A program made the position numbers and the translations under genes. Shown here piece after piece: positions 1 through 48,029 of a DNA stretch of 48,029 nt. The number at the start of each line of letters is the position of its first letter. Positions within the stretch are counted from its first letter, which is position 1. The DNA comes from a virus, in IMG/VR virus record IMGVR_UViG_3300025795_000011, positions 1-48,029 of that record, one strand, 5' to 3'. Under the pieces are notes generated by a model. The model did not search any database, was not told where the DNA came from, and saw only the letters and a program-made list of their open reading frames with translations.

Positions 1-1955
1 CCGCCGGGATGGACCGAGCCCCCGCCATGATAGAGCCCGGCCAAGAGTTCGAAGTCGAAAGCGCCGGCAATCTGCGAGGTCGGCGCGCCGCCGCCACCAC
101 CGCCGAAAAGGCCGATCAGCTGGCCGAGCAGACCGCCCACTTGGCTGCCGCCCGCGCCCTGGTTGCCGAAGTTCTGCCCGAGCGCGAGAGTCTTTAACTG
201 CTGGGTTAAAAAGTCGGCGACGAGCGAGTTGATGATTTTTCTGATCTTCTCCGCGAAGTCCTCGAAGCTCGACACACCATTATCCAGAACGTCTTTCAGA
301 CCGTCGGAAACCGCATCGAAGCCGCGCTCGAATGCGCGCCGGGTAAATTCGCTGGTATCTTCCGCCGAGTTTTTCATTTTGTCGGTCGCCGCGGTCCAGG
401 CATCGGCGGTGGCCTGTCCGGCCTCGGCATTGGCCTTGGCGACGTCCTGGCCGGCCGCGATCGCGGCGGCGCGCCATTCATTGATCGCTTGCACCCGCTC
501 GCGGAACTCGTCGATCACTCTTGCGGTAGCCTGCTGATCGGGCGGCAAGATCTCGACGGCGAGATTTTTTTGCAGATCGCGGAACGCCGGTTCGAGCTTG
601 GCGAGTGAGTCGGCGGCGCGCTTGGCCATCTCCTCGGTTGCGGTCAGCCACTCGGCCGAGTCCTGGCTCGCGCCCTTGGCGGCCTCGTCGATGCGCGCCA
701 TCTCGAACTGCATTTGACGCAGCTCGTCATTGGCGGCGACGATGCGGGTCTTGAGCGAAGCAAAGAACTCATCGAGCCCCTTTGGGATCGGGATCTGTTT
801 GTCTTTGAGACTATCCTTGAACGCGGCAAGCTGGGCATCGAGGCTCGCCGACAATCCGGCCGCCTCGCCGAAGCGGAGCTCGATCTTTTTGTTTTCCAGG
901 CTGGCAAGTTGCTTCTCCAGCCCGCCGAGGAAACTATCGACCAGGTTGTCGACGTCTTTCTTGGCGGTCTTGGCGCCTTCCGAGATGCCCTTGAAGACCG
1001 CCGCCGGCTTGGTGACGTTGACAGCATTGAGCTTGTTGAATTCCTCGCGCAGGTTGAGCAGCTCGTCGCGCGCGAAGCGCCGGCCGGCGAGATCGGCGGA
1101 ACGGGTCGGCACTTCGGCCTGGCGGATGATCTCGTTCGAGGTCATCCCCTCGATGCGCTCCTTCGGCAGGTTGAAGCGCTCCGCGGCCCTCTGCGTGGCG
1201 GCATCGAGCTGCGCGGCGACCTTCGGCGCGTCGCGCATGATGCCGAAGAATCTTAAAAGCGCGGTGGCGCCCTCGGCGCCAAGCAGGAGCGCCTGGTTCT
1301 TCAATCGGGTGAGGGCATCGCCGACGTCGTCGAGTGCTTTGACATCCGCGGCGGTGAGACCGCTCGCCCGGAGCTCGTCGAACCGGCCGGCGAGCTGCTG
1401 CAGTGCCGGGCCGAGCTCCTTGGCCGATTTGCCGAGCAGATTGAAAAGAACGGTATTGCGCTCGATTGGGTTTTCGATCTGCCCGAGGGCGTCGGTGACC
1501 TTCTTGATGAAATCGTCGGGCGAGGAATTGCGCAGATCGTCCACGCTGAGCCCGAGCCGCTTGATTGCCTGCGCGGCGGGATCGGTCGCCTTGTCGATGT
1601 TGCCAAGATTTTTTTGCAGGTTGAAAACGCCCTTGGCGAAGGTATCAATCGAGCTCCCGGCCTCTTCGAGCGGCGATTTGATGCCGGAGAGAAGCTCGAT
1701 CGAGATGCCGGTCTGGTCGTGCAGGTTCTGCAGGCTGTCGGCGAGGTTTAAAATCTCGTGCGCGAAGCCGGTGACCGCGCCGACCGAGAGCCCGCCGATC
1801 AGCCCCTGTAGGATGCCCTTGCCGAAACTCCCGGCGATATTTTCGATCTTCGAGAAGCTCGACTGGAAGTTCCCTTCCATGGTACGGAGCTGCCCCTGGA
1901 GGTTTTTCAGATCCGCCGAGATCTGAAAGATGACGTTGCCTACTTGGGTCGCCAT
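1..1955 (-). CDS. Tail tape measure protein (3' end outside window)
   Basis: A single minus-strand frame is open from the ATG at 1955 to the window edge, about 651 codons with no stop. It begins MATQVGNVIFQISADLKNL, typical of siphovirus tape measure proteins, which set tail length and line the tail tube. Around residues 45-75 there is a glycine-rich hydrophobic stretch (FGKGILQGLIGGLSVGAV). Long Ala/Glu/Lys/Leu-rich helical regions follow, and near the visible end there is a Gly-rich segment (LGQLIGLFGGGGGG). The start codon shares its A with the TAA of the tail-chaperone extension. Function is inferred from position, length, N-terminus and helical composition. Confidence 0.88.
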   Translation of the reverse strand, partial: MATQVGNVIFQISADLKNLQGQLRTMEGNFQSSFSKIENIAGSFGKGILQGLIGGLSVGAVTGFAHEILNLADSLQNLHDQTGISIELLSGIKSPLEEAGSSIDTFAKGVFNLQKNLGNIDKATDPAAQAIKRLGLSVDDLRNSSPDDFIKKVTDALGQIENPIERNTVLFNLLGKSAKELGPALQQLAGRFDELRASGLTAADVKALDDVGDALTRLKNQALLLGAEGATALLRFFGIMRDAPKVAAQLDAATQRAAERFNLPKERIEGMTSNEIIRQAEVPTRSADLAGRRFARDELLNLREEFNKLNAVNVTKPAAVFKGISEGAKTAKKDVDNLVDSFLGGLEKQLASLENKKIELRFGEAAGLSASLDAQLAAFKDSLKDKQIPIPKGLDEFFASLKTRIVAANDELRQMQFEMARIDEAAKGASQDSAEWLTATEEMAKRAADSLAKLEPAFRDLQKNLAVEILPPDQQATARVIDEFRERVQAINEWRAAAIAAGQDVAKANAEAGQATADAWTAATDKMKNSAEDTSEFTRRAFERGFDAVSDGLKDVLDNGVSSFEDFAEKIRKIINSLVADFLTQQLKTLALGQNFGNQGAGGSQVGGLLGQLIGLFGGGGGGAPTSQIAGAFDFELLAGLYHGGGSVHPG

Positions 1956-2326
1956 TAGGCGGTCTTCTTTCTCGCCAGTTTATCTTCGAGCTTTTTGATC
2001 CGGGCGTTGCGCGCTTTGAAGAGCGGGTCGAGCCGGGCGATGACTTCGGCCTTGCTGAGCTTGGGCCGGGGCGGTTTGGGTGGTCGCGGGATATTAAAAA
2101 TATCGTAAGCCGTGATCGGCTCGGGATGGCTTTTGCTGTCGCGGTAGGGATTAAGCGCGGCGGCGGCGATGGTGCCGGCGCGGAGAAACTCGCGGTTTTC
2201 TTTTTCCTGCCAGCGATCCATGAGCGCCTGATATTCGATCGGCGTGAGCTGCCAGAATTCGACTTCGGCCAGCCCTAATTCAATCCGTGCGGTGCTCCAT
2301 TGTCCGAGCCAGTCGGTGGGTCCTGA
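1955..2326 (-). CDS. Tail assembly chaperone, frameshift extension (gpT-like)
   Basis: This frame is open from the A-run at 2327-2336 down to the TAA at 1955-1957. It has an internal ATG at 2221, but the 35 codons before it are also protein-like, including DWLGQW and GLAEVEFWQLTPIEYQAL. The FW-LTP-EY pattern matches the C-terminal half of tail chaperones encoded before tape measure genes. It is best read as the -1 frameshift extension of the gene at 2275-2727, by analogy with lambda G-GT. The C-terminus is Lys/Arg/Pro rich and probably forms a helix. The product would help load tail tube subunits onto the tape measure. Confidence 0.75.
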   Translation of the reverse strand, partial: SGPTDWLGQWSTARIELGLAEVEFWQLTPIEYQALMDRWQEKENREFLRAGTIAAAALNPYRDSKSHPEPITAYDIFNIPRPPKPPRPKLSKAEVIARLDPLFKARNARIKKLEDKLARKKTA

Positions 2327-2727
2327 TTTTTTTTTTCCGTAGCCTCACCATCCTCGGCGCCGACGACTTTTAAATTCCTGCCAGCGACTTTGAAATAGGC
2401 GCCCCAGATCGCGCCGCTGATCTCGGCCCGGTTGGCTTTTGCCTCGTCGAGCACCGCGGCGACCTGTTCGATTGAGAGCCTCGGCTTTTTCGGATCGTCG
2501 TAGACGAGCCCGGCCCAGAGCATGCAGAGGAGCAGATCGAGCGGCAGCATACCGCGGCTCCTAAACAGATGATTGAAGCCGTCGACCATCAGCGCGTCGA
2601 TCGAGGCGTAATCCTCCGGTTTCGCGAACCGCAGCTTGTTGATCTCCGCCTCGGCGCGGTAAAGCGCGAGATGGTTGATCAACAGCTTGCGCGGCTTGTC
2701 GAGGACTATTTCAACCGGCTCGATCAT
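2275..2727 (-). CDS. Tail assembly chaperone (gpG-like)
   Basis: This 150-aa protein lies directly downstream of the major tail protein and upstream of the tape measure, the conserved place for the tail assembly chaperone. It starts MIEPVEIVLDKPRKLLIN and is mainly helical and acidic. Near residue 130 the codons Glu-Lys-Lys-Asn are read from a run of ten A residues. Beyond that the in-frame tail (NQDPPTGSDNGAPHGLN) looks unstructured, while the -1 frame continues as a protein-like extension. Family assignment rests on gene order and the frameshift arrangement. Confidence 0.75.
   Translation of the reverse strand: MIEPVEIVLDKPRKLLINHLALYRAEAEINKLRFAKPEDYASIDALMVDGFNHLFRSRGMLPLDLLLCMLWAGLVYDDPKKPRLSIEQVAAVLDEAKANRAEISGAIWGAYFKVAGRNLKVVGAEDGEATEKKNQDPPTGSDNGAPHGLN
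2327..2336 (-). promoter_or_regulatory. Slippery A10 run for -1 programmed frameshift
   Basis: Ten consecutive T on the plus strand (A on the message) sit near the 3' end of the chaperone gene. The run satisfies the X XXY YYZ rule (A AAA AAA). Frame 0 reads GAA AAA AAA AAT and stops at 2275. Slipping back one base gives AAA AAA AAA TCA and an open frame of 123 further codons to 1955. Confidence 0.75.
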
Positions 2728-2733
2728 CGGCGA

Positions 2734-3177
2734 TTAACTGCCGGCCACGCGCACCCAGGCGCCGGTCAGATCGATGGTCAATTGCTTGCGCCGGGCGTCG
2801 TCGAAGTTGCTCGTGCGCGGAATGCTGGTGACATAGCCCTTGCCCTGATAGACGACATCGCCGCCGACATCGCACTCGACGACAAAGCGAAATGTCGTCG
2901 CGGCGCTCGCTTCGAGCTTGCTCTCAAGCAGCTTGTGCACGGCATTGCGCGGCAGCCAGTTGCCGTCCGCGGTGATCTGCCCGCCCTCGAAAAACGTCGG
3001 GATATTGTCCCGGTAGGGCGGCGTCGAGGTGTGGCTCGTGGTATCCACCCGTGTACGCGTCCCGGGGTTGTACTGAATATTTCGCAGTTCCGGGATCTCG
3101 GTGAAGGCTTCGAGCGGCGTTGCGCCGTCGCCGATCTCGATATGGTCGCCTATACTCCACTCAGCATCGCTGGCCAT
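2734..3177 (-). CDS. Major tail (tube) protein
   Basis: A 147-aa protein between the tail terminator and the tail chaperone, the expected position of the tail tube subunit. It is beta-rich, with IGDHIEIGDG near the start, a central loop (YNPGTRTRVDTTSHTSTPPY) and a C-terminal strand pattern ending in TIDLTGAWVRV. Size and pattern fit siphovirus tail tube proteins that polymerise around the tape measure. No secretion signal or membrane segment is visible. Assignment is by context and composition. Confidence 0.72.
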   Translation of the reverse strand: MASDAEWSIGDHIEIGDGATPLEAFTEIPELRNIQYNPGTRTRVDTTSHTSTPPYRDNIPTFFEGGQITADGNWLPRNAVHKLLESKLEASAATTFRFVVECDVGGDVVYQGKGYVTSIPRTSNFDDARRKQLTIDLTGAWVRVAGS

Positions 3178-3196
3178 GGTTGTTTCTCCTTTTTCG

Positions 3197-3625
3197 TTAG
3201 ACCTGTTCTTTGTGCTGGATCAGGAAATCCATTGGCACGTGATAGAGGGAAAGTTGTTCCACTTCGTCGTAAACGTACTCATCGCTCTCGTCCTCGAGGA
3301 AGATGCCTTTGACATGACCCTGATAGAGCGCCGCCAGCTCCGCCGACTTGCCGTTCAGCGCGAGCCGGACCTTGTCGGCCAGGGTCTTGACCTCGAAGTA
3401 TTTCGGGCCGAGACAGCGGATCATCAGCCGCGATTTCACCAGGCCATCGGGGCCCTGATGGGTCTGGTGCCGTTCGCGCCCGGCGAGGTCGAACACCACT
3501 GCCGGATAAAAGGTCCCGCCCTTTTCGAGCGAGGGCATGGTCACCGGATAGATCCGGTCCGACACGATCATCGTGACGGCGCTATTGGCGCTGAGCAGCG
3601 AATAAAGCGCCTCCTCGATCAGCAC
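3197..3625 (-). CDS. Tail terminator / tail completion protein (DUF3168-like)
   Basis: A 142-aa protein starting at a GTG (3625) that overlaps the TAG of the upstream gene. The N-terminus (EEALYSLLSANSAVTMIVSD) followed by RIYP and TFYPAVVFDLAG matches DUF3168 proteins, where a helix precedes a variable residue and then YPV or YP(A/V)VV strands. These proteins cap the tail tube and connect it to the head. It lies between the gp10-like protein and the tail tube gene, as in HK97-like phages. Confidence 0.75.
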   Translation of the reverse strand: MLIEEALYSLLSANSAVTMIVSDRIYPVTMPSLEKGGTFYPAVVFDLAGRERHQTHQGPDGLVKSRLMIRCLGPKYFEVKTLADKVRLALNGKSAELAALYQGHVKGIFLEDESDEYVYDEVEQLSLYHVPMDFLIQHKEQV

Positions 3626-4098
3626 TAAACAATCCCTGCCTCGATGCCGGCCGCCTGGATCTGGCTCAGTCCGTCGAATACCCGCCGGGCAAAGATCTGT
3701 TCGACCTGCGCGTAGCTCTGCACGCCGGCCTGGCGAAGGAAGTGTTTACCCGGGATTAAACGCGGGTTTTTCGCCGTCCGGCGATTCGCCCTGCCGGTCG
3801 CCTTCCAGCCGAGCTCCTGAAAGCGGCCGTAAAAAGCAAATGACTTGTCGTTCTTGCTCGCCTTGAGCGGCCCGACGCCGACCGAGAGCCGGCCGCGAAA
3901 GTTTTTCGGCTTGGTCGCGCCGATGCTGAGCTGCAATAAACCCGTCCGGCGCGGCGCATTGGCGCGCGCGGCGATCACCATCGGCTCGGCCGCCTCTTCC
4001 AGCGCGCCGCCGATAACGGTCCGCTGGAGCTTCAAAAAGCGCCCGCGGATCTTGAAAAACTCACGCTTGGCCTGCTTGGTATCGACCTTGATTTCCAA
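3625..4098 (-). CDS. HK97 gp10-like head-tail / tail component
   Basis: A protein of about 157 aa from a TTG at 4098 (LEIKVDTKQAKREF). The pattern of a helix, then AAEPMVIAARANAPRRTG and later FYGRFQELGW, is characteristic of HK97 gp10-like proteins. The start is uncertain. The frame extends to a TTG at 4143, but that extension would only translate the HHEGHEGHEG repeat (4106-4140), so 4098 is preferred. GAAGG within the repeat lies about 8 bases before that TTG and could serve as ribosome binding site. The protein is basic (many Arg/Lys). Confidence 0.72.
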   Translation of the reverse strand: MEIKVDTKQAKREFFKIRGRFLKLQRTVIGGALEEAAEPMVIAARANAPRRTGLLQLSIGATKPKNFRGRLSVGVGPLKASKNDKSFAFYGRFQELGWKATGRANRRTAKNPRLIPGKHFLRQAGVQSYAQVEQIFARRVFDGLSQIQAAGIEAGIV

Positions 4099-4105
4099 TG
4101 TCCGA

Positions 4106-4140
4106 CCTTCGTGCCCTTCGTGCCCTTCGTGGTGAAAAAA
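4106..4140 (-). repeat. CACGAAGG tandem repeat, copy 1
   Basis: Reading the message strand, TTTTTTCACCACGAAGG is followed by GCACGAAGG units, giving three short tandem units before the gp10-like gene. The same element recurs at 4485, 30966, 35936, 36650 and 38188, always in the same orientation relative to transcription. Confidence 0.9.
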
Positions 4141-4152
4141 CAATCCCCCGTC

Positions 4153-4476
4153 TTATGCGACTCTCTTACAGTAGAACTCGCGGAAGACGCCGCGCTCGCG
4201 CCAGTTGATCATCGCGTCGATGTCGTAAGAGTCGTCTTTGTAGCGAAAGCGCATTTTCGGGGTTACCTGCCGGAGCGCGCCCGCGCGTGTGGTGATCTTG
4301 GTATCGGCGACCGCCTGGGCCTGCGCGATGTTCAAACGCTCCTCGCCGCGGATCGGCTCGATATCGGCCCAGACCGACCCTACATAGTTCCAGGTCTGGA
4401 GCACTTCGCCGACCGAGTTCTTGGATTCCGTCGCCTGCTCGATCATGACTCTGAATCGCAGTCTCCCCGCGCGCAT
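4153..4476 (-). CDS. Head-tail joining / head closure protein
   Basis: A 107-aa protein starting MRAGRLRFRVMIEQ. The start pattern (AGRL-R(F)-V-IEQ) followed by GEVLQTWNYVGSVWADIEPIRG is the classic signature of the phage head-tail joining family (SPP1 gp16 / HK97 gp7 type): (L)-R--I-Q-------G----W-----WA-I-P--G. It seals the head after DNA packaging and forms the tail attachment site. It lies between the connector gp6-like gene and the gp10-like gene. A GGA five bases before the ATG is the only visible ribosome-binding signal apart from the repeat. Confidence 0.82.
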   Translation of the reverse strand: MRAGRLRFRVMIEQATESKNSVGEVLQTWNYVGSVWADIEPIRGEERLNIAQAQAVADTKITTRAGALRQVTPKMRFRYKDDSYDIDAMINWRERGVFREFYCKRVA

Positions 4477-4484
4477 TTTTCCGA

Positions 4485-4520
4485 CCTTCGTGAACTTCGT
4501 GCCCTTCGTGGTGAAAAAAA
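4485..4520 (-). repeat. CACGAAGG tandem repeat, copy 2
   Basis: TTTTTTTCACCACGAAGG, then GCACGAAG and TTCACGAAGG, ends eight bases before the ATG of the head closure gene. This is the second copy of the dispersed element in the head-tail operon. Confidence 0.9.
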
Positions 4521-4526
4521 TCTTTT

Positions 4527-5351
4527 TTATACTCGCATCGCCCGCTCAACGCCGATGAGCGCATCGTAACCGCGCGGCAAAGTCGCCGGCTGAACGCCGA
4601 TCATCACGTCCTCGCGATTCTCGTAGTAATGACCAAGGAGCAAGAGCAGCGCGCTCTTTAAATATTCCGGGATGCCTTCGAAGCTCTGCGCGAAGGCGAT
4701 GTCTTTGGTCGTGCCGGCCTCGGCGACCGCGACCGTCGTGGCCGCGATCAGCTCGATCGCCGGGCTGCCGCGGGAAACGGCATAGGTAAACGTGCTGCCA
4801 CCGAGCGGCGCGCCGGTGCCGAAGGTCACGGTAAACCCGCTTTTGGTTTTGGCGGAAACGATCGCCGTAGTCACCCAAGCGATGTCCGGCACGATCGCGA
4901 CGTCGTAATCGCTGCCGTCGCCGTAGCCGGCGATAAAAGTCACTTCGACCGCGTTAAGCTGGCAACGGGCATAGGGCCAATATTGGTTATAAGCCGGGCG
5001 GATGCGCGCGAGAAAACCCGAGTTGTCGACCTGGTAAAGCGCCGGGTCGAGGGTCTGCTGGTTGCCGTCCTGATCGATGTACTTGATCGAGACGACCCGG
5101 CTGACCGGCCGCTTGCGCAAGGTGATTTCCTCGTAGCAGCGGTAGGGAAACGCATCGAGGATCAGGCGCCAGGTCTGCGGCAAAAAGATCGAGCTTGAAA
5201 TGTCCTCGGTATATTTGCGCGCCGCGGTGATGAGCGAGTTAATCAGCGAGTCGTCGTCCTCGAACTCGGTTTCGACCCGCAGATGGAGCTTGGCCTCAGC
5301 CAGGGTGAGCGGCTCGCTCGGTGCCGGGGTGATGAGCAGGTAGGACTCCAC
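4527..5351 (-). CDS. Head-tail connector (gp6-like) with an inserted beta domain
   Basis: A 274-aa protein from a GTG at 5351, immediately after the stop of the upstream gene. The N-terminus (PLTLAEAKLHLRVETEFEDDD, then LITAARKYTED) and C-terminus (PEYLKSALLLLLGHYYENRE) are the two conserved halves of the gp6-like connector family, which forms the ring under the portal. Between them, at about residues 150-220, is an extra segment with AIVSAKTKSGFTVTFGTGAP, a small beta-rich module seen in various phage structural proteins. It separates AGYGD from the ALLLLLGHYYENRE helix, which are close together in standard family members. Confidence 0.82.
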   Translation of the reverse strand: MESYLLITPAPSEPLTLAEAKLHLRVETEFEDDDSLINSLITAARKYTEDISSSIFLPQTWRLILDAFPYRCYEEITLRKRPVSRVVSIKYIDQDGNQQTLDPALYQVDNSGFLARIRPAYNQYWPYARCQLNAVEVTFIAGYGDGSDYDVAIVPDIAWVTTAIVSAKTKSGFTVTFGTGAPLGGSTFTYAVSRGSPAIELIAATTVAVAEAGTTKDIAFAQSFEGIPEYLKSALLLLLGHYYENREDVMIGVQPATLPRGYDALIGVERAMRV

Positions 5352-5642
5352 TTATTGATTTGCCCCTTTTTTCCGTCTGCTCCGCCGACTGCCGCGGCCG
5401 AGCGCGGTCTCCGGCGCGCCCTCGAACGCCGCCGTCTCGACTTCTGCCCCCGGCTCGACGATGTCCGATTTTTCCTCGATCTTTGCAGCTTCTTCGGCTT
5501 TGACTTTTTTCGGAAGGTCGATGCGCGCGACCAGATTGCGCGCGAGATAGATCTCCCCTATCTCATCGCGGATGTCGAAAACATCGTCGAGGTTGCAACG
5601 GACTTCTTCGTCGTGAATGCAAGCTAAAGAACGGACTCTCAT
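5352..5642 (-). CDS. Small acidic protein downstream of capsid
   Basis: A 96-aa protein from an ATG at 5642 with AAAGAGATCA before it. The first 50 residues (MRVRSLACIHDEEVRC, FDIRDEIGEIYLARNLVARI) look folded, and the remainder is Glu/Ala rich ending in a Ser-Arg-Arg-Lys basic tail. Small proteins of this pattern occur between capsid and connector genes in HK97-type phages, but the function is unknown. It could be a minor capsid or scaffold-associated protein. It starts just after a terminator hairpin, so it may be expressed less than the capsid. Confidence 0.6.
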   Translation of the reverse strand: MRVRSLACIHDEEVRCNLDDVFDIRDEIGEIYLARNLVARIDLPKKVKAEEAAKIEEKSDIVEPGAEVETAAFEGAPETALGRGSRRSRRKKGANQ

Positions 5643-5672
5643 TGATCTCTTTCCCCCGCTCGATCTCTTTTG

Positions 5673-5703
5673 AAAAACCCCTCGGTGCGCGGGCATCGAG
5701 GGG
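5673..5703 (-). terminator. Rho-independent terminator after capsid
   Basis: On the message strand CCCCTCG (5703-5697) pairs with CGAGGGG (5684-5678) across a 12-nt loop, followed by TTTTT. It lies 27 bp past the capsid stop and would partly terminate there, allowing high capsid expression relative to downstream genes. Confidence 0.75.
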
Positions 5704-5729
5704 GGAATGGGTTTCAAAAAATCGCGGTT

Positions 5730-7112
5730 TTAGCTGGCGAGCATCTGCAAATACTTGACAGGATGCGTGCCGGCATCGATGAGATTGCCGTCCGAGCGCA
5801 GGTAAGCGATGAAGCCGACCTGGTCGGTTGCCGCATAGAGCTCGTCGAGCCGGATCAAGCGCAGGGTGGCCTGATCGCGGATCTTGTATTTGCTGAAATC
5901 GCCGAAGGCCATAACCTTCGCGCTCGCCACCACGGTCGAAGGGAAAGATTGATTGATGGTATACGGATAGCCGTTCAGCATCGACGGCACGCCGGCTTGC
6001 AGACCGGGCTGCCATATGTAGGCGTTGGTCGTGCTCTCTTTCAAAAGGCGGATCTTGGCAAGGATCTGGTCGTGCATCATGTAGCGCACGCCGACGCCGG
6101 AACGATAAGCCGGATCGACCGAATGTTCGAGATTGATCACATCGTCGGCGCTAATTGCGGCATCGTCCCCGGCCGCGAATGCGGTCCCGGCAACCAGGAT
6201 GCCTTTCGGCAGGGTCGTGCCGGCGCCGGTGCTGAAGTGATCGTTTTGGCCGCGCGCGATGCGCTCGCCGAGCATGCTGCCGATACGCGCGCCGAGATCG
6301 AAAGCGGAATCCTGCAACAGCTCGGTCGAAACCTTGAGCACTTTGCTCGAATATTTGAAGGTTTTCAGAACCACGGCGCCGAATGCGGGATCGACGCTCG
6401 AACCGAAGTCGGTCGCCTCGTCGAGAATGACCGCCTTGTTCGAGGTATCGTTGTTGGTCGGGTAGGGAAGATCACCGATACCGTCAGTGCGGATAACTTC
6501 CGAGACGGCGCGCATGCCGCCGAACGCCAGCATGGCAATTTCCAAAGTCCGGACGAAACCTTCGGGGATCGTTTCCTGCCCCTTGGTGCCCGTCGCGACA
6601 TCCAAATCGCGCCGCTCCATCCGGCCGCGCACTTCGCGTTGGAAGTCGCGATAAGTTTTCAGCACCGGGACGACCACTTCTCGCTGGCGGAAATCTTGGC
6701 CGAGAAACATCGCGGAGTCTTTATGATGCTGCTCGATGGTCGGATTGGCCTTGGCGCAGCGCAGGAACGCCTGCATAAAGTTCGTGACGTGGGTGTCGAG
6801 CATCGTCAAGGACGGCGATCTGTGGCCGATCACTGGCGTATGGATGCCTTCCCAGGTGCGGAGCCCATCGCCGGCATCGGGTCTACGCTGGTCGTTCAGC
6901 GATGCGGCCATTTGCGCCTCGCGCTTCTGGATCTGTTCCTCGCGCGCGATCCGATGTTCCAGAGCGGAGATTTCCTTATTGGCGTTCTCGAACCACTCTG
7001 TTTCCTCGGCCGATTCGGTGCCGCGCTCGTCGACGATGTCTTGCTTTCGCCGCATCTCGGCCACGAGCTCGCCCATTTTTTGACGCATCTCTATGACATT
7101 TAACTGAGGCAT
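5730..7112 (-). CDS. Major capsid protein, HK97 fold
   Basis: A 460-aa protein with AAAGGAGCG before its ATG. The first ~80 residues form a charged coiled coil (MRQKMGELVAEMRRKQDI through IQKREAQM), the scaffolding delta domain of HK97-type capsids. The rest carries family hallmarks: GQETIPEGFVRTLEIAML, YSSKVLKVSTELLQDSAFDL, ALGERIA-type helix (MLGERIARGQNDHFSTGAG) and FGDFSKYKIRD near the C-terminus. It builds the icosahedral shell. The prohead protease immediately upstream would remove the delta domain, probably in the Ala/Gln-rich region around residues 85-140. Confidence 0.93.
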   Translation of the reverse strand: MPQLNVIEMRQKMGELVAEMRRKQDIVDERGTESAEETEWFENANKEISALEHRIAREEQIQKREAQMAASLNDQRRPDAGDGLRTWEGIHTPVIGHRSPSLTMLDTHVTNFMQAFLRCAKANPTIEQHHKDSAMFLGQDFRQREVVVPVLKTYRDFQREVRGRMERRDLDVATGTKGQETIPEGFVRTLEIAMLAFGGMRAVSEVIRTDGIGDLPYPTNNDTSNKAVILDEATDFGSSVDPAFGAVVLKTFKYSSKVLKVSTELLQDSAFDLGARIGSMLGERIARGQNDHFSTGAGTTLPKGILVAGTAFAAGDDAAISADDVINLEHSVDPAYRSGVGVRYMMHDQILAKIRLLKESTTNAYIWQPGLQAGVPSMLNGYPYTINQSFPSTVVASAKVMAFGDFSKYKIRDQATLRLIRLDELYAATDQVGFIAYLRSDGNLIDAGTHPVKYLQMLAS

Positions 7113-7131
7113 GTTTTCGCTCCTTTGCTGG

Positions 7132-7833
7132 TTACGCCTTTACTCGGCATGATTTTAAGATTTCGGAATAACTGAGCGGGTCCGGTTTCGGCGTCAGCCG
7201 CGTGATGAGTTCGCGGCGCGTCTTCATGCGGGCCTGAAATTCGGCCGCGGCTTTTTCCTTGGCTTGCGGCTCCGCGTCGCGAAGTTCTTTCAGCTTGGCG
7301 GCCGCGAGATTTCTCAACTCGGCGCGGGCGCTGACATCGGTTTGCGGGTAGGCCGGATAAGTCACCGGCGAGACATCGAACAGCTCGACATTGAGGAGGG
7401 TGCGGACCAGGCCGCCGTCTTCCATGCGCCACTTCGAGCCGCCCGGCAGGACCATGAAGCCGAAGGACTGCTGGTTGACATCGCCGCGCTCGATCAGTTT
7501 CAAAAGATCGCGGGCATAGCCGGTGTCGGGAAAATCGTATTCGGTGGCAAGGCCGGTATCGTCTTCCTCGAGCTTGAGGGTATTGGCCTTGTTTCGCCCC
7601 AGGACGAAATTGGCGTCATGGTTCCAGAGCGCGCGGATGTCCGAAGACTTGATCGATTCGGCGAAGGCCCCCGGCGCAATTTTTTCGCGAAAGCCGCCCA
7701 GATCCTCGGACAGTTGATTGAAAACTGCCGCATGGCCGACGATTTTGGAGCCGCCTTTGGCCCGCAGGACACCGTCTTGAACGAATGCGCGGCCGCGGCT
7801 CTCGCTTTCCCAGAAAAATTTGATTGTTTGCAT
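7132..7833 (-). CDS. Prohead maturation protease (HK97 / U35 type)
   Basis: A 233-aa protein. GHAAVFNQLSEDLGGFREKI followed by PGAFAESI, the LWNHDANFVLGR motif with the catalytic His, and NQQSFGF with the catalytic Ser define the HK97 prohead protease family; VELFDVSPVTYPAYPQT follows. It cleaves the capsid delta domain during maturation. A helical C-terminal extension (residues 160-233, Glu/Lys/Arg rich) is typical and probably self-cleaved. The ATG at 7833 directly abuts a T7 run of a strong hairpin, so there is no room for a normal ribosome binding site. GGAGAGG lies on the far side of the hairpin. Confidence 0.9.
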   Translation of the reverse strand: MQTIKFFWESESRGRAFVQDGVLRAKGGSKIVGHAAVFNQLSEDLGGFREKIAPGAFAESIKSSDIRALWNHDANFVLGRNKANTLKLEEDDTGLATEYDFPDTGYARDLLKLIERGDVNQQSFGFMVLPGGSKWRMEDGGLVRTLLNVELFDVSPVTYPAYPQTDVSARAELRNLAAAKLKELRDAEPQAKEKAAAEFQARMKTRRELITRLTPKPDPLSYSEILKSCRVKA

Positions 7834-7875
7834 AAAAAAAGGCCGACTCCGCCGTCGACGGGGTCGGCCTCTCCT
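7834..7875 (-). terminator. Terminator-like hairpin abutting the protease start codon
   Basis: On the message strand GGCCGAC (7869-7863) and GTCGGCC (7847-7841) form a stem around a GC-rich loop that itself contains the palindrome CGTCGACG, followed by seven T and then ATG. GGAGAGG precedes the stem. It could terminate, attenuate, or act as a folded spacer between ribosome binding site and start codon. The rest of the 210-bp gap up to 8043 shows no gene. Confidence 0.65.
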
Positions 7876-8043
7876 ATCCTCTCGCTCCAGGGCGTGATCA
7901 GCGCCGGAGCGAAAAATCAGATTCAGTGTGCTGGATTATTAGGCAGGAAATCGGGAATGTAAACGGTGAATTATCGGGGTTTGCAACGTCGTGCGACGCC
8001 CTGCAACGAAATTTCGTATCTGAGGGCGCCTATCGGACCGGAT

Positions 8044-8238
8044 CTAGCCTCTTTTTACGGCCGATTCCGTTTTTTTTAACCGCTCGACCTCTTCGGCGCG
8101 GATGCGCCGGGCGGAGCCGACGGTGAAGGTCAGGATCTCGCCGCGCTTGATCGCCCGGTAAATCGTCGCCTTGGAAACGTCGAACTCGCTCGCCAGCTCA
8201 TCGATGCGGTAGGATTTTTTCTGCATAGCCATGATCAT
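8044..8238 (-). CDS. Small HTH DNA-binding protein between portal and protease
   Basis: A 64-aa protein starting MIMAMQKKSYRIDELASEF. The pattern RIDELASEFDVSKATIYRAI, then GEILTFTVGSARRIRAEEVERL, is the helix-turn-helix_17 / excisionase-like fold (helix, turn, recognition helix, wing with GS-RRI). Its ATG overlaps the portal stop (ATGA), so it belongs to the head operon. A predicted DNA-binding protein between portal and protease is unusual. It may regulate late transcription or bind DNA during packaging. A second, unrelated copy of the fold is at 13202-13405. Confidence 0.78.
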   Translation of the reverse strand: MIMAMQKKSYRIDELASEFDVSKATIYRAIKRGEILTFTVGSARRIRAEEVERLKKTESAVKRG

Positions 8239-9491
8239 ATGCTGCCGCCGTCCGCCGCCCCCGGCGCGCTCGGACTGGGTTCGCTGCCGACTTTCGCGAG
8301 CGTCGTCATATTGCCCTCGACGATGTACTTTTTGCCGAGGCCGCCGGGCAGCGGGTTCATGTTGACGATACTGCGCCACTCATCGCCGTTGATAATCCCG
8401 TTGCGCCGTTGGATCTGCAGCACTTCGGCTTCGGTCTTGGGATCGCCGCGGAGGTAGTTCTTGAGTTCGTGCTCGACGAAGTACCTGCGCCGCTCGGCCG
8501 GCGTGAAAACCGACACGGTTATCCGCTGCGCCCATTCGGTGAACCAGTCGAGCAGGCAGTTTTCCAGGAATGCCCGCTTGATTTCGGCCACCCCGGTGCC
8601 CCAGGACGTGCTTTTTTCCGTCGATTGGAGGAGCACCAACGGCGTCCCGGTGATGCGCGCGAGCTCTTCGAGCTGGAACTTCCGGCCCTCCAGAAACTGC
8701 GCGGTCTGCGGCGGCACGCCGACCTCGTGCCACTTGAGGCCCATTTCGAGAAAGCCTATCTTGAACCGGTTGCCGAGCCCGCCGTAAGTCTCCTGCCAAT
8801 CGCGTTTGAAGCGCTCATAGGCAGGTTCGGTCATCTTGCCGGGATATTCGACGATCGCGCCGGGGCGGGCGTCGTTCTTGAAAAAGCGCGCGCGGTATTC
8901 CTCCTCGACTTTGGCAAGGCCGAGCGCCTCGCGCATGAGATCGACCGGCGAGTAGCCGATAATCCCGTCGGAGGCGAGGCCGCGCACGTGCAGGACATCC
9001 TCCATGCGGAGCTGCTGCTCGCCGCCGTCCTCGAGCCGGTAATAGTACCAGATTCGGTTCGGCAGCACCTGCATTCTCACCTTGCTCGGATACATCGGCC
9101 AGAGCGCGACGACATTACCGGCGCCGTTGCGCTCGATCATGGAAAAACTGTTGCCCCAGTTGAGCACATGCGCCTGGCAGGCTTTGAAATATTCCATCGG
9201 CGTCATTAGCGGATTGGGCTGGTCGTGCAGGATCGCATATACCGGATGATTGAGAGCGCGTTCCTTGCCTTCGGTTAAACGCCGATAGGTGATCAGAGGG
9301 GTTTTCGCGATCGCGCTCGATATGATGCGCACGCAGGCGAACCACCCGGAGATCCGTAGCGAATTTTCCGGCGTGATGTGCGCGCCGGCGACCAACTCGT
9401 AGCCGCCGAAGAGATTTTTGAGCGCCGGATCGCGCAGCGAGAGGCTCAGCTCGGTGGAGCGACGTTCGGCCAGGTTACTCAAGAATTTCAT
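8235..9491 (-). CDS. Portal protein (HK97 family)
   Basis: A 418-aa protein. The N-terminal region (NSLRISGWFACVRIISSAIA, then PLITYRR, HPVYAILHDQPNPLMTPMEYF) and GNSFSMIERNGAGNVVALWPM are diagnostic of HK97-type portal proteins. Later motifs include ASDGIIGYSPVDLMREALGLA and LVLLQSTEKSTSWGTGVAE. Length is normal for the family. It forms the dodecameric ring at one capsid vertex through which DNA is packaged and ejected. Here it is separated from large terminase by about 7 kb of accessory genes, whereas the two are normally adjacent. Confidence 0.93.
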   Translation of the reverse strand: MKFLSNLAERRSTELSLSLRDPALKNLFGGYELVAGAHITPENSLRISGWFACVRIISSAIAKTPLITYRRLTEGKERALNHPVYAILHDQPNPLMTPMEYFKACQAHVLNWGNSFSMIERNGAGNVVALWPMYPSKVRMQVLPNRIWYYYRLEDGGEQQLRMEDVLHVRGLASDGIIGYSPVDLMREALGLAKVEEEYRARFFKNDARPGAIVEYPGKMTEPAYERFKRDWQETYGGLGNRFKIGFLEMGLKWHEVGVPPQTAQFLEGRKFQLEELARITGTPLVLLQSTEKSTSWGTGVAEIKRAFLENCLLDWFTEWAQRITVSVFTPAERRRYFVEHELKNYLRGDPKTEAEVLQIQRRNGIINGDEWRSIVNMNPLPGGLGKKYIVEGNMTTLAKVGSEPSPSAPGAADGGSI

Positions 9492-9667
9492 GGCTCACCC
9501 CCTGATGGTTTTCTGCCGGTGACGATCATGAAGATCAGCCCGACGACGATCCACGCCGCCGGCTCATAGATTTGCTGCACGCCGTAGGCGAGGGCGGCGA
9601 CGGCGGCGAGAAAGACGATATCGCCGAGATCGAAGTTCGCCTTCACCCGTTTCCAGAAGGCCGCCAT
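9488..9667 (-). CDS. Small two-helix membrane protein
   Basis: A 59-aa protein (MAAFWKRVKANFDLGDIV) with two hydrophobic segments, about residues 16-31 (DIVFLAAVAALAYGVQQI) and 36-49 (AAWIVVGLIFMIVTG), followed by a short basic tail. Its stop overlaps the portal ATG (ATGA). Small membrane proteins occur just before portal genes in several phage groups. Function unknown; it could modify the envelope during head assembly or entry. Confidence 0.65.
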   Translation of the reverse strand: MAAFWKRVKANFDLGDIVFLAAVAALAYGVQQIYEPAAWIVVGLIFMIVTGRKPSGGEP

Positions 9668-9687
9668 CGCAAGATTTAATCTTTTGC

Positions 9688-10440
9688 TCAAATCAGCCTC
9701 TCCCAGTCGAATCGCAGCGGGTTTTGCGCCTTGTACGGCGCCTGGCGGGCTTTTTCGACGAGCTTGGGGTTGTTCCGCCAGTCGTAAGGGCTCCCTTTGC
9801 GGCCCCACTCCCGCGTCGAGGCATCGGCGATGTCGTCCCGGCCGTAGTGCGTGAGGTGCACGTTTATCAGGTCGACCCAGTGGCCGATGCTGTGGAGCGT
9901 CTTCCGAAATACCTGCTCGCCAGCGCCCCACCACCCCGACCAGTCCTCGTCGCAGCCGCCGGTCTGCCAAAAGAGCCAGCGCTGTAGGACAAAACTATTC
10001 GGATGCGAATGTAGTTTTCGCCCGTCGGCCCAGCGCCGCCCGAGAGTGGCGAACTCGGTGGGCTTCAGGAATTGCAGCTGATACACCAGCAGCTCGGCAT
10101 TATCGCGCGTCAATAGGTGATCAATGTCGGTGAGCAGGCACCAGCCCTCCTGCGTGACGTGCATGCCGAGATTGCGCGCACCGGCGACGTTCCAGGGGAT
10201 ATTCTGCTTGATCCGGTAACATTCGATCGGGAATCCGATCGAATTGTTCGAGGTTCGAGGTTGGAGGTTCGAGGTTGGAATATGATCCACCGCCGCAACC
10301 GCCGCATCGATCGGACTCCCGTCATCGACGATGATCGCGCGCATCTGCTGTTTCACGTGAAGCGGATAATGAATCCACTCCTCGAAATGGCGCTCGAGCA
10401 TCCCGCCGTTCTCATAGTACGGCATCACAATCGTTATCAT
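9688..10440 (-). CDS. Family 2 glycosyltransferase
   Basis: A 250-aa protein starting MITIVMPYYENGGMLERHF, the canonical GT2 N-terminus (strand, then P-Y-n). AIIVDDGSPID matches the nucleotide-binding VDDGS motif, NVAGARNLGM the N-GARN-G motif, and CLLTDIDHLLT the metal-binding DxD. WWGAGEQVFRKTL lies where GT2 enzymes have the ED/GxDxD acceptor region. It would transfer a sugar from a nucleotide sugar. Residues 54-66 (IPTSNLQPRTSNN) derive from a short tandem DNA repeat (10249-10281), absent from ordinary GT2 enzymes. Target unknown (surface polysaccharide, virion protein or DNA). Confidence 0.82.
   Translation of the reverse strand: MITIVMPYYENGGMLERHFEEWIHYPLHVKQQMRAIIVDDGSPIDAAVAAVDHIPTSNLQPRTSNNSIGFPIECYRIKQNIPWNVAGARNLGMHVTQEGWCLLTDIDHLLTRDNAELLVYQLQFLKPTEFATLGRRWADGRKLHSHPNSFVLQRWLFWQTGGCDEDWSGWWGAGEQVFRKTLHSIGHWVDLINVHLTHYGRDDIADASTREWGRKGSPYDWRNNPKLVEKARQAPYKAQNPLRFDWERLI
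10249..10281 (-). repeat. GGTTCGAGGTTGGA tandem repeat inside GT2 gene
   Basis: GGTTCGAGGTTGGA occurs twice in tandem, inserted in frame in the glycosyltransferase gene and translated as SNLQPRTSN. Repeats encoding SNLEPRTSN-like peptides are a common dispersed family in environmental bacterial genomes. Confidence 0.8.
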
Positions 10441-10724
10441 GAGAACGGGATCCTGCCTAAAACAACCGGCTGCTGGGAATTCAGCCGCCATATGAGCCAG
10501 GAATCAATCCACTCGCGGCTCTCTTTCCAAAGGCTCACGATGGATAAATCCTCCGGCAGTATCGCCTGCGCCGGAATCTTAATTCCGGTATCGAGATCGC
10601 GGAGGACATGCGCGGAAACATGCACGACGGTACGGATCTCCGCGGCGTCCTTCTTTGCCCAGCGACGAAGCTCCATTTGGTCTTTCTCACGCTCGCGGAT
10701 GATCTTTAAAATCTCAGCATTCAT
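10437..10724 (-). CDS. Unknown 95-aa protein in glycosyltransferase operon
   Basis: A 95-aa protein (MNAEILKIIREREKDQMELRR). The N-terminal half is a charged helix; the C-terminal half is Trp and Leu rich (SLWKESREWIDSWLIWRL). No family recognised. Both ends overlap neighbours by ATGA, so it is co-translated with the GT2 and a methyltransferase and may be an accessory to them. Confidence 0.6.
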   Translation of the reverse strand: MNAEILKIIREREKDQMELRRWAKKDAAEIRTVVHVSAHVLRDLDTGIKIPAQAILPEDLSIVSLWKESREWIDSWLIWRLNSQQPVVLGRIPFS

Positions 10725-11353
10725 CCCATATACCTGAAAACGGCCGCAGTCGTCCCGCCAATCCGCTCCGCAACCAACTCAAACTCTCCAGCGTGCACAT
10801 TCATATAATCGGCCTGCGCGCGATAACGCGCCCAATTCTCGCGCCCCTGTTTGCGCATCGACTCGAAAAAAAAGTAATCCATCAGCACGAGAATCGTTTC
10901 ACGTGGTACAAAATGCGGCTTGAAAACGGCCATGGCGCGCTCCCAGACCGGCGCCACCTTGGTCGCGTCATCGACGTAAAGCGCGATCGGGCCTCTATCC
11001 CAGCTGATCGCCTTGATGTTTCCCTGGTGGTAGCGAATCTCCGCGTTAAACGGCGCCAGGCGCTCGGCCACCATTGCAAGCGTGTCCTGCCCTTCGGTGA
11101 ACTTCACGCCGAACTTTGCCGCTTTCTCCACTTCCTCCGCCGTAGCATGCCAGCGGTCAAAAACATGAAGAATCGCGTCATCCGGCGCGCCCAGAGCTAA
11201 AAATGCCGTGCCTGCACCGAGCCAACAGCCTACTTCAACGATCAAGGCTGCCGGCGGCACTTCACTGGCATATTTTTCCAGCCACGGCCCGATCTCGACG
11301 CCGCCCTGGGACGGGAAGGTCCGCGCATAGACGCGCAGCTCCTCGGTCGTCAT
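10721..11353 (-). CDS. Class I SAM-dependent methyltransferase
   Basis: A 210-aa protein from the ATG at 11353. ALIVEVGCWLGAGTAFLAL is a methyltransferase motif I (VEVG-W-G-GT), ILHVFDRWHAT the acidic motif II strand, and GPIALYVDDATKVAPVW the motif IV region. It resembles the CmcI/TylF-like Methyltransf_24 group, which often acts with glycosyltransferases on sugars or natural products. It is in an operon with GT2 and GT8-like genes, suggesting methylation of a sugar. A second member of the same broad class lies at 12150-12752. Confidence 0.72.
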   Translation of the reverse strand: MTTEELRVYARTFPSQGGVEIGPWLEKYASEVPPAALIVEVGCWLGAGTAFLALGAPDDAILHVFDRWHATAEEVEKAAKFGVKFTEGQDTLAMVAERLAPFNAEIRYHQGNIKAISWDRGPIALYVDDATKVAPVWERAMAVFKPHFVPRETILVLMDYFFFESMRKQGRENWARYRAQADYMNVHAGEFELVAERIGGTTAAVFRYMG

Positions 11354-12210
11354 CACAGCCACTGGGGCGGATTCTCTATCGTCCACGGTTTCTCCCGGCC
11401 ATTGAAAAACACTATACGTGAGTTCGCCGGCAAATTCTCGCACAATCCGTTGTGTTTGAGCCAGGGCCAGTGATAGACGCCATCTTCCATGGTCCAGACC
11501 GCCTCGTGGCGGCCGAGTTTGTAGAGCATCCAGCCCTGATCGGTCTTGAGATAGAGCTTTTCATGTTTCTTGCCGGCGAGCTTACGCAGACTCTCCTCGC
11601 CGTGAAAAGACGACCAGACATCTTCCCGAGCTCCGGTGTTCATCATCCACATGCTCGCCTGATAGCGGTCATAAAAATCGCCCTTGGTGACACGCGCACG
11701 CTTGCAGATGATGAAGTCCTCGGCGCGGCTAAGAATCGCGTCCAGGTTGCCCAGGACGACACAATCGAGATCGATCGAGACAAACCTATCGCCAAAAATC
11801 CGCTTCATTTCTGGGGCAAACGCGCGCAAACGGACATAGCACTGCGGGAATTCGGGGCGCCAGACCTCATTTTTCACCCGCCGCCAGTCGTCCCAGAGCT
11901 CGACCGGCTCGATCAGCCGGTCATATTTTTTATCCATGCGGTCGGTCATCAGGACGAAGCGGTGCGGCAGGGTCAGGTTCGCATGCACCGCCCGCGCGCA
12001 ACGCTCGACGTGCTCCGGGGTGTACTGCGTCCGGCAATTCGGATCGCTCCAGAGCCAGAGAACGATGGTCAGCGGGGCGGAAGATCCGTTCAACCGCTCG
12101 CCCTGCTCGCTATTCAAAAGTTCAACGTTCAACGTCCTCCCCCCGTCTTTCATTCTGACGTTGAACCTTTGAACGCTTGAACATTTGAACAGTCTTTTCT
12201 CACCCTCCAC
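11353..12210 (-). CDS. GT8-like glycosyltransferase, paralogue A
   Basis: From the GTG at 12210 the product has 285 aa, but its first ~40 residues come from a tandem repeat block. The conserved part begins at APLTIVLWLWSDP, matching residue 3 of paralogue B, so a TTG at 12093 may be the functional start. SIDLDCVVL is the DxD metal/nucleotide-sugar motif; QYTPEHVERCARA, LTLPHRFVLMTD, CYVRLRAF and SMWMMNTGARE are shared with paralogue B (15954-16769). The family is a phage/environmental GT-A group. TGA and the next ATG overlap (TGATG). Substrate unknown. Confidence 0.75.
   Translation of the reverse strand: MEGEKRLFKCSSVQRFNVRMKDGGRTLNVELLNSEQGERLNGSSAPLTIVLWLWSDPNCRTQYTPEHVERCARAVHANLTLPHRFVLMTDRMDKKYDRLIEPVELWDDWRRVKNEVWRPEFPQCYVRLRAFAPEMKRIFGDRFVSIDLDCVVLGNLDAILSRAEDFIICKRARVTKGDFYDRYQASMWMMNTGAREDVWSSFHGEESLRKLAGKKHEKLYLKTDQGWMLYKLGRHEAVWTMEDGVYHWPWLKHNGLCENLPANSRIVFFNGREKPWTIENPPQWL
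12116..12192 (-). repeat. TTCAACGTT / TTGAACG repeat block at a gene junction
   Basis: Message-strand units such as TGTTCAAATGTTCAAGCG, TTCAAAGGTTCAACGT and TTGAACGTTGAACTTTTG recur here with a spacer. The block overlaps the 3' end of a methyltransferase and the 5' end of a glycosyltransferase. It explains odd residues at both ends (CSNVQAFKGSTSE and LFKCSSVQRFNV). Confidence 0.8.
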
Positions 12211-12752
12211 TGGATACCATTGCCGCTGCCCTTAATCTCCTCGACTTTGTTAAAAAAACTCTCGTTTACGGCCTGACGGACGCCCTTGAAGTAGTAATCG
12301 TCGCCCGCCATGGTGCCGCCCGGCCGGATTTTTGGCCACCAGGCGTTGATGTCGGCCATCACGTTTTGAAAATCGTGCGCGGCGTCGATCATGACGAAGT
12401 CGAGCGAGAGATCCTCGAAGATCGCCGCGGCCTGGTCCGAAGGCGCCCGACAGATCTGCAGCCGGTGCTTCACCGGGCCGATATTGCGCGAAAACTCATC
12501 GAAAAGCGTGCCGTTTTTGACGCTTTTATCGGCCAGATGCTTCGGTTCCTGCGATCCCAGCCAGGTATCGACGCAAAAAAAAGTAATGTCCTTTTTGCTG
12601 TTGAAAATCTCCACCGCCATGAACGCGGTCGAGCGCCCCTTCCAGCAGCCGACCTCGACAAAGCGCGCCGGGTCCGGCGCCTCGCGCACCGCCTGCTCAT
12701 AAAGCCCGCGAAAGCTAAACCAGCCCGGGATCTGATGATAAAAGTGGTTCAT
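12150..12752 (-). CDS. Class I SAM-dependent methyltransferase (Methyltransf_24-like)
   Basis: A 200-aa protein. Motif I is ARFVEVGCWKGRSTAFMAV, motif II is ITFFCVDTW, and the later SLDFVMIDAAHDFQNVMADI followed by WWPKIRPGGTMAGDDY is the strand 4/post-motif block of class I methyltransferases of the cephalosporin-hydroxylase/Methyltransf_24 group. It lies upstream of the GT8-like gene, so sugar or cell-surface methylation is a reasonable inference. The last ~15 residues come from the repeat block and are probably not functional. Confidence 0.75.
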   Translation of the reverse strand: MNHFYHQIPGWFSFRGLYEQAVREAPDPARFVEVGCWKGRSTAFMAVEIFNSKKDITFFCVDTWLGSQEPKHLADKSVKNGTLFDEFSRNIGPVKHRLQICRAPSDQAAAIFEDLSLDFVMIDAAHDFQNVMADINAWWPKIRPGGTMAGDDYYFKGVRQAVNESFFNKVEEIKGSGNGIQWRVRKDCSNVQAFKGSTSE

Positions 12753-12761
12753 TTTTACGCT

Positions 12762-13205
12762 TCAAATCCGGCAATCGAGCGCATCGTGCATCCATTTGTA
12801 GAGTTCGACGCGCTTGCTATGGGGTAAATCCATGACAAATCTCTTTGGATCGATTTGTGGTCTAGTCGGCAAGTCGGCTTCCATGAATTCGCCCAGCTCG
12901 AGAGAAAGAACTTCCCACTTGATATCATCCATCCCAGCAGCGAGTATCGCATCGCGCGCTATCAAAATGCTATGATCGGTGGCAACCAATTTGCCATGAT
13001 TGTTGTGGTATCGGGTTTCCACAGCAAACAAATCCCTGCCCGGACTAAATCCGGGAGGCTCGATGCCCACATCAGACAGTAACTCGAGCGAGATTATGAT
13101 CTTATTGCTCCGCGCCCGCTGTCCATGATGCGAGCCGAGTCTCTCCACTCGTTCCCGCATCATGCCCCGAATTATCTGGATTTGTTCTTCTCGTGTGCTC
13201 TTCAT
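12762..13205 (-). CDS. Unknown 147-aa protein
   Basis: A 147-aa soluble protein starting MKSTREEQIQIIRGMMRERV. It contains DLFAVETRYHNNHGKLVATDHSI, suggesting an alpha/beta fold, and a helical C-terminus. I do not recognise a family. Its start overlaps the stop of the HTH gene (ATGA). This part of the window looks poorer in GC than the flanking head genes, suggesting separate acquisition. Confidence 0.6.
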   Translation of the reverse strand: MKSTREEQIQIIRGMMRERVERLGSHHGQRARSNKIIISLELLSDVGIEPPGFSPGRDLFAVETRYHNNHGKLVATDHSILIARDAILAAGMDDIKWEVLSLELGEFMEADLPTRPQIDPKRFVMDLPHSKRVELYKWMHDALDCRI

Positions 13206-13405
13206 AAATTAACCTTCTTCGCTGTCTCGCGTTCTTTTTGCATGATCCATTCGTTGAGTTTCTCGGCTCGGATGCGCCAGAGCTTCTTGCGGCGACCGGC
13301 GCGCAAACAAACCCCCAGTAATTGTCCTTCGGCGATCATGCGGGTAACAGTCTGGCGGGATACACCCAACAGGTCGGCCGCCGCTTCGATCGACAAGAGT
13401 TTCAT
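13202..13405 (-). CDS. Excisionase-family HTH DNA-binding protein
   Basis: A 67-aa protein: SIEAAADLLGVSRQTVTRMI is a textbook helix-turn-helix_17 pattern, followed by a wing (GRRKKLWRIRAEKLNEWI). It may control the accessory block. It is separated from the 392-aa gene by 183 bp (13406-13588) in which I see no further gene. Confidence 0.78.
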   Translation of the reverse strand: MKLLSIEAAADLLGVSRQTVTRMIAEGQLLGVCLRAGRRKKLWRIRAEKLNEWIMQKERETAKKVNL

Positions 13406-13588
13406 TGCTCCCTGAGCATGCCCCCAGTTACTTCAATCCCAGCATGCCCAAACTTCCGGTATCGTGTGACCGCTCATCCAGCTGTGTCCAGGGACGGGAC
13501 AGAAAATTGTTTGGTACTTCCCATACCATTCCCAACATTCAAGCGGGAGTTTTGCCGGTGCCGTCGGAGTCTTATCCATCGATTTCTT

Positions 13589-14767
13589 TCAACTGATCCC
13601 GAAATTGACCGGTGGCGGCGGAAATTCGCACCTACCGTCTGGATTTGCACTATAAACCGCACAAAGTTTGCGCACAGCGGTCGGCCAATTTGGAAATTTA
13701 CAAACGGGGGTCAGCCACTTGAGCATTTGCTGCATTTGAAGTGCACGAGATTTTGCATCCCAGTTGGTTTGAAGCTGATTCACCGTGAAATTGAAAAACC
13801 AGATCGCGAGGCACAACTCATCATAGCTATACGGGGCGTCGTTTATTCTCGGCCAAATGATTTCACCGAAGGCAATGATTTTTTGTTGCCCTTCCGGCAT
13901 CTTCGCGATCGATTCTTGCCGGCGCTTTTCTTCGCGTTCACTCTGGCGAGACCGATAAATATCTTGCACCAAACTCTGAAGCCTATCTGGATTGATCTTT
14001 AATTCATCGCGATGCTTTAAAACCACGGGGAGCACATCATTGCGAATGAGGTCGCGATCTGAGGATTTCGTAAGATCAAACCGGTGAGCGTATGCCGTCG
14101 GAGCCCAAGGCAAGATAAGGCGTAAAGTAGGGTGCACAGTGTAATAACTAGCCACGGGGTCTCCGAAAGCGCCACTTTCGATTGCTTCAACTAACAAATC
14201 CCAAACTGGCCCTTTGCGTTTGTTGGTAATTCGGGCCACCGCTGAACGGACGTTCGAGTTCAACACATAATCCATCACGAGCGAGCCTTTGGGCAATTTA
14301 GCTAAGACGCCGTGTTTTGACTTCTTCCTATCCGATTTTGTCTCTGCCTCGATCGGCTCTTCTGCTTTTTCCTCGGTAAATTCGACCGATTTTTGCGATT
14401 CTTCGGTTTCAGTTTGGTTGAGGACCGTCTTGCTAGCGCTAGCAAGACGACCTTTGATTTCATGTTCCCATATTAACTGAACCGAGCGCCGGTCAGATTC
14501 TTCCAGCACGAGACGGGTGATTTCAATATGTTCGCCCATCGAGATTAGCGCGGCACGATCATGACCGTTAAATTCCTCGTCCAGATCGTTTTCAATCAAC
14601 CAGATTCTAAAATCCCTATTCGAAGCATGCTCCTGGCGAGCGCGATACATTTCTTCAGCTAGAGCGAGCGTCGCCTTGCCCCACTCGATCGTTGCTGTCT
14701 TCCAGTTACATACGGCTGATCGCAATCTTTCGGCTTGTACGACTGGCAAATAGGTAATATTATTCAT
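13589..14767 (-). CDS. Unknown 392-aa protein paired with a DGQHR-type protein
   Basis: A 392-aa protein starting MNNITYLPVVQAERLRSAV. Residues 1-110 are helical, about 118-150 form a Glu/Lys-rich linker, and the remainder has aromatic-rich helices (CLAIWFFNFTVNQLQTNW, MLKWLTPVCKFPNWPTAVRKL). No enzyme motif is evident. It directly follows the DGQHR gene (64-bp gap), and both have lower GC by eye than the phage core. The two may act together in regulation, counter-defence or superinfection control, but nothing in the sequence proves this. Confidence 0.62.
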   Translation of the reverse strand: MNNITYLPVVQAERLRSAVCNWKTATIEWGKATLALAEEMYRARQEHASNRDFRIWLIENDLDEEFNGHDRAALISMGEHIEITRLVLEESDRRSVQLIWEHEIKGRLASASKTVLNQTETEESQKSVEFTEEKAEEPIEAETKSDRKKSKHGVLAKLPKGSLVMDYVLNSNVRSAVARITNKRKGPVWDLLVEAIESGAFGDPVASYYTVHPTLRLILPWAPTAYAHRFDLTKSSDRDLIRNDVLPVVLKHRDELKINPDRLQSLVQDIYRSRQSEREEKRRQESIAKMPEGQQKIIAFGEIIWPRINDAPYSYDELCLAIWFFNFTVNQLQTNWDAKSRALQMQQMLKWLTPVCKFPNWPTAVRKLCAVYSANPDGRCEFPPPPVNFGIS

Positions 14768-14830
14768 AATCAGTCAAACTGGAGGCGGATGTCTCGTACA
14801 CATCCGCCTCCGCTTGTTCCTTTCTCTGCT

Positions 14831-15811
14831 TTAGGCTGCTACCTGCTCCACAACATAGGTCGGGTTCGGCAAGTTCTTCGGCTTCATGGCCTCTTTGATT
14901 TCAGAGGCCTTGATAGCCTTTACACCCTGTTCATCCAGCAGAAAGGCTTTGATTGCCGCGCCGAATCGGGCAATCATGCTCACTCGCTCACGTTTGGCCG
15001 CCTCCCGCTCCAGTTGCTTCGCGGCAACGAATAGCGGAGTATTTTCACCAGTAAGATCCTGACCGAGTTGAAAAACGGCCAACTTCTCCACAATATGATC
15101 CTGGGGCCAACCGGCTTTCAGTAGTATGAAAGCTAAAGTCTGCGCTTCGGGCGCCGGAAAGGTTGGTTTCGCGATGCCTTTGATCGAGTTGTTGCCGAGT
15201 TTGATTGATTGAACCAACAGCTCGTTATTCTCATATACAGCATTGATTTTGGCTGGATTGGTATCGAGCTTTTTACTTGCGTCTGTCTTGCTGAGATAGG
15301 AATATGCCCGTTGCAAAATCCTGCTCTTCGTCTTTGCATCATCAAGATGTTCGATCTCAAGAGCATCGGAAGGCGGCCGCGCTTTCCCTGTATCGATCAC
15401 ACGAATCGCCTTCTGATCTAGTCCGAGCGTCACCTGGAATGGCAGAGTACGGCCACACAAAGCGATTGCTGCTAGCCGATGTTGACCGTCGCCGACATCA
15501 CCCGTCTTAAGAAAACCAATCCCTTGATTGGTAAATTCCCACTCTCCCGCGCCAATTTGCTTTGCATATCTTTCGGAAACGCTAAATGTCCACCGGCGAT
15601 TTTGTTTGTTATGATCGAAAAACAACAACGCAGCCATGCCGGGCGTGAATGTAATGAGTAGCGTACCCGGCCCGGCGTCGACTGCTGATTGTTTTAACTT
15701 CATTATCGCTGTTCGATCTTCTTCTGTCGCTGCTTTGTAAACGGCCAAAAGTTTTTCTTCCGCTGCCATGGCAGCCGGATTTTTCTTTGCCTCGCTATCG
15801 ATAGGTGCCAT
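14831..15811 (-). CDS. DGQHR-motif (ParB/DndB-like) protein
   Basis: A 326-aa protein from the ATG at 15811 (MAPIDSEAKKNPAAM). GDVGDGQHRLAAIALCGRTL carries the DGQHR motif, followed by FQVTLGLDQKAIRVIDTGKA and RPPSDAL. This arrangement (DGQHRL, then a VDTG-x-R-x-x-x-D-x-L stretch) is found in ParB-nuclease-related phage proteins and distantly in DndB/DNA-phosphorothioation regulators. The C-terminal half is helical. It is the first gene of the accessory block after the GT paralogue. DNA binding or regulation is the best guess. Confidence 0.65.
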   Translation of the reverse strand: MAPIDSEAKKNPAAMAAEEKLLAVYKAATEEDRTAIMKLKQSAVDAGPGTLLITFTPGMAALLFFDHNKQNRRWTFSVSERYAKQIGAGEWEFTNQGIGFLKTGDVGDGQHRLAAIALCGRTLPFQVTLGLDQKAIRVIDTGKARPPSDALEIEHLDDAKTKSRILQRAYSYLSKTDASKKLDTNPAKINAVYENNELLVQSIKLGNNSIKGIAKPTFPAPEAQTLAFILLKAGWPQDHIVEKLAVFQLGQDLTGENTPLFVAAKQLEREAAKRERVSMIARFGAAIKAFLLDEQGVKAIKASEIKEAMKPKNLPNPTYVVEQVAA

Positions 15812-15953
15812 TTTTAACTCTTTTCTTTCTTCAGCCCGTAGGCTGACTACCAATCCCGTAGGTGGTAGGGTTGAAGTTAGTAATTCCCAACATCAAATTC
15901 TGGCCAACAAAAAATTTTTATGGCGGCATCTTTAACCTCCTTTCTCACCCTTC
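15812..15953 (-). promoter_or_regulatory. Leader region with ideal ribosome binding site and minigene
   Basis: On the message strand AAAGGAGGTTAAAG precedes ATG CCG CCA TAA, a three-codon frame. A 20-codon frame (MLGITNFNPTTYGIGSQPTG) follows and ends just before the DGQHR gene. No longer gene fits. The strong ribosome binding site in front of a tiny frame could be a translational leader or the remnant of a lost gene. Confidence 0.35.
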
Positions 15954-16769
15954 TTATTTGTAATACCTCGCGATCCAGGGAAACCGTGGCGGCTGGTTGA
16001 AGACCCGGTTGCGCCGCCGGGAAAGCCGGTGGTTTGACGGCAGTTGTTCGCCCGCGGGCGCGGGCAGATAGTGCCAGGGCTTTTCCTCGCCGTAGAAAAA
16101 GATCATCCTCGCCCCGGGCGGCGGGGTCTGCTCGTAGCGCAGGTCGGACATGACGTTAGGCCAGCCGAATACGCCGTCGTTGACCCCCCAGCCGGCCTCG
16201 TCCCGGCCGAGGCAGTGAGTGATCCACGCCTGATCTGTGCCGATATGGCCGAGGGCGGCGGCGATCGAGCCATCGCCTTTGAATTCGCTCCAGACCCTTT
16301 CGCGTGCGCCGGCCGTCATCATCCACATCGAGCCATTGTAGGGATTGTTGACGATGCGCGCGCGCTGGGAGTCGATGAAGCGGTGAAAAATCAAGAAATC
16401 CTCGGTCCGCGAAAAGAGCGGGTCGAGACTGTCGAGCACCAGGCAATCGATATCGACCGAGACAAAGCGCGGGCCGATGAGATCCGCCATTTCCCGGCTG
16501 AAACTTTTTAGCCGAACGTAGCAGTGCGGTTTCTGCGGCCCCCACTTGGGATTTTTAAGCTCGCGCCAGTCTTTCCAGAGCGGGATCGGCTCGATCAATG
16601 GATCGAAGAGCGAGACATCCTCCCAGTCGGTGAGACAGACAAACCGGTGCGGCAGGGTGAGATTGCGCTCAATCATCCGCGCGGCGGTGTTGACCCGCTC
16701 CGGGGTGTATTGCTCCTTGCAGAGCGGCGCCCGCCAGAGCCAGAAGAGAACCGTCAGCGGCGCGCTCAT
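15954..16769 (-). CDS. GT8-like glycosyltransferase, paralogue B
   Basis: A 271-aa protein starting MSAPLTVLFWLWRAPLCKEQ; its ATG overlaps the terminase TGA. SVDIDCLVL is the DxD motif; TLPHRFVCLTD, CYVRLKSF, SMWMMTAGARE and FFYGEEKPW align with paralogue A at 11353-12210. Similarity runs the whole length (by eye about 45% identity), so the two arose by duplication or acquisition of related genes, with 3.7 kb of other genes now between them. It probably transfers a sugar to an unknown acceptor. Unlike paralogue A its N-terminus is intact. Confidence 0.78.
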   Translation of the reverse strand: MSAPLTVLFWLWRAPLCKEQYTPERVNTAARMIERNLTLPHRFVCLTDWEDVSLFDPLIEPIPLWKDWRELKNPKWGPQKPHCYVRLKSFSREMADLIGPRFVSVDIDCLVLDSLDPLFSRTEDFLIFHRFIDSQRARIVNNPYNGSMWMMTAGARERVWSEFKGDGSIAAALGHIGTDQAWITHCLGRDEAGWGVNDGVFGWPNVMSDLRYEQTPPPGARMIFFYGEEKPWHYLPAPAGEQLPSNHRLSRRRNRVFNQPPRFPWIARYYK

Positions 16770-18682
16770 ACCCGCAGCACTCCTCTGTCCTCGTAAACGC
16801 TGCGCCCACTGTCGCCGCCAAGATTGCGGATCACGAGCGAGAATGCGTTGATCAGCGCCGAGATGCCGTCGATGTGCTTTTTCGCCTTGCGCTTGTCGGG
16901 CATGAGGTTGTTATTCGGATCGCTCTTGGTGACGACATTGTCCGCCATCCAGCGGAGGACCGGGTGGCCGCCGTGGCGGATCTTGCCGGCCTTGAGGAGG
17001 CGGGTGAGCTGCTTGGTCGGCTCGCTCAGCGTCGGGAAGCCCTGGCGGATTTCGATCATGTTGATGCCGAAGTCTTTTTGCATCGAATTGGAAAACTCGC
17101 GGGCGTTGTAGGGATCGTAGCCAATCAGGTGCGAGGTCTCATAGGTCTTCTGATCGTAAATGGTCTTGACCGGGTAGATTTCCTGGAGCGCGATGAGTTT
17201 CTGGCGCACGGCGCCATAATCCACCGTATTACCCTCGGTCACCTGGATGTGGCCGGCGCGCTCCCAGGCTGTGTAAGGGACGTTGTCGCTCCGCTCGGCG
17301 CGGAGCAGAATCTCTTTTGGCATGAAGAGGTAGGGCACGACGATGAAGTCGTCGCGCAGCTGCTTGAAGTCAATGAACATATAATCAACGCGCGCGGCGC
17401 CGGCGTCTTCCGGCGCCTGGTCCGGCTGCGCCTCGGGGTTGGTCGCCTGGAGCGGCAGATCCTCAGGCGGAAAGAGCAGGACGAGCGCGGTGATATCCTT
17501 GTCGATCGAGAGATCGAGCCCGACCACACAGCTCCGCCCGGCCAGGCGCTTGAAGTCGATCGGCTGGCCGCACTGATCCCAGAGCTCCATCGATATCCAG
17601 CGCGCCCCGGTGGCTGTCCAATAGCAAAAATGTAAGCGACGGGTATTATTTTCCTCCGATGGCATACCGATCGCCTTGACGACGTCATCCTCGATGGTTT
17701 TTCGCGAGATGATTTTGTCGATCGCAGGATTGGCTTTTTCCCAGTGCGGGCCGTAACTCCGCCAGTCGTCACACTCCGCGCAGTTATCCACCGGCTGCTC
17801 CTGTCCTTCATTCCAGTGCTTCTCGCAGGCATCAAGCGCGCAAATAAAGCCGAAGAGACGATCGTTATCGACTGTTTGCTTTAAAATCTTGCTCACATAT
17901 TCGTGATAGTCCCAACAGACCGACTCGCGGGCGGTCCCGGAATTTGTAATCATCATCATCAGCGGATTGCGGCGCCACTTGAAACCTTTGTCGAGCATGC
18001 TGATAACGATATTGCTTTTGTGTTCGTGCACTTCGTCGACAAGGGCCATATGCGGGCGCGGGCCGCTCTGGCTGTCCTCATCCGAGCTGATCGGTCGGAA
18101 CCACGAGCCGGTTTCATGATAAGCGAGGTTCCAACATTTTTCGCCAATGCCGGACTTTTTAAGTCGAATCCTGAGATCCGGGGACTGATCGCGCATGGCA
18201 ACGGCATCGCGGAAAAGAATCATCGCCTGATCCTTCTTGGTTGCCGCTGCATAGATCTCTGCGCGGGCTTCTTTGTCTGCGATCAGACCGGCCATCCCGA
18301 CCCCGGCCGCGAGCGGCGATTTGCCGTTGCCTTTGCCGATCTCGATATAAGCAGTGCGGAAGCGGCGGGTGCCATCGGGCATCTTCCAGCCGAAGAGCGA
18401 GCCGACGATGAATTGCTCGAAAGGCAAGAGATCGAAGGGCTTGCCCTCGAATTGGCCGCCGTTTAGACGCAGCACATTAGTAAAAAATCGAAAGATTTTT
18501 TTGGCCGCGGCGAGATCCCAAAACAGATCGTCCTCCCGCTGGCGATCGCGCAAATGACGATCGCAGGCGAGTCTCACCCAGCGGCTTGCGACAATCGTCC
18601 CGGCACGCACTTTTAGCGCGTAGTCATCGACCGGATCGAACTCACTTGAAGAATTCGTCGGCGGGATTTTCTTCTGTCTCAT
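16766..18682 (-). CDS. terL: Terminase large subunit
   Basis: A 638-aa protein. The ATPase domain has a variant Walker A (EIGKGNGKSPLAAG, ~residue 115), Walker B (HMALVDEVHEHKS, ~residue 215) and MMMITNSGTARE as coupling motif. The nuclease domain begins with VVGLDLSIDKDITALVLLF, whose Asp residues bind metal. This is the Terminase_1 (HK97/phi-C31-like) family. It packages DNA into the prohead and cuts it. The insertion around residues 285-310 (CEKHWNEGQEQPVDNCAECDDW) has several Cys and could bind zinc. Confidence 0.93.
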   Translation of the reverse strand: MRQKKIPPTNSSSEFDPVDDYALKVRAGTIVASRWVRLACDRHLRDRQREDDLFWDLAAAKKIFRFFTNVLRLNGGQFEGKPFDLLPFEQFIVGSLFGWKMPDGTRRFRTAYIEIGKGNGKSPLAAGVGMAGLIADKEARAEIYAAATKKDQAMILFRDAVAMRDQSPDLRIRLKKSGIGEKCWNLAYHETGSWFRPISSDEDSQSGPRPHMALVDEVHEHKSNIVISMLDKGFKWRRNPLMMMITNSGTARESVCWDYHEYVSKILKQTVDNDRLFGFICALDACEKHWNEGQEQPVDNCAECDDWRSYGPHWEKANPAIDKIISRKTIEDDVVKAIGMPSEENNTRRLHFCYWTATGARWISMELWDQCGQPIDFKRLAGRSCVVGLDLSIDKDITALVLLFPPEDLPLQATNPEAQPDQAPEDAGAARVDYMFIDFKQLRDDFIVVPYLFMPKEILLRAERSDNVPYTAWERAGHIQVTEGNTVDYGAVRQKLIALQEIYPVKTIYDQKTYETSHLIGYDPYNAREFSNSMQKDFGINMIEIRQGFPTLSEPTKQLTRLLKAGKIRHGGHPVLRWMADNVVTKSDPNNNLMPDKRKAKKHIDGISALINAFSLVIRNLGGDSGRSVYEDRGVLRV

Positions 18683-19100
18683 CGTCTCCCAGTGTCTGCA
18701 CGCGCGAGCGGCTCGATGGCGTAATGCCGAGCTCGGCGGCGGCGCGGATCATGTCGCGCCTGGCATCGCGTTTTATCCGCAAAAGCGGATTAGTGATTGG
18801 TTTTCCTTTGACGACGATCAAATCGCCGGTTTTTTGGAGTTTCTGGCTCGCACGAACGAAATCAGAATGCGCGTCGCAGTATGCCGCGAGCACGCCGAGG
18901 TCGCAGGGACCGACAAAACCGAGCGGGATGAGATCTTTAACTTGACGCGACCACTCCTGCCGCGCGACCGGATCGAGGAATGCCGGCGCGGCGGCACCCC
19001 TGATCGCCGGTACGGCCGGCTCCTTGGCATTGAGCGGACGATGACCGGGATTGCCTTCGATCACCCGCAAACGCGTCGGTTTCGGCTTTCTTCCCCTCAT
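18642..19100 (-). CDS. terS: Terminase small subunit (P27 family)
   Basis: A 152-aa protein starting MRGRKPKPTRLRVIEGNPGHRPLN, the diagnostic start of P27-family small terminases, followed by EPAVPA, RQEWSRQVKDLIPLG and LGVLAAYCDAHSDF. It recognises the packaging site and hands DNA to TerL, which it overlaps by 41 bp. P27/HK97-type packaging is commonly cos-based and often accompanied by an HNH endonuclease; one exists here at 30986-31333, far away on the map. Confidence 0.9.
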   Translation of the reverse strand: MRGRKPKPTRLRVIEGNPGHRPLNAKEPAVPAIRGAAAPAFLDPVARQEWSRQVKDLIPLGFVGPCDLGVLAAYCDAHSDFVRASQKLQKTGDLIVVKGKPITNPLLRIKRDARRDMIRAAAELGITPSSRSRVQTLGDDETEENPADEFFK

Positions 19101-19167
19101 TTTTTGCTCAAAAATCCCTGATTTTATCGATATTTAGCCATTTCCAACGATTTTGTAGCGGCCTCTA

Positions 19168-19196
19168 TTGACAAATACTGTTATCTTGATTACAAT
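19168..19196 (+). promoter_or_regulatory. Sigma70-type promoter of the plus-strand cassette
   Basis: TTGACA (19168-19173), a 17-bp spacer and TACAAT (19191-19196) form a near-consensus promoter. Transcription would begin about 19203, only a few bases before the ATG at 19207, so the first message is nearly leaderless. GATTA and TAATC (19188-19203) form an inverted repeat over the -10 element, a plausible operator for the RHH protein encoded next. Confidence 0.75.
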
Positions 19197-19206
19197 CATA
19201 ATCACT

Positions 19207-19416
19207 ATGAGTCACAAAGCATATCTGATCCGCAATTTTGACTCCGCGCTGCACGCGGCGGCCAAGACCGTCGCGGCGCACGAAGGCATCTCGCTCAATA
19301 AGTTTATCCTCGATGCGATCCAGGCCCGCTGCCTGCTCGTCGCGCACCGGGACGGCATCACTGAGCGCGTGCTCAAGCAAGTCGAGCGCGCAAACAAAAA
19401 GCCCGCGCGGAGCTGA
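19207..19416 (+). CDS. Ribbon-helix-helix DNA-binding protein
   Basis: A 69-aa protein MSHKAYLIRNFDSALHAAAK. The pattern of an N-terminal strand, then helix (DSALHAAAKTVAAHEG), then SLNKFILDAIQA, is an Arc/MetJ-type or HicB C-terminal ribbon-helix-helix. It is the first gene of the plus-strand cassette and sits immediately behind the cassette promoter, so it is probably an autorepressor. An ATG at 19168 is in frame but lies inside the -35 box and would not be transcribed. The C-terminus is Lys/Arg rich. Confidence 0.75.
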   Translation: MSHKAYLIRNFDSALHAAAKTVAAHEGISLNKFILDAIQARCLLVAHRDGITERVLKQVERANKKPARS

Positions 19417-19432
19417 CCGCGTCAAAACCAAA

Positions 19433-19453
19433 CGCTCGCCTGACTCTCGAGCG
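19433..19453 (+). promoter_or_regulatory. Hairpin before 287-aa gene
   Basis: CGCTCG and CGAGCG form a 6-bp stem with a 9-nt loop immediately upstream of GAGGAGG and the ATG at 19466. It resembles two further hairpins in this cassette. Confidence 0.55.
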
Positions 19454-19465
19454 GAGGAGGACAAA

Positions 19466-20329
19466 ATGGAACTTACTCTCACGGCGCACGGACAAATCAG
19501 CAAATCCAAGCTGATCAAAGATCTCCGCTCGCGCGGCTACAAAATCAGTTACAATCGCGCGATTTTTGTCGAGCGGCACGACGACTATACGATTGATCTC
19601 GCGCGCCGTCGGCTTTTGACGTGCGAGCACTATCGTCAGCCGCGTAAGGTCCGCGGCGCAAAAGATTATCAGCCGCGGCTCCGCGTGCTCACTCAAGAGC
19701 GATTCCTTGCCTCGCTCAATGTTCGGCAACTCGAACGCGGTTGTTTCCGAGCGAGCGGCGTCACTCTCGCAGACTATCGCGCCGCCGGCGGAGAATGTGT
19801 GGACGAGATTCTCCGCCGTGTCGGCGCCGCCGGCGAGCAGGCGCGCGCGGACGAGACGCGCTATTTCGAGACCTATGACAACGATCAATATTCCAGCAAT
19901 TCGCACGCCGGGCGGGACTGGCGCGAGGTCAGTTTTGCCAGCATTGCGCGCGATTTTTCGCGTGCCATCATCTGCTATGCAGACGTCGGCAGCTTTTTGC
20001 ACAAAGCGGTCGGCGAGGGCGGCCTGCATCATCTGCGCTTCGAGACTTATTTGATCGTGCGCGACTCGACGAGCGGCGATCGACACGTGTTGCGCATCCC
20101 GCCGCGTTTCGGGCGCTATACCAGCGCCACGGTGAGCCGGTTTGCGCCGCGCTGGTATCTCCCCAATTGCGAGCAGTTGAACGGATGGTGTCGCACGACG
20201 TTGATACAACATGGGGAGGAGGGGTGGTATCGCCTCGATGATCTCGATAGCGATAACCTCACTCACGCGGCTGTCGCTTGGACATTTGACCTCGATCCGC
20301 GCGATTATCGCCCGCAGATGACTGCTTAG
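19466..20329 (+). CDS. Unknown 287-aa protein
   Basis: The ATG at 19466 follows a strong GGAGGAGG. The 287-aa product starts MELTLTAHGQISKSKLIKDL. Residues 1-60 look like a small alpha/beta domain with many basic residues (SRGYKISYNRAIFVERHDDY). Later parts contain RYFETYDNDQYSSNSHAGRD and RDSTSGDRHVLRIPPRFGRY, suggesting a soluble enzyme or binding domain. FDLDPRDYRPQ lies near the end. I recognise no family. It shares a direction and promoter with the RHH gene and the downstream small genes. Confidence 0.68.
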   Translation: MELTLTAHGQISKSKLIKDLRSRGYKISYNRAIFVERHDDYTIDLARRRLLTCEHYRQPRKVRGAKDYQPRLRVLTQERFLASLNVRQLERGCFRASGVTLADYRAAGGECVDEILRRVGAAGEQARADETRYFETYDNDQYSSNSHAGRDWREVSFASIARDFSRAIICYADVGSFLHKAVGEGGLHHLRFETYLIVRDSTSGDRHVLRIPPRFGRYTSATVSRFAPRWYLPNCEQLNGWCRTTLIQHGEEGWYRLDDLDSDNLTHAAVAWTFDLDPRDYRPQMTA

Positions 20330-20340
20330 TTCCTTGCTCC

Positions 20341-20365
20341 TGCGCTCTGTCTTTGATAGAGCGCA
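20341..20365 (+). promoter_or_regulatory. Hairpin after 287-aa gene
   Basis: TGCGCTCT and AGAGCGCA form a perfect 8-bp stem with a 9-nt loop, 11 bp past the stop. More GC-rich pairing (GCCGG..CCGGC) follows before AAAGGAG. There is no T-run, so a structured leader or processing site is more likely than a terminator. Confidence 0.55.
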
Positions 20366-20426
20366 GCATGGAGGGAATAGGTCCCGACCACAAAGCCGGG
20401 TGACTGCCGGCAAAGGAGAAAATTTT

Positions 20427-20729
20427 ATGATTAACATGATCCGACAAGGCGATGTATTGCTGATCCGGCGCGAGGCGCCGGCAGAGGCGAAAAAGATCGA
20501 GTCGCGCGGGCTCCGCGTACCGGGCGAGCGGACAGGACATGCCCATGTCCTCGAAGCTGACGTCTTCGAGCAGCCCGACGGCACGCGACTGCTCGCGCTT
20601 TCCGAGCCCAGCACGCTCTCGCACGAAGAGCACGCGCCGATCCAGGTGCCCGAGGGCTGGTGGGAGCCGCGCTTGCAGCGCGAGTTTTCGCCGTCATCGC
20701 GACCGGCGTTGCGCATGCGGTTCGACTGA
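20427..20729 (+). CDS. Conserved small protein with QGDVLLIR / GHAH / HEEH motifs
   Basis: A 100-aa protein with AAAGGAGA before its ATG. IRQGDVLLIRREAP, GERTGHAHVLEA, LSHEEHAPIQVPEGWWEPRLQREFSP form a pattern I know from a small uncharacterised family found in bacterial and phage genomes: QGDV-L at the start, GHAH, then HEEH-PI-(V)P-G--E-R-QREY/FSP. The paired His residues suggest metal binding. No function is established to my knowledge. It is the third gene of the plus-strand cassette. Confidence 0.75.
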   Translation: MINMIRQGDVLLIRREAPAEAKKIESRGLRVPGERTGHAHVLEADVFEQPDGTRLLALSEPSTLSHEEHAPIQVPEGWWEPRLQREFSPSSRPALRMRFD

Positions 20730-20755
20730 GCCGCGCATAAAATGGGAGATCGATT

Positions 20756-21094
20756 ATGCACAAAACACAAGCTGTCGAACAGCTCAAAAAAGTGATTCGC
20801 GATTGCACAGACGAGCAGTACGGCGCCGTCAAAACCATGATGGAGATCGGAGCCGGATTGATGGGATTGCCCGAGGGCGCGCATCTCACGGCGCCCGTCG
20901 ATGTGCAGACGCAAAGACGCGATGTGCTCGCGTCCCTCACCGATGCGATTTACGACTGCGCGGCGGGCGATGACTTCCCCATGCCGCGCGCCGGCGGCTG
21001 GGAGTATGTAATCGCCACTCTCGTCATCGAGCGCGACTGGGAGACGATCGACAGAACTGCGGCCGATCTGCGAACGCGCCATCGCGAGCATTAG
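20756..21094 (+). CDS. Unknown 112-aa protein
   Basis: A 112-aa acidic helical protein (MHKTQAVEQLKKVIRDCTDE) with GGGAG before the ATG. EYVIATLVIERDWETIDRTA lies near the end. No recognised domain. It is followed by a 101-bp leader with hairpins before the ASCH gene. Confidence 0.62.
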   Translation: MHKTQAVEQLKKVIRDCTDEQYGAVKTMMEIGAGLMGLPEGAHLTAPVDVQTQRRDVLASLTDAIYDCAAGDDFPMPRAGGWEYVIATLVIERDWETIDRTAADLRTRHREH

Positions 21095-21152
21095 GACTTC
21101 CACCGGGCGGACTCCCGTCCGAGGGGAGCGGCAGCGGCTAGTCACCGCGCAC

Positions 21153-21175
21153 GCTCCGGTCCGTGAAGCCGGAGC
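21153..21175 (+). promoter_or_regulatory. Hairpin before ASCH gene
   Basis: GCTCCGG and CCGGAGC form a perfect 7-bp stem with a 9-nt loop, followed by two ATCGAAATGAAA repeats. The second of these contains the start codon at 21196, so the first ATG (21181) may be a decoy or upstream start. Confidence 0.55.
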
Positions 21176-21195
21176 ATCGAAATGAAAGCATCGAA

Positions 21196-21462
21196 ATGAA
21201 AACTCTCTGGTTCAAACAAATCTATATGACGCCGATTTTGAGCGGCGAGAAAACTGACACGATCCGGCGCCGGAGCTGCAAGCTCCGCGCCGGGAACGTT
21301 GTCGCTTTTACTGTCGGTCCGCGCCCGCCCTTTGCGCGCGCGGAGATCCTGACGCGGGAAGATATCGACCTGGTCGACCTGGCCGAGTCGCGCGCGGCGC
21401 AAGTAATCACCCTCTACGACAACCGAGAGCCGCTTTGTCGTCTGACTTTCCGTCTGCTCTAA
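21196..21462 (+). CDS. ASCH-domain protein
   Basis: An 88-aa protein starting MKTLWFKQIYMTPILSGEKT, then TIRRRSCKLRAGNVVAFTVG and ARAEILTREDIDLVDL. The sequence K-x(5)-(I/L)-x-G-x-K-T-x-(E/D)-x-R, then GD/NVV-F, is the ASCH (ASC-1 homology) beta-barrel, an RNA/DNA-binding or nucleotide-hydrolysing fold related to PUA and common in phages. Its stop overlaps the stop of the convergent ABC-GNAT gene by 2 bp. ASCH proteins in phages can occur beside nucleic-acid modification genes. Confidence 0.85.
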   Translation: MKTLWFKQIYMTPILSGEKTDTIRRRSCKLRAGNVVAFTVGPRPPFARAEILTREDIDLVDLAESRAAQVITLYDNREPLCRLTFRLL

Positions 21463-22565
21463 CACAATAGCTGCTCCGCGATCTTTCGCGCTGCGGCCGG
21501 GCCGATGTATTCGAAAATGGCGCACGGGCGGCCGCCCATCATGCCGGTCATTCCGCTTTGATTGCGGGCCTTGAACACACCCGGCGCTTTGACTAGTTGC
21601 CAGCTCTGGGATTTACTCCTGACGGCGATAAATGAGGGATGCGCGGGATAGGCGCGCAGTCGATAGCCGAGCGCCTTATAGACCCCGCCGAGCGTATCAT
21701 CGAGCAGCGGGGCGAGCCCGAGCCCCTGCCAGTCTGGCAGAGTGACCACGCGCGAGATCCGGAACATGGGTTGATTCGATTTGCCGCGCGAGATCGGCAA
21801 ATGAAGGATCGCAGAAAAAGCCGCGAGTCGATCATTTACGAAAAGCGCGAAGCAGCGCGCCGCTTTGTTGAGATCGGCGCTCATATAGTGATACGGAGCG
21901 AAAATGTTCCACGTGGAATATGGGACCCGACAAATCGTAATCTGTAGCTCCGGGCGTCGCTGAAGCGCCCTCCGTTGAAACGTCATCGTTGTCGGCTCGA
22001 ATATCCAGTCGGGCTGCAGCCAGTCGACGATGTCATAATGACAGCTTGCCGCGACGAATCGCCGCTTTTGTTTGCGGACATATTTCTGCACGGCATGGGA
22101 CGCAATCTGTCCGACCTGACGATCGACGACTGAGGTAAACTCATCGACCACAATATCGCCTTCGCATTCGATCAGCCGGCGCGCGAGATCGACGCGGAAG
22201 CGCTCGCCATTACTGAGCACTGCATAGGGGCGAAGCCATGAGGGAATCGTGTTGAAACCTACCGCGCGACAGACCTGGGAGATATCGACCATGGACTTGG
22301 ACTTCGCGAAGTCATCGATGACCGACGCCGCGCCCCAATGGAGTTCTTTGACTTTGCCAAAATGGTTTTCGAGGATGGAGCTTTTGCCCGAACCAGACGG
22401 GCCGACGATCAGACCTACGCTCCAATCAAAGTCCTCGATCGGCAGCTCGCCATGCCATTCGACGACGGATTGGGTTTTGCGCGGCACATCGAACATGGCT
22501 TCAAGCTGTCGCGCCCGTCCGGACTGGGATATCGGAATTTTTTTTACAAGATCAATGCGCGGCAT
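21459..22565 (-). CDS. ABC-type ATPase fused to GNAT-like acetyltransferase (COG2401-like)
   Basis: The 368-aa product (from ATG 22565) has an ABC ATPase domain: Walker A GPSGSGKSS (55-63), signature LSNGERFR (~125), Walker B IVVDEFTS (~145) and switch His in ASCHYDIVDW (~182). From about residue 215 there is a GNAT-like domain: PYHYMSADLNKAARCFALF, then FRISRVVTLPDWQGLGLAPL, with the Q-x-x-G-x-(G/A) acetyl-CoA loop. This domain order is COG2401. Its HY motif recalls the Mom group of DNA-modifying GNAT enzymes. No transmembrane segments, so it is not a transporter. It overlaps the ParB-like gene by 22 bp. Confidence 0.85.
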   Translation of the reverse strand: MPRIDLVKKIPISQSGRARQLEAMFDVPRKTQSVVEWHGELPIEDFDWSVGLIVGPSGSGKSSILENHFGKVKELHWGAASVIDDFAKSKSMVDISQVCRAVGFNTIPSWLRPYAVLSNGERFRVDLARRLIECEGDIVVDEFTSVVDRQVGQIASHAVQKYVRKQKRRFVAASCHYDIVDWLQPDWIFEPTTMTFQRRALQRRPELQITICRVPYSTWNIFAPYHYMSADLNKAARCFALFVNDRLAAFSAILHLPISRGKSNQPMFRISRVVTLPDWQGLGLAPLLDDTLGGVYKALGYRLRAYPAHPSFIAVRSKSQSWQLVKAPGVFKARNQSGMTGMMGGRPCAIFEYIGPAAARKIAEQLLC

Positions 22566-23140
22566 ATGTACTTCTGTTTCTCCAATTTCTCGATAAGCTG
22601 CAGCTGCTGATCCTCGTCTTTGCAATCGACAATCACCTGGAACTGATGACTCATCTCTTGATTGCCCGCCTCTTCATCCCCGTCCGGATCGTAGCGTTCC
22701 AGAAGTTTTTCAATATCCACCTGGGATAGATCGACTTTTTCGGCTAAATCATCGAGATCGAGATCGCCCATCTCTACGAATTGCATAAAACTTTCGTCAG
22801 TCATCTCGCCGTACTGACTGGTCAGTAGCAGAATTTTTTCCCGCGCCTCATGGAGGTTCGCAGCCTGGATATAGGCAATCGGCAGCGGAGGAATAATGTA
22901 GCCCGACGCCTGAAGACGGCGCAGCACGCGATCGCGCTGATGACCGTCGAGAATAAAAAGCTCGCCATCGTTCTTCCAAACAAAAAACGGAAAGGAAAAT
23001 CCATGCTCCAGCAGCGCGCGCTTGAGTTTGCGATATCTGTCATTGTCGAGCTTTTTGAGTTTTCCTTGTAGCGGCGTTAAATCCTCCAGCTTGGCAACTG
23101 CCGCGCCAACGCATTTGATTTCTAAAGTTCGCTTTTTCAT
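22544..23140 (-). CDS. ParB-like N-terminal domain protein
   Basis: A 198-aa protein with GGAGAAAA before the ATG at 23140. LQGKLKKLDNDRYRKLKRALLEHGFSFPFFVW, then LFILDGHQRDRVLRRL, matches the ParB/sulfiredoxin-type nuclease fold seen in phage proteins (strand, helix, then DGHQR). A middle segment with YGEMTDESFMQFVEMGDLDLDD follows, as in ParB-like proteins that accompany DNA methylases. Residues 150-198 form a small beta/alpha domain (HQFQVIVDCKDEDQQLQL). It is coupled to the ABC-GNAT gene, suggesting a joint role on DNA. Confidence 0.82.
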   Translation of the reverse strand: MKKRTLEIKCVGAAVAKLEDLTPLQGKLKKLDNDRYRKLKRALLEHGFSFPFFVWKNDGELFILDGHQRDRVLRRLQASGYIIPPLPIAYIQAANLHEAREKILLLTSQYGEMTDESFMQFVEMGDLDLDDLAEKVDLSQVDIEKLLERYDPDGDEEAGNQEMSHQFQVIVDCKDEDQQLQLIEKLEKQKYICRALIL

Positions 23141-23282
23141 TTTTCTCCAAAACCCGATTTTGCCAATTTCGCGGCGTTGCACGCGGTGTTGTGTCAACGG
23201 TCTACAAGAAAATGTCGCTGGACTTTTGACCCCCCCTACCCCCTCGGCTGTGGAGTTGGTTTCCCCTTTTTTCCGGAGGCCG

Positions 23283-23524
23283 CGTGACCAAAACGTGACC
23301 AAATGGTGCAGTTATCCACCGCTTTTTTGCACGATTCTGCATAGGCGATTTCAAATTATTCAATGATTTAGCGGGTACAACGAGGGACTCCGGAACCCTA
23401 AGTACAGGTTCGATTCCTGTCGGGCGCGCCATCCGATAAGGCCTCGCGATCCCTGGAGAATATGCTAAAAGGTGCCGATCATCCATCGCTTTAACTTTTG
23501 GCCGCGTGACAGTTGTGCGTGACC
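23283..23524. other. attP: attP site: tRNA-Arg core flanked by arm-type repeats
   Basis: This non-coding region lies next to the integrase operon. Its centre is the 3' part of a tRNA-Arg gene (23383-23431). On the left, CGTGACC occurs at 23283-23289 and 23294-23300; on the right, CGTGACA at 23505-23511 and CGTGACC at 23518-23524, all in the same orientation. This is the layout expected for integrase arm sites around a core. The host integration site would be tRNA-Arg(CCG), restored by the phage-borne 3' end. Confidence 0.8.
23383..23431 (+). tRNA. Partial tRNA-Arg(CCG), 3' part only (attachment core)
   Basis: AGGGA, loop CTCCGGA and ACCCT form an anticodon arm with U33 and anticodon CCG. ACAGG, loop TTCGATT and CCTGT form a T arm, and CGGGCGC plus G and CCA form the acceptor 3' end. 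The 5' half and D arm are absent, so it is not a functional tRNA. It is the identity block shared with the host att site. Confidence 0.8.
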
Positions 23525-23529
23525 GCTCA

Positions 23530-23814
23530 CTAATCTGTAGTCACAAAAACTCGTTGCCGGCCCTCGATGCCGATATTCAGCTCCGTGTCTATTTTGATTT
23601 GCGTGCCCTCGACCCTAAGCCGCAAAATCGCTGTTCCGTGCCAATTGAATAATACATCGACAGAATTGCCGCCGACCGCGTTCACAATCTTCAGCGCGTC
23701 GAATTTCGCAAAAATAACTTCCCCGTGTTTTTCAAATGGGCTTTCTGGCTCATCAAATTGGCCAAATCGGTCAAACATTTTCAGCCCCTCATTGGTGAAC
23801 TTCGCGTCGGTCAT
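23530..23814 (-). CDS. Unknown 94-aa protein coupled to integrase
   Basis: A 94-aa protein from ATG 23814 (MTDAKFTNEGLKMFDRFGQF), preceded by AGGGAG; the start overlaps the integrase stop (ATGA). The C-terminal half is a beta pattern (VDVLFNWHGTAILRLRVEGTQIKIDTEL...). No family recognised. It sits between integrase and attP. Confidence 0.62.
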   Translation of the reverse strand: MTDAKFTNEGLKMFDRFGQFDEPESPFEKHGEVIFAKFDALKIVNAVGGNSVDVLFNWHGTAILRLRVEGTQIKIDTELNIGIEGRQRVFVTTD

Positions 23815-24953
23815 CTCCCTATCCTCACGATCCTTTTTCCCTTGTCTGGCTTCTTGTCTTGCTCGCCGCGCAGCCGACGAAACTGGGTCGCATATGTCCC
23901 GAAGAGCATCTCCAGGCTGGTGCCCATCTGGTTGGCGATCCAAAGCGGATCCCTGCCAACCGCGATGTTGTGCGTGGCGAAGGTGTGGCGCGCCTGGTTC
24001 GGCCAGCGATAGCGGAGCTCGGACGCCTTAAGGATCGGTACCCAGACCGTCGCCCGGAAATTGCTGATGTCGATCGGCCGGCCGGTCTCGGTCACCCAGA
24101 CGTGCGCATAGCGGAGATAGGACTTCGCCCGCTGCTCGATCAGACATGCGCGCATCGCCGGCGTGATGTCGACGTCGCGCGAGGCGTCTTCGGTCTTAGG
24201 GTCTTTCTGCTTACCGAGCACGCGCGCCGCGCGGATCGCGATCTGGTCCGTTGCCAGGTTCACCTGCTCCCACTTGAGCCCGTTCTGCTCCTCGAGGCGG
24301 AATCCCGCTTCGAACAAATGCCGGATGTACGGCACGTAATGCGGCCGCAGCTCCCGCGTCTTCTTGAACAGAATGGCGAGCTCCTTTTCTGTGAACGGGT
24401 CGATCTCCGCGACGCGTTTCTCTTTGAGCTTAAATTTGTTTTTCGGCACCGGGTTCGAACCGATTTCCCCGTCCTCGAAGAGCTCGATCAGTAGCGATTT
24501 CACCGGCTGCATGATCTTGTTGACCGATCGGTTCGAGAGCTTCCCGCCACCCTGGCGTCCTTCCTCGATGATCTCGGCCTGCAGCGCGCGCAGATCCCCC
24601 GGCCGGATCTCGGTATAGGGCAGCCGGGCAAAAGCCTTGTTTAAGACCCGGCTCTCCAGGTTGTTTTTGAATTTCCGATAGGTCCACTCCGCCCAGCTGT
24701 TCTTATGCGCGGCCAGCCATGCCTCCGCCTTAGCCTTGAACGTATCGGGCGCGGGCATTGCCTCGGCGAGCGTCGGGAAATGATTCTCCAGCTTGAATGT
24801 CCCGAGCCCGATCTCTCGCCGGATGGTCGCATCCCAATCTTTAACGAACTTCTCGTTCTGATCGGTATCCGGCACACCCGTACTGATCCGGTAGCGCTTC
24901 TCGCGCCAGCGAAAATCGAGGTGATAGAATCCATCCCGGCGACGATAACTCAT
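23811..24953 (-). CDS. int: Tyrosine recombinase integrase
   Basis: A 380-aa protein. Residues 1-50 (YHLDFRWREKRYRISTGVPD) are the N-terminal arm-binding domain of the DUF3596 type. A SAM-like core-binding domain follows (residues ~68-170). The catalytic domain has Arg in LFEAGFRLEEQNGLKWEQV, Lys in VLGKQKDPKTEDASRDVDI, NQARHTFATHNI (the H-x-x-R box, with Asn in place of the first His), WIANQMGTSLEMLFGTYA with the nucleophilic Tyr. It integrates and, with excisionase, excises the phage at tRNA-Arg. It lies beside attP as expected. Confidence 0.93.
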   Translation of the reverse strand: MSYRRRDGFYHLDFRWREKRYRISTGVPDTDQNEKFVKDWDATIRREIGLGTFKLENHFPTLAEAMPAPDTFKAKAEAWLAAHKNSWAEWTYRKFKNNLESRVLNKAFARLPYTEIRPGDLRALQAEIIEEGRQGGGKLSNRSVNKIMQPVKSLLIELFEDGEIGSNPVPKNKFKLKEKRVAEIDPFTEKELAILFKKTRELRPHYVPYIRHLFEAGFRLEEQNGLKWEQVNLATDQIAIRAARVLGKQKDPKTEDASRDVDITPAMRACLIEQRAKSYLRYAHVWVTETGRPIDISNFRATVWVPILKASELRYRWPNQARHTFATHNIAVGRDPLWIANQMGTSLEMLFGTYATQFRRLRGEQDKKPDKGKRIVRIGR

Positions 24954-25177
24954 GCGCTCCGCTTCACAATATGCTCTCGGCGCAGGTCAAAGTCCTGCCC
25001 CTTTAGCCACTTCTCAATCGCCGACATAAAGAAAATCTTTTTCCCGCCCGGGCCGGTCGGCCGACGGAAATGCACCCCCTCGATAAGATTCCCCGCCGCG
25101 ATCTGCTCCTGAATCGCTCTTTTACTCAGCGGGATGCGCTGCGTCAACTGATTTAGATCGAGATACTCGTCGATCAT
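24950..25177 (-). CDS. xis: Excisionase / HTH protein
   Basis: A 75-aa basic protein (MIDEYLDLNQLTQRIPLSKR). LDLNQLTQRIPLSKRAIQEQI is a helix-turn-helix_17 pattern, and HFRRPTGPGGKKIFFMSAIEKWL gives the wing. Its stop overlaps the integrase start (ATGA), so integrase and this protein are co-translated. Position and fold support a recombination-directionality factor. Confidence 0.78.
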   Translation of the reverse strand: MIDEYLDLNQLTQRIPLSKRAIQEQIAAGNLIEGVHFRRPTGPGGKKIFFMSAIEKWLKGQDFDLRREHIVKRSA

Positions 25178-25335
25178 GACTTATTAGGCTTCGCCGCGGG
25201 CAGTTTTATTTTTCCTCTGCAGGTCGCTTCATGCAGCATTTTAAGAGTTAACCCGGGTTCGTTCATCCGCTTGCGACATTTCGCGCAAAACACCGGCCGC
25301 TGCTTTAGCCGCAAACCGCCGAGGCGACGGCTCAT
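25174..25335 (-). CDS. 53-aa zinc-ribbon-like protein
   Basis: A short frame with ATGA overlaps at both ends. The product begins MSRRLGGLRLKQRPVFCAKC and contains CAKC, then later HEATC, so C-x2-C and H-x3-C could bind zinc. Many Arg/Lys suggest nucleic-acid binding. The overlap with both neighbours is the main evidence that it is a real gene. Confidence 0.6.
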   Translation of the reverse strand: MSRRLGGLRLKQRPVFCAKCRKRMNEPGLTLKMLHEATCRGKIKLPAAKPNKS

Positions 25336-25685
25336 ATTATTTCCCAGACCTCGATGACTGTCTCGTCCCTTTCCCCCTGGCGGCGCGTCTCGCGGATCTC
25401 TTCGAGATATTCCGGGCCGTCATCTGGGAGTATTCCGCCTCTGACAATGCCGTCCACCGCGGCCTTATGACTGCGCCCGGTGGCGTCTGCGAGCCGCCGG
25501 CTGCGATGATGGATGTCAATACGGTATCTCGGATGAATTTTTTCAGCCGCATCCTCCGCCGCAGGCTCAGCGCGTCGAGCAGGTTTTGCGTCGGCAGCCG
25601 GAATGGCAGGATGATGGTCACCCGGAGCGATGCCCGTGCACAGGTAAGCCCGATATTCTTCGACGGTCCAATGGTCATTTTTCAT
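25332..25685 (-). CDS. RusA-like Holliday junction resolvase (putative)
   Basis: A 117-aa protein starting MKNDHWTVEEYRAYL. The C-terminal part (HKAAVDGIVRGGILPDDGPEY, then DETVIEVWEI) resembles the RusA-type pattern, in which a helix D-L--G-I-DD is followed by a strand E(V/I)-(E)(V/I). The usual metal-binding Asp before the helix is less clear (RLADATGRSH). Such proteins resolve recombination or replication junctions in phages. Moderate confidence. Confidence 0.5.
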   Translation of the reverse strand: MKNDHWTVEEYRAYLCTGIAPGDHHPAIPAADAKPARRAEPAAEDAAEKIHPRYRIDIHHRSRRLADATGRSHKAAVDGIVRGGILPDDGPEYLEEIRETRRQGERDETVIEVWEII

Positions 25686-26152
25686 CGGCCGACTTCCCGC
25701 ATTCTCAATCCGAATATTTCCGCTTCCAAATCGATGATGCGCTGGCGATCATGTCTTAATTGCTTTTGCGCGAGTTCATACTGGACTTTAAGCCGGTCTA
25801 TTTCTCCATCTTTGATCGCACAATTTTTGTATAATTGATTTCGCACGACTTGCTGATCATCCAACCAAAACTCCTTGATTCGTATCCGCTCATTTTCCGC
25901 CTTGAGGTTATCGATTTCCTCGCGCATACCACGATGAAGATCACACTCAACGAGCGCCGTGTCAGTTTCGTCCAGGACACATGCGCAGCGGTCCGCTTTA
26001 TAGCCAGCCAAGCGCCATAGCTTGATTTTAATGCCCTGTAGCTCCTCGCCCAAAACCCGCAGGGCGGCGGCTATATCACTCTCGTTGTGCGCTAACTTTG
26101 CCGCCTGTTCATCGTATTTGTCGCGCTTCATCTCATTCATTTGTTTGCTCAT
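25682..26152 (-). CDS. Coiled-coil protein, 156 aa
   Basis: A 156-aa protein (MSKQMNEMKRDKYDEQAAKL). Residues 70-150 are a long charged coiled coil (MREEIDNLKAENERIRIKEF, then RLKVQYELAQKQLRHDRQR). The CAC motif at 56-58 is the only notable non-helical part. No known family; it lies in the early operon. Confidence 0.62.
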   Translation of the reverse strand: MSKQMNEMKRDKYDEQAAKLAHNESDIAAALRVLGEELQGIKIKLWRLAGYKADRCACVLDETDTALVECDLHRGMREEIDNLKAENERIRIKEFWLDDQQVVRNQLYKNCAIKDGEIDRLKVQYELAQKQLRHDRQRIIDLEAEIFGLRMREVGR

Positions 26153-26327
26153 CTTTCAGAAGATGCAGATGAAACCGCTTCACGTGCTCGTTGCGCCAGT
26201 GGATCGTGCGGAACATCGCCGTGCAGCCATGCGGGCACTTGATCGTCCGTTCCAGCAGGCCCTCCTGTTTGACCGGTTCGCTTCTCTGGCCTTTTCTCGA
26301 TATCCGGATGCTTGGCCCCGCGCTCAT
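26133..26327 (-). CDS. C2H2-type zinc finger-like protein
   Basis: A 64-aa protein. CPHGCTAMFRTIHWRNEHVK followed by RFH gives C-x3-C-x12-H-x4-H, close to a C2H2 finger. The N-terminus is basic. One of several small putative zinc-binding early proteins; function unknown. Confidence 0.6.
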   Translation of the reverse strand: MSAGPSIRISRKGQRSEPVKQEGLLERTIKCPHGCTAMFRTIHWRNEHVKRFHLHLLKDEQTNE

Positions 26328-26605
26328 GGTTGTTTCGCCTTGCTGAAAAGATCCTGGTAAAACTCCGCCTTCTCGTGCACGTCTTTGAATTCCCGCTCGT
26401 GTCGGATCACCGGTTCGCGCTTCGACATCGCCGGCTGATATCTAATCGGCTGGGCGGCCGCGATCGTCGCGCGCAGCTGCTTTAGTCGTAGCGCCTCGAC
26501 GTCCCATCCCCGGCCAGGCCAACGTTTGTCGAGCTGCTCGAAGCCCTCGAGGGGGTCGGCGCATGCGGCAAGCGTCTGGATCGCATCGAATCCCTCGCTA
26601 TCCAT
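26324..26605 (-). CDS. Unknown 93-aa protein downstream of replication initiator
   Basis: A 93-aa helical protein (MDSEGFDAIQTLAACADPLE), overlapping the initiator stop by 8 bp and the zinc-finger start by 4 bp. No family recognised. Position after an O-like initiator could fit a helicase-loader or partner role, but no motif shows it. Confidence 0.6.
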   Translation of the reverse strand: MDSEGFDAIQTLAACADPLEGFEQLDKRWPGRGWDVEALRLKQLRATIAAAQPIRYQPAMSKREPVIRHEREFKDVHEKAEFYQDLFSKAKQP

Positions 26606-27386
26606 TGCCGATCCCCCGCATCAGGTCCCGGACCGGCGCGGCAATCGGAGCGCGCTTGTACTGCTCGTTTTCCGGTCCCTGCATATACTTGGTCCGCTCT
26701 TTCGCAAAGATCGTCTCTAATAGCGCCCAGACGCTTTTGATCTCGTATCCTACGGCGACCTTAGCCCGCACGGTCTCCAGACAAGCCCGCGTCACCGCAG
26801 TCACCCGCTCGGCCGGCTCTCCCTTCTGGCAGCGCACCATCGAGATCGTCCACTGACAGAGCTTCTGGGTCAGCTCCTGGTCCCGCCCGCCGATCTCGAC
26901 CGCCAGATTGACGAGCTGATCTGCCTCGGTCTGCTTGTGCAGCGTCCTGATCTTATCAACAGGTTTATCCACAGGCCCGGCGTTTTCTGCCGGGCTTTTC
27001 TTAGGAAGGAAGGAAGTCTCGGAAGGAAGGAGGGAACATAAAAGGAACCGTTCAGGTTCCGCAGTCCTGTGATATTTCCAGTAATTAGGTGCTCCCAGGA
27101 TAGTTGATGGTGAGTTTGAAATCGCTTCGGGAATCATCAGCCAATGCTTGGCGGATGCGTGGCGGAGTATCCGCCACACCTTGGCGGATGATTGGCGGCA
27201 CTTCCGCGCGATGCTTTTGACCGCTCCATCGGTGACCTCGAAGCGGTTCTCGGTCTTGTCCAAAATAGCGCAGATCTCAAACCAGACGCGGAGCGCCCGG
27301 TCGCCGAATAGATCGGTCAACTCCCAGAGCTGCGGGTCGTCATTAAAGTCCTGAGTTACCGGAAACCATCGCTTTGCTCGTGGCAC
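26598..27386 (-). CDS. Replication initiator / replisome organiser-like protein
   Basis: A 262-aa protein from a GTG at 27386. The N-terminus (KRWFPVTQDFNDDPQLWELT, then FGDRALRVWFEICAILDKTE) is a winged-helix pattern found at the start of phage replisome organisers and DnaD/O-like initiators (W/F-P-------D--I--L---G--A---W--ll). A Pro/Lys linker (PVDKPVDKI) follows, then a helical C-terminal domain. The gene contains iterons, a purine tract, a hairpin and two DnaA boxes, i.e. a probable origin in the coding sequence, as in lambda O. Confidence 0.72.
   Translation of the reverse strand: MPRAKRWFPVTQDFNDDPQLWELTDLFGDRALRVWFEICAILDKTENRFEVTDGAVKSIARKCRQSSAKVWRILRHASAKHWLMIPEAISNSPSTILGAPNYWKYHRTAEPERFLLCSLLPSETSFLPKKSPAENAGPVDKPVDKIRTLHKQTEADQLVNLAVEIGGRDQELTQKLCQWTISMVRCQKGEPAERVTAVTRACLETVRAKVAVGYEIKSVWALLETIFAKERTKYMQGPENEQYKRAPIAAPVRDLMRGIGNG
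26953..26973 (+). promoter_or_regulatory. Pair of DnaA boxes
   Basis: TTATCAACA (26953-26961) and TTATCCACA (26965-26973) lie 12 bp apart in the same orientation. The second is a perfect match to TTATNCACA. They flank the iteron array, within the initiator gene. Confidence 0.7.
26975..26999 (+). terminator. Hairpin with T-tail inside the initiator gene
   Basis: GCCCGGC and GCCGGGC pair around a 7-nt loop and are followed by TTTT on the plus strand. It could stop antisense transcription entering the origin or be a structural element of the origin. It lies directly beside the DnaA boxes. Confidence 0.5.
27148..27200. other. Iteron array: candidate replication origin
   Basis: TGGCGGA-like units start at 27149, 27160, 27182 and 27193, and an inverted unit (TCCGCCAC) lies at 27170-27177. 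Units are spaced every 11 bp, about one helical turn. The central two form the palindrome GTGGCGGA-GTA-TCCGCCAC. Upstream on the plus strand is a GGAAGGA purine tract (27004-27036). Confidence 0.7.
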
Positions 27387-27564
27387 TGGTCAGGTTCTCC
27401 CCTCTTGATCTTGCCCGATATTCGTTCATCTTTTTTCGATTGTATTGCCGGAGGCAGTCGCGGCAGCAGGTTTGCTTTGTGTATTCGTGTACGGGCAGAA
27501 CCGTTGCGCGCACCAGGCTGAAATACTGGCGTGTATAAGCCGCTTTCTTAATCTTGTCTCTCAT
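27343..27564 (-). CDS. Small Cys-containing protein, 73 aa
   Basis: A 73-aa protein (MRDKIKKAAYTRQYFSLVRA). TCCRDCLRQYNRKKMNEYRA gives a CC-x2-C half of a zinc site with a basic helix. It overlaps the initiator start by 44 bp. Probably a small nucleic-acid-binding early protein. No family recognised. Confidence 0.5.
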   Translation of the reverse strand: MRDKIKKAAYTRQYFSLVRATVLPVHEYTKQTCCRDCLRQYNRKKMNEYRARSRGENLTSATSKAMVSGNSGL

Positions 27565-27745
27565 GATCAATGTCCAGCTCTAACGGCTTATCCGTCTTGT
27601 CCTGCTCGAGCAAAACCATGCGGATCAGCTGCTCGATCCGCGGCAGTGATACCCCATAAATGTTCGCCAGATAGCTCATCGAGTCGCCGAGCTTGAACTG
27701 TCCGGCGATGATGCGTCGCAGATTTTTCGTTAGCCGGATCGCCAT
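27548..27745 (-). CDS. Small HTH protein, 65 aa
   Basis: A 65-aa protein from ATG 27745 with AAAGGTG upstream (MAIRLTKNLRRIIAGQFKLG). SMSYLANIYGVSLPRIEQLI is a helix-turn-helix pattern (DSMSYLA--YGVS---IEQLIR), like sigma-like or resolvase-type HTHs. May regulate early genes. Start overlaps the upstream stop (TGATG). Confidence 0.62.
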   Translation of the reverse strand: MAIRLTKNLRRIIAGQFKLGDSMSYLANIYGVSLPRIEQLIRMVLLEQDKTDKPLELDIDHERQD

Positions 27746-27963
27746 CAATGCACCTTTCGCGACCGTCTGAGTGCCGTTTGCGCCTTTTTTGCCCGCGCCT
27801 TCTGACGTGTATGCCAATTATCGTGGTCGAACCCACCCGCGGTATGGCGCAGCATGTGCGCGTCGAAGGCCGCATGAGGATAAAAGCGCGGCTCGCGTGG
27901 GCATATCGGGCAGACCGCTGCTTTAAGTATTCGTGTTCCTATAATGATCTCGGCTGTTTTCAT
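27745..27963 (-). CDS. C2H2-like zinc finger protein, 72 aa
   Basis: A 72-aa protein. AAVCPICPREPRFYPHAAFD followed by AHMLRH fits C-x2-C-x14-H-x3-H. The C-terminus is Lys/Arg rich. Second zinc finger-type small protein in the early operon. Confidence 0.6.
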   Translation of the reverse strand: MKTAEIIIGTRILKAAVCPICPREPRFYPHAAFDAHMLRHTAGGFDHDNWHTRQKARAKKAQTALRRSRKVH

Positions 27964-28148
27964 TTTTCCCTTCCGAGCCGCGCTCTACCAGGGAGCGGGA
28001 GACGCGTGACGCGCCGCTGCGCATAATCGAGCGTGAAGTGTCGGAGCACCGGCTTTATCTGGCAGCCGTTTGCCCGCAACCATTCGCGCCAGCGCTCGGT
28101 CTCCACTTCGTCCGCTTCGCGGTCATCGATAAAAACTTTAATATCCAT
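27960..28148 (-). CDS. Unknown 62-aa protein
   Basis: A 62-aa protein (MDIKVFIDDREADEVETERW) with FIDDRE resembling a short Asp-rich strand end. Ends overlap neighbours. No function can be assigned. Confidence 0.55.
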   Translation of the reverse strand: MDIKVFIDDREADEVETERWREWLRANGCQIKPVLRHFTLDYAQRRVTRLPLPGRARLGREK

Positions 28149-28332
28149 CGTGGTGCCCCTTTTGGCTCATGATGTCAGCGATCTGTTTTTTCAGTCGGTG
28201 GTTGGCATATTGGAGCTGCGCGTTTTTAAGAATCAGATCAGCGATGATCTTCTCCAGCTCCGTGAGACTTTTCTCCAGGCTCAGAACATCGAGCGGAGTC
28301 AATGTCAGAGGCGATTCGAAAGACTTGGCCAT
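28138..28332 (-). CDS. Small coiled-coil protein, 64 aa
   Basis: A 64-aa protein (MAKSFESPLTLTPLDVLSLE) with a leucine-heptad helix (LTELEKIIADLILKNAQLQY). Overlaps the next gene by 11 bp. Function unknown. Confidence 0.58.
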   Translation of the reverse strand: MAKSFESPLTLTPLDVLSLEKSLTELEKIIADLILKNAQLQYANHRLKKQIADIMSQKGHHDGY

Positions 28333-28337
28333 AAAAA

Positions 28338-28697
28338 TTAATCTCCAGCGATGACAAAGACGGCAACGATCACGGTAAGGATAAACGCCATGGCGACAAA
28401 CTCGGCGAACGGCTTCCATGATCTTTTTTGTTGACGCACACAGAGCGGCTCGACGATCGGGACCCGGTAAAAGCCCAACGCAGATGCTCGGTCGTCATAC
28501 GGGTCTTTTAAATATCGCCGCGCCCAAGCCCACTCATTGCGCGCCTCTTTGATTCTGATCGCGCAGGCGTAGCAAATGACCCCATTACCGAAGGATTTCA
28601 TCGCGGCGCGCACACCAGCATTCGGGCAGAGCATGCACGTCGCAGTGATCTTGTCCGGCGCCAATAAGCGCGCTTCGTTGCCGTTCATCAGGCTCAT
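28338..28697 (-). CDS. Zinc-ribbon protein with C-terminal membrane segment
   Basis: A 119-aa protein. ATCMLCPNAGVRAAM and VICYACAIRI give two C-x2-C pairs (a four-Cys zinc site). Residues ~98-117 (FVAMAFILTVIVAVFVIAG) form one transmembrane helix. A cytoplasmic zinc domain anchored in the inner membrane is unusual for an early phage gene. It may interfere with a host membrane process or exclude other phages. Confidence 0.62.
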   Translation of the reverse strand: MSLMNGNEARLLAPDKITATCMLCPNAGVRAAMKSFGNGVICYACAIRIKEARNEWAWARRYLKDPYDDRASALGFYRVPIVEPLCVRQQKRSWKPFAEFVAMAFILTVIVAVFVIAGD

Positions 28698-28819
28698 TTC
28701 AGGATGCTCGCCGCCGACCAGGCACCGACAAGTGTAATGATCAGAAACGCCGCATACACAGCCACCCCGAGATAAAACTCATCGCTGAGAAAAGCGAGCA
28801 GCGAAAGTTGTAGATCCAT
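28694..28819 (-). CDS. 41-aa single-pass membrane peptide
   Basis: ATG at 28819 with GAGGTGA upstream. The 41-aa product is MDLQLSLLAFLSDEFYLGVA followed by a hydrophobic segment (VYAAFLIITLVGAWSAASIL), so one or two membrane helices. Its stop overlaps the next start (ATGA). Function unknown; possibly an early membrane-acting peptide. Confidence 0.6.
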   Translation of the reverse strand: MDLQLSLLAFLSDEFYLGVAVYAAFLIITLVGAWSAASILK

Positions 28820-28824
28820 ATCAT

Positions 28825-29295
28825 TCACCTCTTCCTTTCCATGTTTTGATGCCGCTTGCCTGTGCACTTGCCGAATACCGGGACACCGGACACAAACGCT
28901 TCGACCTTTAGTTGCTCGCCGCACTCCGGGCAGTGGTAGGGCTTCACCGCCGGCGGCAGGCCGGCGCGCTGTTCGAGCAAATCGATCACATAGCGTAGCT
29001 CTTCGAGCGCGTTTTCCGTCCGCAGGTGCAGGCCCGCCGGCGAGGTAATATAGGCGGCTATCTCGCGCGCCAGGGTGCGATACTTGAGATTGAGCGGCGC
29101 ATCTGCAGTCGCCGCCAGGAGCTCCATCAAGGAGCGGAGCGGGATGTCCTTGCCGCTGCCGTTCGGGTCCTGCCCATAACGATAGACATGCCCCTCGCTG
29201 ATACCGATCCGGCGCGCCACTGCGGAAGGGCCGCCGAGCTCGCGGGTCAGTTCCTGCACAGCCAGATGAAGCGGTCTCTTCATGGGTGTGTCCAT
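28825..29295 (-). CDS. CII-like regulatory protein with C-terminal zinc ribbon
   Basis: A 156-aa protein. LHLAVQELTRELGGPSAVAR, then RIGISEGHVYRYGQDPNGSG and PLRSLMELLAAT, matches the phage regulatory protein CII family (PF06892 type), with HTH residues 23-42 and the P-G-----P(L)-SL-E-L--T pattern. The C-terminus has CPECGEQ and a later C, a partial zinc ribbon. It is probably a regulator of the lysogeny decision or early transcription. It lies in the early operon driven from 29663. Confidence 0.7.
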   Translation of the reverse strand: MDTPMKRPLHLAVQELTRELGGPSAVARRIGISEGHVYRYGQDPNGSGKDIPLRSLMELLAATADAPLNLKYRTLAREIAAYITSPAGLHLRTENALEELRYVIDLLEQRAGLPPAVKPYHCPECGEQLKVEAFVSGVPVFGKCTGKRHQNMERKR

Positions 29296-29376
29296 CGAAG
29301 TTTTTTATCCCTGCGCGGGGACAATTGCCCGGCGGTGTGGGGATAGCCCGCGCATAATGCGGTTTCGCCTTTTCGC

Positions 29377-29580
29377 TCATTGCACATGGCGCATCTGTGC
29401 CTTGATCGTCTCAAGCTCATGAATCGCCTTGGCCCGCTTCAAGTTGAACGCCGCGATCCGGCACGATTCGCGGTGATATACGTGGGTCACCCAGTTCGGC
29501 TTGAATATCCGGTTACAGCGTTCATACGCGCAACGGCGCTTTTTGAGAGGGATCAAAGGCGTTAGTTTTCTGCGCTTCAT
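29377..29580 (-). CDS. First early gene: 67-aa zinc-binding protein
   Basis: A 67-aa protein (MKRRKLTPLIPLKKRRCAYE) with C-x4-C (CAYERC) and HRESC, resembling a treble-clef-like zinc finger with a helical tail. It is the first gene behind the early promoter (29635-29663). A Cro-like role is possible by position, but the sequence is zinc-finger-like rather than HTH. Confidence 0.62.
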   Translation of the reverse strand: MKRRKLTPLIPLKKRRCAYERCNRIFKPNWVTHVYHRESCRIAAFNLKRAKAIHELETIKAQMRHVQ

Positions 29581-29622
29581 TATGCTAGGAAAGTGCGTTA
29601 ACAATGCCGTTGATAGTTTCCA

Positions 29623-29652
29623 TGTACGGTATCGTTTATACGATGTCGTACA
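29623..29652. promoter_or_regulatory. 30-bp operator in the switch region
   Basis: TGTACG-GT-ATCGT-TTAT-ACGAT-GT-CGTACA is a near-perfect inverted repeat (outer arms 6 bp, inner arms 5 bp). It covers the -10 and part of the spacer of the early promoter and lies 36 bp before the repressor gene, so it is the likely repressor operator. Confidence 0.85.
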
Positions 29653-29663
29653 AAATATGTCAA
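29635..29663 (-). promoter_or_regulatory. Early promoter (consensus sigma70)
   Basis: On the minus strand TTGACA (29663-29658), 17 bp, TATAAA (29640-29635). Transcription would start near 29628 and run into the early operon beginning at 29580. The operator overlaps it. Confidence 0.85.
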
Positions 29664-29688
29664 GTGGAAAGGTGGAAAAATTTTTTTA

Positions 29689-30171
29689 ATGGCCTCTAAC
29701 CCCGCGATAGCGCGCATGATTGGCGAGAGACTCCGCGCCATTCGGAAAGAATCCGGCGACAATATCCAGGATTTTATCGCGCGGATGAAGGCGGGCGGCT
29801 TAATCGTGCCGAAATGGAATCGCTACGAAAACGGAAAGGAATGTCCGTCGACGGAAAAGATCATTGATATTTGCGAGCATCTCAAGATTTCGGCAGATTG
29901 GCTCTTGCTCGGCTTCGTCCACAGTGCCCACGATCTTAAGGCTCTGGCCATCTCCGGTCTGGTACAGCTCGTGCAAGAACAAAAGCCCCGGCCAATCAAG
30001 AAAATCGAAGCGGTGATCAAACATTATGAGCAACAGGAAAATCCCAGATCGGCCGATGTTTCGAATGTTAGCGAGAAGACTGCAGGTTTCTCTCGAAAAA
30101 ATCCCAGTTTATCGATATCCATTTCTCCTCCGCGAAATCGCCGAGATTCTTCGCGAAGCAAGAAAAAGTAA
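29689..30171 (+). CDS. XRE-family repressor
   Basis: A 160-aa protein. ARMIGERLRAIRKESGDNIQ, then FIARMKAGGLIVPKWNRYENG and CEHLKISADWLLLG, form a complete XRE/Cro-CI HTH domain (helix, loop, W-R-E-G, S-DWLLLG). It is transcribed away from the early operon, with the operator between, so it is the probable lysogeny repressor. No Ser-Lys LexA-type peptidase domain is present. From ~residue 115 this frame becomes Ser/Arg/Pro rich, while the +1 frame (30026-30244) looks more protein-like, so the natural C-terminus is uncertain. Confidence 0.82.
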   Translation: MASNPAIARMIGERLRAIRKESGDNIQDFIARMKAGGLIVPKWNRYENGKECPSTEKIIDICEHLKISADWLLLGFVHSAHDLKALAISGLVQLVQEQKPRPIKKIEAVIKHYEQQENPRSADVSNVSEKTAGFSRKNPSLSISISPPRNRRDSSRSKKK

Positions 30172-30244
30172 AATGATCGACAAAAGGATCCATACCAATC
30201 CTGTCAATATTGACAATTGGAACGGCAAAACCGACGATTTTTGA
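30026..30244 (+). CDS. Overlapping frame: separate small gene or frameshifted repressor tail
   Basis: A 72-aa frame from ATG 30026 (MSNRKIPDRPMFRMLARRLQ), then VYRYPFLLREIAEILREARK. Its hydrophobic pattern is better than that of the repressor frame over the same DNA. It may be a real overlapping gene or the true repressor C-terminus after a natural or assembly frameshift. Confidence 0.4.
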   Translation: MSNRKIPDRPMFRMLARRLQVSLEKIPVYRYPFLLREIAEILREARKSKMIDKRIHTNPVNIDNWNGKTDDF

Positions 30245-30264
30245 GGTTCAAGGGGAGGTTGCAA

Positions 30265-30540
30265 ATGAGTTTACTCGGATTTTTCGGCGCGCTATTGGTG
30301 CTGATCTTTTATTTCCTGCCGGCGATCATTGCCTGCGAACGCCGCGCGCAAAAGAGCGGGATGATCTTTCTCATCAATCTGGCGCTCGGCTGGACCGTGC
30401 TCGGCTGGATCGCCGCGGCGATCTGGGCGGCGACCGACAGCGTGGCAGAAAACCCGATACCCGCGGCGGGGCGGGTCAAGGAAAGCGCCGAGGATAGCGA
30501 TCTGCCGCCAGAGAGCGGCCGGCTACTCGGTCATAAATAA
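30265..30540 (+). CDS. Superinfection immunity (Imm-like) membrane protein
   Basis: A 91-aa protein with GGGGAGG before its ATG. Two hydrophobic segments: LLGFFGALLVLIFYFLPAII and FLINLALGWTVLGWIAAAIW. The LP-I-A motif in the first helix, the charged loop, then (I/F)-NL-LGWT--GW--A--WA is the signature of the T4 Imm-type superinfection immunity family (PF14373). Such proteins block DNA entry of related phages. It sits next to the repressor and would be expressed in lysogens. Confidence 0.82.
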   Translation: MSLLGFFGALLVLIFYFLPAIIACERRAQKSGMIFLINLALGWTVLGWIAAAIWAATDSVAENPIPAAGRVKESAEDSDLPPESGRLLGHK

Positions 30541-30543
30541 TTT

Positions 30544-30945
30544 TCATGGGACCGCGCACCAGCCAGCGCGCTTGCCGCCGTCATATGCCCGCGCCAGGCC
30601 GGCGGTGATGAGTACGTCGCCCAGCGAGCGGCCATCGCTCAGAATGATCTCTGCGTCGTGACGCCCCGCGAACTTGTCCCTTTTTACTCTACGCAGTTTG
30701 ATCGTGGCACCGGGCGGCAGCAGGCCGGCGGTGGTTTGCTTCGCCGCGCGCGCCTTGGCTTTCTCGTCATCGCAGCGGCCGCGCAGTTCCGGCGTGTCGA
30801 TGCCGAGGAGCCGGATCCGCGTCTCGACGATCATGCCCGGCCACGGGTAGACGTGCACGGCCACCGTGTCGCCGTCGACCACGCGGACGACCTGCGCCGA
30901 ATACTCGGCGAGAAAGATCTGAGCGGCGAGCAGCAGCGATAACAT
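30544..30945 (-). CDS. Exported thermonuclease (SNase-like)
   Basis: A 133-aa protein from ATG 30945 with AAAGG upstream. Residues 1-17 (MLSLLLAAQIFLAEYSA) resemble a short signal peptide. VVRVVDGDTVAV, IRLLGIDTPELRG and GLARAYDGGKRAGW are the three hallmark blocks of staphylococcal-nuclease-like enzymes; Asp (DGDT), Arg (IRLLG) and Glu (TPE) are the catalytic residues. It would degrade nucleic acids, possibly in the periplasm. Last gene of the late operon, convergent with the immunity gene (3 bp between stops). Confidence 0.88.
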   Translation of the reverse strand: MLSLLLAAQIFLAEYSAQVVRVVDGDTVAVHVYPWPGMIVETRIRLLGIDTPELRGRCDDEKAKARAAKQTTAGLLPPGATIKLRRVKRDKFAGRHDAEIILSDGRSLGDVLITAGLARAYDGGKRAGWCAVP

Positions 30946-30965
30946 CACGGCGCCTTTTTACCACA

Positions 30966-30985
30966 TTCGTGCCCTTCGTGGTGAA
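30966..30985 (-). repeat. CACGAAGG repeat, copy 3 (short)
   Basis: TTCACCACGAAGGGCACGAA lies between the HNH and thermonuclease genes, a shortened copy of the dispersed element. Confidence 0.8.
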
Positions 30986-31333
30986 TCAATTCCGCGAGAT
31001 CGAGGCGCGGAACTCGGCGTTGTCGCGGTCGCCCTTGGCGCTGTTGCAGCTATAGCAGAGCGACTGAAGATTGTCCCAGTCATCGGTCCCGCCGCGGGTG
31101 CGCGGGATGATGTGATCAACGGTGTCGGCAGCGACGATCCGTTTTCGGACCTCCTTGCAGATCCGGCAAAGCGGCTCTTCCAATAATTTGCGCGCGCGGA
31201 GCTTCTGCCAGAGGCCGCCCAGGCCGCGCTGCGCCGAGCTCGGCCGGCGCTCTTCGTAGGGTGAGCGGTGCGAATGTTTGCCGAGGATCAAGCATCCCGG
31301 TCGGGCGCAGAGACGTGGGGCGGAGTAGGGCAT
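30986..31333 (-). CDS. HNH endonuclease
   Basis: A 115-aa protein. EPLCRICKEVRKRIVAADTV then DHIIPRTRGGTDDWDNLQSL and CYSCNSAKGDRD give the C-x2-C-x(n)-VDHI-P-x-GG-D-x-x-NLQ-LC--CN--K HNH core with paired zinc cysteines. In HK97-type phages a similar protein works with terminase in packaging. Here it is in the lysis/late region far from terminase, so a packaging role is possible but not shown by context. Confidence 0.88.
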   Translation of the reverse strand: MPYSAPRLCARPGCLILGKHSHRSPYEERRPSSAQRGLGGLWQKLRARKLLEEPLCRICKEVRKRIVAADTVDHIIPRTRGGTDDWDNLQSLCYSCNSAKGDRDNAEFRASISRN

Positions 31334-31339
31334 TGCATA

Positions 31340-31410
31340 CGGTAAGTAGTTAGGAGTCAGTAGTCAGTAGTTTTCTGGCTCCTTTACTCCTCACTCCTTA
31401 CTCCTGACTA
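31340..31410 (-). repeat. AGTCAGTAGTCAG / CTCCTTACTCCT repeat block
   Basis: Units such as GGAGTAAGGAGTGAGGAGTA and CTACTGACTACTGACTCC on the message strand make a 70-bp repeat block with imperfect self-complementarity. It fills the gap between the 111-aa gene and the HNH gene. Confidence 0.75.
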
Positions 31411-31743
31411 GAAATAGACTTTGCCGCGCTGACGCACGGTGATCGGGATGGCAAAGAATGCTTCCCGGCCGACACCGCCGTCCACGGTGACTTCCACGGT
31501 CAATTTATCACCGACGGCGACATCCAACGCTGCCTCCAGCACGCCGCGATAGATGCCGTCCGAGGCGGTTATATAATCGAGCGTGAGCGGCCAGGTCTGG
31601 CCGGTGACTTCGACATTTTCGGAATCTTTCACCGAGGCGGTCACATCGGCATCGTTAACGAATTCTTCGGTGATCTCATCTTTGAGACCGTTCAGCTCCA
31701 GCATGTTGTCGTTCTTGTAATAGTAAAACTGCGGCGCATCCAT
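31408..31743 (-). CDS. Unknown beta-rich late structural protein, 111 aa
   Basis: A 111-aa protein from ATG 31743 (MDAPQFYYYKNDNMLELNGL). The pattern LKDEITEEFVNDADVTASVK, then GIYRGVLEAALDV and GDKLTVEVTVDGG, matches a common small late phage protein with an immunoglobulin-like or beta-sandwich fold. It is coupled to the LamG gene by TGATG. Probably an accessory fibre or decoration protein. Confidence 0.65.
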   Translation of the reverse strand: MDAPQFYYYKNDNMLELNGLKDEITEEFVNDADVTASVKDSENVEVTGQTWPLTLDYITASDGIYRGVLEAALDVAVGDKLTVEVTVDGGVGREAFFAIPITVRQRGKVYF

Positions 31744-33599
31744 CAGCAGGTTCCTTTCATCGTCACCACTCCCGCGAGCGCAGGCGCCGTCGTCACCACT
31801 CCCGCGAGCGCAGGCGCCGTCGTCACCACTCCCGCGAGCGCAGGGCGAATAGCAACGTCCGCACAAAGAATCGTCGCGACTCGGCCGGTGATCTTTATCG
31901 CGATCGCTTGCGCGAGATCTATCTCCGTCACCTGGCTGAGAGTGCGGATCTTCGGCGCCCAGGTGAACGGCTGGGCAAGGTCGCTCTCCGTCACTTGCGC
32001 AACGGCGAGAACTCTCAGCGCCAAGATTGCTTGGGCCAAGTCCGCCTCAGTAATCTGATCGATTGATTTGCGTTTGGCTTTCCCCAGCGCCGCGGCGCTG
32101 TCGCTCTCCAAAACTTGCGCCAGCGCTTTTTCTTTCAAGGATGCCATCGCCTGCGCGAGATCGTTTTCGGTCACCTGACCGAGCAGCCGCCGGAGCGGGT
32201 TTGGCGCCATCGCTTGCGCCAAATCGGTTTCACTAACCAAATCGACTGATATGATTTTTTGGCCGGCGAAGGATATCGATTGGGCGAGATCCGTTTCTTC
32301 CGCCGCTGTCACCAGACGCGTCGGCGGCCAGGAAATGGTCTGCGCTTCGTCAGATTCAGTGGCTAGGGCTATCGCCAGATTTTTCGCGCTGGCGAGTGAC
32401 TGCGCTAGGTCGGTCTCGGCGGCCAGGCCAATCAAACGCGCCTGCGGATTGATCGTGATTCCCTGGGCTAAATCGGTTTCCTGTGTCTGTCCAAGGTCAA
32501 CCGTTTTGAGCGCCGCGGTTTGCTGTGCCAGGTCGGTCTCGGATGCCTGCCCGACGAGCCTTGCCTGCGGATCGTTCCCGATGGCCTGGGCTTCGTCCGT
32601 CTCGCTCGTCGCCGCAATCCCTATCGTCTTCAGCGAGGTTAACGCTTGTGCAAAATCACTTTCGGAAATTTGATCAACGGTGTATGTCCTCAATGGTGCA
32701 ATAGCCTGAACCGAATCACTCTCCGTTACTTGGCCAATCGCTACAATCTTTAAACTAGTTATGGACTGGGCGAGATCAGTTTCTGTCGTCTGATCAACGG
32801 GTACTAACGTTGCGCCCGACGGCGGCATGAACCAGAACCGCTGCGGCCGTTCGAACTCCAGGAACGGGTTTTGGTAGAGACTTAGAACTTCGTCGGGAGC
32901 GAGGGCGCGGTTGTAGATGCGGATGTCGTGCGTAAGGCCAGCAAAAAACTCGCCGGTACTTGTTGTGCTGCGTTGTCCTGAGACAATTGCGGGGTTGGAG
33001 GCATCATAAATGATTGGACCGCTGGGAACAGTATTATTGTTATCCAACTCACCGTTCACGTAAATCAACATCGTCTCGCCGTCGTACGTGCCGACAACGT
33101 GCATCAACCCCTGGCCAAAAACCGCGCTAATCGATATGCATTCTCTGTAGCCGCCTATGTTGAGAGAGAAGGCTGCGCTTGTCGACGCTTGAGATCTCGC
33201 CAAGCTATAACTGATATACGGGTCACTCCATCCGCTTGTACGGTATGGATGACAGATAACTTTTCCGTGAGTATTGCTGGACGTATTGGCGTTGATCCAA
33301 GCCGCGAGACTAATTGTGGTCGGTCTGAGTAATGCTGTGGACGGGGTAGATACATAGTCGCCCCCATCGAAATTGACTGCCGGGCCAAATCTTCCAGTAT
33401 CCCAGCTAGGTGTGGCCGTCGCCGCAGCAAAAGTTCCGTGATGGCAATATCCACTGATATCATATAGCGATGCACCGCCCCCCTCGTTCATCAGCCAATG
33501 GCAGATGCATCCCAGATACCGCGGATGACCACGATTCGGCCGGCTGCCGAGAGGCGGTTTGATCGATTGCCAGCTAGTCTTGAGAATTTCGATAGCCAT
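31743..33599 (-). CDS. LamG-domain tail protein with 15 ESDLAQ repeats
   Basis: A 618-aa protein. Residues ~30-240 are a LamG/concanavalin-like domain: CHWLMNEGGGASLYDISGYC (W-x-x-N-E-G-G-x-x-x-D-x-S-G), GDYVSTPSTALLRPTTISLA, VVGTYDGETMLIYVNGEL and YNRALAPDEVLSLY. From ~265 to ~590 there are 15 units of about 20 residues built on (T/S)E(T/S)DLAQ. The last 30 residues (ALAGVVTTAP three times) come from 30-bp DNA repeats. Likely a receptor-binding or virion appendage protein with a sugar-binding head and repeat shaft. Confidence 0.8.
   Translation of the reverse strand: MAIEILKTSWQSIKPPLGSRPNRGHPRYLGCICHWLMNEGGGASLYDISGYCHHGTFAAATATPSWDTGRFGPAVNFDGGDYVSTPSTALLRPTTISLAAWINANTSSNTHGKVICHPYRTSGWSDPYISYSLARSQASTSAAFSLNIGGYRECISISAVFGQGLMHVVGTYDGETMLIYVNGELDNNNTVPSGPIIYDASNPAIVSGQRSTTSTGEFFAGLTHDIRIYNRALAPDEVLSLYQNPFLEFERPQRFWFMPPSGATLVPVDQTTETDLAQSITSLKIVAIGQVTESDSVQAIAPLRTYTVDQISESDFAQALTSLKTIGIAATSETDEAQAIGNDPQARLVGQASETDLAQQTAALKTVDLGQTQETDLAQGITINPQARLIGLAAETDLAQSLASAKNLAIALATESDEAQTISWPPTRLVTAAEETDLAQSISFAGQKIISVDLVSETDLAQAMAPNPLRRLLGQVTENDLAQAMASLKEKALAQVLESDSAAALGKAKRKSIDQITEADLAQAILALRVLAVAQVTESDLAQPFTWAPKIRTLSQVTEIDLAQAIAIKITGRVATILCADVAIRPALAGVVTTAPALAGVVTTAPALAGVVTMKGTC
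31761..31845 (-). repeat. 30-bp direct repeat, 2.8 copies
   Basis: CGTCACCACTCCCGCGAGCG plus CAGGCGCCGT occurs in tandem with near-perfect identity and is translated as the C-terminal ALAGVVTTAP triplication of the LamG protein. It is coding and in frame. Confidence 0.92.
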
Positions 33600-33602
33600 T
33601 TT

Positions 33603-34106
33603 TTAACTAGCCGATGCGTAGACTCCCTTTGCGTAGACCTGATTGGGATCACCTGTCGTTTCCAGTGCGGCGCCAGTCGATTGCGTGACAAAAACGACAA
33701 ACTTTCTAGGGCAAACTCCGCCAAATAGAGAAGCCACCGAGAAGGGGCCGAGATAATACACCCTGCTTGCCGTCGTATCGGTTGCCGATATCGCGCCGAG
33801 CTTACAAATCGCGTCCCGGATCTCGGTATCGGTGACAGTCTCCGCGCTCTCCGTACCATCGAATACGTCCGGCCATGAGCTATCCTCGAGCTCCGCGACG
33901 ATATACATTCGTATCTCGCCAGCTGAGAGCCCGGCTGATTCCGCCTGGAATTTTCCGCTGATCAAGTAATCGAGGTACAGATTGCTGCTGTTGTCGATCG
34001 CGGCAGATTCCCATCCCGCTATATGCGAAGCGGATGATGCCAGGCCGTCAAGATTGGTTTGGGTCAGCGCGCCGCTTGAGCCATAGGCTATTTTTATATC
34101 GCTCAT
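33603..34106 (-). CDS. Late structural protein, 167 aa
   Basis: A 167-aa beta-rich protein (MSDIKIAYGSSGALTQTNLD). YIVAELEDSSWPDVFDGTES followed by the repeated G-rich strand pattern resembles small tail/decoration proteins found in this part of siphovirus genomes. No enzyme motif. Its start overlaps the upstream stop. Confidence 0.62.
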   Translation of the reverse strand: MSDIKIAYGSSGALTQTNLDGLASSASHIAGWESAAIDNSSNLYLDYLISGKFQAESAGLSAGEIRMYIVAELEDSSWPDVFDGTESAETVTDTEIRDAICKLGAISATDTTASRVYYLGPFSVASLFGGVCPRKFVVFVTQSTGAALETTGDPNQVYAKGVYASAS

Positions 34107-34600
34107 GAGTTTCTCGCATCCGATACGTCGCTAAAACTAACCTGGCCCTCGTACACTAGAGTCCCGGGGCCGACACCATGATCGGTTGAAGGTGCACCGA
34201 TACCAGTGGCAAAGAGCCGCTCCATCCGCGTTGCTAGTCTCTGCGAATGATTATAAATCGCCTGCCGCGTGCTCTGATCCCCGGCCTCAACTGAAAAGCA
34301 GGCCTCGAACCCAGCGCGCACATTAGGCTGCGATGGATTGACCGTACCCGCAGCCGTCATGAACTCCCAAATGCGCGCCTTGCCGACGGTGAGATTGTCG
34401 ACGCGCGTCCAGTCAAAACCGTTTTGCATAATTTCCGTAATGCCGACCGAGGTGCGCCAGACGTAGAAGTCCGGCACGGCTGGCAGGTTCAAAAACGCAG
34501 CGATAGCAAACGCTCCATCAGCGTTGTTAGGGAATGCCGATAATTCAGGATCACCTATAATCGCCGCTTTGAGGGTCGCTAACTGAGATTGCGTGAGCAT
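34103..34600 (-). CDS. Late structural protein, 165 aa
   Basis: A 165-aa protein (MLTQSQLATLKAAIIGDPEL). PAVPDFYVWRTSVGITEIMQ, then FDWTRVDNLTVGKARIWEFM and ATRMERLFATG, is a conserved pattern in uncharacterised siphovirus late proteins. Function unknown, likely tail or capsid associated. Confidence 0.68.
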   Translation of the reverse strand: MLTQSQLATLKAAIIGDPELSAFPNNADGAFAIAAFLNLPAVPDFYVWRTSVGITEIMQNGFDWTRVDNLTVGKARIWEFMTAAGTVNPSQPNVRAGFEACFSVEAGDQSTRQAIYNHSQRLATRMERLFATGIGAPSTDHGVGPGTLVYEGQVSFSDVSDARNS

Positions 34601-34627
34601 ATCGTTCCATCTTTCTCGCCGTCTGCG

Positions 34628-35242
34628 TTAACGCTTGGTCGCAGCGCTGGCGGTTTCGCTGTATTCCGATACGCCGCCATCGCCGACGGCGCGGACTTTG
34701 GCTTGGTAGTTGGTTTTTTTCTTTAGTTTGGTGATGCGGTATTTCGTCGTATCGGCGGCGACGGGAATCGTCCATTCGCGCGGCGGGGCCGACTGCGCCA
34801 GGCGGATCTCCTGTGAGGTCTCATTATTGGCGTTATCGATCCACTTGAGATCAAGCGCCGAGCTGGAGACCGCCGACATCTGCAGGCCGCTAGGCGCTGC
34901 CGGGGCAGGCTGACTCGGGATCGGGATTGTCCCTGTTGCGGCGGGCGATTTTGGCGACTCCTGGAGCGCTCCGCTGCCATCGACAAACTCATGGTTGAAA
35001 GCCGAGACCTGATATGAGTATTGCTGGCCCCAGTTCCCAGTCACGCTTTCGGTGTAAGTGACGATGTTGACGCCGACTTGGCCGACCTTGACGCCGTCGC
35101 GATAGACGTAAAAACCTTCTTCATTGCTTGAATTGTCGGTCCAAGTGAGTCGAAATGTTACGTTCGAAGTCTGCGCCGTGGCATTGCCGGCAAGCGCGCA
35201 TAAAGTCGCGATCACAAGCGCCATCAGTCTGAAAATTTTCAT
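34628..35242 (-). CDS. Exported protein with two fibronectin type III-like domains
   Basis: A 204-aa protein from ATG 35242 with AAAGGAG upstream. Residues 1-22 (KIFRLMALVIATLCALAGNATA) form a Sec signal peptide with an A-x-A site. NVTFRLTWTDNSSNEEGFYV, then VTYTESV, and PSGLQMSAVSSSALDLKWID, then TKYRITKLKKKTNYQAKVRA, are two FnIII-like domains joined by a Pro-rich linker (PIPSQPAPAAP). Likely an envelope or virion adhesion module. An export signal on a phage late protein is unusual. Confidence 0.75.
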   Translation of the reverse strand: MKIFRLMALVIATLCALAGNATAQTSNVTFRLTWTDNSSNEEGFYVYRDGVKVGQVGVNIVTYTESVTGNWGQQYSYQVSAFNHEFVDGSGALQESPKSPAATGTIPIPSQPAPAAPSGLQMSAVSSSALDLKWIDNANNETSQEIRLAQSAPPREWTIPVAADTTKYRITKLKKKTNYQAKVRAVGDGGVSEYSETASAATKR

Positions 35243-35418
35243 AAGCACTCCTTTTTGAACGCGCGGATTTTTTCCTGCGAGACATTTACCTGGGTGAGCG
35301 GGCGGAGCTTCAGATCGTTCATCAAAGTTTCAAGCGCTGCCCATTTAGACGAATCGGGCAGATCCTTGACCGCATTGACGCCCTGGTCCTCACGATCGCG
35401 CAGTGCGGTCACATCCAT
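35239..35418 (-). CDS. Small 59-aa protein downstream of endolysin
   Basis: A 59-aa frame (MDVTALRDREDQGVNAVKDL) three bases after the endolysin stop and overlapping the FnIII gene start by ATGA. Charged helical protein; function unknown. Its end supplies the AAAGGAG of the next gene. Confidence 0.55.
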   Translation of the reverse strand: MDVTALRDREDQGVNAVKDLPDSSKWAALETLMNDLKLRPLTQVNVSQEKIRAFKKECL

Positions 35419-35421
35419 CTG

Positions 35422-35922
35422 TCAAACTCGCTTCCGCCTGAAGGCGTGATCGCCCAGGACGATCTCACTTGTCGGGTCGGCATCGGTTTCCCACCAGCCT
35501 GGCAGATCATGGTCCGGTCGTATCTGGCGGGTAAGCGCCGGGTTGAGATAAAAATATCCGCCGCCGGTGGGATCTTTTCTGAGCTGCCACCACGCCGCCG
35601 CGGCGAGGCCGTAGAAATATTCCCAACCCTCATCGCTCATATACTGTAAGCGGCTCCGCGCCTGGAGGCGATAGTCATCATTCCAGCAGGAGTAGGCTTC
35701 ATATATCTTCCCATCGTCGTAGGCTTTCATGTCGTTCCCGAGAATCGCGCGGTGAAGTTCCCAGCTCTGTAGGCGCGCGCGGTTGACCGGATTGAAGGCG
35801 ACGGCGAGCTGGCCGAGCTCGGGCTGATTCTCCGCCTCGAGGAACACGGTCGCGGCGAGCAGGGTGAGCCCCGGCCACATGTCCGGCGCCGTTTGAATAT
35901 TCGGTCGATCGATCAGGCGCAT
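35422..35922 (-). CDS. SleB-like cell wall hydrolase (endolysin)
   Basis: A 166-aa protein from ATG 35922. LTLLAATVFLEAENQPELGQ, then LAVAFNPVNRARLQSW, and late DPTGGGYFYLNPAL match SleB/Hydrolase_2 enzymes (A-T-(I/V)--EA---P-EGQ-AVA-V--NR; D---GA--Y). Glu in LEAENQ is the likely catalytic residue. It is expected to cleave peptidoglycan for lysis. No signal peptide, so it probably relies on the nearby holin-like proteins. It follows a CACGAAGG repeat and the lipoprotein gene. Confidence 0.78.
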   Translation of the reverse strand: MRLIDRPNIQTAPDMWPGLTLLAATVFLEAENQPELGQLAVAFNPVNRARLQSWELHRAILGNDMKAYDDGKIYEAYSCWNDDYRLQARSRLQYMSDEGWEYFYGLAAAAWWQLRKDPTGGGYFYLNPALTRQIRPDHDLPGWWETDADPTSEIVLGDHAFRRKRV

Positions 35923-35935
35923 CGCGTTTTTTCGA

Positions 35936-35970
35936 CCTTCGTGTCCTTCGTGCCCTTCGTGGTGAAAATT
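35936..35970 (-). repeat. CACGAAGG tandem repeat, copy 4
   Basis: TTTTCACCACGAAGG, then GCACGAAGG and ACACGAAGG, lies just upstream of the endolysin start. The same frame would extend the endolysin N-terminus with HHEGHEGHEG. Confidence 0.9.
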
Positions 35971-35977
35971 CTTTCCA

Positions 35978-36694
35978 TCATGGCACACTCACGGCCGGCG
36001 GCTCGGGGCCCGGATCGGGCTGTTGGTTTACCGGCACCGGCTGCAGTTTTTGGAGATCTTCCATGCGTGGTGCCAAGCCGACGATCAGCCGATCGACGAT
36101 CTTGATTGCGGCGCCGATCTGTTTGAAATAAAGAGCGCCCTGCGGCGTAAATCTTCGATTGGAAATATGATAAATGTGCTTGGCCGCCAGCGCTTCGAGG
36201 AACGCGCCGCGCGCATCGAGGATCATCGAGGCGCCCTCGTGGCGGGCATCGTTTCGCTCCGCCGGCCGCAGAATGCCGAGCGCCTGCAGGATAAAATTGA
36301 AACTTGCGACAATCGCAGTGATTGTGCCCGGCGCAGCGCCGTTTCCGGCGGAGGCTAGAGCTCCGGTAGACAGCCCGGCGAGAGTTAGTGCGCCGGTTGC
36401 GCCGAGCACGTCTGCGCCCTGGGATCGGAGACCCCAGGAAGCAAGAACCTTTTCCCCATAGCGGAGCACGCCGAGATCAGTCAGCTCGGTCGGCACCGAG
36501 ACGCTCTGAAGCTGCTTTTTGTTTTGTAGCTCGTCGAGCAGGTTGGGCGTGGAGACGGCCGCGCAGCCCCAGGTAATCGAGAGTAGCACGGCCAGGGCGA
36601 AGGCGAAGAAGATGGGGAAGGGCGAGCGCCGCTCGCCCTTACGAAACCCTTCGTGTCCTTCGTGCCTTCGTGGTGAAAATTTCGTCATCGCCAT
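35978..36694 (-). CDS. Lipoprotein of the lysis region
   Basis: From ATG 36694 the product is 238 aa. The n-region (MAMTKFSPRRHEGHEG) includes a CACGAAGG repeat, then a hydrophobic segment (PIFFAFALAVLLSITWGCAA) with a lipobox-like SITWGC. The mature part has a Gly/Ala-rich hydrophobic stretch (ATGALTLAGLSTGALASAG) and a helical C-terminus with a Pro-rich tail. It may be an outer-membrane or spanin-like lysis lipoprotein, but has no clear family. Confidence 0.65.
   Translation of the reverse strand: MAMTKFSPRRHEGHEGFRKGERRSPFPIFFAFALAVLLSITWGCAAVSTPNLLDELQNKKQLQSVSVPTELTDLGVLRYGEKVLASWGLRSQGADVLGATGALTLAGLSTGALASAGNGAAPGTITAIVASFNFILQALGILRPAERNDARHEGASMILDARGAFLEALAAKHIYHISNRRFTPQGALYFKQIGAAIKIVDRLIVGLAPRMEDLQKLQPVPVNQQPDPGPEPPAVSVP
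36650..36680 (-). repeat. CACGAAGG tandem repeat, copy 5
   Basis: TTTTCACCACGAAGGCACGA plus AGGACACGAAGG is translated inside the n-region of the lipoprotein signal peptide (RRHEGHEG). Confidence 0.85.
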
Positions 36695-36867
36695 GGCCTT
36701 TTTTTGAGCGCGATCAGGATCGCGTAGAGCAGCAGAGTCTGCACCGTCCAGCCGACAAGGGGACCGAAAACTTTGATCAGGTAGGCGAGCGCATCGAACG
36801 CCGCGATTGCCAGGATCACAAGCGAGCTTCCGAACCAGCCGGCCAGACCCCAGAAATCGCCGATCAT
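36685..36867 (-). CDS. Holin-like small membrane protein 1
   Basis: A 60-aa protein from ATG 36867 (MIGDFWGLAGWFGSSLVILA). Two membrane helices: WFGSSLVILAIAAFDALAYL and LVGWTVQTLLLYAILIAL; short basic C-terminus (KKRPWR). Overlaps the upstream stop by 4 bp. One of four consecutive small membrane genes before the endolysin. Confidence 0.68.
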   Translation of the reverse strand: MIGDFWGLAGWFGSSLVILAIAAFDALAYLIKVFGPLVGWTVQTLLLYAILIALKKRPWR

Positions 36868-37073
36868 TCGCCCTTCAGATAGCCGGCCAGTGCGCCGGCG
36901 AACGTGACGCCGAGATTGCTCGTCAGATTTGACAGAGTCACAATGTGCATGTCGGCGAGTAGCGCGAAAAGAAAACTCGCGCCCAGGCCGGCGACAAACG
37001 ACGCCTTGACCTTGGAGGCGAAGTGTTCGTTCACCGCTTTGGCGGCTTCCGCAACGGGTTTTCCTAGATCCAT
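36864..37073 (-). CDS. Holin-like small membrane protein 2
   Basis: A 69-aa protein (MDLGKPVAEAAKAVNEHFAS). An amphipathic N-terminal helix precedes two hydrophobic segments (ASFVAGLGASFLFALLADM and LGVTFAGALAGYL). Candidate holin or antiholin by position. Confidence 0.65.
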   Translation of the reverse strand: MDLGKPVAEAAKAVNEHFASKVKASFVAGLGASFLFALLADMHIVTLSNLTSNLGVTFAGALAGYLKGE

Positions 37074-37087
37074 TGGTCAAAGCCCTC

Positions 37088-37378
37088 CTATTGCTTGAGC
37101 CAGATCACCACAACCGTCGTGGCAACGATCCAGAACACACTCACGGCGGCAATCACGCCATAAATCGTCGCGTGCATCCGCTCGAGTGGCTTGAAGCGGA
37201 TATTATCCTCTCTAACGTGATCATCGAGCTTCATTATTATTGCGCTTGTTCGCTCCTTGATTTCGCTTCGAACTGCAGTCATCTCCCGGATCATCGATTC
37301 CGAGGCCGACGAGATCTTCCCGAGCTCATGATAAATACCTGCGGCGATCGACGGCTTGTCATTGGTCTCATCAGACAT
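37088..37378 (-). CDS. Coiled-coil protein with C-terminal membrane helix (XhlA-like)
   Basis: A 96-aa protein with a long N-terminal coiled coil (HELGKISSASESMIREMTAV, then RSEIKERTSAIIMKLDDHVR) and one C-terminal transmembrane helix (YGVIAAVSVFWIVATTVVVI). This architecture resembles holin-associated XhlA-type proteins. Stop and upstream start nearly overlap. Confidence 0.65.
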   Translation of the reverse strand: MSDETNDKPSIAAGIYHELGKISSASESMIREMTAVRSEIKERTSAIIMKLDDHVREDNIRFKPLERMHATIYGVIAAVSVFWIVATTVVVIWLKQ

Positions 37379-37676
37379 TGGCGAGCGCCCATCGCCGTCT
37401 CAGCCAGAAGTTACCGATCCAAAGCCCGAGCACTAAAATGGATCGGTAGACCGCCGGGCGCATCGGATCGCTCCAGATCGCGCTCAAATCCTCCACCCCG
37501 CTCATGCGAAAAATATCGCCGGCAATCAGCCAGGCAAAGCCCAGCAGAAAAGCCCAAAATACGAACAGCAGCGCCTGGAATCCCCAGAACTCGCGACGCA
37601 CATTGAAAAAGGAAATGAGTCCATAGCAGCCGAACAGACCGGCCATGTCGAGGATGAGCATCAAGGCGTCTCGCAT
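37371..37676 (-). CDS. Three-helix membrane protein of lysis region
   Basis: A 101-aa protein (MRDALMLILDMAGLFGCYGL) with three hydrophobic segments around residues 4-23, 34-54 and 78-92. It could be a class I holin or accessory. It lies between the 157-aa structural gene and the XhlA-like gene. Confidence 0.62.
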   Translation of the reverse strand: MRDALMLILDMAGLFGCYGLISFFNVRREFWGFQALLFVFWAFLLGFAWLIAGDIFRMSGVEDLSAIWSDPMRPAVYRSILVLGLWIGNFWLRRRWALANV

Positions 37677-37691
37677 TGATCGCTTTAAGCC

Positions 37692-38165
37692 TTACGATGC
37701 CCGGAAAAAGCCCGCCGCGGCGATCTGCGCGGTGATATCGCTACCGTCTGGAACCACGACAAAGTCGTGCTGGGTCATCGGGACGATGGCCGAATCGGCG
37801 CCGCCCGTGCTGTCGCTATCGTAGGCGACCACCAGATCGTTCCAGCCATCGCCGGCAGCCACCCCGGTCCAGGTCTGATCGGGAATATCGAGATCGACCC
37901 GGTCGTTGGTATCGTCCGGCGCGAACGCGGCGATATCGGCGTCGGTAAGTACCTTGCGTGCATATCCGCTGTTGGTGACTTCATTGGTCGCTCCGGAAAC
38001 CAGCGCGGCGACGTCGTCTTTGTCCTTCAAGGTCGCATCGGACTCGACGCCGGAGGTGGCAAGAACCAGGATCACCAGAACCGCATTAGTCGGGTCACTC
38101 AGATCGACGCGGTTATACAGTTCGGCTACTCGGCCGAGCGCGATGTTGAATACGAAATTGGCCAT
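37692..38165 (-). CDS. Late structural protein, 157 aa
   Basis: A 157-aa protein starting MANFVFNIALGRVAELYNRV. This N-terminus (F-FN-A-GR--ELY-RV---DP-N(A/S)-LV-----) belongs to a conserved siphovirus late family of unknown function. GYARKVLTDADIAAFAPDDT and WNDLVVAYDSDSTGG follow. Beta-rich; probably a virion protein. Confidence 0.7.
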   Translation of the reverse strand: MANFVFNIALGRVAELYNRVDLSDPTNAVLVILVLATSGVESDATLKDKDDVAALVSGATNEVTNSGYARKVLTDADIAAFAPDDTNDRVDLDIPDQTWTGVAAGDGWNDLVVAYDSDSTGGADSAIVPMTQHDFVVVPDGSDITAQIAAAGFFRAS

Positions 38166-38187
38166 TTGCAGACTCCTTTACTTTTAG

Positions 38188-38220
38188 CTTCGTGAGCTTC
38201 GTGCCCTTCGTGGCGAAAAG
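38188..38220 (-). repeat. CACGAAGG tandem repeat, copy 6
   Basis: TTTTCGCCACGAAGGGCACG plus AAGCTCACGAAGC is a diverged copy, between the 153-aa and 157-aa genes, about 22 bp before the next start codon. Confidence 0.8.
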
Positions 38221-38222
38221 TT

Positions 38223-38684
38223 TCAGCTCGCCTTTTTGACGCCGTATTTCTTGCTCAGCTTCTCGATCAGCGCGGCGCGGATTTTCTTGTCCGCTTTTAC
38301 CGCCTCGTCTTTCGACATGGCGTTTACCGGATCGGTCGCTTTCATGCAGGCGTAGAAATTATCGACGCGGTAGCCGGCAGGGTTGCAGGGATCGGGCGAA
38401 GCGCCCTTGTGCGCGGCGACGTGCATCTGCGCCGAGCGGCTGTCGTCGAGCTTTTGCTCGCAAGTGCAGCAGTACATGCCCGGCTGGCGCGCGATCGTAT
38501 AAACAACCGGACCCTTGTCCGTTGTAAACGTGAGCTTTCCGCCGCCGATGGCGAGCCAGCCCTCGGCCAGACCGCCGTCGATAAAGCCTTGGGAGAAGTT
38601 TTGCCGGCTGCCGGCGCGAATCAGTTTCACGCCCGCCGGGACCGGCTTGCCGCTGCTGTGATCGAATAATCGTTTCAGGTACAT
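38223..38684 (-). CDS. Unknown 153-aa protein with Cys/His cluster
   Basis: A 153-aa protein (MYLKRLFDHSSGKPVPAGVK). Residues 80-105 contain CCTCEQKLDDSRSAQMHVAA followed by HKG, a C-x2-C-x(n)-H-x3-H arrangement that could bind zinc. The C-terminus is a basic helix (IRAALIEKLSKKYGVKKA). Unknown late gene, possibly virion-associated. Confidence 0.6.
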   Translation of the reverse strand: MYLKRLFDHSSGKPVPAGVKLIRAGSRQNFSQGFIDGGLAEGWLAIGGGKLTFTTDKGPVVYTIARQPGMYCCTCEQKLDDSRSAQMHVAAHKGASPDPCNPAGYRVDNFYACMKATDPVNAMSKDEAVKADKKIRAALIEKLSKKYGVKKAS

Positions 38685-38716
38685 GATGCCCTCCGATAAA
38701 AAGTTTGGATTCGCCT

Positions 38717-39145
38717 TTAGTCCTCGACGATATTGGTTGCGGTGGTAAGAGTCGGCGTCACCCCCGTGTTGATCGCGATGTTCGGGGTAATCGTCCCGCT
38801 GAATAAAATCTTGCCTGCGCCGCTCCCTGCGGTGCCGATCGCGAAATGTGTCGCCGTCTCCGACCCACCGGTGCAGGCCGGAAAAGCGATATTCGACGCC
38901 GGATTGACCGTGTTACCTGAGACTGTCCAGCCGGTGTTATCCCGCGCCACAGCGACCCGGGCATAGCTCGTGTAAGCGCACTCGCTGGTGGTTTGGCTGC
39001 CGCCCTCGCCGGGATCGGCGGTGTGAAGGCTCACCTGGAGATCGGTGAGGGGCGCCGAGGCGGCGTCATCGGCCAGGTTGGCAATCGCCACCGCGTTGAA
39101 GATCAGTAAGAGCAGATCGTTTTCAAAGGTATTGCCCTTGGACAT
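38717..39145 (-). CDS. Conserved phage tail/decoration protein
   Basis: A 142-aa protein from ATG 39145 with GAGGGAA upstream. MSKGNTFENDLLLLIFNAVA then LQVSLHTADPGEGGSQTTSE, YTSYARVAVARDNTGW and AFPACTGGSETATHFAIGTA match a widespread phage protein (N-FE---L---F----(I)ANI, V-LHTADPGE-G-Q--SE--Y--YAR, F---TGG--T-THF-IG). Often annotated as tail fibre or decoration protein; no enzymatic role is known. Confidence 0.82.
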   Translation of the reverse strand: MSKGNTFENDLLLLIFNAVAIANLADDAASAPLTDLQVSLHTADPGEGGSQTTSECAYTSYARVAVARDNTGWTVSGNTVNPASNIAFPACTGGSETATHFAIGTAGSGAGKILFSGTITPNIAINTGVTPTLTTATNIVED

Positions 39146-39159
39146 TTGCGTTCCCTCAT

Positions 39160-39198
39160 AAAAAAAAGCCCGGAGGGGAGTTTGCTCCCATCCGGGCT
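39160..39198 (-). terminator. Strong rho-independent terminator
   Basis: On the message strand AGCCCGGA, GGGAG, loop, CTCCC, TCCGGGCT form a long hairpin followed by eight T. It lies after the Com-like gene and 15 bp before the start of the 142-aa gene, so it would limit read-through from the tail-tip operon into the lysis region. Confidence 0.88.
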
Positions 39199-39229
39199 TG
39201 GTACGCCTCAAACAAAGAATCGGGATAGT

Positions 39230-39424
39230 CTATCTTAGCTGCGCGTCATCATATAGATCCTCCCTGATTTTATCAATGAATTTGTTCAGCCGGTTGCAGC
39301 GCGGGCACTTGAGTATCCCGACGAGGAAACCGTCGAACAGACGGCGGCCGCAGGCGCAGCGCCGGATCGGCAATCCTACTCCATCTCCCTTTGGTAAAGA
39401 TTTATGTGCCGTCGCATCGCTCAT
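39230..39424 (-). CDS. Com-like zinc-ribbon protein
   Basis: A 64-aa protein. LPIRRCACGRRLFDGFLVGI then LKCPRCNRLNKFID resembles Mu Com family proteins (I-C--C-RLL------IKCPRC---N). The first pair is C-x-C rather than the usual C-x2-C. Mu Com activates translation of mom, the DNA-modifying acyltransferase gene. Similar zinc ribbons occur in tail regions of many prophages, so a Com role is not certain. A terminator follows immediately. Confidence 0.65.
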   Translation of the reverse strand: MSDATAHKSLPKGDGVGLPIRRCACGRRLFDGFLVGILKCPRCNRLNKFIDKIREDLYDDAQLR

Positions 39425-39426
39425 TT

Positions 39427-39678
39427 TTACGCCGTCACAAACATCCCGCTATTTTGTATATTGGGTGGTGGGATATAACAGATCTCACATCCAAACTGAT
39501 ACATCCTGACCTCAAGAGACGGTTCAGTTCGGACCACTTCCGCGCCCATCTGATAGGTGCGGGATTCAGAGGGAGCTTCCGTTCGCGCGATATCCGCGCC
39601 ATGCTGATAAATGCGCGTCTCCGGCGTGTCCGTTCGCGCGATATCCGCGCCATGCTGATAAAATCTCGTGTCGGTCAT
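39427..39678 (-). CDS. Tandem YQHGADIART repeat protein
   Basis: An 83-aa protein made of four ~17-residue units: TRFYQHGADIARTDTPE, TRIYQHGADIARTEAPS, SRTYQMGAEVVRTEPSL, VRMYQFGCEICYIPP. Units 1 and 2 are almost identical in DNA too. It resembles small siphovirus tail-tip proteins of the RV-QAGVEVLY-repeat type. Its start overlaps the stop of the lectin-like gene. Perhaps a trimeric or beta-solenoid plug in the tail tip. Confidence 0.72.
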   Translation of the reverse strand: MTDTRFYQHGADIARTDTPETRIYQHGADIARTEAPSESRTYQMGAEVVRTEPSLEVRMYQFGCEICYIPPPNIQNSGMFVTA

Positions 39679-40718
39679 GCAGACCTCTCATAGCCAATCT
39701 CGGCCGCATTGACATCGGTCGGCGTCCAATCGCCAGGTCCGGCTCCGGGATTTTGCGCAAGAAAATCTCGAATGTAGATGATCGAGCCAAGCGGTGGGGC
39801 AAACTCAGTGCCAAAATAGTCCGTCCCACTGTGCCGCACACCCATCTTTACGCCTGCCGTGCCGGCATCCTGCTTGTCGACCAGCCCTATCAGCCCAACG
39901 CACAGCACAGTCGAAGTGGCTGGAACATTACCGAATCCGAATGTATCTTTATCAGTGACGTTAGCTGTCGAGTTGTAATCGGCCGTGTCCTTGCTGCCGG
40001 TCTCATCGATGTTTTCATAGTTGTTCGTGCCAGCACTTTTCGTCCACTGACTCGAATTGCCAACAGCATTGCCGGGAAAATAATCCACTCTTGCCTGATT
40101 GATCTGCGAGTCAGATACGACCCAATCACAGAAATCGGCATTTATCGCGGTAACGTGCGTTCCGTTCGTATAGTAGCTCAACTGGACTTGATTTATCCTC
40201 GCATTGGCCGTCACCTGGGTATCCAAGCCCGACAAGGACAAAACGTTGATGCCATCTTGCCAAATATCGATCGTGCCGCCCGAGTTTGCGATCAGCACTT
40301 TCACTTCGTAATGACGATAGACATTGGCCGCAACAATGCCATTCGAGGATGTACCCAGGAGCGTACCGGCGCGCGTCGCCTTGATCGCCCCAAGCGCGGT
40401 GACCCTGAAATCAAGCTGCACCGAGGCATCGTCGAGCAGATGTAAGAACGAGACATCGTTAGTTGGAGGCAAGGCGCTCAGCCGAAGACGGAAGGCAATA
40501 TATCTAGTAGCGCCACCGCTCGCTAAATTTCGTCGAATCCCGTGGGCCTGATCACTTGACCCGCTGCCATCCGCGAAGCGCATGCTCGGCCCACCGGACG
40601 CGCCACTGCTTGCGGTGATCGATTTTGTAACATCGATACCGCTCGTCACCACCAGATCGCAGTGATCCGCGACCACGGTTGAATAGCCAAAACTGTCGAG
40701 ATATTCAAAAGTCGCCAC
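39675..40718 (-). CDS. Lectin-like (concanavalin-fold) tail protein
   Basis: A 347-aa protein from a GTG at 40718, one base after the upstream TAA, with GGGGGA upstream. TRYIAFRLRLSALPPTNDVS, then LDDASVQLDFRVTALGAIKA, NVYRHYEVKVLIANSGGTID and IWQDGINVLSLSG form the beta-jelly-roll pattern of LamG/ConA-like domains (E-K---------I--W-DG). The C-terminal third (KMGVRHSGTDYFGTEFAPPL) is separate. Longer starts upstream would translate the overlapping gene. Probable receptor-binding or tail-tip protein. Confidence 0.75.
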   Translation of the reverse strand: MATFEYLDSFGYSTVVADHCDLVVTSGIDVTKSITASSGASGGPSMRFADGSGSSDQAHGIRRNLASGGATRYIAFRLRLSALPPTNDVSFLHLLDDASVQLDFRVTALGAIKATRAGTLLGTSSNGIVAANVYRHYEVKVLIANSGGTIDIWQDGINVLSLSGLDTQVTANARINQVQLSYYTNGTHVTAINADFCDWVVSDSQINQARVDYFPGNAVGNSSQWTKSAGTNNYENIDETGSKDTADYNSTANVTDKDTFGFGNVPATSTVLCVGLIGLVDKQDAGTAGVKMGVRHSGTDYFGTEFAPPLGSIIYIRDFLAQNPGAGPGDWTPTDVNAAEIGYERSA

Positions 40719-40719
40719 T

Positions 40720-43041
40720 TTATCTGATCCCCCATAAGCCAAAAGCCACAGTTGCAAGCGTCCCATCGGGCGACGCCGGAGCCACGACCCGAATATCGTC
40801 GTTGGACGCCTGCAAAAAGATCGCGTCGTTCGCAACGATAAAGCTCGCCACAGTCGCCGCCGCGGCAAAGCGCATGGTCCCGAACGAGACGCCATTTTTC
40901 TGCAAATCAAAATCGGTCTGGGCTGTCGCCGCAACGAGCGCCTTGCCATGGCATTTCGGCGCGCTCGCCGGGATCGTGATATCTTCGGTCACTGGGTGAA
41001 AGACGATGATCTCGCTTGCTGGCACCGTCCCCTTGTAAAAAGCCGAGACGATATAGATCTGTTCTGGGTCCGGCGGAAAGATGCTACCCACTGAATCGAA
41101 CGAACTGATCGTCGCGCAGCCGCTGTAGCCGCGTCCGCGCGTCTCGCTCAGCTGGTAGATGCAGACTTTGAGAGTTGCCGGCGGCGAGCCGAAATCGGTG
41201 GTCTGCTGCGCCGCGGTGTAGGAGGCCTGCTCGGTCGTCGCGCTCAAGGTTCGCAGCACCGTGTCTCCGGCCGCGTTCAGGATGTCTACTTCGTAGCGCT
41301 CGGTGGTCTCGCCGAGCGGCGGTGCCGGGTCGTAGGTGTCCCGCCCGGCTAGGCCATCCAAGCGCGAGCGTCGATACCAGCGCAGGATTCGATTCTGGTC
41401 GGGATCCTCTTCGCCGCGCACATAAACCGGCGAGAGCGGTTTGAGAGAGACGCCGTTGTTTGTGAAAGGCCGGTTGCTGCCGCTATCGAACTGGTTGCCG
41501 ATCGAGACCGGGCGAAAAGTCCGGCTGACATCCAAGTTCGCGAAACCATCGCTGACCCGCCGGAGCGAGGTATCGAGCAGCACGAAGGTATCGCCGGCCT
41601 GGTGGAGCCCGACCGCCCATTCGGTTCCTTTCATGCCGCGGAGCAGATGCGACAGCCGCCATTTGCGGGTGTCGAGCTGCGTCGCGGTGCCGAAAAGCAG
41701 GATCTCCCAGCGGCCGGCGGCGCCGAGCGCCACCGCGTTGACTCCTGCTAGGAGATCGGCGTCCGACACGCTAACGAGCGCCGAGACCCCATCTTTCAGC
41801 GTAATATCGACGGTGCTGGTATCGTCATAGACGTAGGTCCGGCCGGAGACATCGAAGGTCGTGACCGAGCCGCTCGGCAGCGTGGTGTTGGCCGTGCCGA
41901 TCGCGGCTCGCTGGCCGAGTTGGGCGATCTCGAAATATTCCGTGCCGACTTTTTCATAGAGGATGGCGCCGGCCCAGTTGTCGTGGGGACCGGTCGCCGC
42001 GGCGTAAAAGCCGGGGCCGTCGTGGTCGCCGAGGAGCTGCGGGATATCGAGCAATACTAGAGTCGTCGAGCCCGGCTTGCTCTGATCCGAATCGTCGGTG
42101 CTGGGGTCGGGCGGCGGCGGGCTACCGCCGAGATTGCCGGCGCCGAGTAGCGGATTTTGCCCGTGTGCGTCATAGATTGACAAATCCTCGCGGACGAGAT
42201 CGAATTCGATGATGCCATTCGCGCCGATCCGAGCGTCGCGCACGCGGAGCAAATAGGTCTTGGGGTTCTCGCTCTGCTGCGCGATGACCACCTGGCCGAT
42301 ACCAGTGACCGTCGATGAGCCGGCAGCCGCGCCCACTCCTTGGCTCGAAAGCGCTGCACCGACACCGATGACCGTGGACGAGCCGGAGGCCGCGCCCACT
42401 CCTTCAGTCCCCAACGCTGCGCCCACTCCGGTGACGGTCGATAATCCTGAAGCCGCACCCGCGCCCTCATGCGAGATCGGCGCCGACTCGGAAAAATACT
42501 CGTAACAGCCGATATCATAGAGATCATTGATCGGCCGCGGGTTCTCGGCATTGTCATCGGTGACGCCATCGGCGCTGAGATCGATGCCGGTGTCGATCGC
42601 GTCCGAGGTATTTTCGAGATGGAAATCGTTGCCGCTCTCGTCGGTGAAGTCCGGATCGGTGGTGAGGTTATTCGATGCGACGGTTCCAATACCGGAATCA
42701 TTGATCTCGCCGCCGGTATTGTTCCAGGCGATATTGTTTTTTAACTCGACCGAGCCCGAGCCGCCGGCGATGTGGATGCCAAGCTCGGTATTTTTTGCTG
42801 CGGTGTTGTTGAAAACCTGCGCGGCGCTCTGGGTGACCTTGATGCCGGATAGCGTGTTGAGATAACTGAGACAGTTGACGACCCTGGTTCCAGAGTGAAG
42901 AGAACTGATCCCGCTGACGGTGGACGATCCGCTGCTCGAACCAACCGCATCTGCGGTGCTCGACTCCAGAATCAGGTGGTCGGATGAGCCCTCAAGCTCG
43001 ATCTTTCCACCGTCTTCTGTGAGCAGGTTGTCTATGGCCAC
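40720..43041 (-). CDS. Beta-helix domain fused to tail-tip (GTA megatron-like) C-terminus
   Basis: A 773-aa protein from a GTG at 43041. Residues ~50-185 are a right-handed beta-helix (GTRVVNCLSYLNTLSGIKVT, then VELKNNIAWNNTGG, NDLYDIGCYEY). Next come three VGAASGSSTVTGVGAAL-type repeats. From ~255 onward it resembles the C-terminal half of the tail-tip/host-specificity protein: TYLLRVRDARI, WRLSHLLRGMKGTEWAVGLH, QAGDTFVLLDTSLRRV. The last ~110 residues (KCHGKALVAATAQTDFDLQK) form a common tail module. The usual N-terminal TIM-barrel and Phage-tail_3 parts are missing. Confidence 0.8.
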   Translation of the reverse strand: MAIDNLLTEDGGKIELEGSSDHLILESSTADAVGSSSGSSTVSGISSLHSGTRVVNCLSYLNTLSGIKVTQSAAQVFNNTAAKNTELGIHIAGGSGSVELKNNIAWNNTGGEINDSGIGTVASNNLTTDPDFTDESGNDFHLENTSDAIDTGIDLSADGVTDDNAENPRPINDLYDIGCYEYFSESAPISHEGAGAASGLSTVTGVGAALGTEGVGAASGSSTVIGVGAALSSQGVGAAAGSSTVTGIGQVVIAQQSENPKTYLLRVRDARIGANGIIEFDLVREDLSIYDAHGQNPLLGAGNLGGSPPPPDPSTDDSDQSKPGSTTLVLLDIPQLLGDHDGPGFYAAATGPHDNWAGAILYEKVGTEYFEIAQLGQRAAIGTANTTLPSGSVTTFDVSGRTYVYDDTSTVDITLKDGVSALVSVSDADLLAGVNAVALGAAGRWEILLFGTATQLDTRKWRLSHLLRGMKGTEWAVGLHQAGDTFVLLDTSLRRVSDGFANLDVSRTFRPVSIGNQFDSGSNRPFTNNGVSLKPLSPVYVRGEEDPDQNRILRWYRRSRLDGLAGRDTYDPAPPLGETTERYEVDILNAAGDTVLRTLSATTEQASYTAAQQTTDFGSPPATLKVCIYQLSETRGRGYSGCATISSFDSVGSIFPPDPEQIYIVSAFYKGTVPASEIIVFHPVTEDITIPASAPKCHGKALVAATAQTDFDLQKNGVSFGTMRFAAAATVASFIVANDAIFLQASNDDIRVVAPASPDGTLATVAFGLWGIR

Positions 43042-43099
43042 TGTGGTATCGAGGCGAGGTTTTTTCTGAAGTTTAAACGCATCTCATGCAGCCAACATC

Positions 43100-45898
43100 T
43101 CATGATTTGCATGCGGCAGGTATCGTCCCGAAGATGCTTTCCATCAGTTCGGTCACGCCGTTTCCCACACCACCGAAGATCGCATCGGGGTCTTTTCCTG
43201 CTGCGGTCAGAGCCGCGCGGATGCGGGCATCCATCGGCCACGGCCAAAGCGGATCGTTTGTGAGATTACCGTTCACGTAGCGTTTGCAGACTCGCGCTCC
43301 GCTGGTTCCTGCGCCGTTCCAGATATTCGGTGCGGCGCCTACCGTATCCACATCGACGCGGTTGGTCTGTATCCACGCCCCACCGATGCTTGATGCGTTC
43401 CCGCCGATTTCGGTTGTGTTCGTCAAAAAACAAGCCGTGCAATTTTGACTCGCTAAATTGAATGGTGTCTTTGCCTGTTCGGTGTAGGCGACGACATCCT
43501 TCATCATTACCTGGACGTCAACACCAGGGTCCCAATCAGTTCTAACCAGAATACCTTGAGCGACATTTTCTCCTGAAAGAGCATAAAAAACGGAGCCCAG
43601 GACGCGATGGCCGATTGGTGTGCTTCCGATATGAAAGCCGATGGCTCCACCGTTGAAATTTGACGAACCCGCGCCAGTCCAATCCGAAGTTGAAATCACA
43701 TTTTCAAACAGATTTCGCGACGAGTTGTAACAACACTGGATGGGAGTTTGCGGTCCTGTAACGAGATTCTGTTGCTCCCAAATCACCCAGGCGCGACGGA
43801 CAATCGTGTTGTCACCGCCCTGAGTGAGACCGATGATCCGACGGCCAGTTCCGAAACCGCAAACATCTTCAAGGGTGTTGGACGAGCCGGATACGCCGAA
43901 AACCCTGGCGTTCGCATCGGGGTTAGCATTCCATGCGCAGATCCTGCGGATAGTGTTATTATCCGCGCCCGTCGCCAGGTTCACGACATCGGCGTTACTA
44001 TTTGCCGCGTTGAATCCCTCAATGACCCACCAGTCGTTATCGGATAGTCTAATTGGTTGTCGCAAACCCTGCCCATCGATCAAACAGCCGCCGTCCGTCG
44101 CACAGCGGATCGTGATTTTATTTGTAGAAGTGCCATTTTTCCCGGATGGCGGCGCGATATGCTTACTAGACCCCTGGTAAGTTCCGCCAGCAAACTCACC
44201 GATTTGCCCCGCCACAATTTGGTTTAACAATGTTTCGGGACTGCAAGGTGAACCCGACGAGCATGCCGTACCTGACCCGGTAGATGAGGCAAACAAATCA
44301 GCCGTGCTGGCGCTTGAAGTCGTGAAACTATCCTCGGCGCTAAGCCCGCAGTTCCCGGCCGCATCGCACACGCGTGCTTTATAAAAATACTGCGTGCTCG
44401 AACTGAGCCCGGTTAACGCAATCGCACCAGATGTCGTCACTTGCTGACTTGCCGAGGTCAACGGGTAGCTACCGGTTGAAGTTCCATAAGTTATAGCTGC
44501 TGTTCCGGCTTCGTCGGTATCGAATGCGATCGTCGCGGCGCTGGTCGTGATGTTTGCCTCAGTGGTATTGGTCACAACCGGATCGGTGCTATCAGGGGAA
44601 CCCGGCAGAGCAGTCGAACTGAATTTGCAGATACCAAATTCCGCCGCGTTTGTGAGCGCGCTACCCGTAGTTCCAAAGAAATGCTTCTGAGTTGCCGAAA
44701 GACCTGCGTCTTTGTCTCTGATGACTAGGTTACAAATTCCCAGATCATCAGGCGTGATATTCGAACCCAAATCGAAGGCGAGAAAAATCTTCCAGCTTGA
44801 TCCTGCAGCTACGGTTTTCACAACGGTGGTGTTGAGGCTCGTTGCAAAATCACGGGTGTCGCCAACACCGCTCCAATCCGCATCCGTGTAAATCGGCTGG
44901 AGATTGCCCGTCACCATTTTCATGCCGGTATCGAACACCTGCGAGAGATCGCCGCGCCAGCGAAAATCGACATCGTCTTCTTGAGTCGAAAATGTGTCAT
45001 TCGCTGTGCTGGCGATTTGCGCGTCCGTATCGTTGCAATCCGCTGAGATGTAACCCCGATCGGTTGTGTTGTTGTCCCAGATAATTTTGACCGTGCAGGT
45101 GAGGCTGCTGGTCGTGTCGTTGCCGGAAAACTGCAGGATGTTGGCATTGTCGAACGCCGCAGAGTCCCAATCCGTAGGTGCGGAATTCCCACCTAATTCG
45201 AGAATTTCATAATTCGCTGTTGGCTGGCTCGCGCCTGTCGCCGGACAATCCGGCATATGGTCAGCGTCGGGGTCCAGATCGACGCAATCGATCTCCAGGC
45301 CGCTCGTCGACTTGATGAAAATCGCCCCGTCGCCGTTTAAGGCGAAGGTCCGCACGCCGCCGCCGTTGAGAAATGATGCGAAGTTGGTGTTGCTACCAGT
45401 GACCAGCACTTGCGCCCAGGCAAACGATGATTGATTTGTTAAGATCATTGCCTGAGTCGCATTGTTAATGTCGAATTTGATCGGGGCGGTATCGAACCAG
45501 GCGGCGCAAGTGGTTTCCGAACATCGATAACGAATCCAGGCGTAGTAAGAAGCGTTGGTAAAATTATTGTGCAGCGCCAATTCGCCGTCAAAGAATGCAG
45601 CTGATTGATCGGTTTTTTTGGCATAACTGCCGCTGCTCGCCGTCGCATCGGCAGCGGTTGTCCAACCTGCGAGCAAACCATCCTTGACGTTGGCCCGATA
45701 TCCGTTGCCATTCGCGCTGAAGGGAGATGAGGCGGCACAGTCCGCATCGGAGGCGTCAACTTGACCATCCGCATCATTGTCGATCCCATCGGCGCAGGTT
45801 ACGCCCGGGACTTCAGGCGAGGGGATAAACCGTGCCGATTCGGCTCGTGTTGCGCAGAGAAGTGCAATAATTGTGAGCGCTTGAATTGTTTTTTTCAT
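43100..45898 (-). CDS. Exported FnIII and beta-helix protein (932 aa)
   Basis: A 932-aa protein with a Sec signal peptide (MKKTIQALTIIALLCATRAESA). GVTCADGIDNDADGQVDASD is a calcium-binding C-x-DG-x-DND-x-DG repeat as in exported deltaproteobacterial proteins. Residues ~430-525 form an FnIII domain (AITYGTSTGSYPLTSASQ, then STQYFYKARVCDAAGNCG). Residues ~570-800 are a right-handed beta-helix (CLIDGQGLRQPIRLSDND, then NTIRRICAWNANPDANARVF). It looks like an adhesin or polysaccharide-binding/lyase tail spike, but the export signal is unusual for a virion protein. Confidence 0.78.
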   Translation of the reverse strand: MKKTIQALTIIALLCATRAESARFIPSPEVPGVTCADGIDNDADGQVDASDADCAASSPFSANGNGYRANVKDGLLAGWTTAADATASSGSYAKKTDQSAAFFDGELALHNNFTNASYYAWIRYRCSETTCAAWFDTAPIKFDINNATQAMILTNQSSFAWAQVLVTGSNTNFASFLNGGGVRTFALNGDGAIFIKSTSGLEIDCVDLDPDADHMPDCPATGASQPTANYEILELGGNSAPTDWDSAAFDNANILQFSGNDTTSSLTCTVKIIWDNNTTDRGYISADCNDTDAQIASTANDTFSTQEDDVDFRWRGDLSQVFDTGMKMVTGNLQPIYTDADWSGVGDTRDFATSLNTTVVKTVAAGSSWKIFLAFDLGSNITPDDLGICNLVIRDKDAGLSATQKHFFGTTGSALTNAAEFGICKFSSTALPGSPDSTDPVVTNTTEANITTSAATIAFDTDEAGTAAITYGTSTGSYPLTSASQQVTTSGAIALTGLSSSTQYFYKARVCDAAGNCGLSAEDSFTTSSASTADLFASSTGSGTACSSGSPCSPETLLNQIVAGQIGEFAGGTYQGSSKHIAPPSGKNGTSTNKITIRCATDGGCLIDGQGLRQPIRLSDNDWWVIEGFNAANSNADVVNLATGADNNTIRRICAWNANPDANARVFGVSGSSNTLEDVCGFGTGRRIIGLTQGGDNTIVRRAWVIWEQQNLVTGPQTPIQCCYNSSRNLFENVISTSDWTGAGSSNFNGGAIGFHIGSTPIGHRVLGSVFYALSGENVAQGILVRTDWDPGVDVQVMMKDVVAYTEQAKTPFNLASQNCTACFLTNTTEIGGNASSIGGAWIQTNRVDVDTVGAAPNIWNGAGTSGARVCKRYVNGNLTNDPLWPWPMDARIRAALTAAGKDPDAIFGGVGNGVTELMESIFGTIPAACKS

Positions 45899-46692
45899 TC
45901 GACTATTACCACTGCCTTTCTTGATGTTGATGGAGCTGCCGATTCTCTTAGTGCCACATACACGGACGCATAATCCGCGTCGTTCGCGTCGGAGGGATTA
46001 CTACTGTCTCCTGTGGCCGCCGGGAAGATTCTATATTCGCCATGGAGCCTCATCGCGCCGCTGCCAGTCCCAGGCCGATCATCGGTTACGCTTACAATGC
46101 TCGTGTAATTTGCAGTTGCGGTTAAATCCCCTGCATTGCCTTCTTCTTCTGCTATCGCTCTGAGAAAAAGCGTTTCAGCACTGCTCAATCCGGAAATCGT
46201 TTGCGATGCCGGATCGAGATTATCACCCGCGTCCTGTTGGCAAGTATCGACTAATTCGAGCGCATTGGTGGCCGTGAATTCGAAAGCCCGCATCGCAAAG
46301 ACATCGACATCAGCGGCGACTGAAAAACTTGCGGTGATCGTCCCGCCGCTACTAAGCTGCGAGGTTACGCGCGCAAGCCAAAGAGAAACGGTTGCTCCTA
46401 TTTGAACCCCGGCATTGCCGTTGGTGAATTCACAGAGTTTCGCGTAGTTATTCGAGGCGGAATCAACCACTCCGGTCACCTCGCTATTGTCGGTGTCGGT
46501 GGTCCCGGAATTGTCCTTTGCGATGAAAAGAACGATTTGATTGTTTACTTCCGCCGTCGCGGTGGTGGTGATTACGCCCGTCGCATTGTTGCTTGCAGCC
46601 GATGTGACGCTTCCCAGGTCGCCAACCGCCGTGATCGCAGCCCAACAGGGCGAGGCGAGAAGGAGAAAAAGAGTTGTTAGTAATTTCTTCAT
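45895..46692 (-). CDS. Exported unknown beta-rich protein (265 aa)
   Basis: A 265-aa protein with a clear signal peptide (MKKLLTTLFLLLASPCWAAI). The mature part is Thr/Ser/Ala rich and beta-rich (NNQIVLFIAKDNSGTTDTDN, then TVSLWLARVTSQLSSG), with SAETLFLRAIAEEEGNAG. This pattern occurs in phage late proteins and bacterial surface proteins. It overlaps the genes on both sides by 4 bp, so the exported proteins form one operon with the fibre gene. Confidence 0.68.
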   Translation of the reverse strand: MKKLLTTLFLLLASPCWAAITAVGDLGSVTSAASNNATGVITTTATAEVNNQIVLFIAKDNSGTTDTDNSEVTGVVDSASNNYAKLCEFTNGNAGVQIGATVSLWLARVTSQLSSGGTITASFSVAADVDVFAMRAFEFTATNALELVDTCQQDAGDNLDPASQTISGLSSAETLFLRAIAEEEGNAGDLTATANYTSIVSVTDDRPGTGSGAMRLHGEYRIFPAATGDSSNPSDANDADYASVYVALRESAAPSTSRKAVVIVE

Positions 46693-48029
46693 GGAGCGGT
46701 AAACTCCATGTTGACAATCAGCCCCTTTGGAGCCGTGGTCGAAACCGCATCGACATCGACACGGATAATCTGCCCGGTCGTCACATCGTCATTTGCGGTA
46801 TCGATTACCGCTGGCGCTGCTGCCGTCGCCGAATCGTTCTCGCCGCTGTCTATCGTCAGATTAGTGGAGAGCATATCCGAGACCGTCCCCGAGCAGACAT
46901 TTCCGCTTGTCGTCGCTGCGCACCGCGCCAAGTCCACATTCGTCGCATTGGTGCTTCCAGCCGTAACGACGTTGGCCGACACGCCCGTCAATATCCAGTT
47001 GTTCAGCGATGAAGGAACGCGGAAATAAAAAGCGCCGTCGCCTACCGCCACGTCGGTGGTGAAATCAAACGGAACAACTTGAACAGCCTTGATTCCCGCT
47101 TTGAGCGATCCGCTGCCGAGAGAAAGGCCCGCGCCCACGGTCAGCTCTTCCATGACACCGGTGGATGCCGTAGTTCGGCCAATTAGCCGGTCAGGCGCCA
47201 TCGAGGTCGTGATGGTAATCTTATCCGGTGAGCCGTCCGCCGCGCTGGTTACAATCGGCGCAATTCCGTCAAAGTTGAGAGTGCTCGCTCCGGTTGCTGT
47301 TGCGCTGCCGGAATCGCCGGTGACTTGCAGATAGCCATCACCCTGTAGGCCGACGTCGATCGGATTGCCGCCGTTACTGTAGCAGCCGTAAATTTTTTCG
47401 TTGGTAGTATCGAATTGGATTTGTCCGTCCCTGTCGCAAGTCCCAGCCGATGGGGCGCCCGCAGAAGATTCATACTTGACATAAATCACGCCATGATCGT
47501 CTGTAGTGCTCCCGATATGGTCGTTGATCTGGGTGTCGATTTCCTCAAGCGAACCTTGGACGGTTATCTCCGTGCCGGTTAGATTGGTCGAATCGACCGA
47601 AATGGCCGAAGCATCGTGCGCATCTGTAGTGTCGTTTAAGTGATTATCAAGCTCGGTCTGAGTCGCCGCATCGGTACAGGATTCCGCCGCGCCGGCTGCA
47701 TCGACGCCGAGAGGAAAACTCCCCGCAGAACAGTTCGCGCCATTAGCCGCCAGTGCGCTTGCCAGCGCGGCCGTTCCGCTCGTGGAAAGTTTTTCGCTAT
47801 CGAGCTCTTGAAGACCTGCCTGGACGTCGGTCGCTGCCAGATTACCCGCGGGCGTGAAACCAATCGCGCTCGCTGCATGGGCGTTGGTGGTATCTTGGGT
47901 ATGAATCCCGAGAACATTGGAGATCGTTGCTTTTTTTGAAACCGGCGTTCCACCCGGATCGTCGACCGTATAGAGCAGGTCGTCCGCGGTTGGACTGGCA
48001 TCTTCGCTCAAGTCCGTGAGCTTGGAGTC
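46689..48029 (-). CDS. Tail fibre-like protein (5' end outside window)
   Basis: The frame is open to the right edge (DSKLTDLSEDASPTADDLLY), so the N-terminus is missing. LLYTVDDPGGTPVSKKATIS, then GFTPAGNLAATDVQAGLQEL and DNHLNDTTDAHDASAISVDS, are repeats characteristic of phage fibre and collar proteins (ADLLY-VDDP-GTP-SKK). The middle has GSLEEIDTQINDHIGSTTDD. The last ~150 residues (KAVQVVPFDFTTDVAVGDGA) form a separate beta-domain. Likely structural, part of the adsorption apparatus. At least 447 aa visible. Confidence 0.78.
   Translation of the reverse strand, partial: DSKLTDLSEDASPTADDLLYTVDDPGGTPVSKKATISNVLGIHTQDTTNAHAASAIGFTPAGNLAATDVQAGLQELDSEKLSTSGTAALASALAANGANCSAGSFPLGVDAAGAAESCTDAATQTELDNHLNDTTDAHDASAISVDSTNLTGTEITVQGSLEEIDTQINDHIGSTTDDHGVIYVKYESSAGAPSAGTCDRDGQIQFDTTNEKIYGCYSNGGNPIDVGLQGDGYLQVTGDSGSATATGASTLNFDGIAPIVTSAADGSPDKITITTSMAPDRLIGRTTASTGVMEELTVGAGLSLGSGSLKAGIKAVQVVPFDFTTDVAVGDGAFYFRVPSSLNNWILTGVSANVVTAGSTNATNVDLARCAATTSGNVCSGTVSDMLSTNLTIDSGENDSATAAAPAVIDTANDDVTTGQIIRVDVDAVSTTAPKGLIVNMEFTAP

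Follow-up and report, generated by a model that had tools for sequence, protein, structure and literature searches.

A likely phage DNA-acylation module built from an ABC ATPase-GNAT fusion, a ParB-like protein and an ASCH protein

An ATPase joined to a GNAT domain, an acyl-CoA donor and a nucleic-acid target are brought together in TmcA and NAT10, the tRNA/RNA cytidine acetyltransferases. The ABC-GNAT family was predicted to acylate DNA bases by Iyer et al. 2013, and excerpts of a 2021 article repeat this prediction (PMC7824862); DNA acylation by the ABC-GNAT protein itself is therefore already known as an idea and is not new here. The same excerpts make no mention of a ParB tail, of linkage to an ASCH gene or of a PanD/CoA-transferase operon, some of which Iyer et al. 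2013 may describe, and a term search of the Leptospira phage LE3/LE4 paper gave no passage on modified DNA. ParB proteins recur beside modification genes: ParBc-domain proteins lie near the CmoX hypermodification genes of phages (PMC12783734), and a ParB protein accompanies a predicted phage thymidine modification system (PMC11955845). From the ASCH family, E. coli YqfB hydrolyses N4-acylated cytosines and deoxycytidines by means of a Lys21-Thr24-Glu74 triad and Arg26 (PMC6972931).

The window analysed here, 48,029 bases, covers the whole of a complete IMG/VR record that carries an HK97-type capsid, a portal, a tyrosine integrase, a P27 small terminase and a large terminase. An earlier note had proposed that three genes in it form a base-modification set. 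These genes and the terminase genes are laid out as follows.

16766..18682, minus strand: terminase large subunit (phrog_9, 5.5e-147)
18642..19100, minus strand: terminase small subunit, P27 family (TIGR01558 6.7e-19, PF05119 1.1e-22), the downstream landmark of the slot
21196..21462, plus strand: ASCH-domain protein, 88 aa, convergent with the ABC-GNAT gene (NCBIfam PRK04980 2e-4; PF04266 E=0.004 in the near-identical record L007, below the curated Pfam cut-off)
21459..22565, minus strand: ABC ATPase-GNAT fusion, 368 aa (phrog_11143 8e-96; relatives in IMG/VR, GenBank phages and bacterial genomes)
22544..23140, minus strand: ParB-like protein, 198 aa, with a ParB/Srx-fold N-domain, a helical middle and a conserved C-terminal tail (phrog_498 2e-10, ParB phrogs)

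All three genes are present where the earlier note had placed them: the ParB-like gene, preceded by a GGAGA box, overlaps the ABC-GNAT start by 22 nt, and the ABC-GNAT and ASCH-like genes meet tail to tail with a 4-nt overlap. A short block of plus-strand ORFs (19549-21462), the last of which is the ASCH gene, lies between the ABC-GNAT gene and the minus-strand terminase genes.

The ABC ATPase-GNAT fusion and its resemblance to Mom

The fusion divides into two domains, with these landmarks (A1, 41 full-length sequences; A2, 74 domain sequences).

21981..22565, minus strand: ABC ATPase domain, residues 1-195, with every catalytic motif invariant
22380..22403, minus strand: Walker A GPSGSGKS, residues 55-62, a motif in the sequence
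21462..21980, minus strand: GNAT domain, residues 196-368 (AlphaFold pLDDT 90.1; 307 PDB matches with E<=0.001, led by GNAT acetyltransferases)
21885..21890, minus strand: HY pair, H226 and Y227, invariant in alignments A1 and A2
21750-21752, minus strand: R272, invariant in alignment A2
21711..21728, minus strand: CoA-binding loop QGLGLA, residues 280-285 (sequence motif, alignment A2)

Judged by sequence, the protein is a member of the widespread phage family phrog_11143, labelled 'unknown function' in the library; the match spans residues 11-358 (E=8e-96), a full-length similarity. The set of ABC motifs is complete (Walker A GPSGSGKS, signature LSNGE, Walker B VVDE, H-loop), and the motifs, including the catalytic Glu, D-loop and H-loop, are invariant across 41 full-length relatives, so that activity of the ATPase is to be expected. 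Intact ATPase and CoA-binding motifs are likewise what we found on testing for membership in the Iyer-type ABC ATPase-GNAT family, and over 91% of its length the window ABC-GNAT shares 36% identity with the protein of the Tenacibaculum phage pT24. Among the best 80 of 366 relatives in bacterial genomes (L119-L198), carriers are concentrated in the Planctomycetota and the actinomycete genus Nonomuraea. Two similar-looking proteins, from an Alphaproteobacteria MAG and a Nitrospira MAG (L123:4826-5338, L142:7113-7769), lie 3' of ABC-GNAT; they have no match in Pfam and are possibly another accessory gene of the module. A known anti-phage defence system was considered and rejected: the PADLOC models do not fit, giving only P-loop-level matches (mad3/mad8) and a ParB-region stretch of MTase_II.

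At the level of the AlphaFold model, built from 74 sequences with a pLDDT of about 90, the GNAT fold is confirmed. Invariant residues in the 74 domain sequences are P205, W219, F222, H226, Y227, R272, P277, D278, Q280, G281, P310 and W322. The earlier note had pointed to an HY motif as reminiscent of Mu Mom. That motif is real, being invariant in the 41 full-length and 74 domain sequences; membership in the Mom family did not hold up. Residues kept in 14 diverse Mom proteins are H58-Y59, E108, R111, S124, D149 and N163. In a first local profile alignment, a weak match (P=0.011), the HY pair and R272 fall on Mom H58-Y59 and R111; a deeper profile gave P=3.5e-4 and a probability of 37%, with the HY pairs offset by one residue. 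The Pfam Mom model (PF25680), which detects Mu and Antuna Mom, has no match to the window ABC-GNAT at E<0.1, no invariant residue corresponds to Mom D149, N163 or S124, and the matching region of A2 (74 sequences) holds no invariant Asp or Asn. The structural comparison suggested by the earlier note also turned out against it: in a fold search with the GNAT model, Mom first appears at rank 31 of viral structures, behind many ordinary GNATs, and the fold resembles protein acetyltransferases at least as closely as it does Mom. We rejected Mom membership on these grounds, namely the silent PF25680, the weak profile similarity, the unshared D149 and N163 and the unspecific fold. Kinship of the window GNAT to Mom proper is only suggestive, although the enzyme may work in a Mom-like way.

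A Com-like zinc ribbon had been cited by the earlier note as a second link to Mu. A zinc-ribbon ORF of 64 aa does exist at 39230-39424, with a similarity to Com confined to 23 residues (pairwise E=6e-4) and no Pfam match. It lies ~17 kb from the ABC-GNAT gene in the tail-gene region, and no com gene overlaps ABC-GNAT. The Com-Mom link was accordingly dropped, and on present evidence Com is irrelevant to the module. Next to the zinc-ribbon ORF, an 83-aa ORF at 39427-39678 (minus strand) carries the short repeat R-x-YQ-x-G-A-x-I-x-RT.

A Mom-type system would have the GNAT domain make N6-carbamoylmethyladenine, as in Mu, under Com-like control. The alignment of HY and R272 with Mom H58-Y59 and R111 in one of the two profile comparisons speaks for it, as do the 23-residue Com resemblance and the ParB-like genes that accompany true Mom in the Microbacterium and Arthrobacter phages Antuna and Wyborn; the silent Mom model, the 37% profile probability, the missing counterparts of D149, N163 and S124 and the distant position of the Com-like gene leave us regarding it as very unlikely. 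Aeromonas phage PX29 (L205:332-1216) has an ABC-GNAT gene alongside a true Mom-like gene, which shows that one does not exclude the other.

ParB and ASCH partners in the slot before the terminase

The window ParB matches phrog_498, the ParB-methyltransferase family. Its AlphaFold model matches Noc, ParB and sulfiredoxin; the ParB/Srx fold of the N-domain is matched in that model, and the DGH-R type motif appears as ILDGHQR. The ParB gene sits immediately upstream of ABC-GNAT in 73 of the 74 IMG/VR loci that extend far enough, and in at least 65 of 77 loci from bacterial genomes (from the best 80 of 366 relatives), loci that are not all independent, several being near-copies. Within the IMG/VR set, ParB is almost obligatory beside ABC-GNAT. 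Some lytic phages (pT24, VmeM-32, P12024S) have ABC-GNAT without ParB, which is thus not essential everywhere.

22547..22654, minus strand: C-terminal tail of the ParB-like protein, residues 163-198, containing HQFQVIVDCKDEDQQLQLIEKLEKQKYICRALIL (conserved in partner ParBs; proposed ABC-GNAT docking element)

The ends of the partner ParBs share a stretch of ~34 residues, hhhECxDExxQxxLLxRxxxEGLxCRxL. A profile of this tail detects the ParB proteins from Jace, Axumite, EastWest, Javan141 and three soil phages (L230/L234/L242). In 25 related loci where no ABC-GNAT is visible it matched none of the ORFs, and it also missed the Mom-linked ParB of phage Antuna; the tail is absent from the ParB-methyltransferase control loci. 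In Pseudomonas phage Komp_PAO1_1, the gene before ABC-GNAT (L246:3352-3501) encodes 50 aa that are almost the tail alone, with no ParB domain. The tail therefore appears specific to the pairing of ParB with ABC-GNAT. Because it is absent from ParBs linked to methylases or Mom and is once encoded on its own, the simplest reading is that the tail is probably a docking element for ABC-GNAT and ParB the DNA-binding part.

The small convergent gene was assigned to the ASCH domain from a library match that is weak (PRK04980, the NCBIfam ac4C amidohydrolase model), supported by a KTxTIR signature and by position.

21250..21267, plus strand: KTDTIR, carrying K19, T22 and R24 (aligned to YqfB K21, T24 and R26)

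Pfam ASCH is present in 15 of 50 records with ABC-GNAT. It lies 9-320 bp past the ABC-GNAT stop in 13 of the 15, and 12 of those 13 are convergent as in the window; the naive chance of such adjacency is 4e-18, a figure that ignores the relatedness of the records. As a control, we used 28 phages related through the large terminase, the small-subunit alignment being too divergent for searching. Three of these carry ABC-GNAT, all three with ASCH; one further control phage with ASCH has, at its contig end, the tail end of the CoA-transferase of the operon described below. With that phage assigned to the carriers, ASCH occurs in 4/4 versus 0/24 (Fisher 5e-5), 3 of the 4 carriers being ~93% identical. 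An iterated ASCH search without Pfam drifted into terminase antisense frames (L017, L020, L026-L028), which were left out of the counts. ASCH is truly linked to ABC-GNAT, usually in convergent orientation.

Compared with E. coli YqfB, the window ASCH keeps K, T and R; H70 and D27 are not conserved, and Glu74 has no clear counterpart. Among linked ASCH copies of the short type, most carry Glu where YqfB has Thr, so a hydrolase role would not be general, and reading of a mark is as likely as erasing it.

The ParB/ABC-GNAT pair usually adjoins the terminase genes; in Jace, EastWest, VmeM-32 and P12024S, the ABC-GNAT locus is not beside the large terminase. In phages without ABC-GNAT, the same pre-terminase slot is occupied by fusions of ParB with an N6_N4 methyltransferase. 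Modification enzymes substitute for each other in this slot, ASCH accompanying the acylating type. The survey of co-occurrence, the terminase-matched control and the slot exchange support the earlier note's view of ParB, ABC-GNAT and ASCH as one set, and neither of two findings that would have spoken against it, absence of co-occurrence and absence of an HY-type active site, came up.

Donor genes in relatives and a proposed pathway

A four-gene operon, ParB/ABC-GNAT/PanD/class III CoA-transferase, occurs in the Rhodococcus phage Jace, in the soil phages L230/L234/L242 and in two bacterial MAGs.

L084:4453-7218: operon of phage Jace
L230:735-3868: operon of a soil phage, followed by a convergent ASCH gene and then the terminase
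L120:906-3700: operon of a Thermoanaerobaculia MAG
L181:82-2576: operon of a Gemmataceae MAG

Immediately downstream of ABC-GNAT is the gene for PanD (aspartate 1-decarboxylase), followed by that for a short class III CoA-transferase-like protein; the gene ends overlap or nearly touch. The PanD proteins match PF02261 at 2e-33 to 5e-29; K8, Y21 and G23-S24 (the catalytic Lys, the Tyr and the Gly-Ser self-cleavage site) are invariant, E. coli PanD included. The CoA-transferases are ~55% identical among distant carriers and keep a GDT motif, which we take to be the site of the class III catalytic Asp; searches with this protein returned neither a sequence match in the PDB nor another viral contig. 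PanD and CoA-transferase are present in a minority of loci, and on the ABC-GNAT tree at least four state changes are needed to account for the PanD carriers, so the association is a recurrent one. Together the two genes point to beta-alanyl-CoA as donor, the alternative being a plain boost of CoA. A formyltransferase gene (PF00551) lies directly behind ABC-GNAT in Gordonia phage Axumite (L245:1805-2449), where it is annotated as a tRNA-methyltransferase, and in Pseudomonas phage Komp_PAO1_1 (L246:4610-5224); the ABC-GNATs of these phages are sister branches on the tree. The window has no gene for PanD, a class III CoA-transferase or a formyltransferase.

ParB co-occurrence, ASCH linkage, slot exchange, intact ABC and GNAT motifs and the GNAT fold support the view, which we consider likely, that the three genes are a phage DNA-acylation (hypermodification) module. 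Further support comes from the ParB-fold model and the tail, from ParB proteins beside true Mom, CmoX and the predicted thymidine system, from the PanD/CoA-transferase operon, from the published prediction for the family and from the chemistry of YqfB. Points against it are a GNAT fold that stands no nearer to Mom than to enzymes acting on proteins, lytic phages that have ABC-GNAT but lack ParB, the minority occurrence of PanD/CoA-transferase, the partial dependence of the surveyed loci, and Glu in place of Thr in most short linked ASCH copies. The ParB-like protein would bind DNA, or clamp it by way of its CTP-binding-type fold, and its tail would recruit ABC-GNAT. Through ATP cycling, an ABC dimer could distort or scan the DNA and bring a base into the GNAT active site, for transfer of an acyl group from acyl-CoA to an exocyclic amine (N6 of A or N4 of C). 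Where relatives have PanD and CoA-transferase, the route would run from aspartate through beta-alanine and beta-alanyl-CoA to DNA, the likely acyl group being beta-alanyl. The window phage, which lacks these two genes, would draw on host acyl-CoA, perhaps acetyl-CoA, or on another donor. The ASCH protein, whose window copy has the K/T/R of a YqfB-type N4-acylcytosine amidohydrolase, would bind or remove the mark, and the outcome would be phage DNA protected from host nucleases. More tentatively, and as a possibility short of an even chance, we suggest that the four-gene pathway attaches beta-alanine to DNA bases by an amide, that other branches swap the tailoring gene (the formyltransferase of the Gordonia and Pseudomonas phages) and that the convergent ASCH protein reads or erases the mark.

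Other readings draw on parts of the same evidence. One is a version of the acylation module that fixes the base as cytosine, making it a DNA counterpart of TmcA/NAT10 in which N4-acylcytosine would be made in DNA and erased by a YqfB-like ASCH protein. By fold and sequence, the neighbours of the GNAT domain include TmcA (2zpa) and NAT10, the known enzymatic activity of the ASCH family is N4-acylcytosine hydrolysis, deoxycytidine substrates included (PMC6972931), and the window ASCH retains the K, T and R of the YqfB site; however, the TmcA ATPase is helicase-type and not ABC, other GNATs give better fold matches and the Thr nucleophile is missing from most short linked ASCH copies, and we judge this version rather unlikely. 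The closest PDB folds, which include RimI, Naa50, AtaT and KacT, would also suit an antihost or toxin factor whose acylation target is a host protein, such as RNA polymerase or a nuclease, or an aminoacyl-tRNA, with ParB an ordinary DNA-binding or regulatory protein; a phage GNAT, Rac, acetylates RNA polymerase according to PMC7824862. Such a target is improbable, fitting poorly with the tight ParB-fold coupling and the slot exchange with ParB-methyltransferases, and with the linkage to ASCH, a modified-base domain, and to PanD/CoA-transferase neighbours. The usual position beside the terminase genes could instead mean that ParB and the ABC domain help the terminase or prophage partition, the GNAT activity being secondary, but the four loci away from the large terminase and the GNAT catalytic residues, conserved as strongly as the ATPase residues in the full-length alignment, give this reading little chance of being right.

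If the beta-alanine pathway is real, a GNAT-made aminoacylated DNA base would represent a new type of DNA modification. For more than ten years ABC-GNAT has counted as a predicted DNA-modifying enzyme, and with the PanD/CoA-transferase operon a specific donor and the mass of the product can be named. The ParB tail hints at the way in which the components could come together, and the linked ASCH protein may be what reads or erases the mark. Phage Jace, a sequenced isolate carrying the four-gene operon, makes the chemistry testable. A new acylated base would bear on phage escape from nucleases and could supply DNA-labelling enzymes.

Comparison with known systems

The window ABC-GNAT shares its protein family and predicted function with the Iyer-type proteins exemplified by pT24. 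With Mu Mom (PF25680) it has in common the GNAT fold and pairing with ParB in some Mom phages, and its HY pair and an Arg take similar positions in one of two weak profile alignments; Mom differs in having no ABC domain, no Pfam match links the two, and the Mom-specific D/N residues are absent from the window GNAT. TmcA and NAT10 resemble the window protein in joining an ATPase to a GNAT domain, using an acyl-CoA donor and acting on nucleic acid, whereas their ATPase is helicase-type and their substrate RNA. The phage ParB-N6_N4 methyltransferases (phrog_498) likewise combine a ParB-like module with a DNA-modifying enzyme in the same pre-terminase place; they take methyl from SAM, fuse ParB into one chain and are without the tail and the linked ASCH. 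The small window ASCH keeps the equivalents of K21, T24 and R26 of E. coli YqfB, whereas H70 and D27 are not conserved and the Glu74 counterpart is uncertain. CmoX/CmoY, which form carboxymethylcytosine, share stepwise phage base modification and nearby ParBc-domain proteins (PMC12783734), but use a SAM-derived carboxymethyl group and an amide ligase rather than an acyl-CoA transferase. Beside these systems, what is new here is a near-obligatory ParB with an apparently pairing-specific tail, the ASCH linkage, the ParB-methyltransferase in the same slot and the PanD/CoA-transferase operon.
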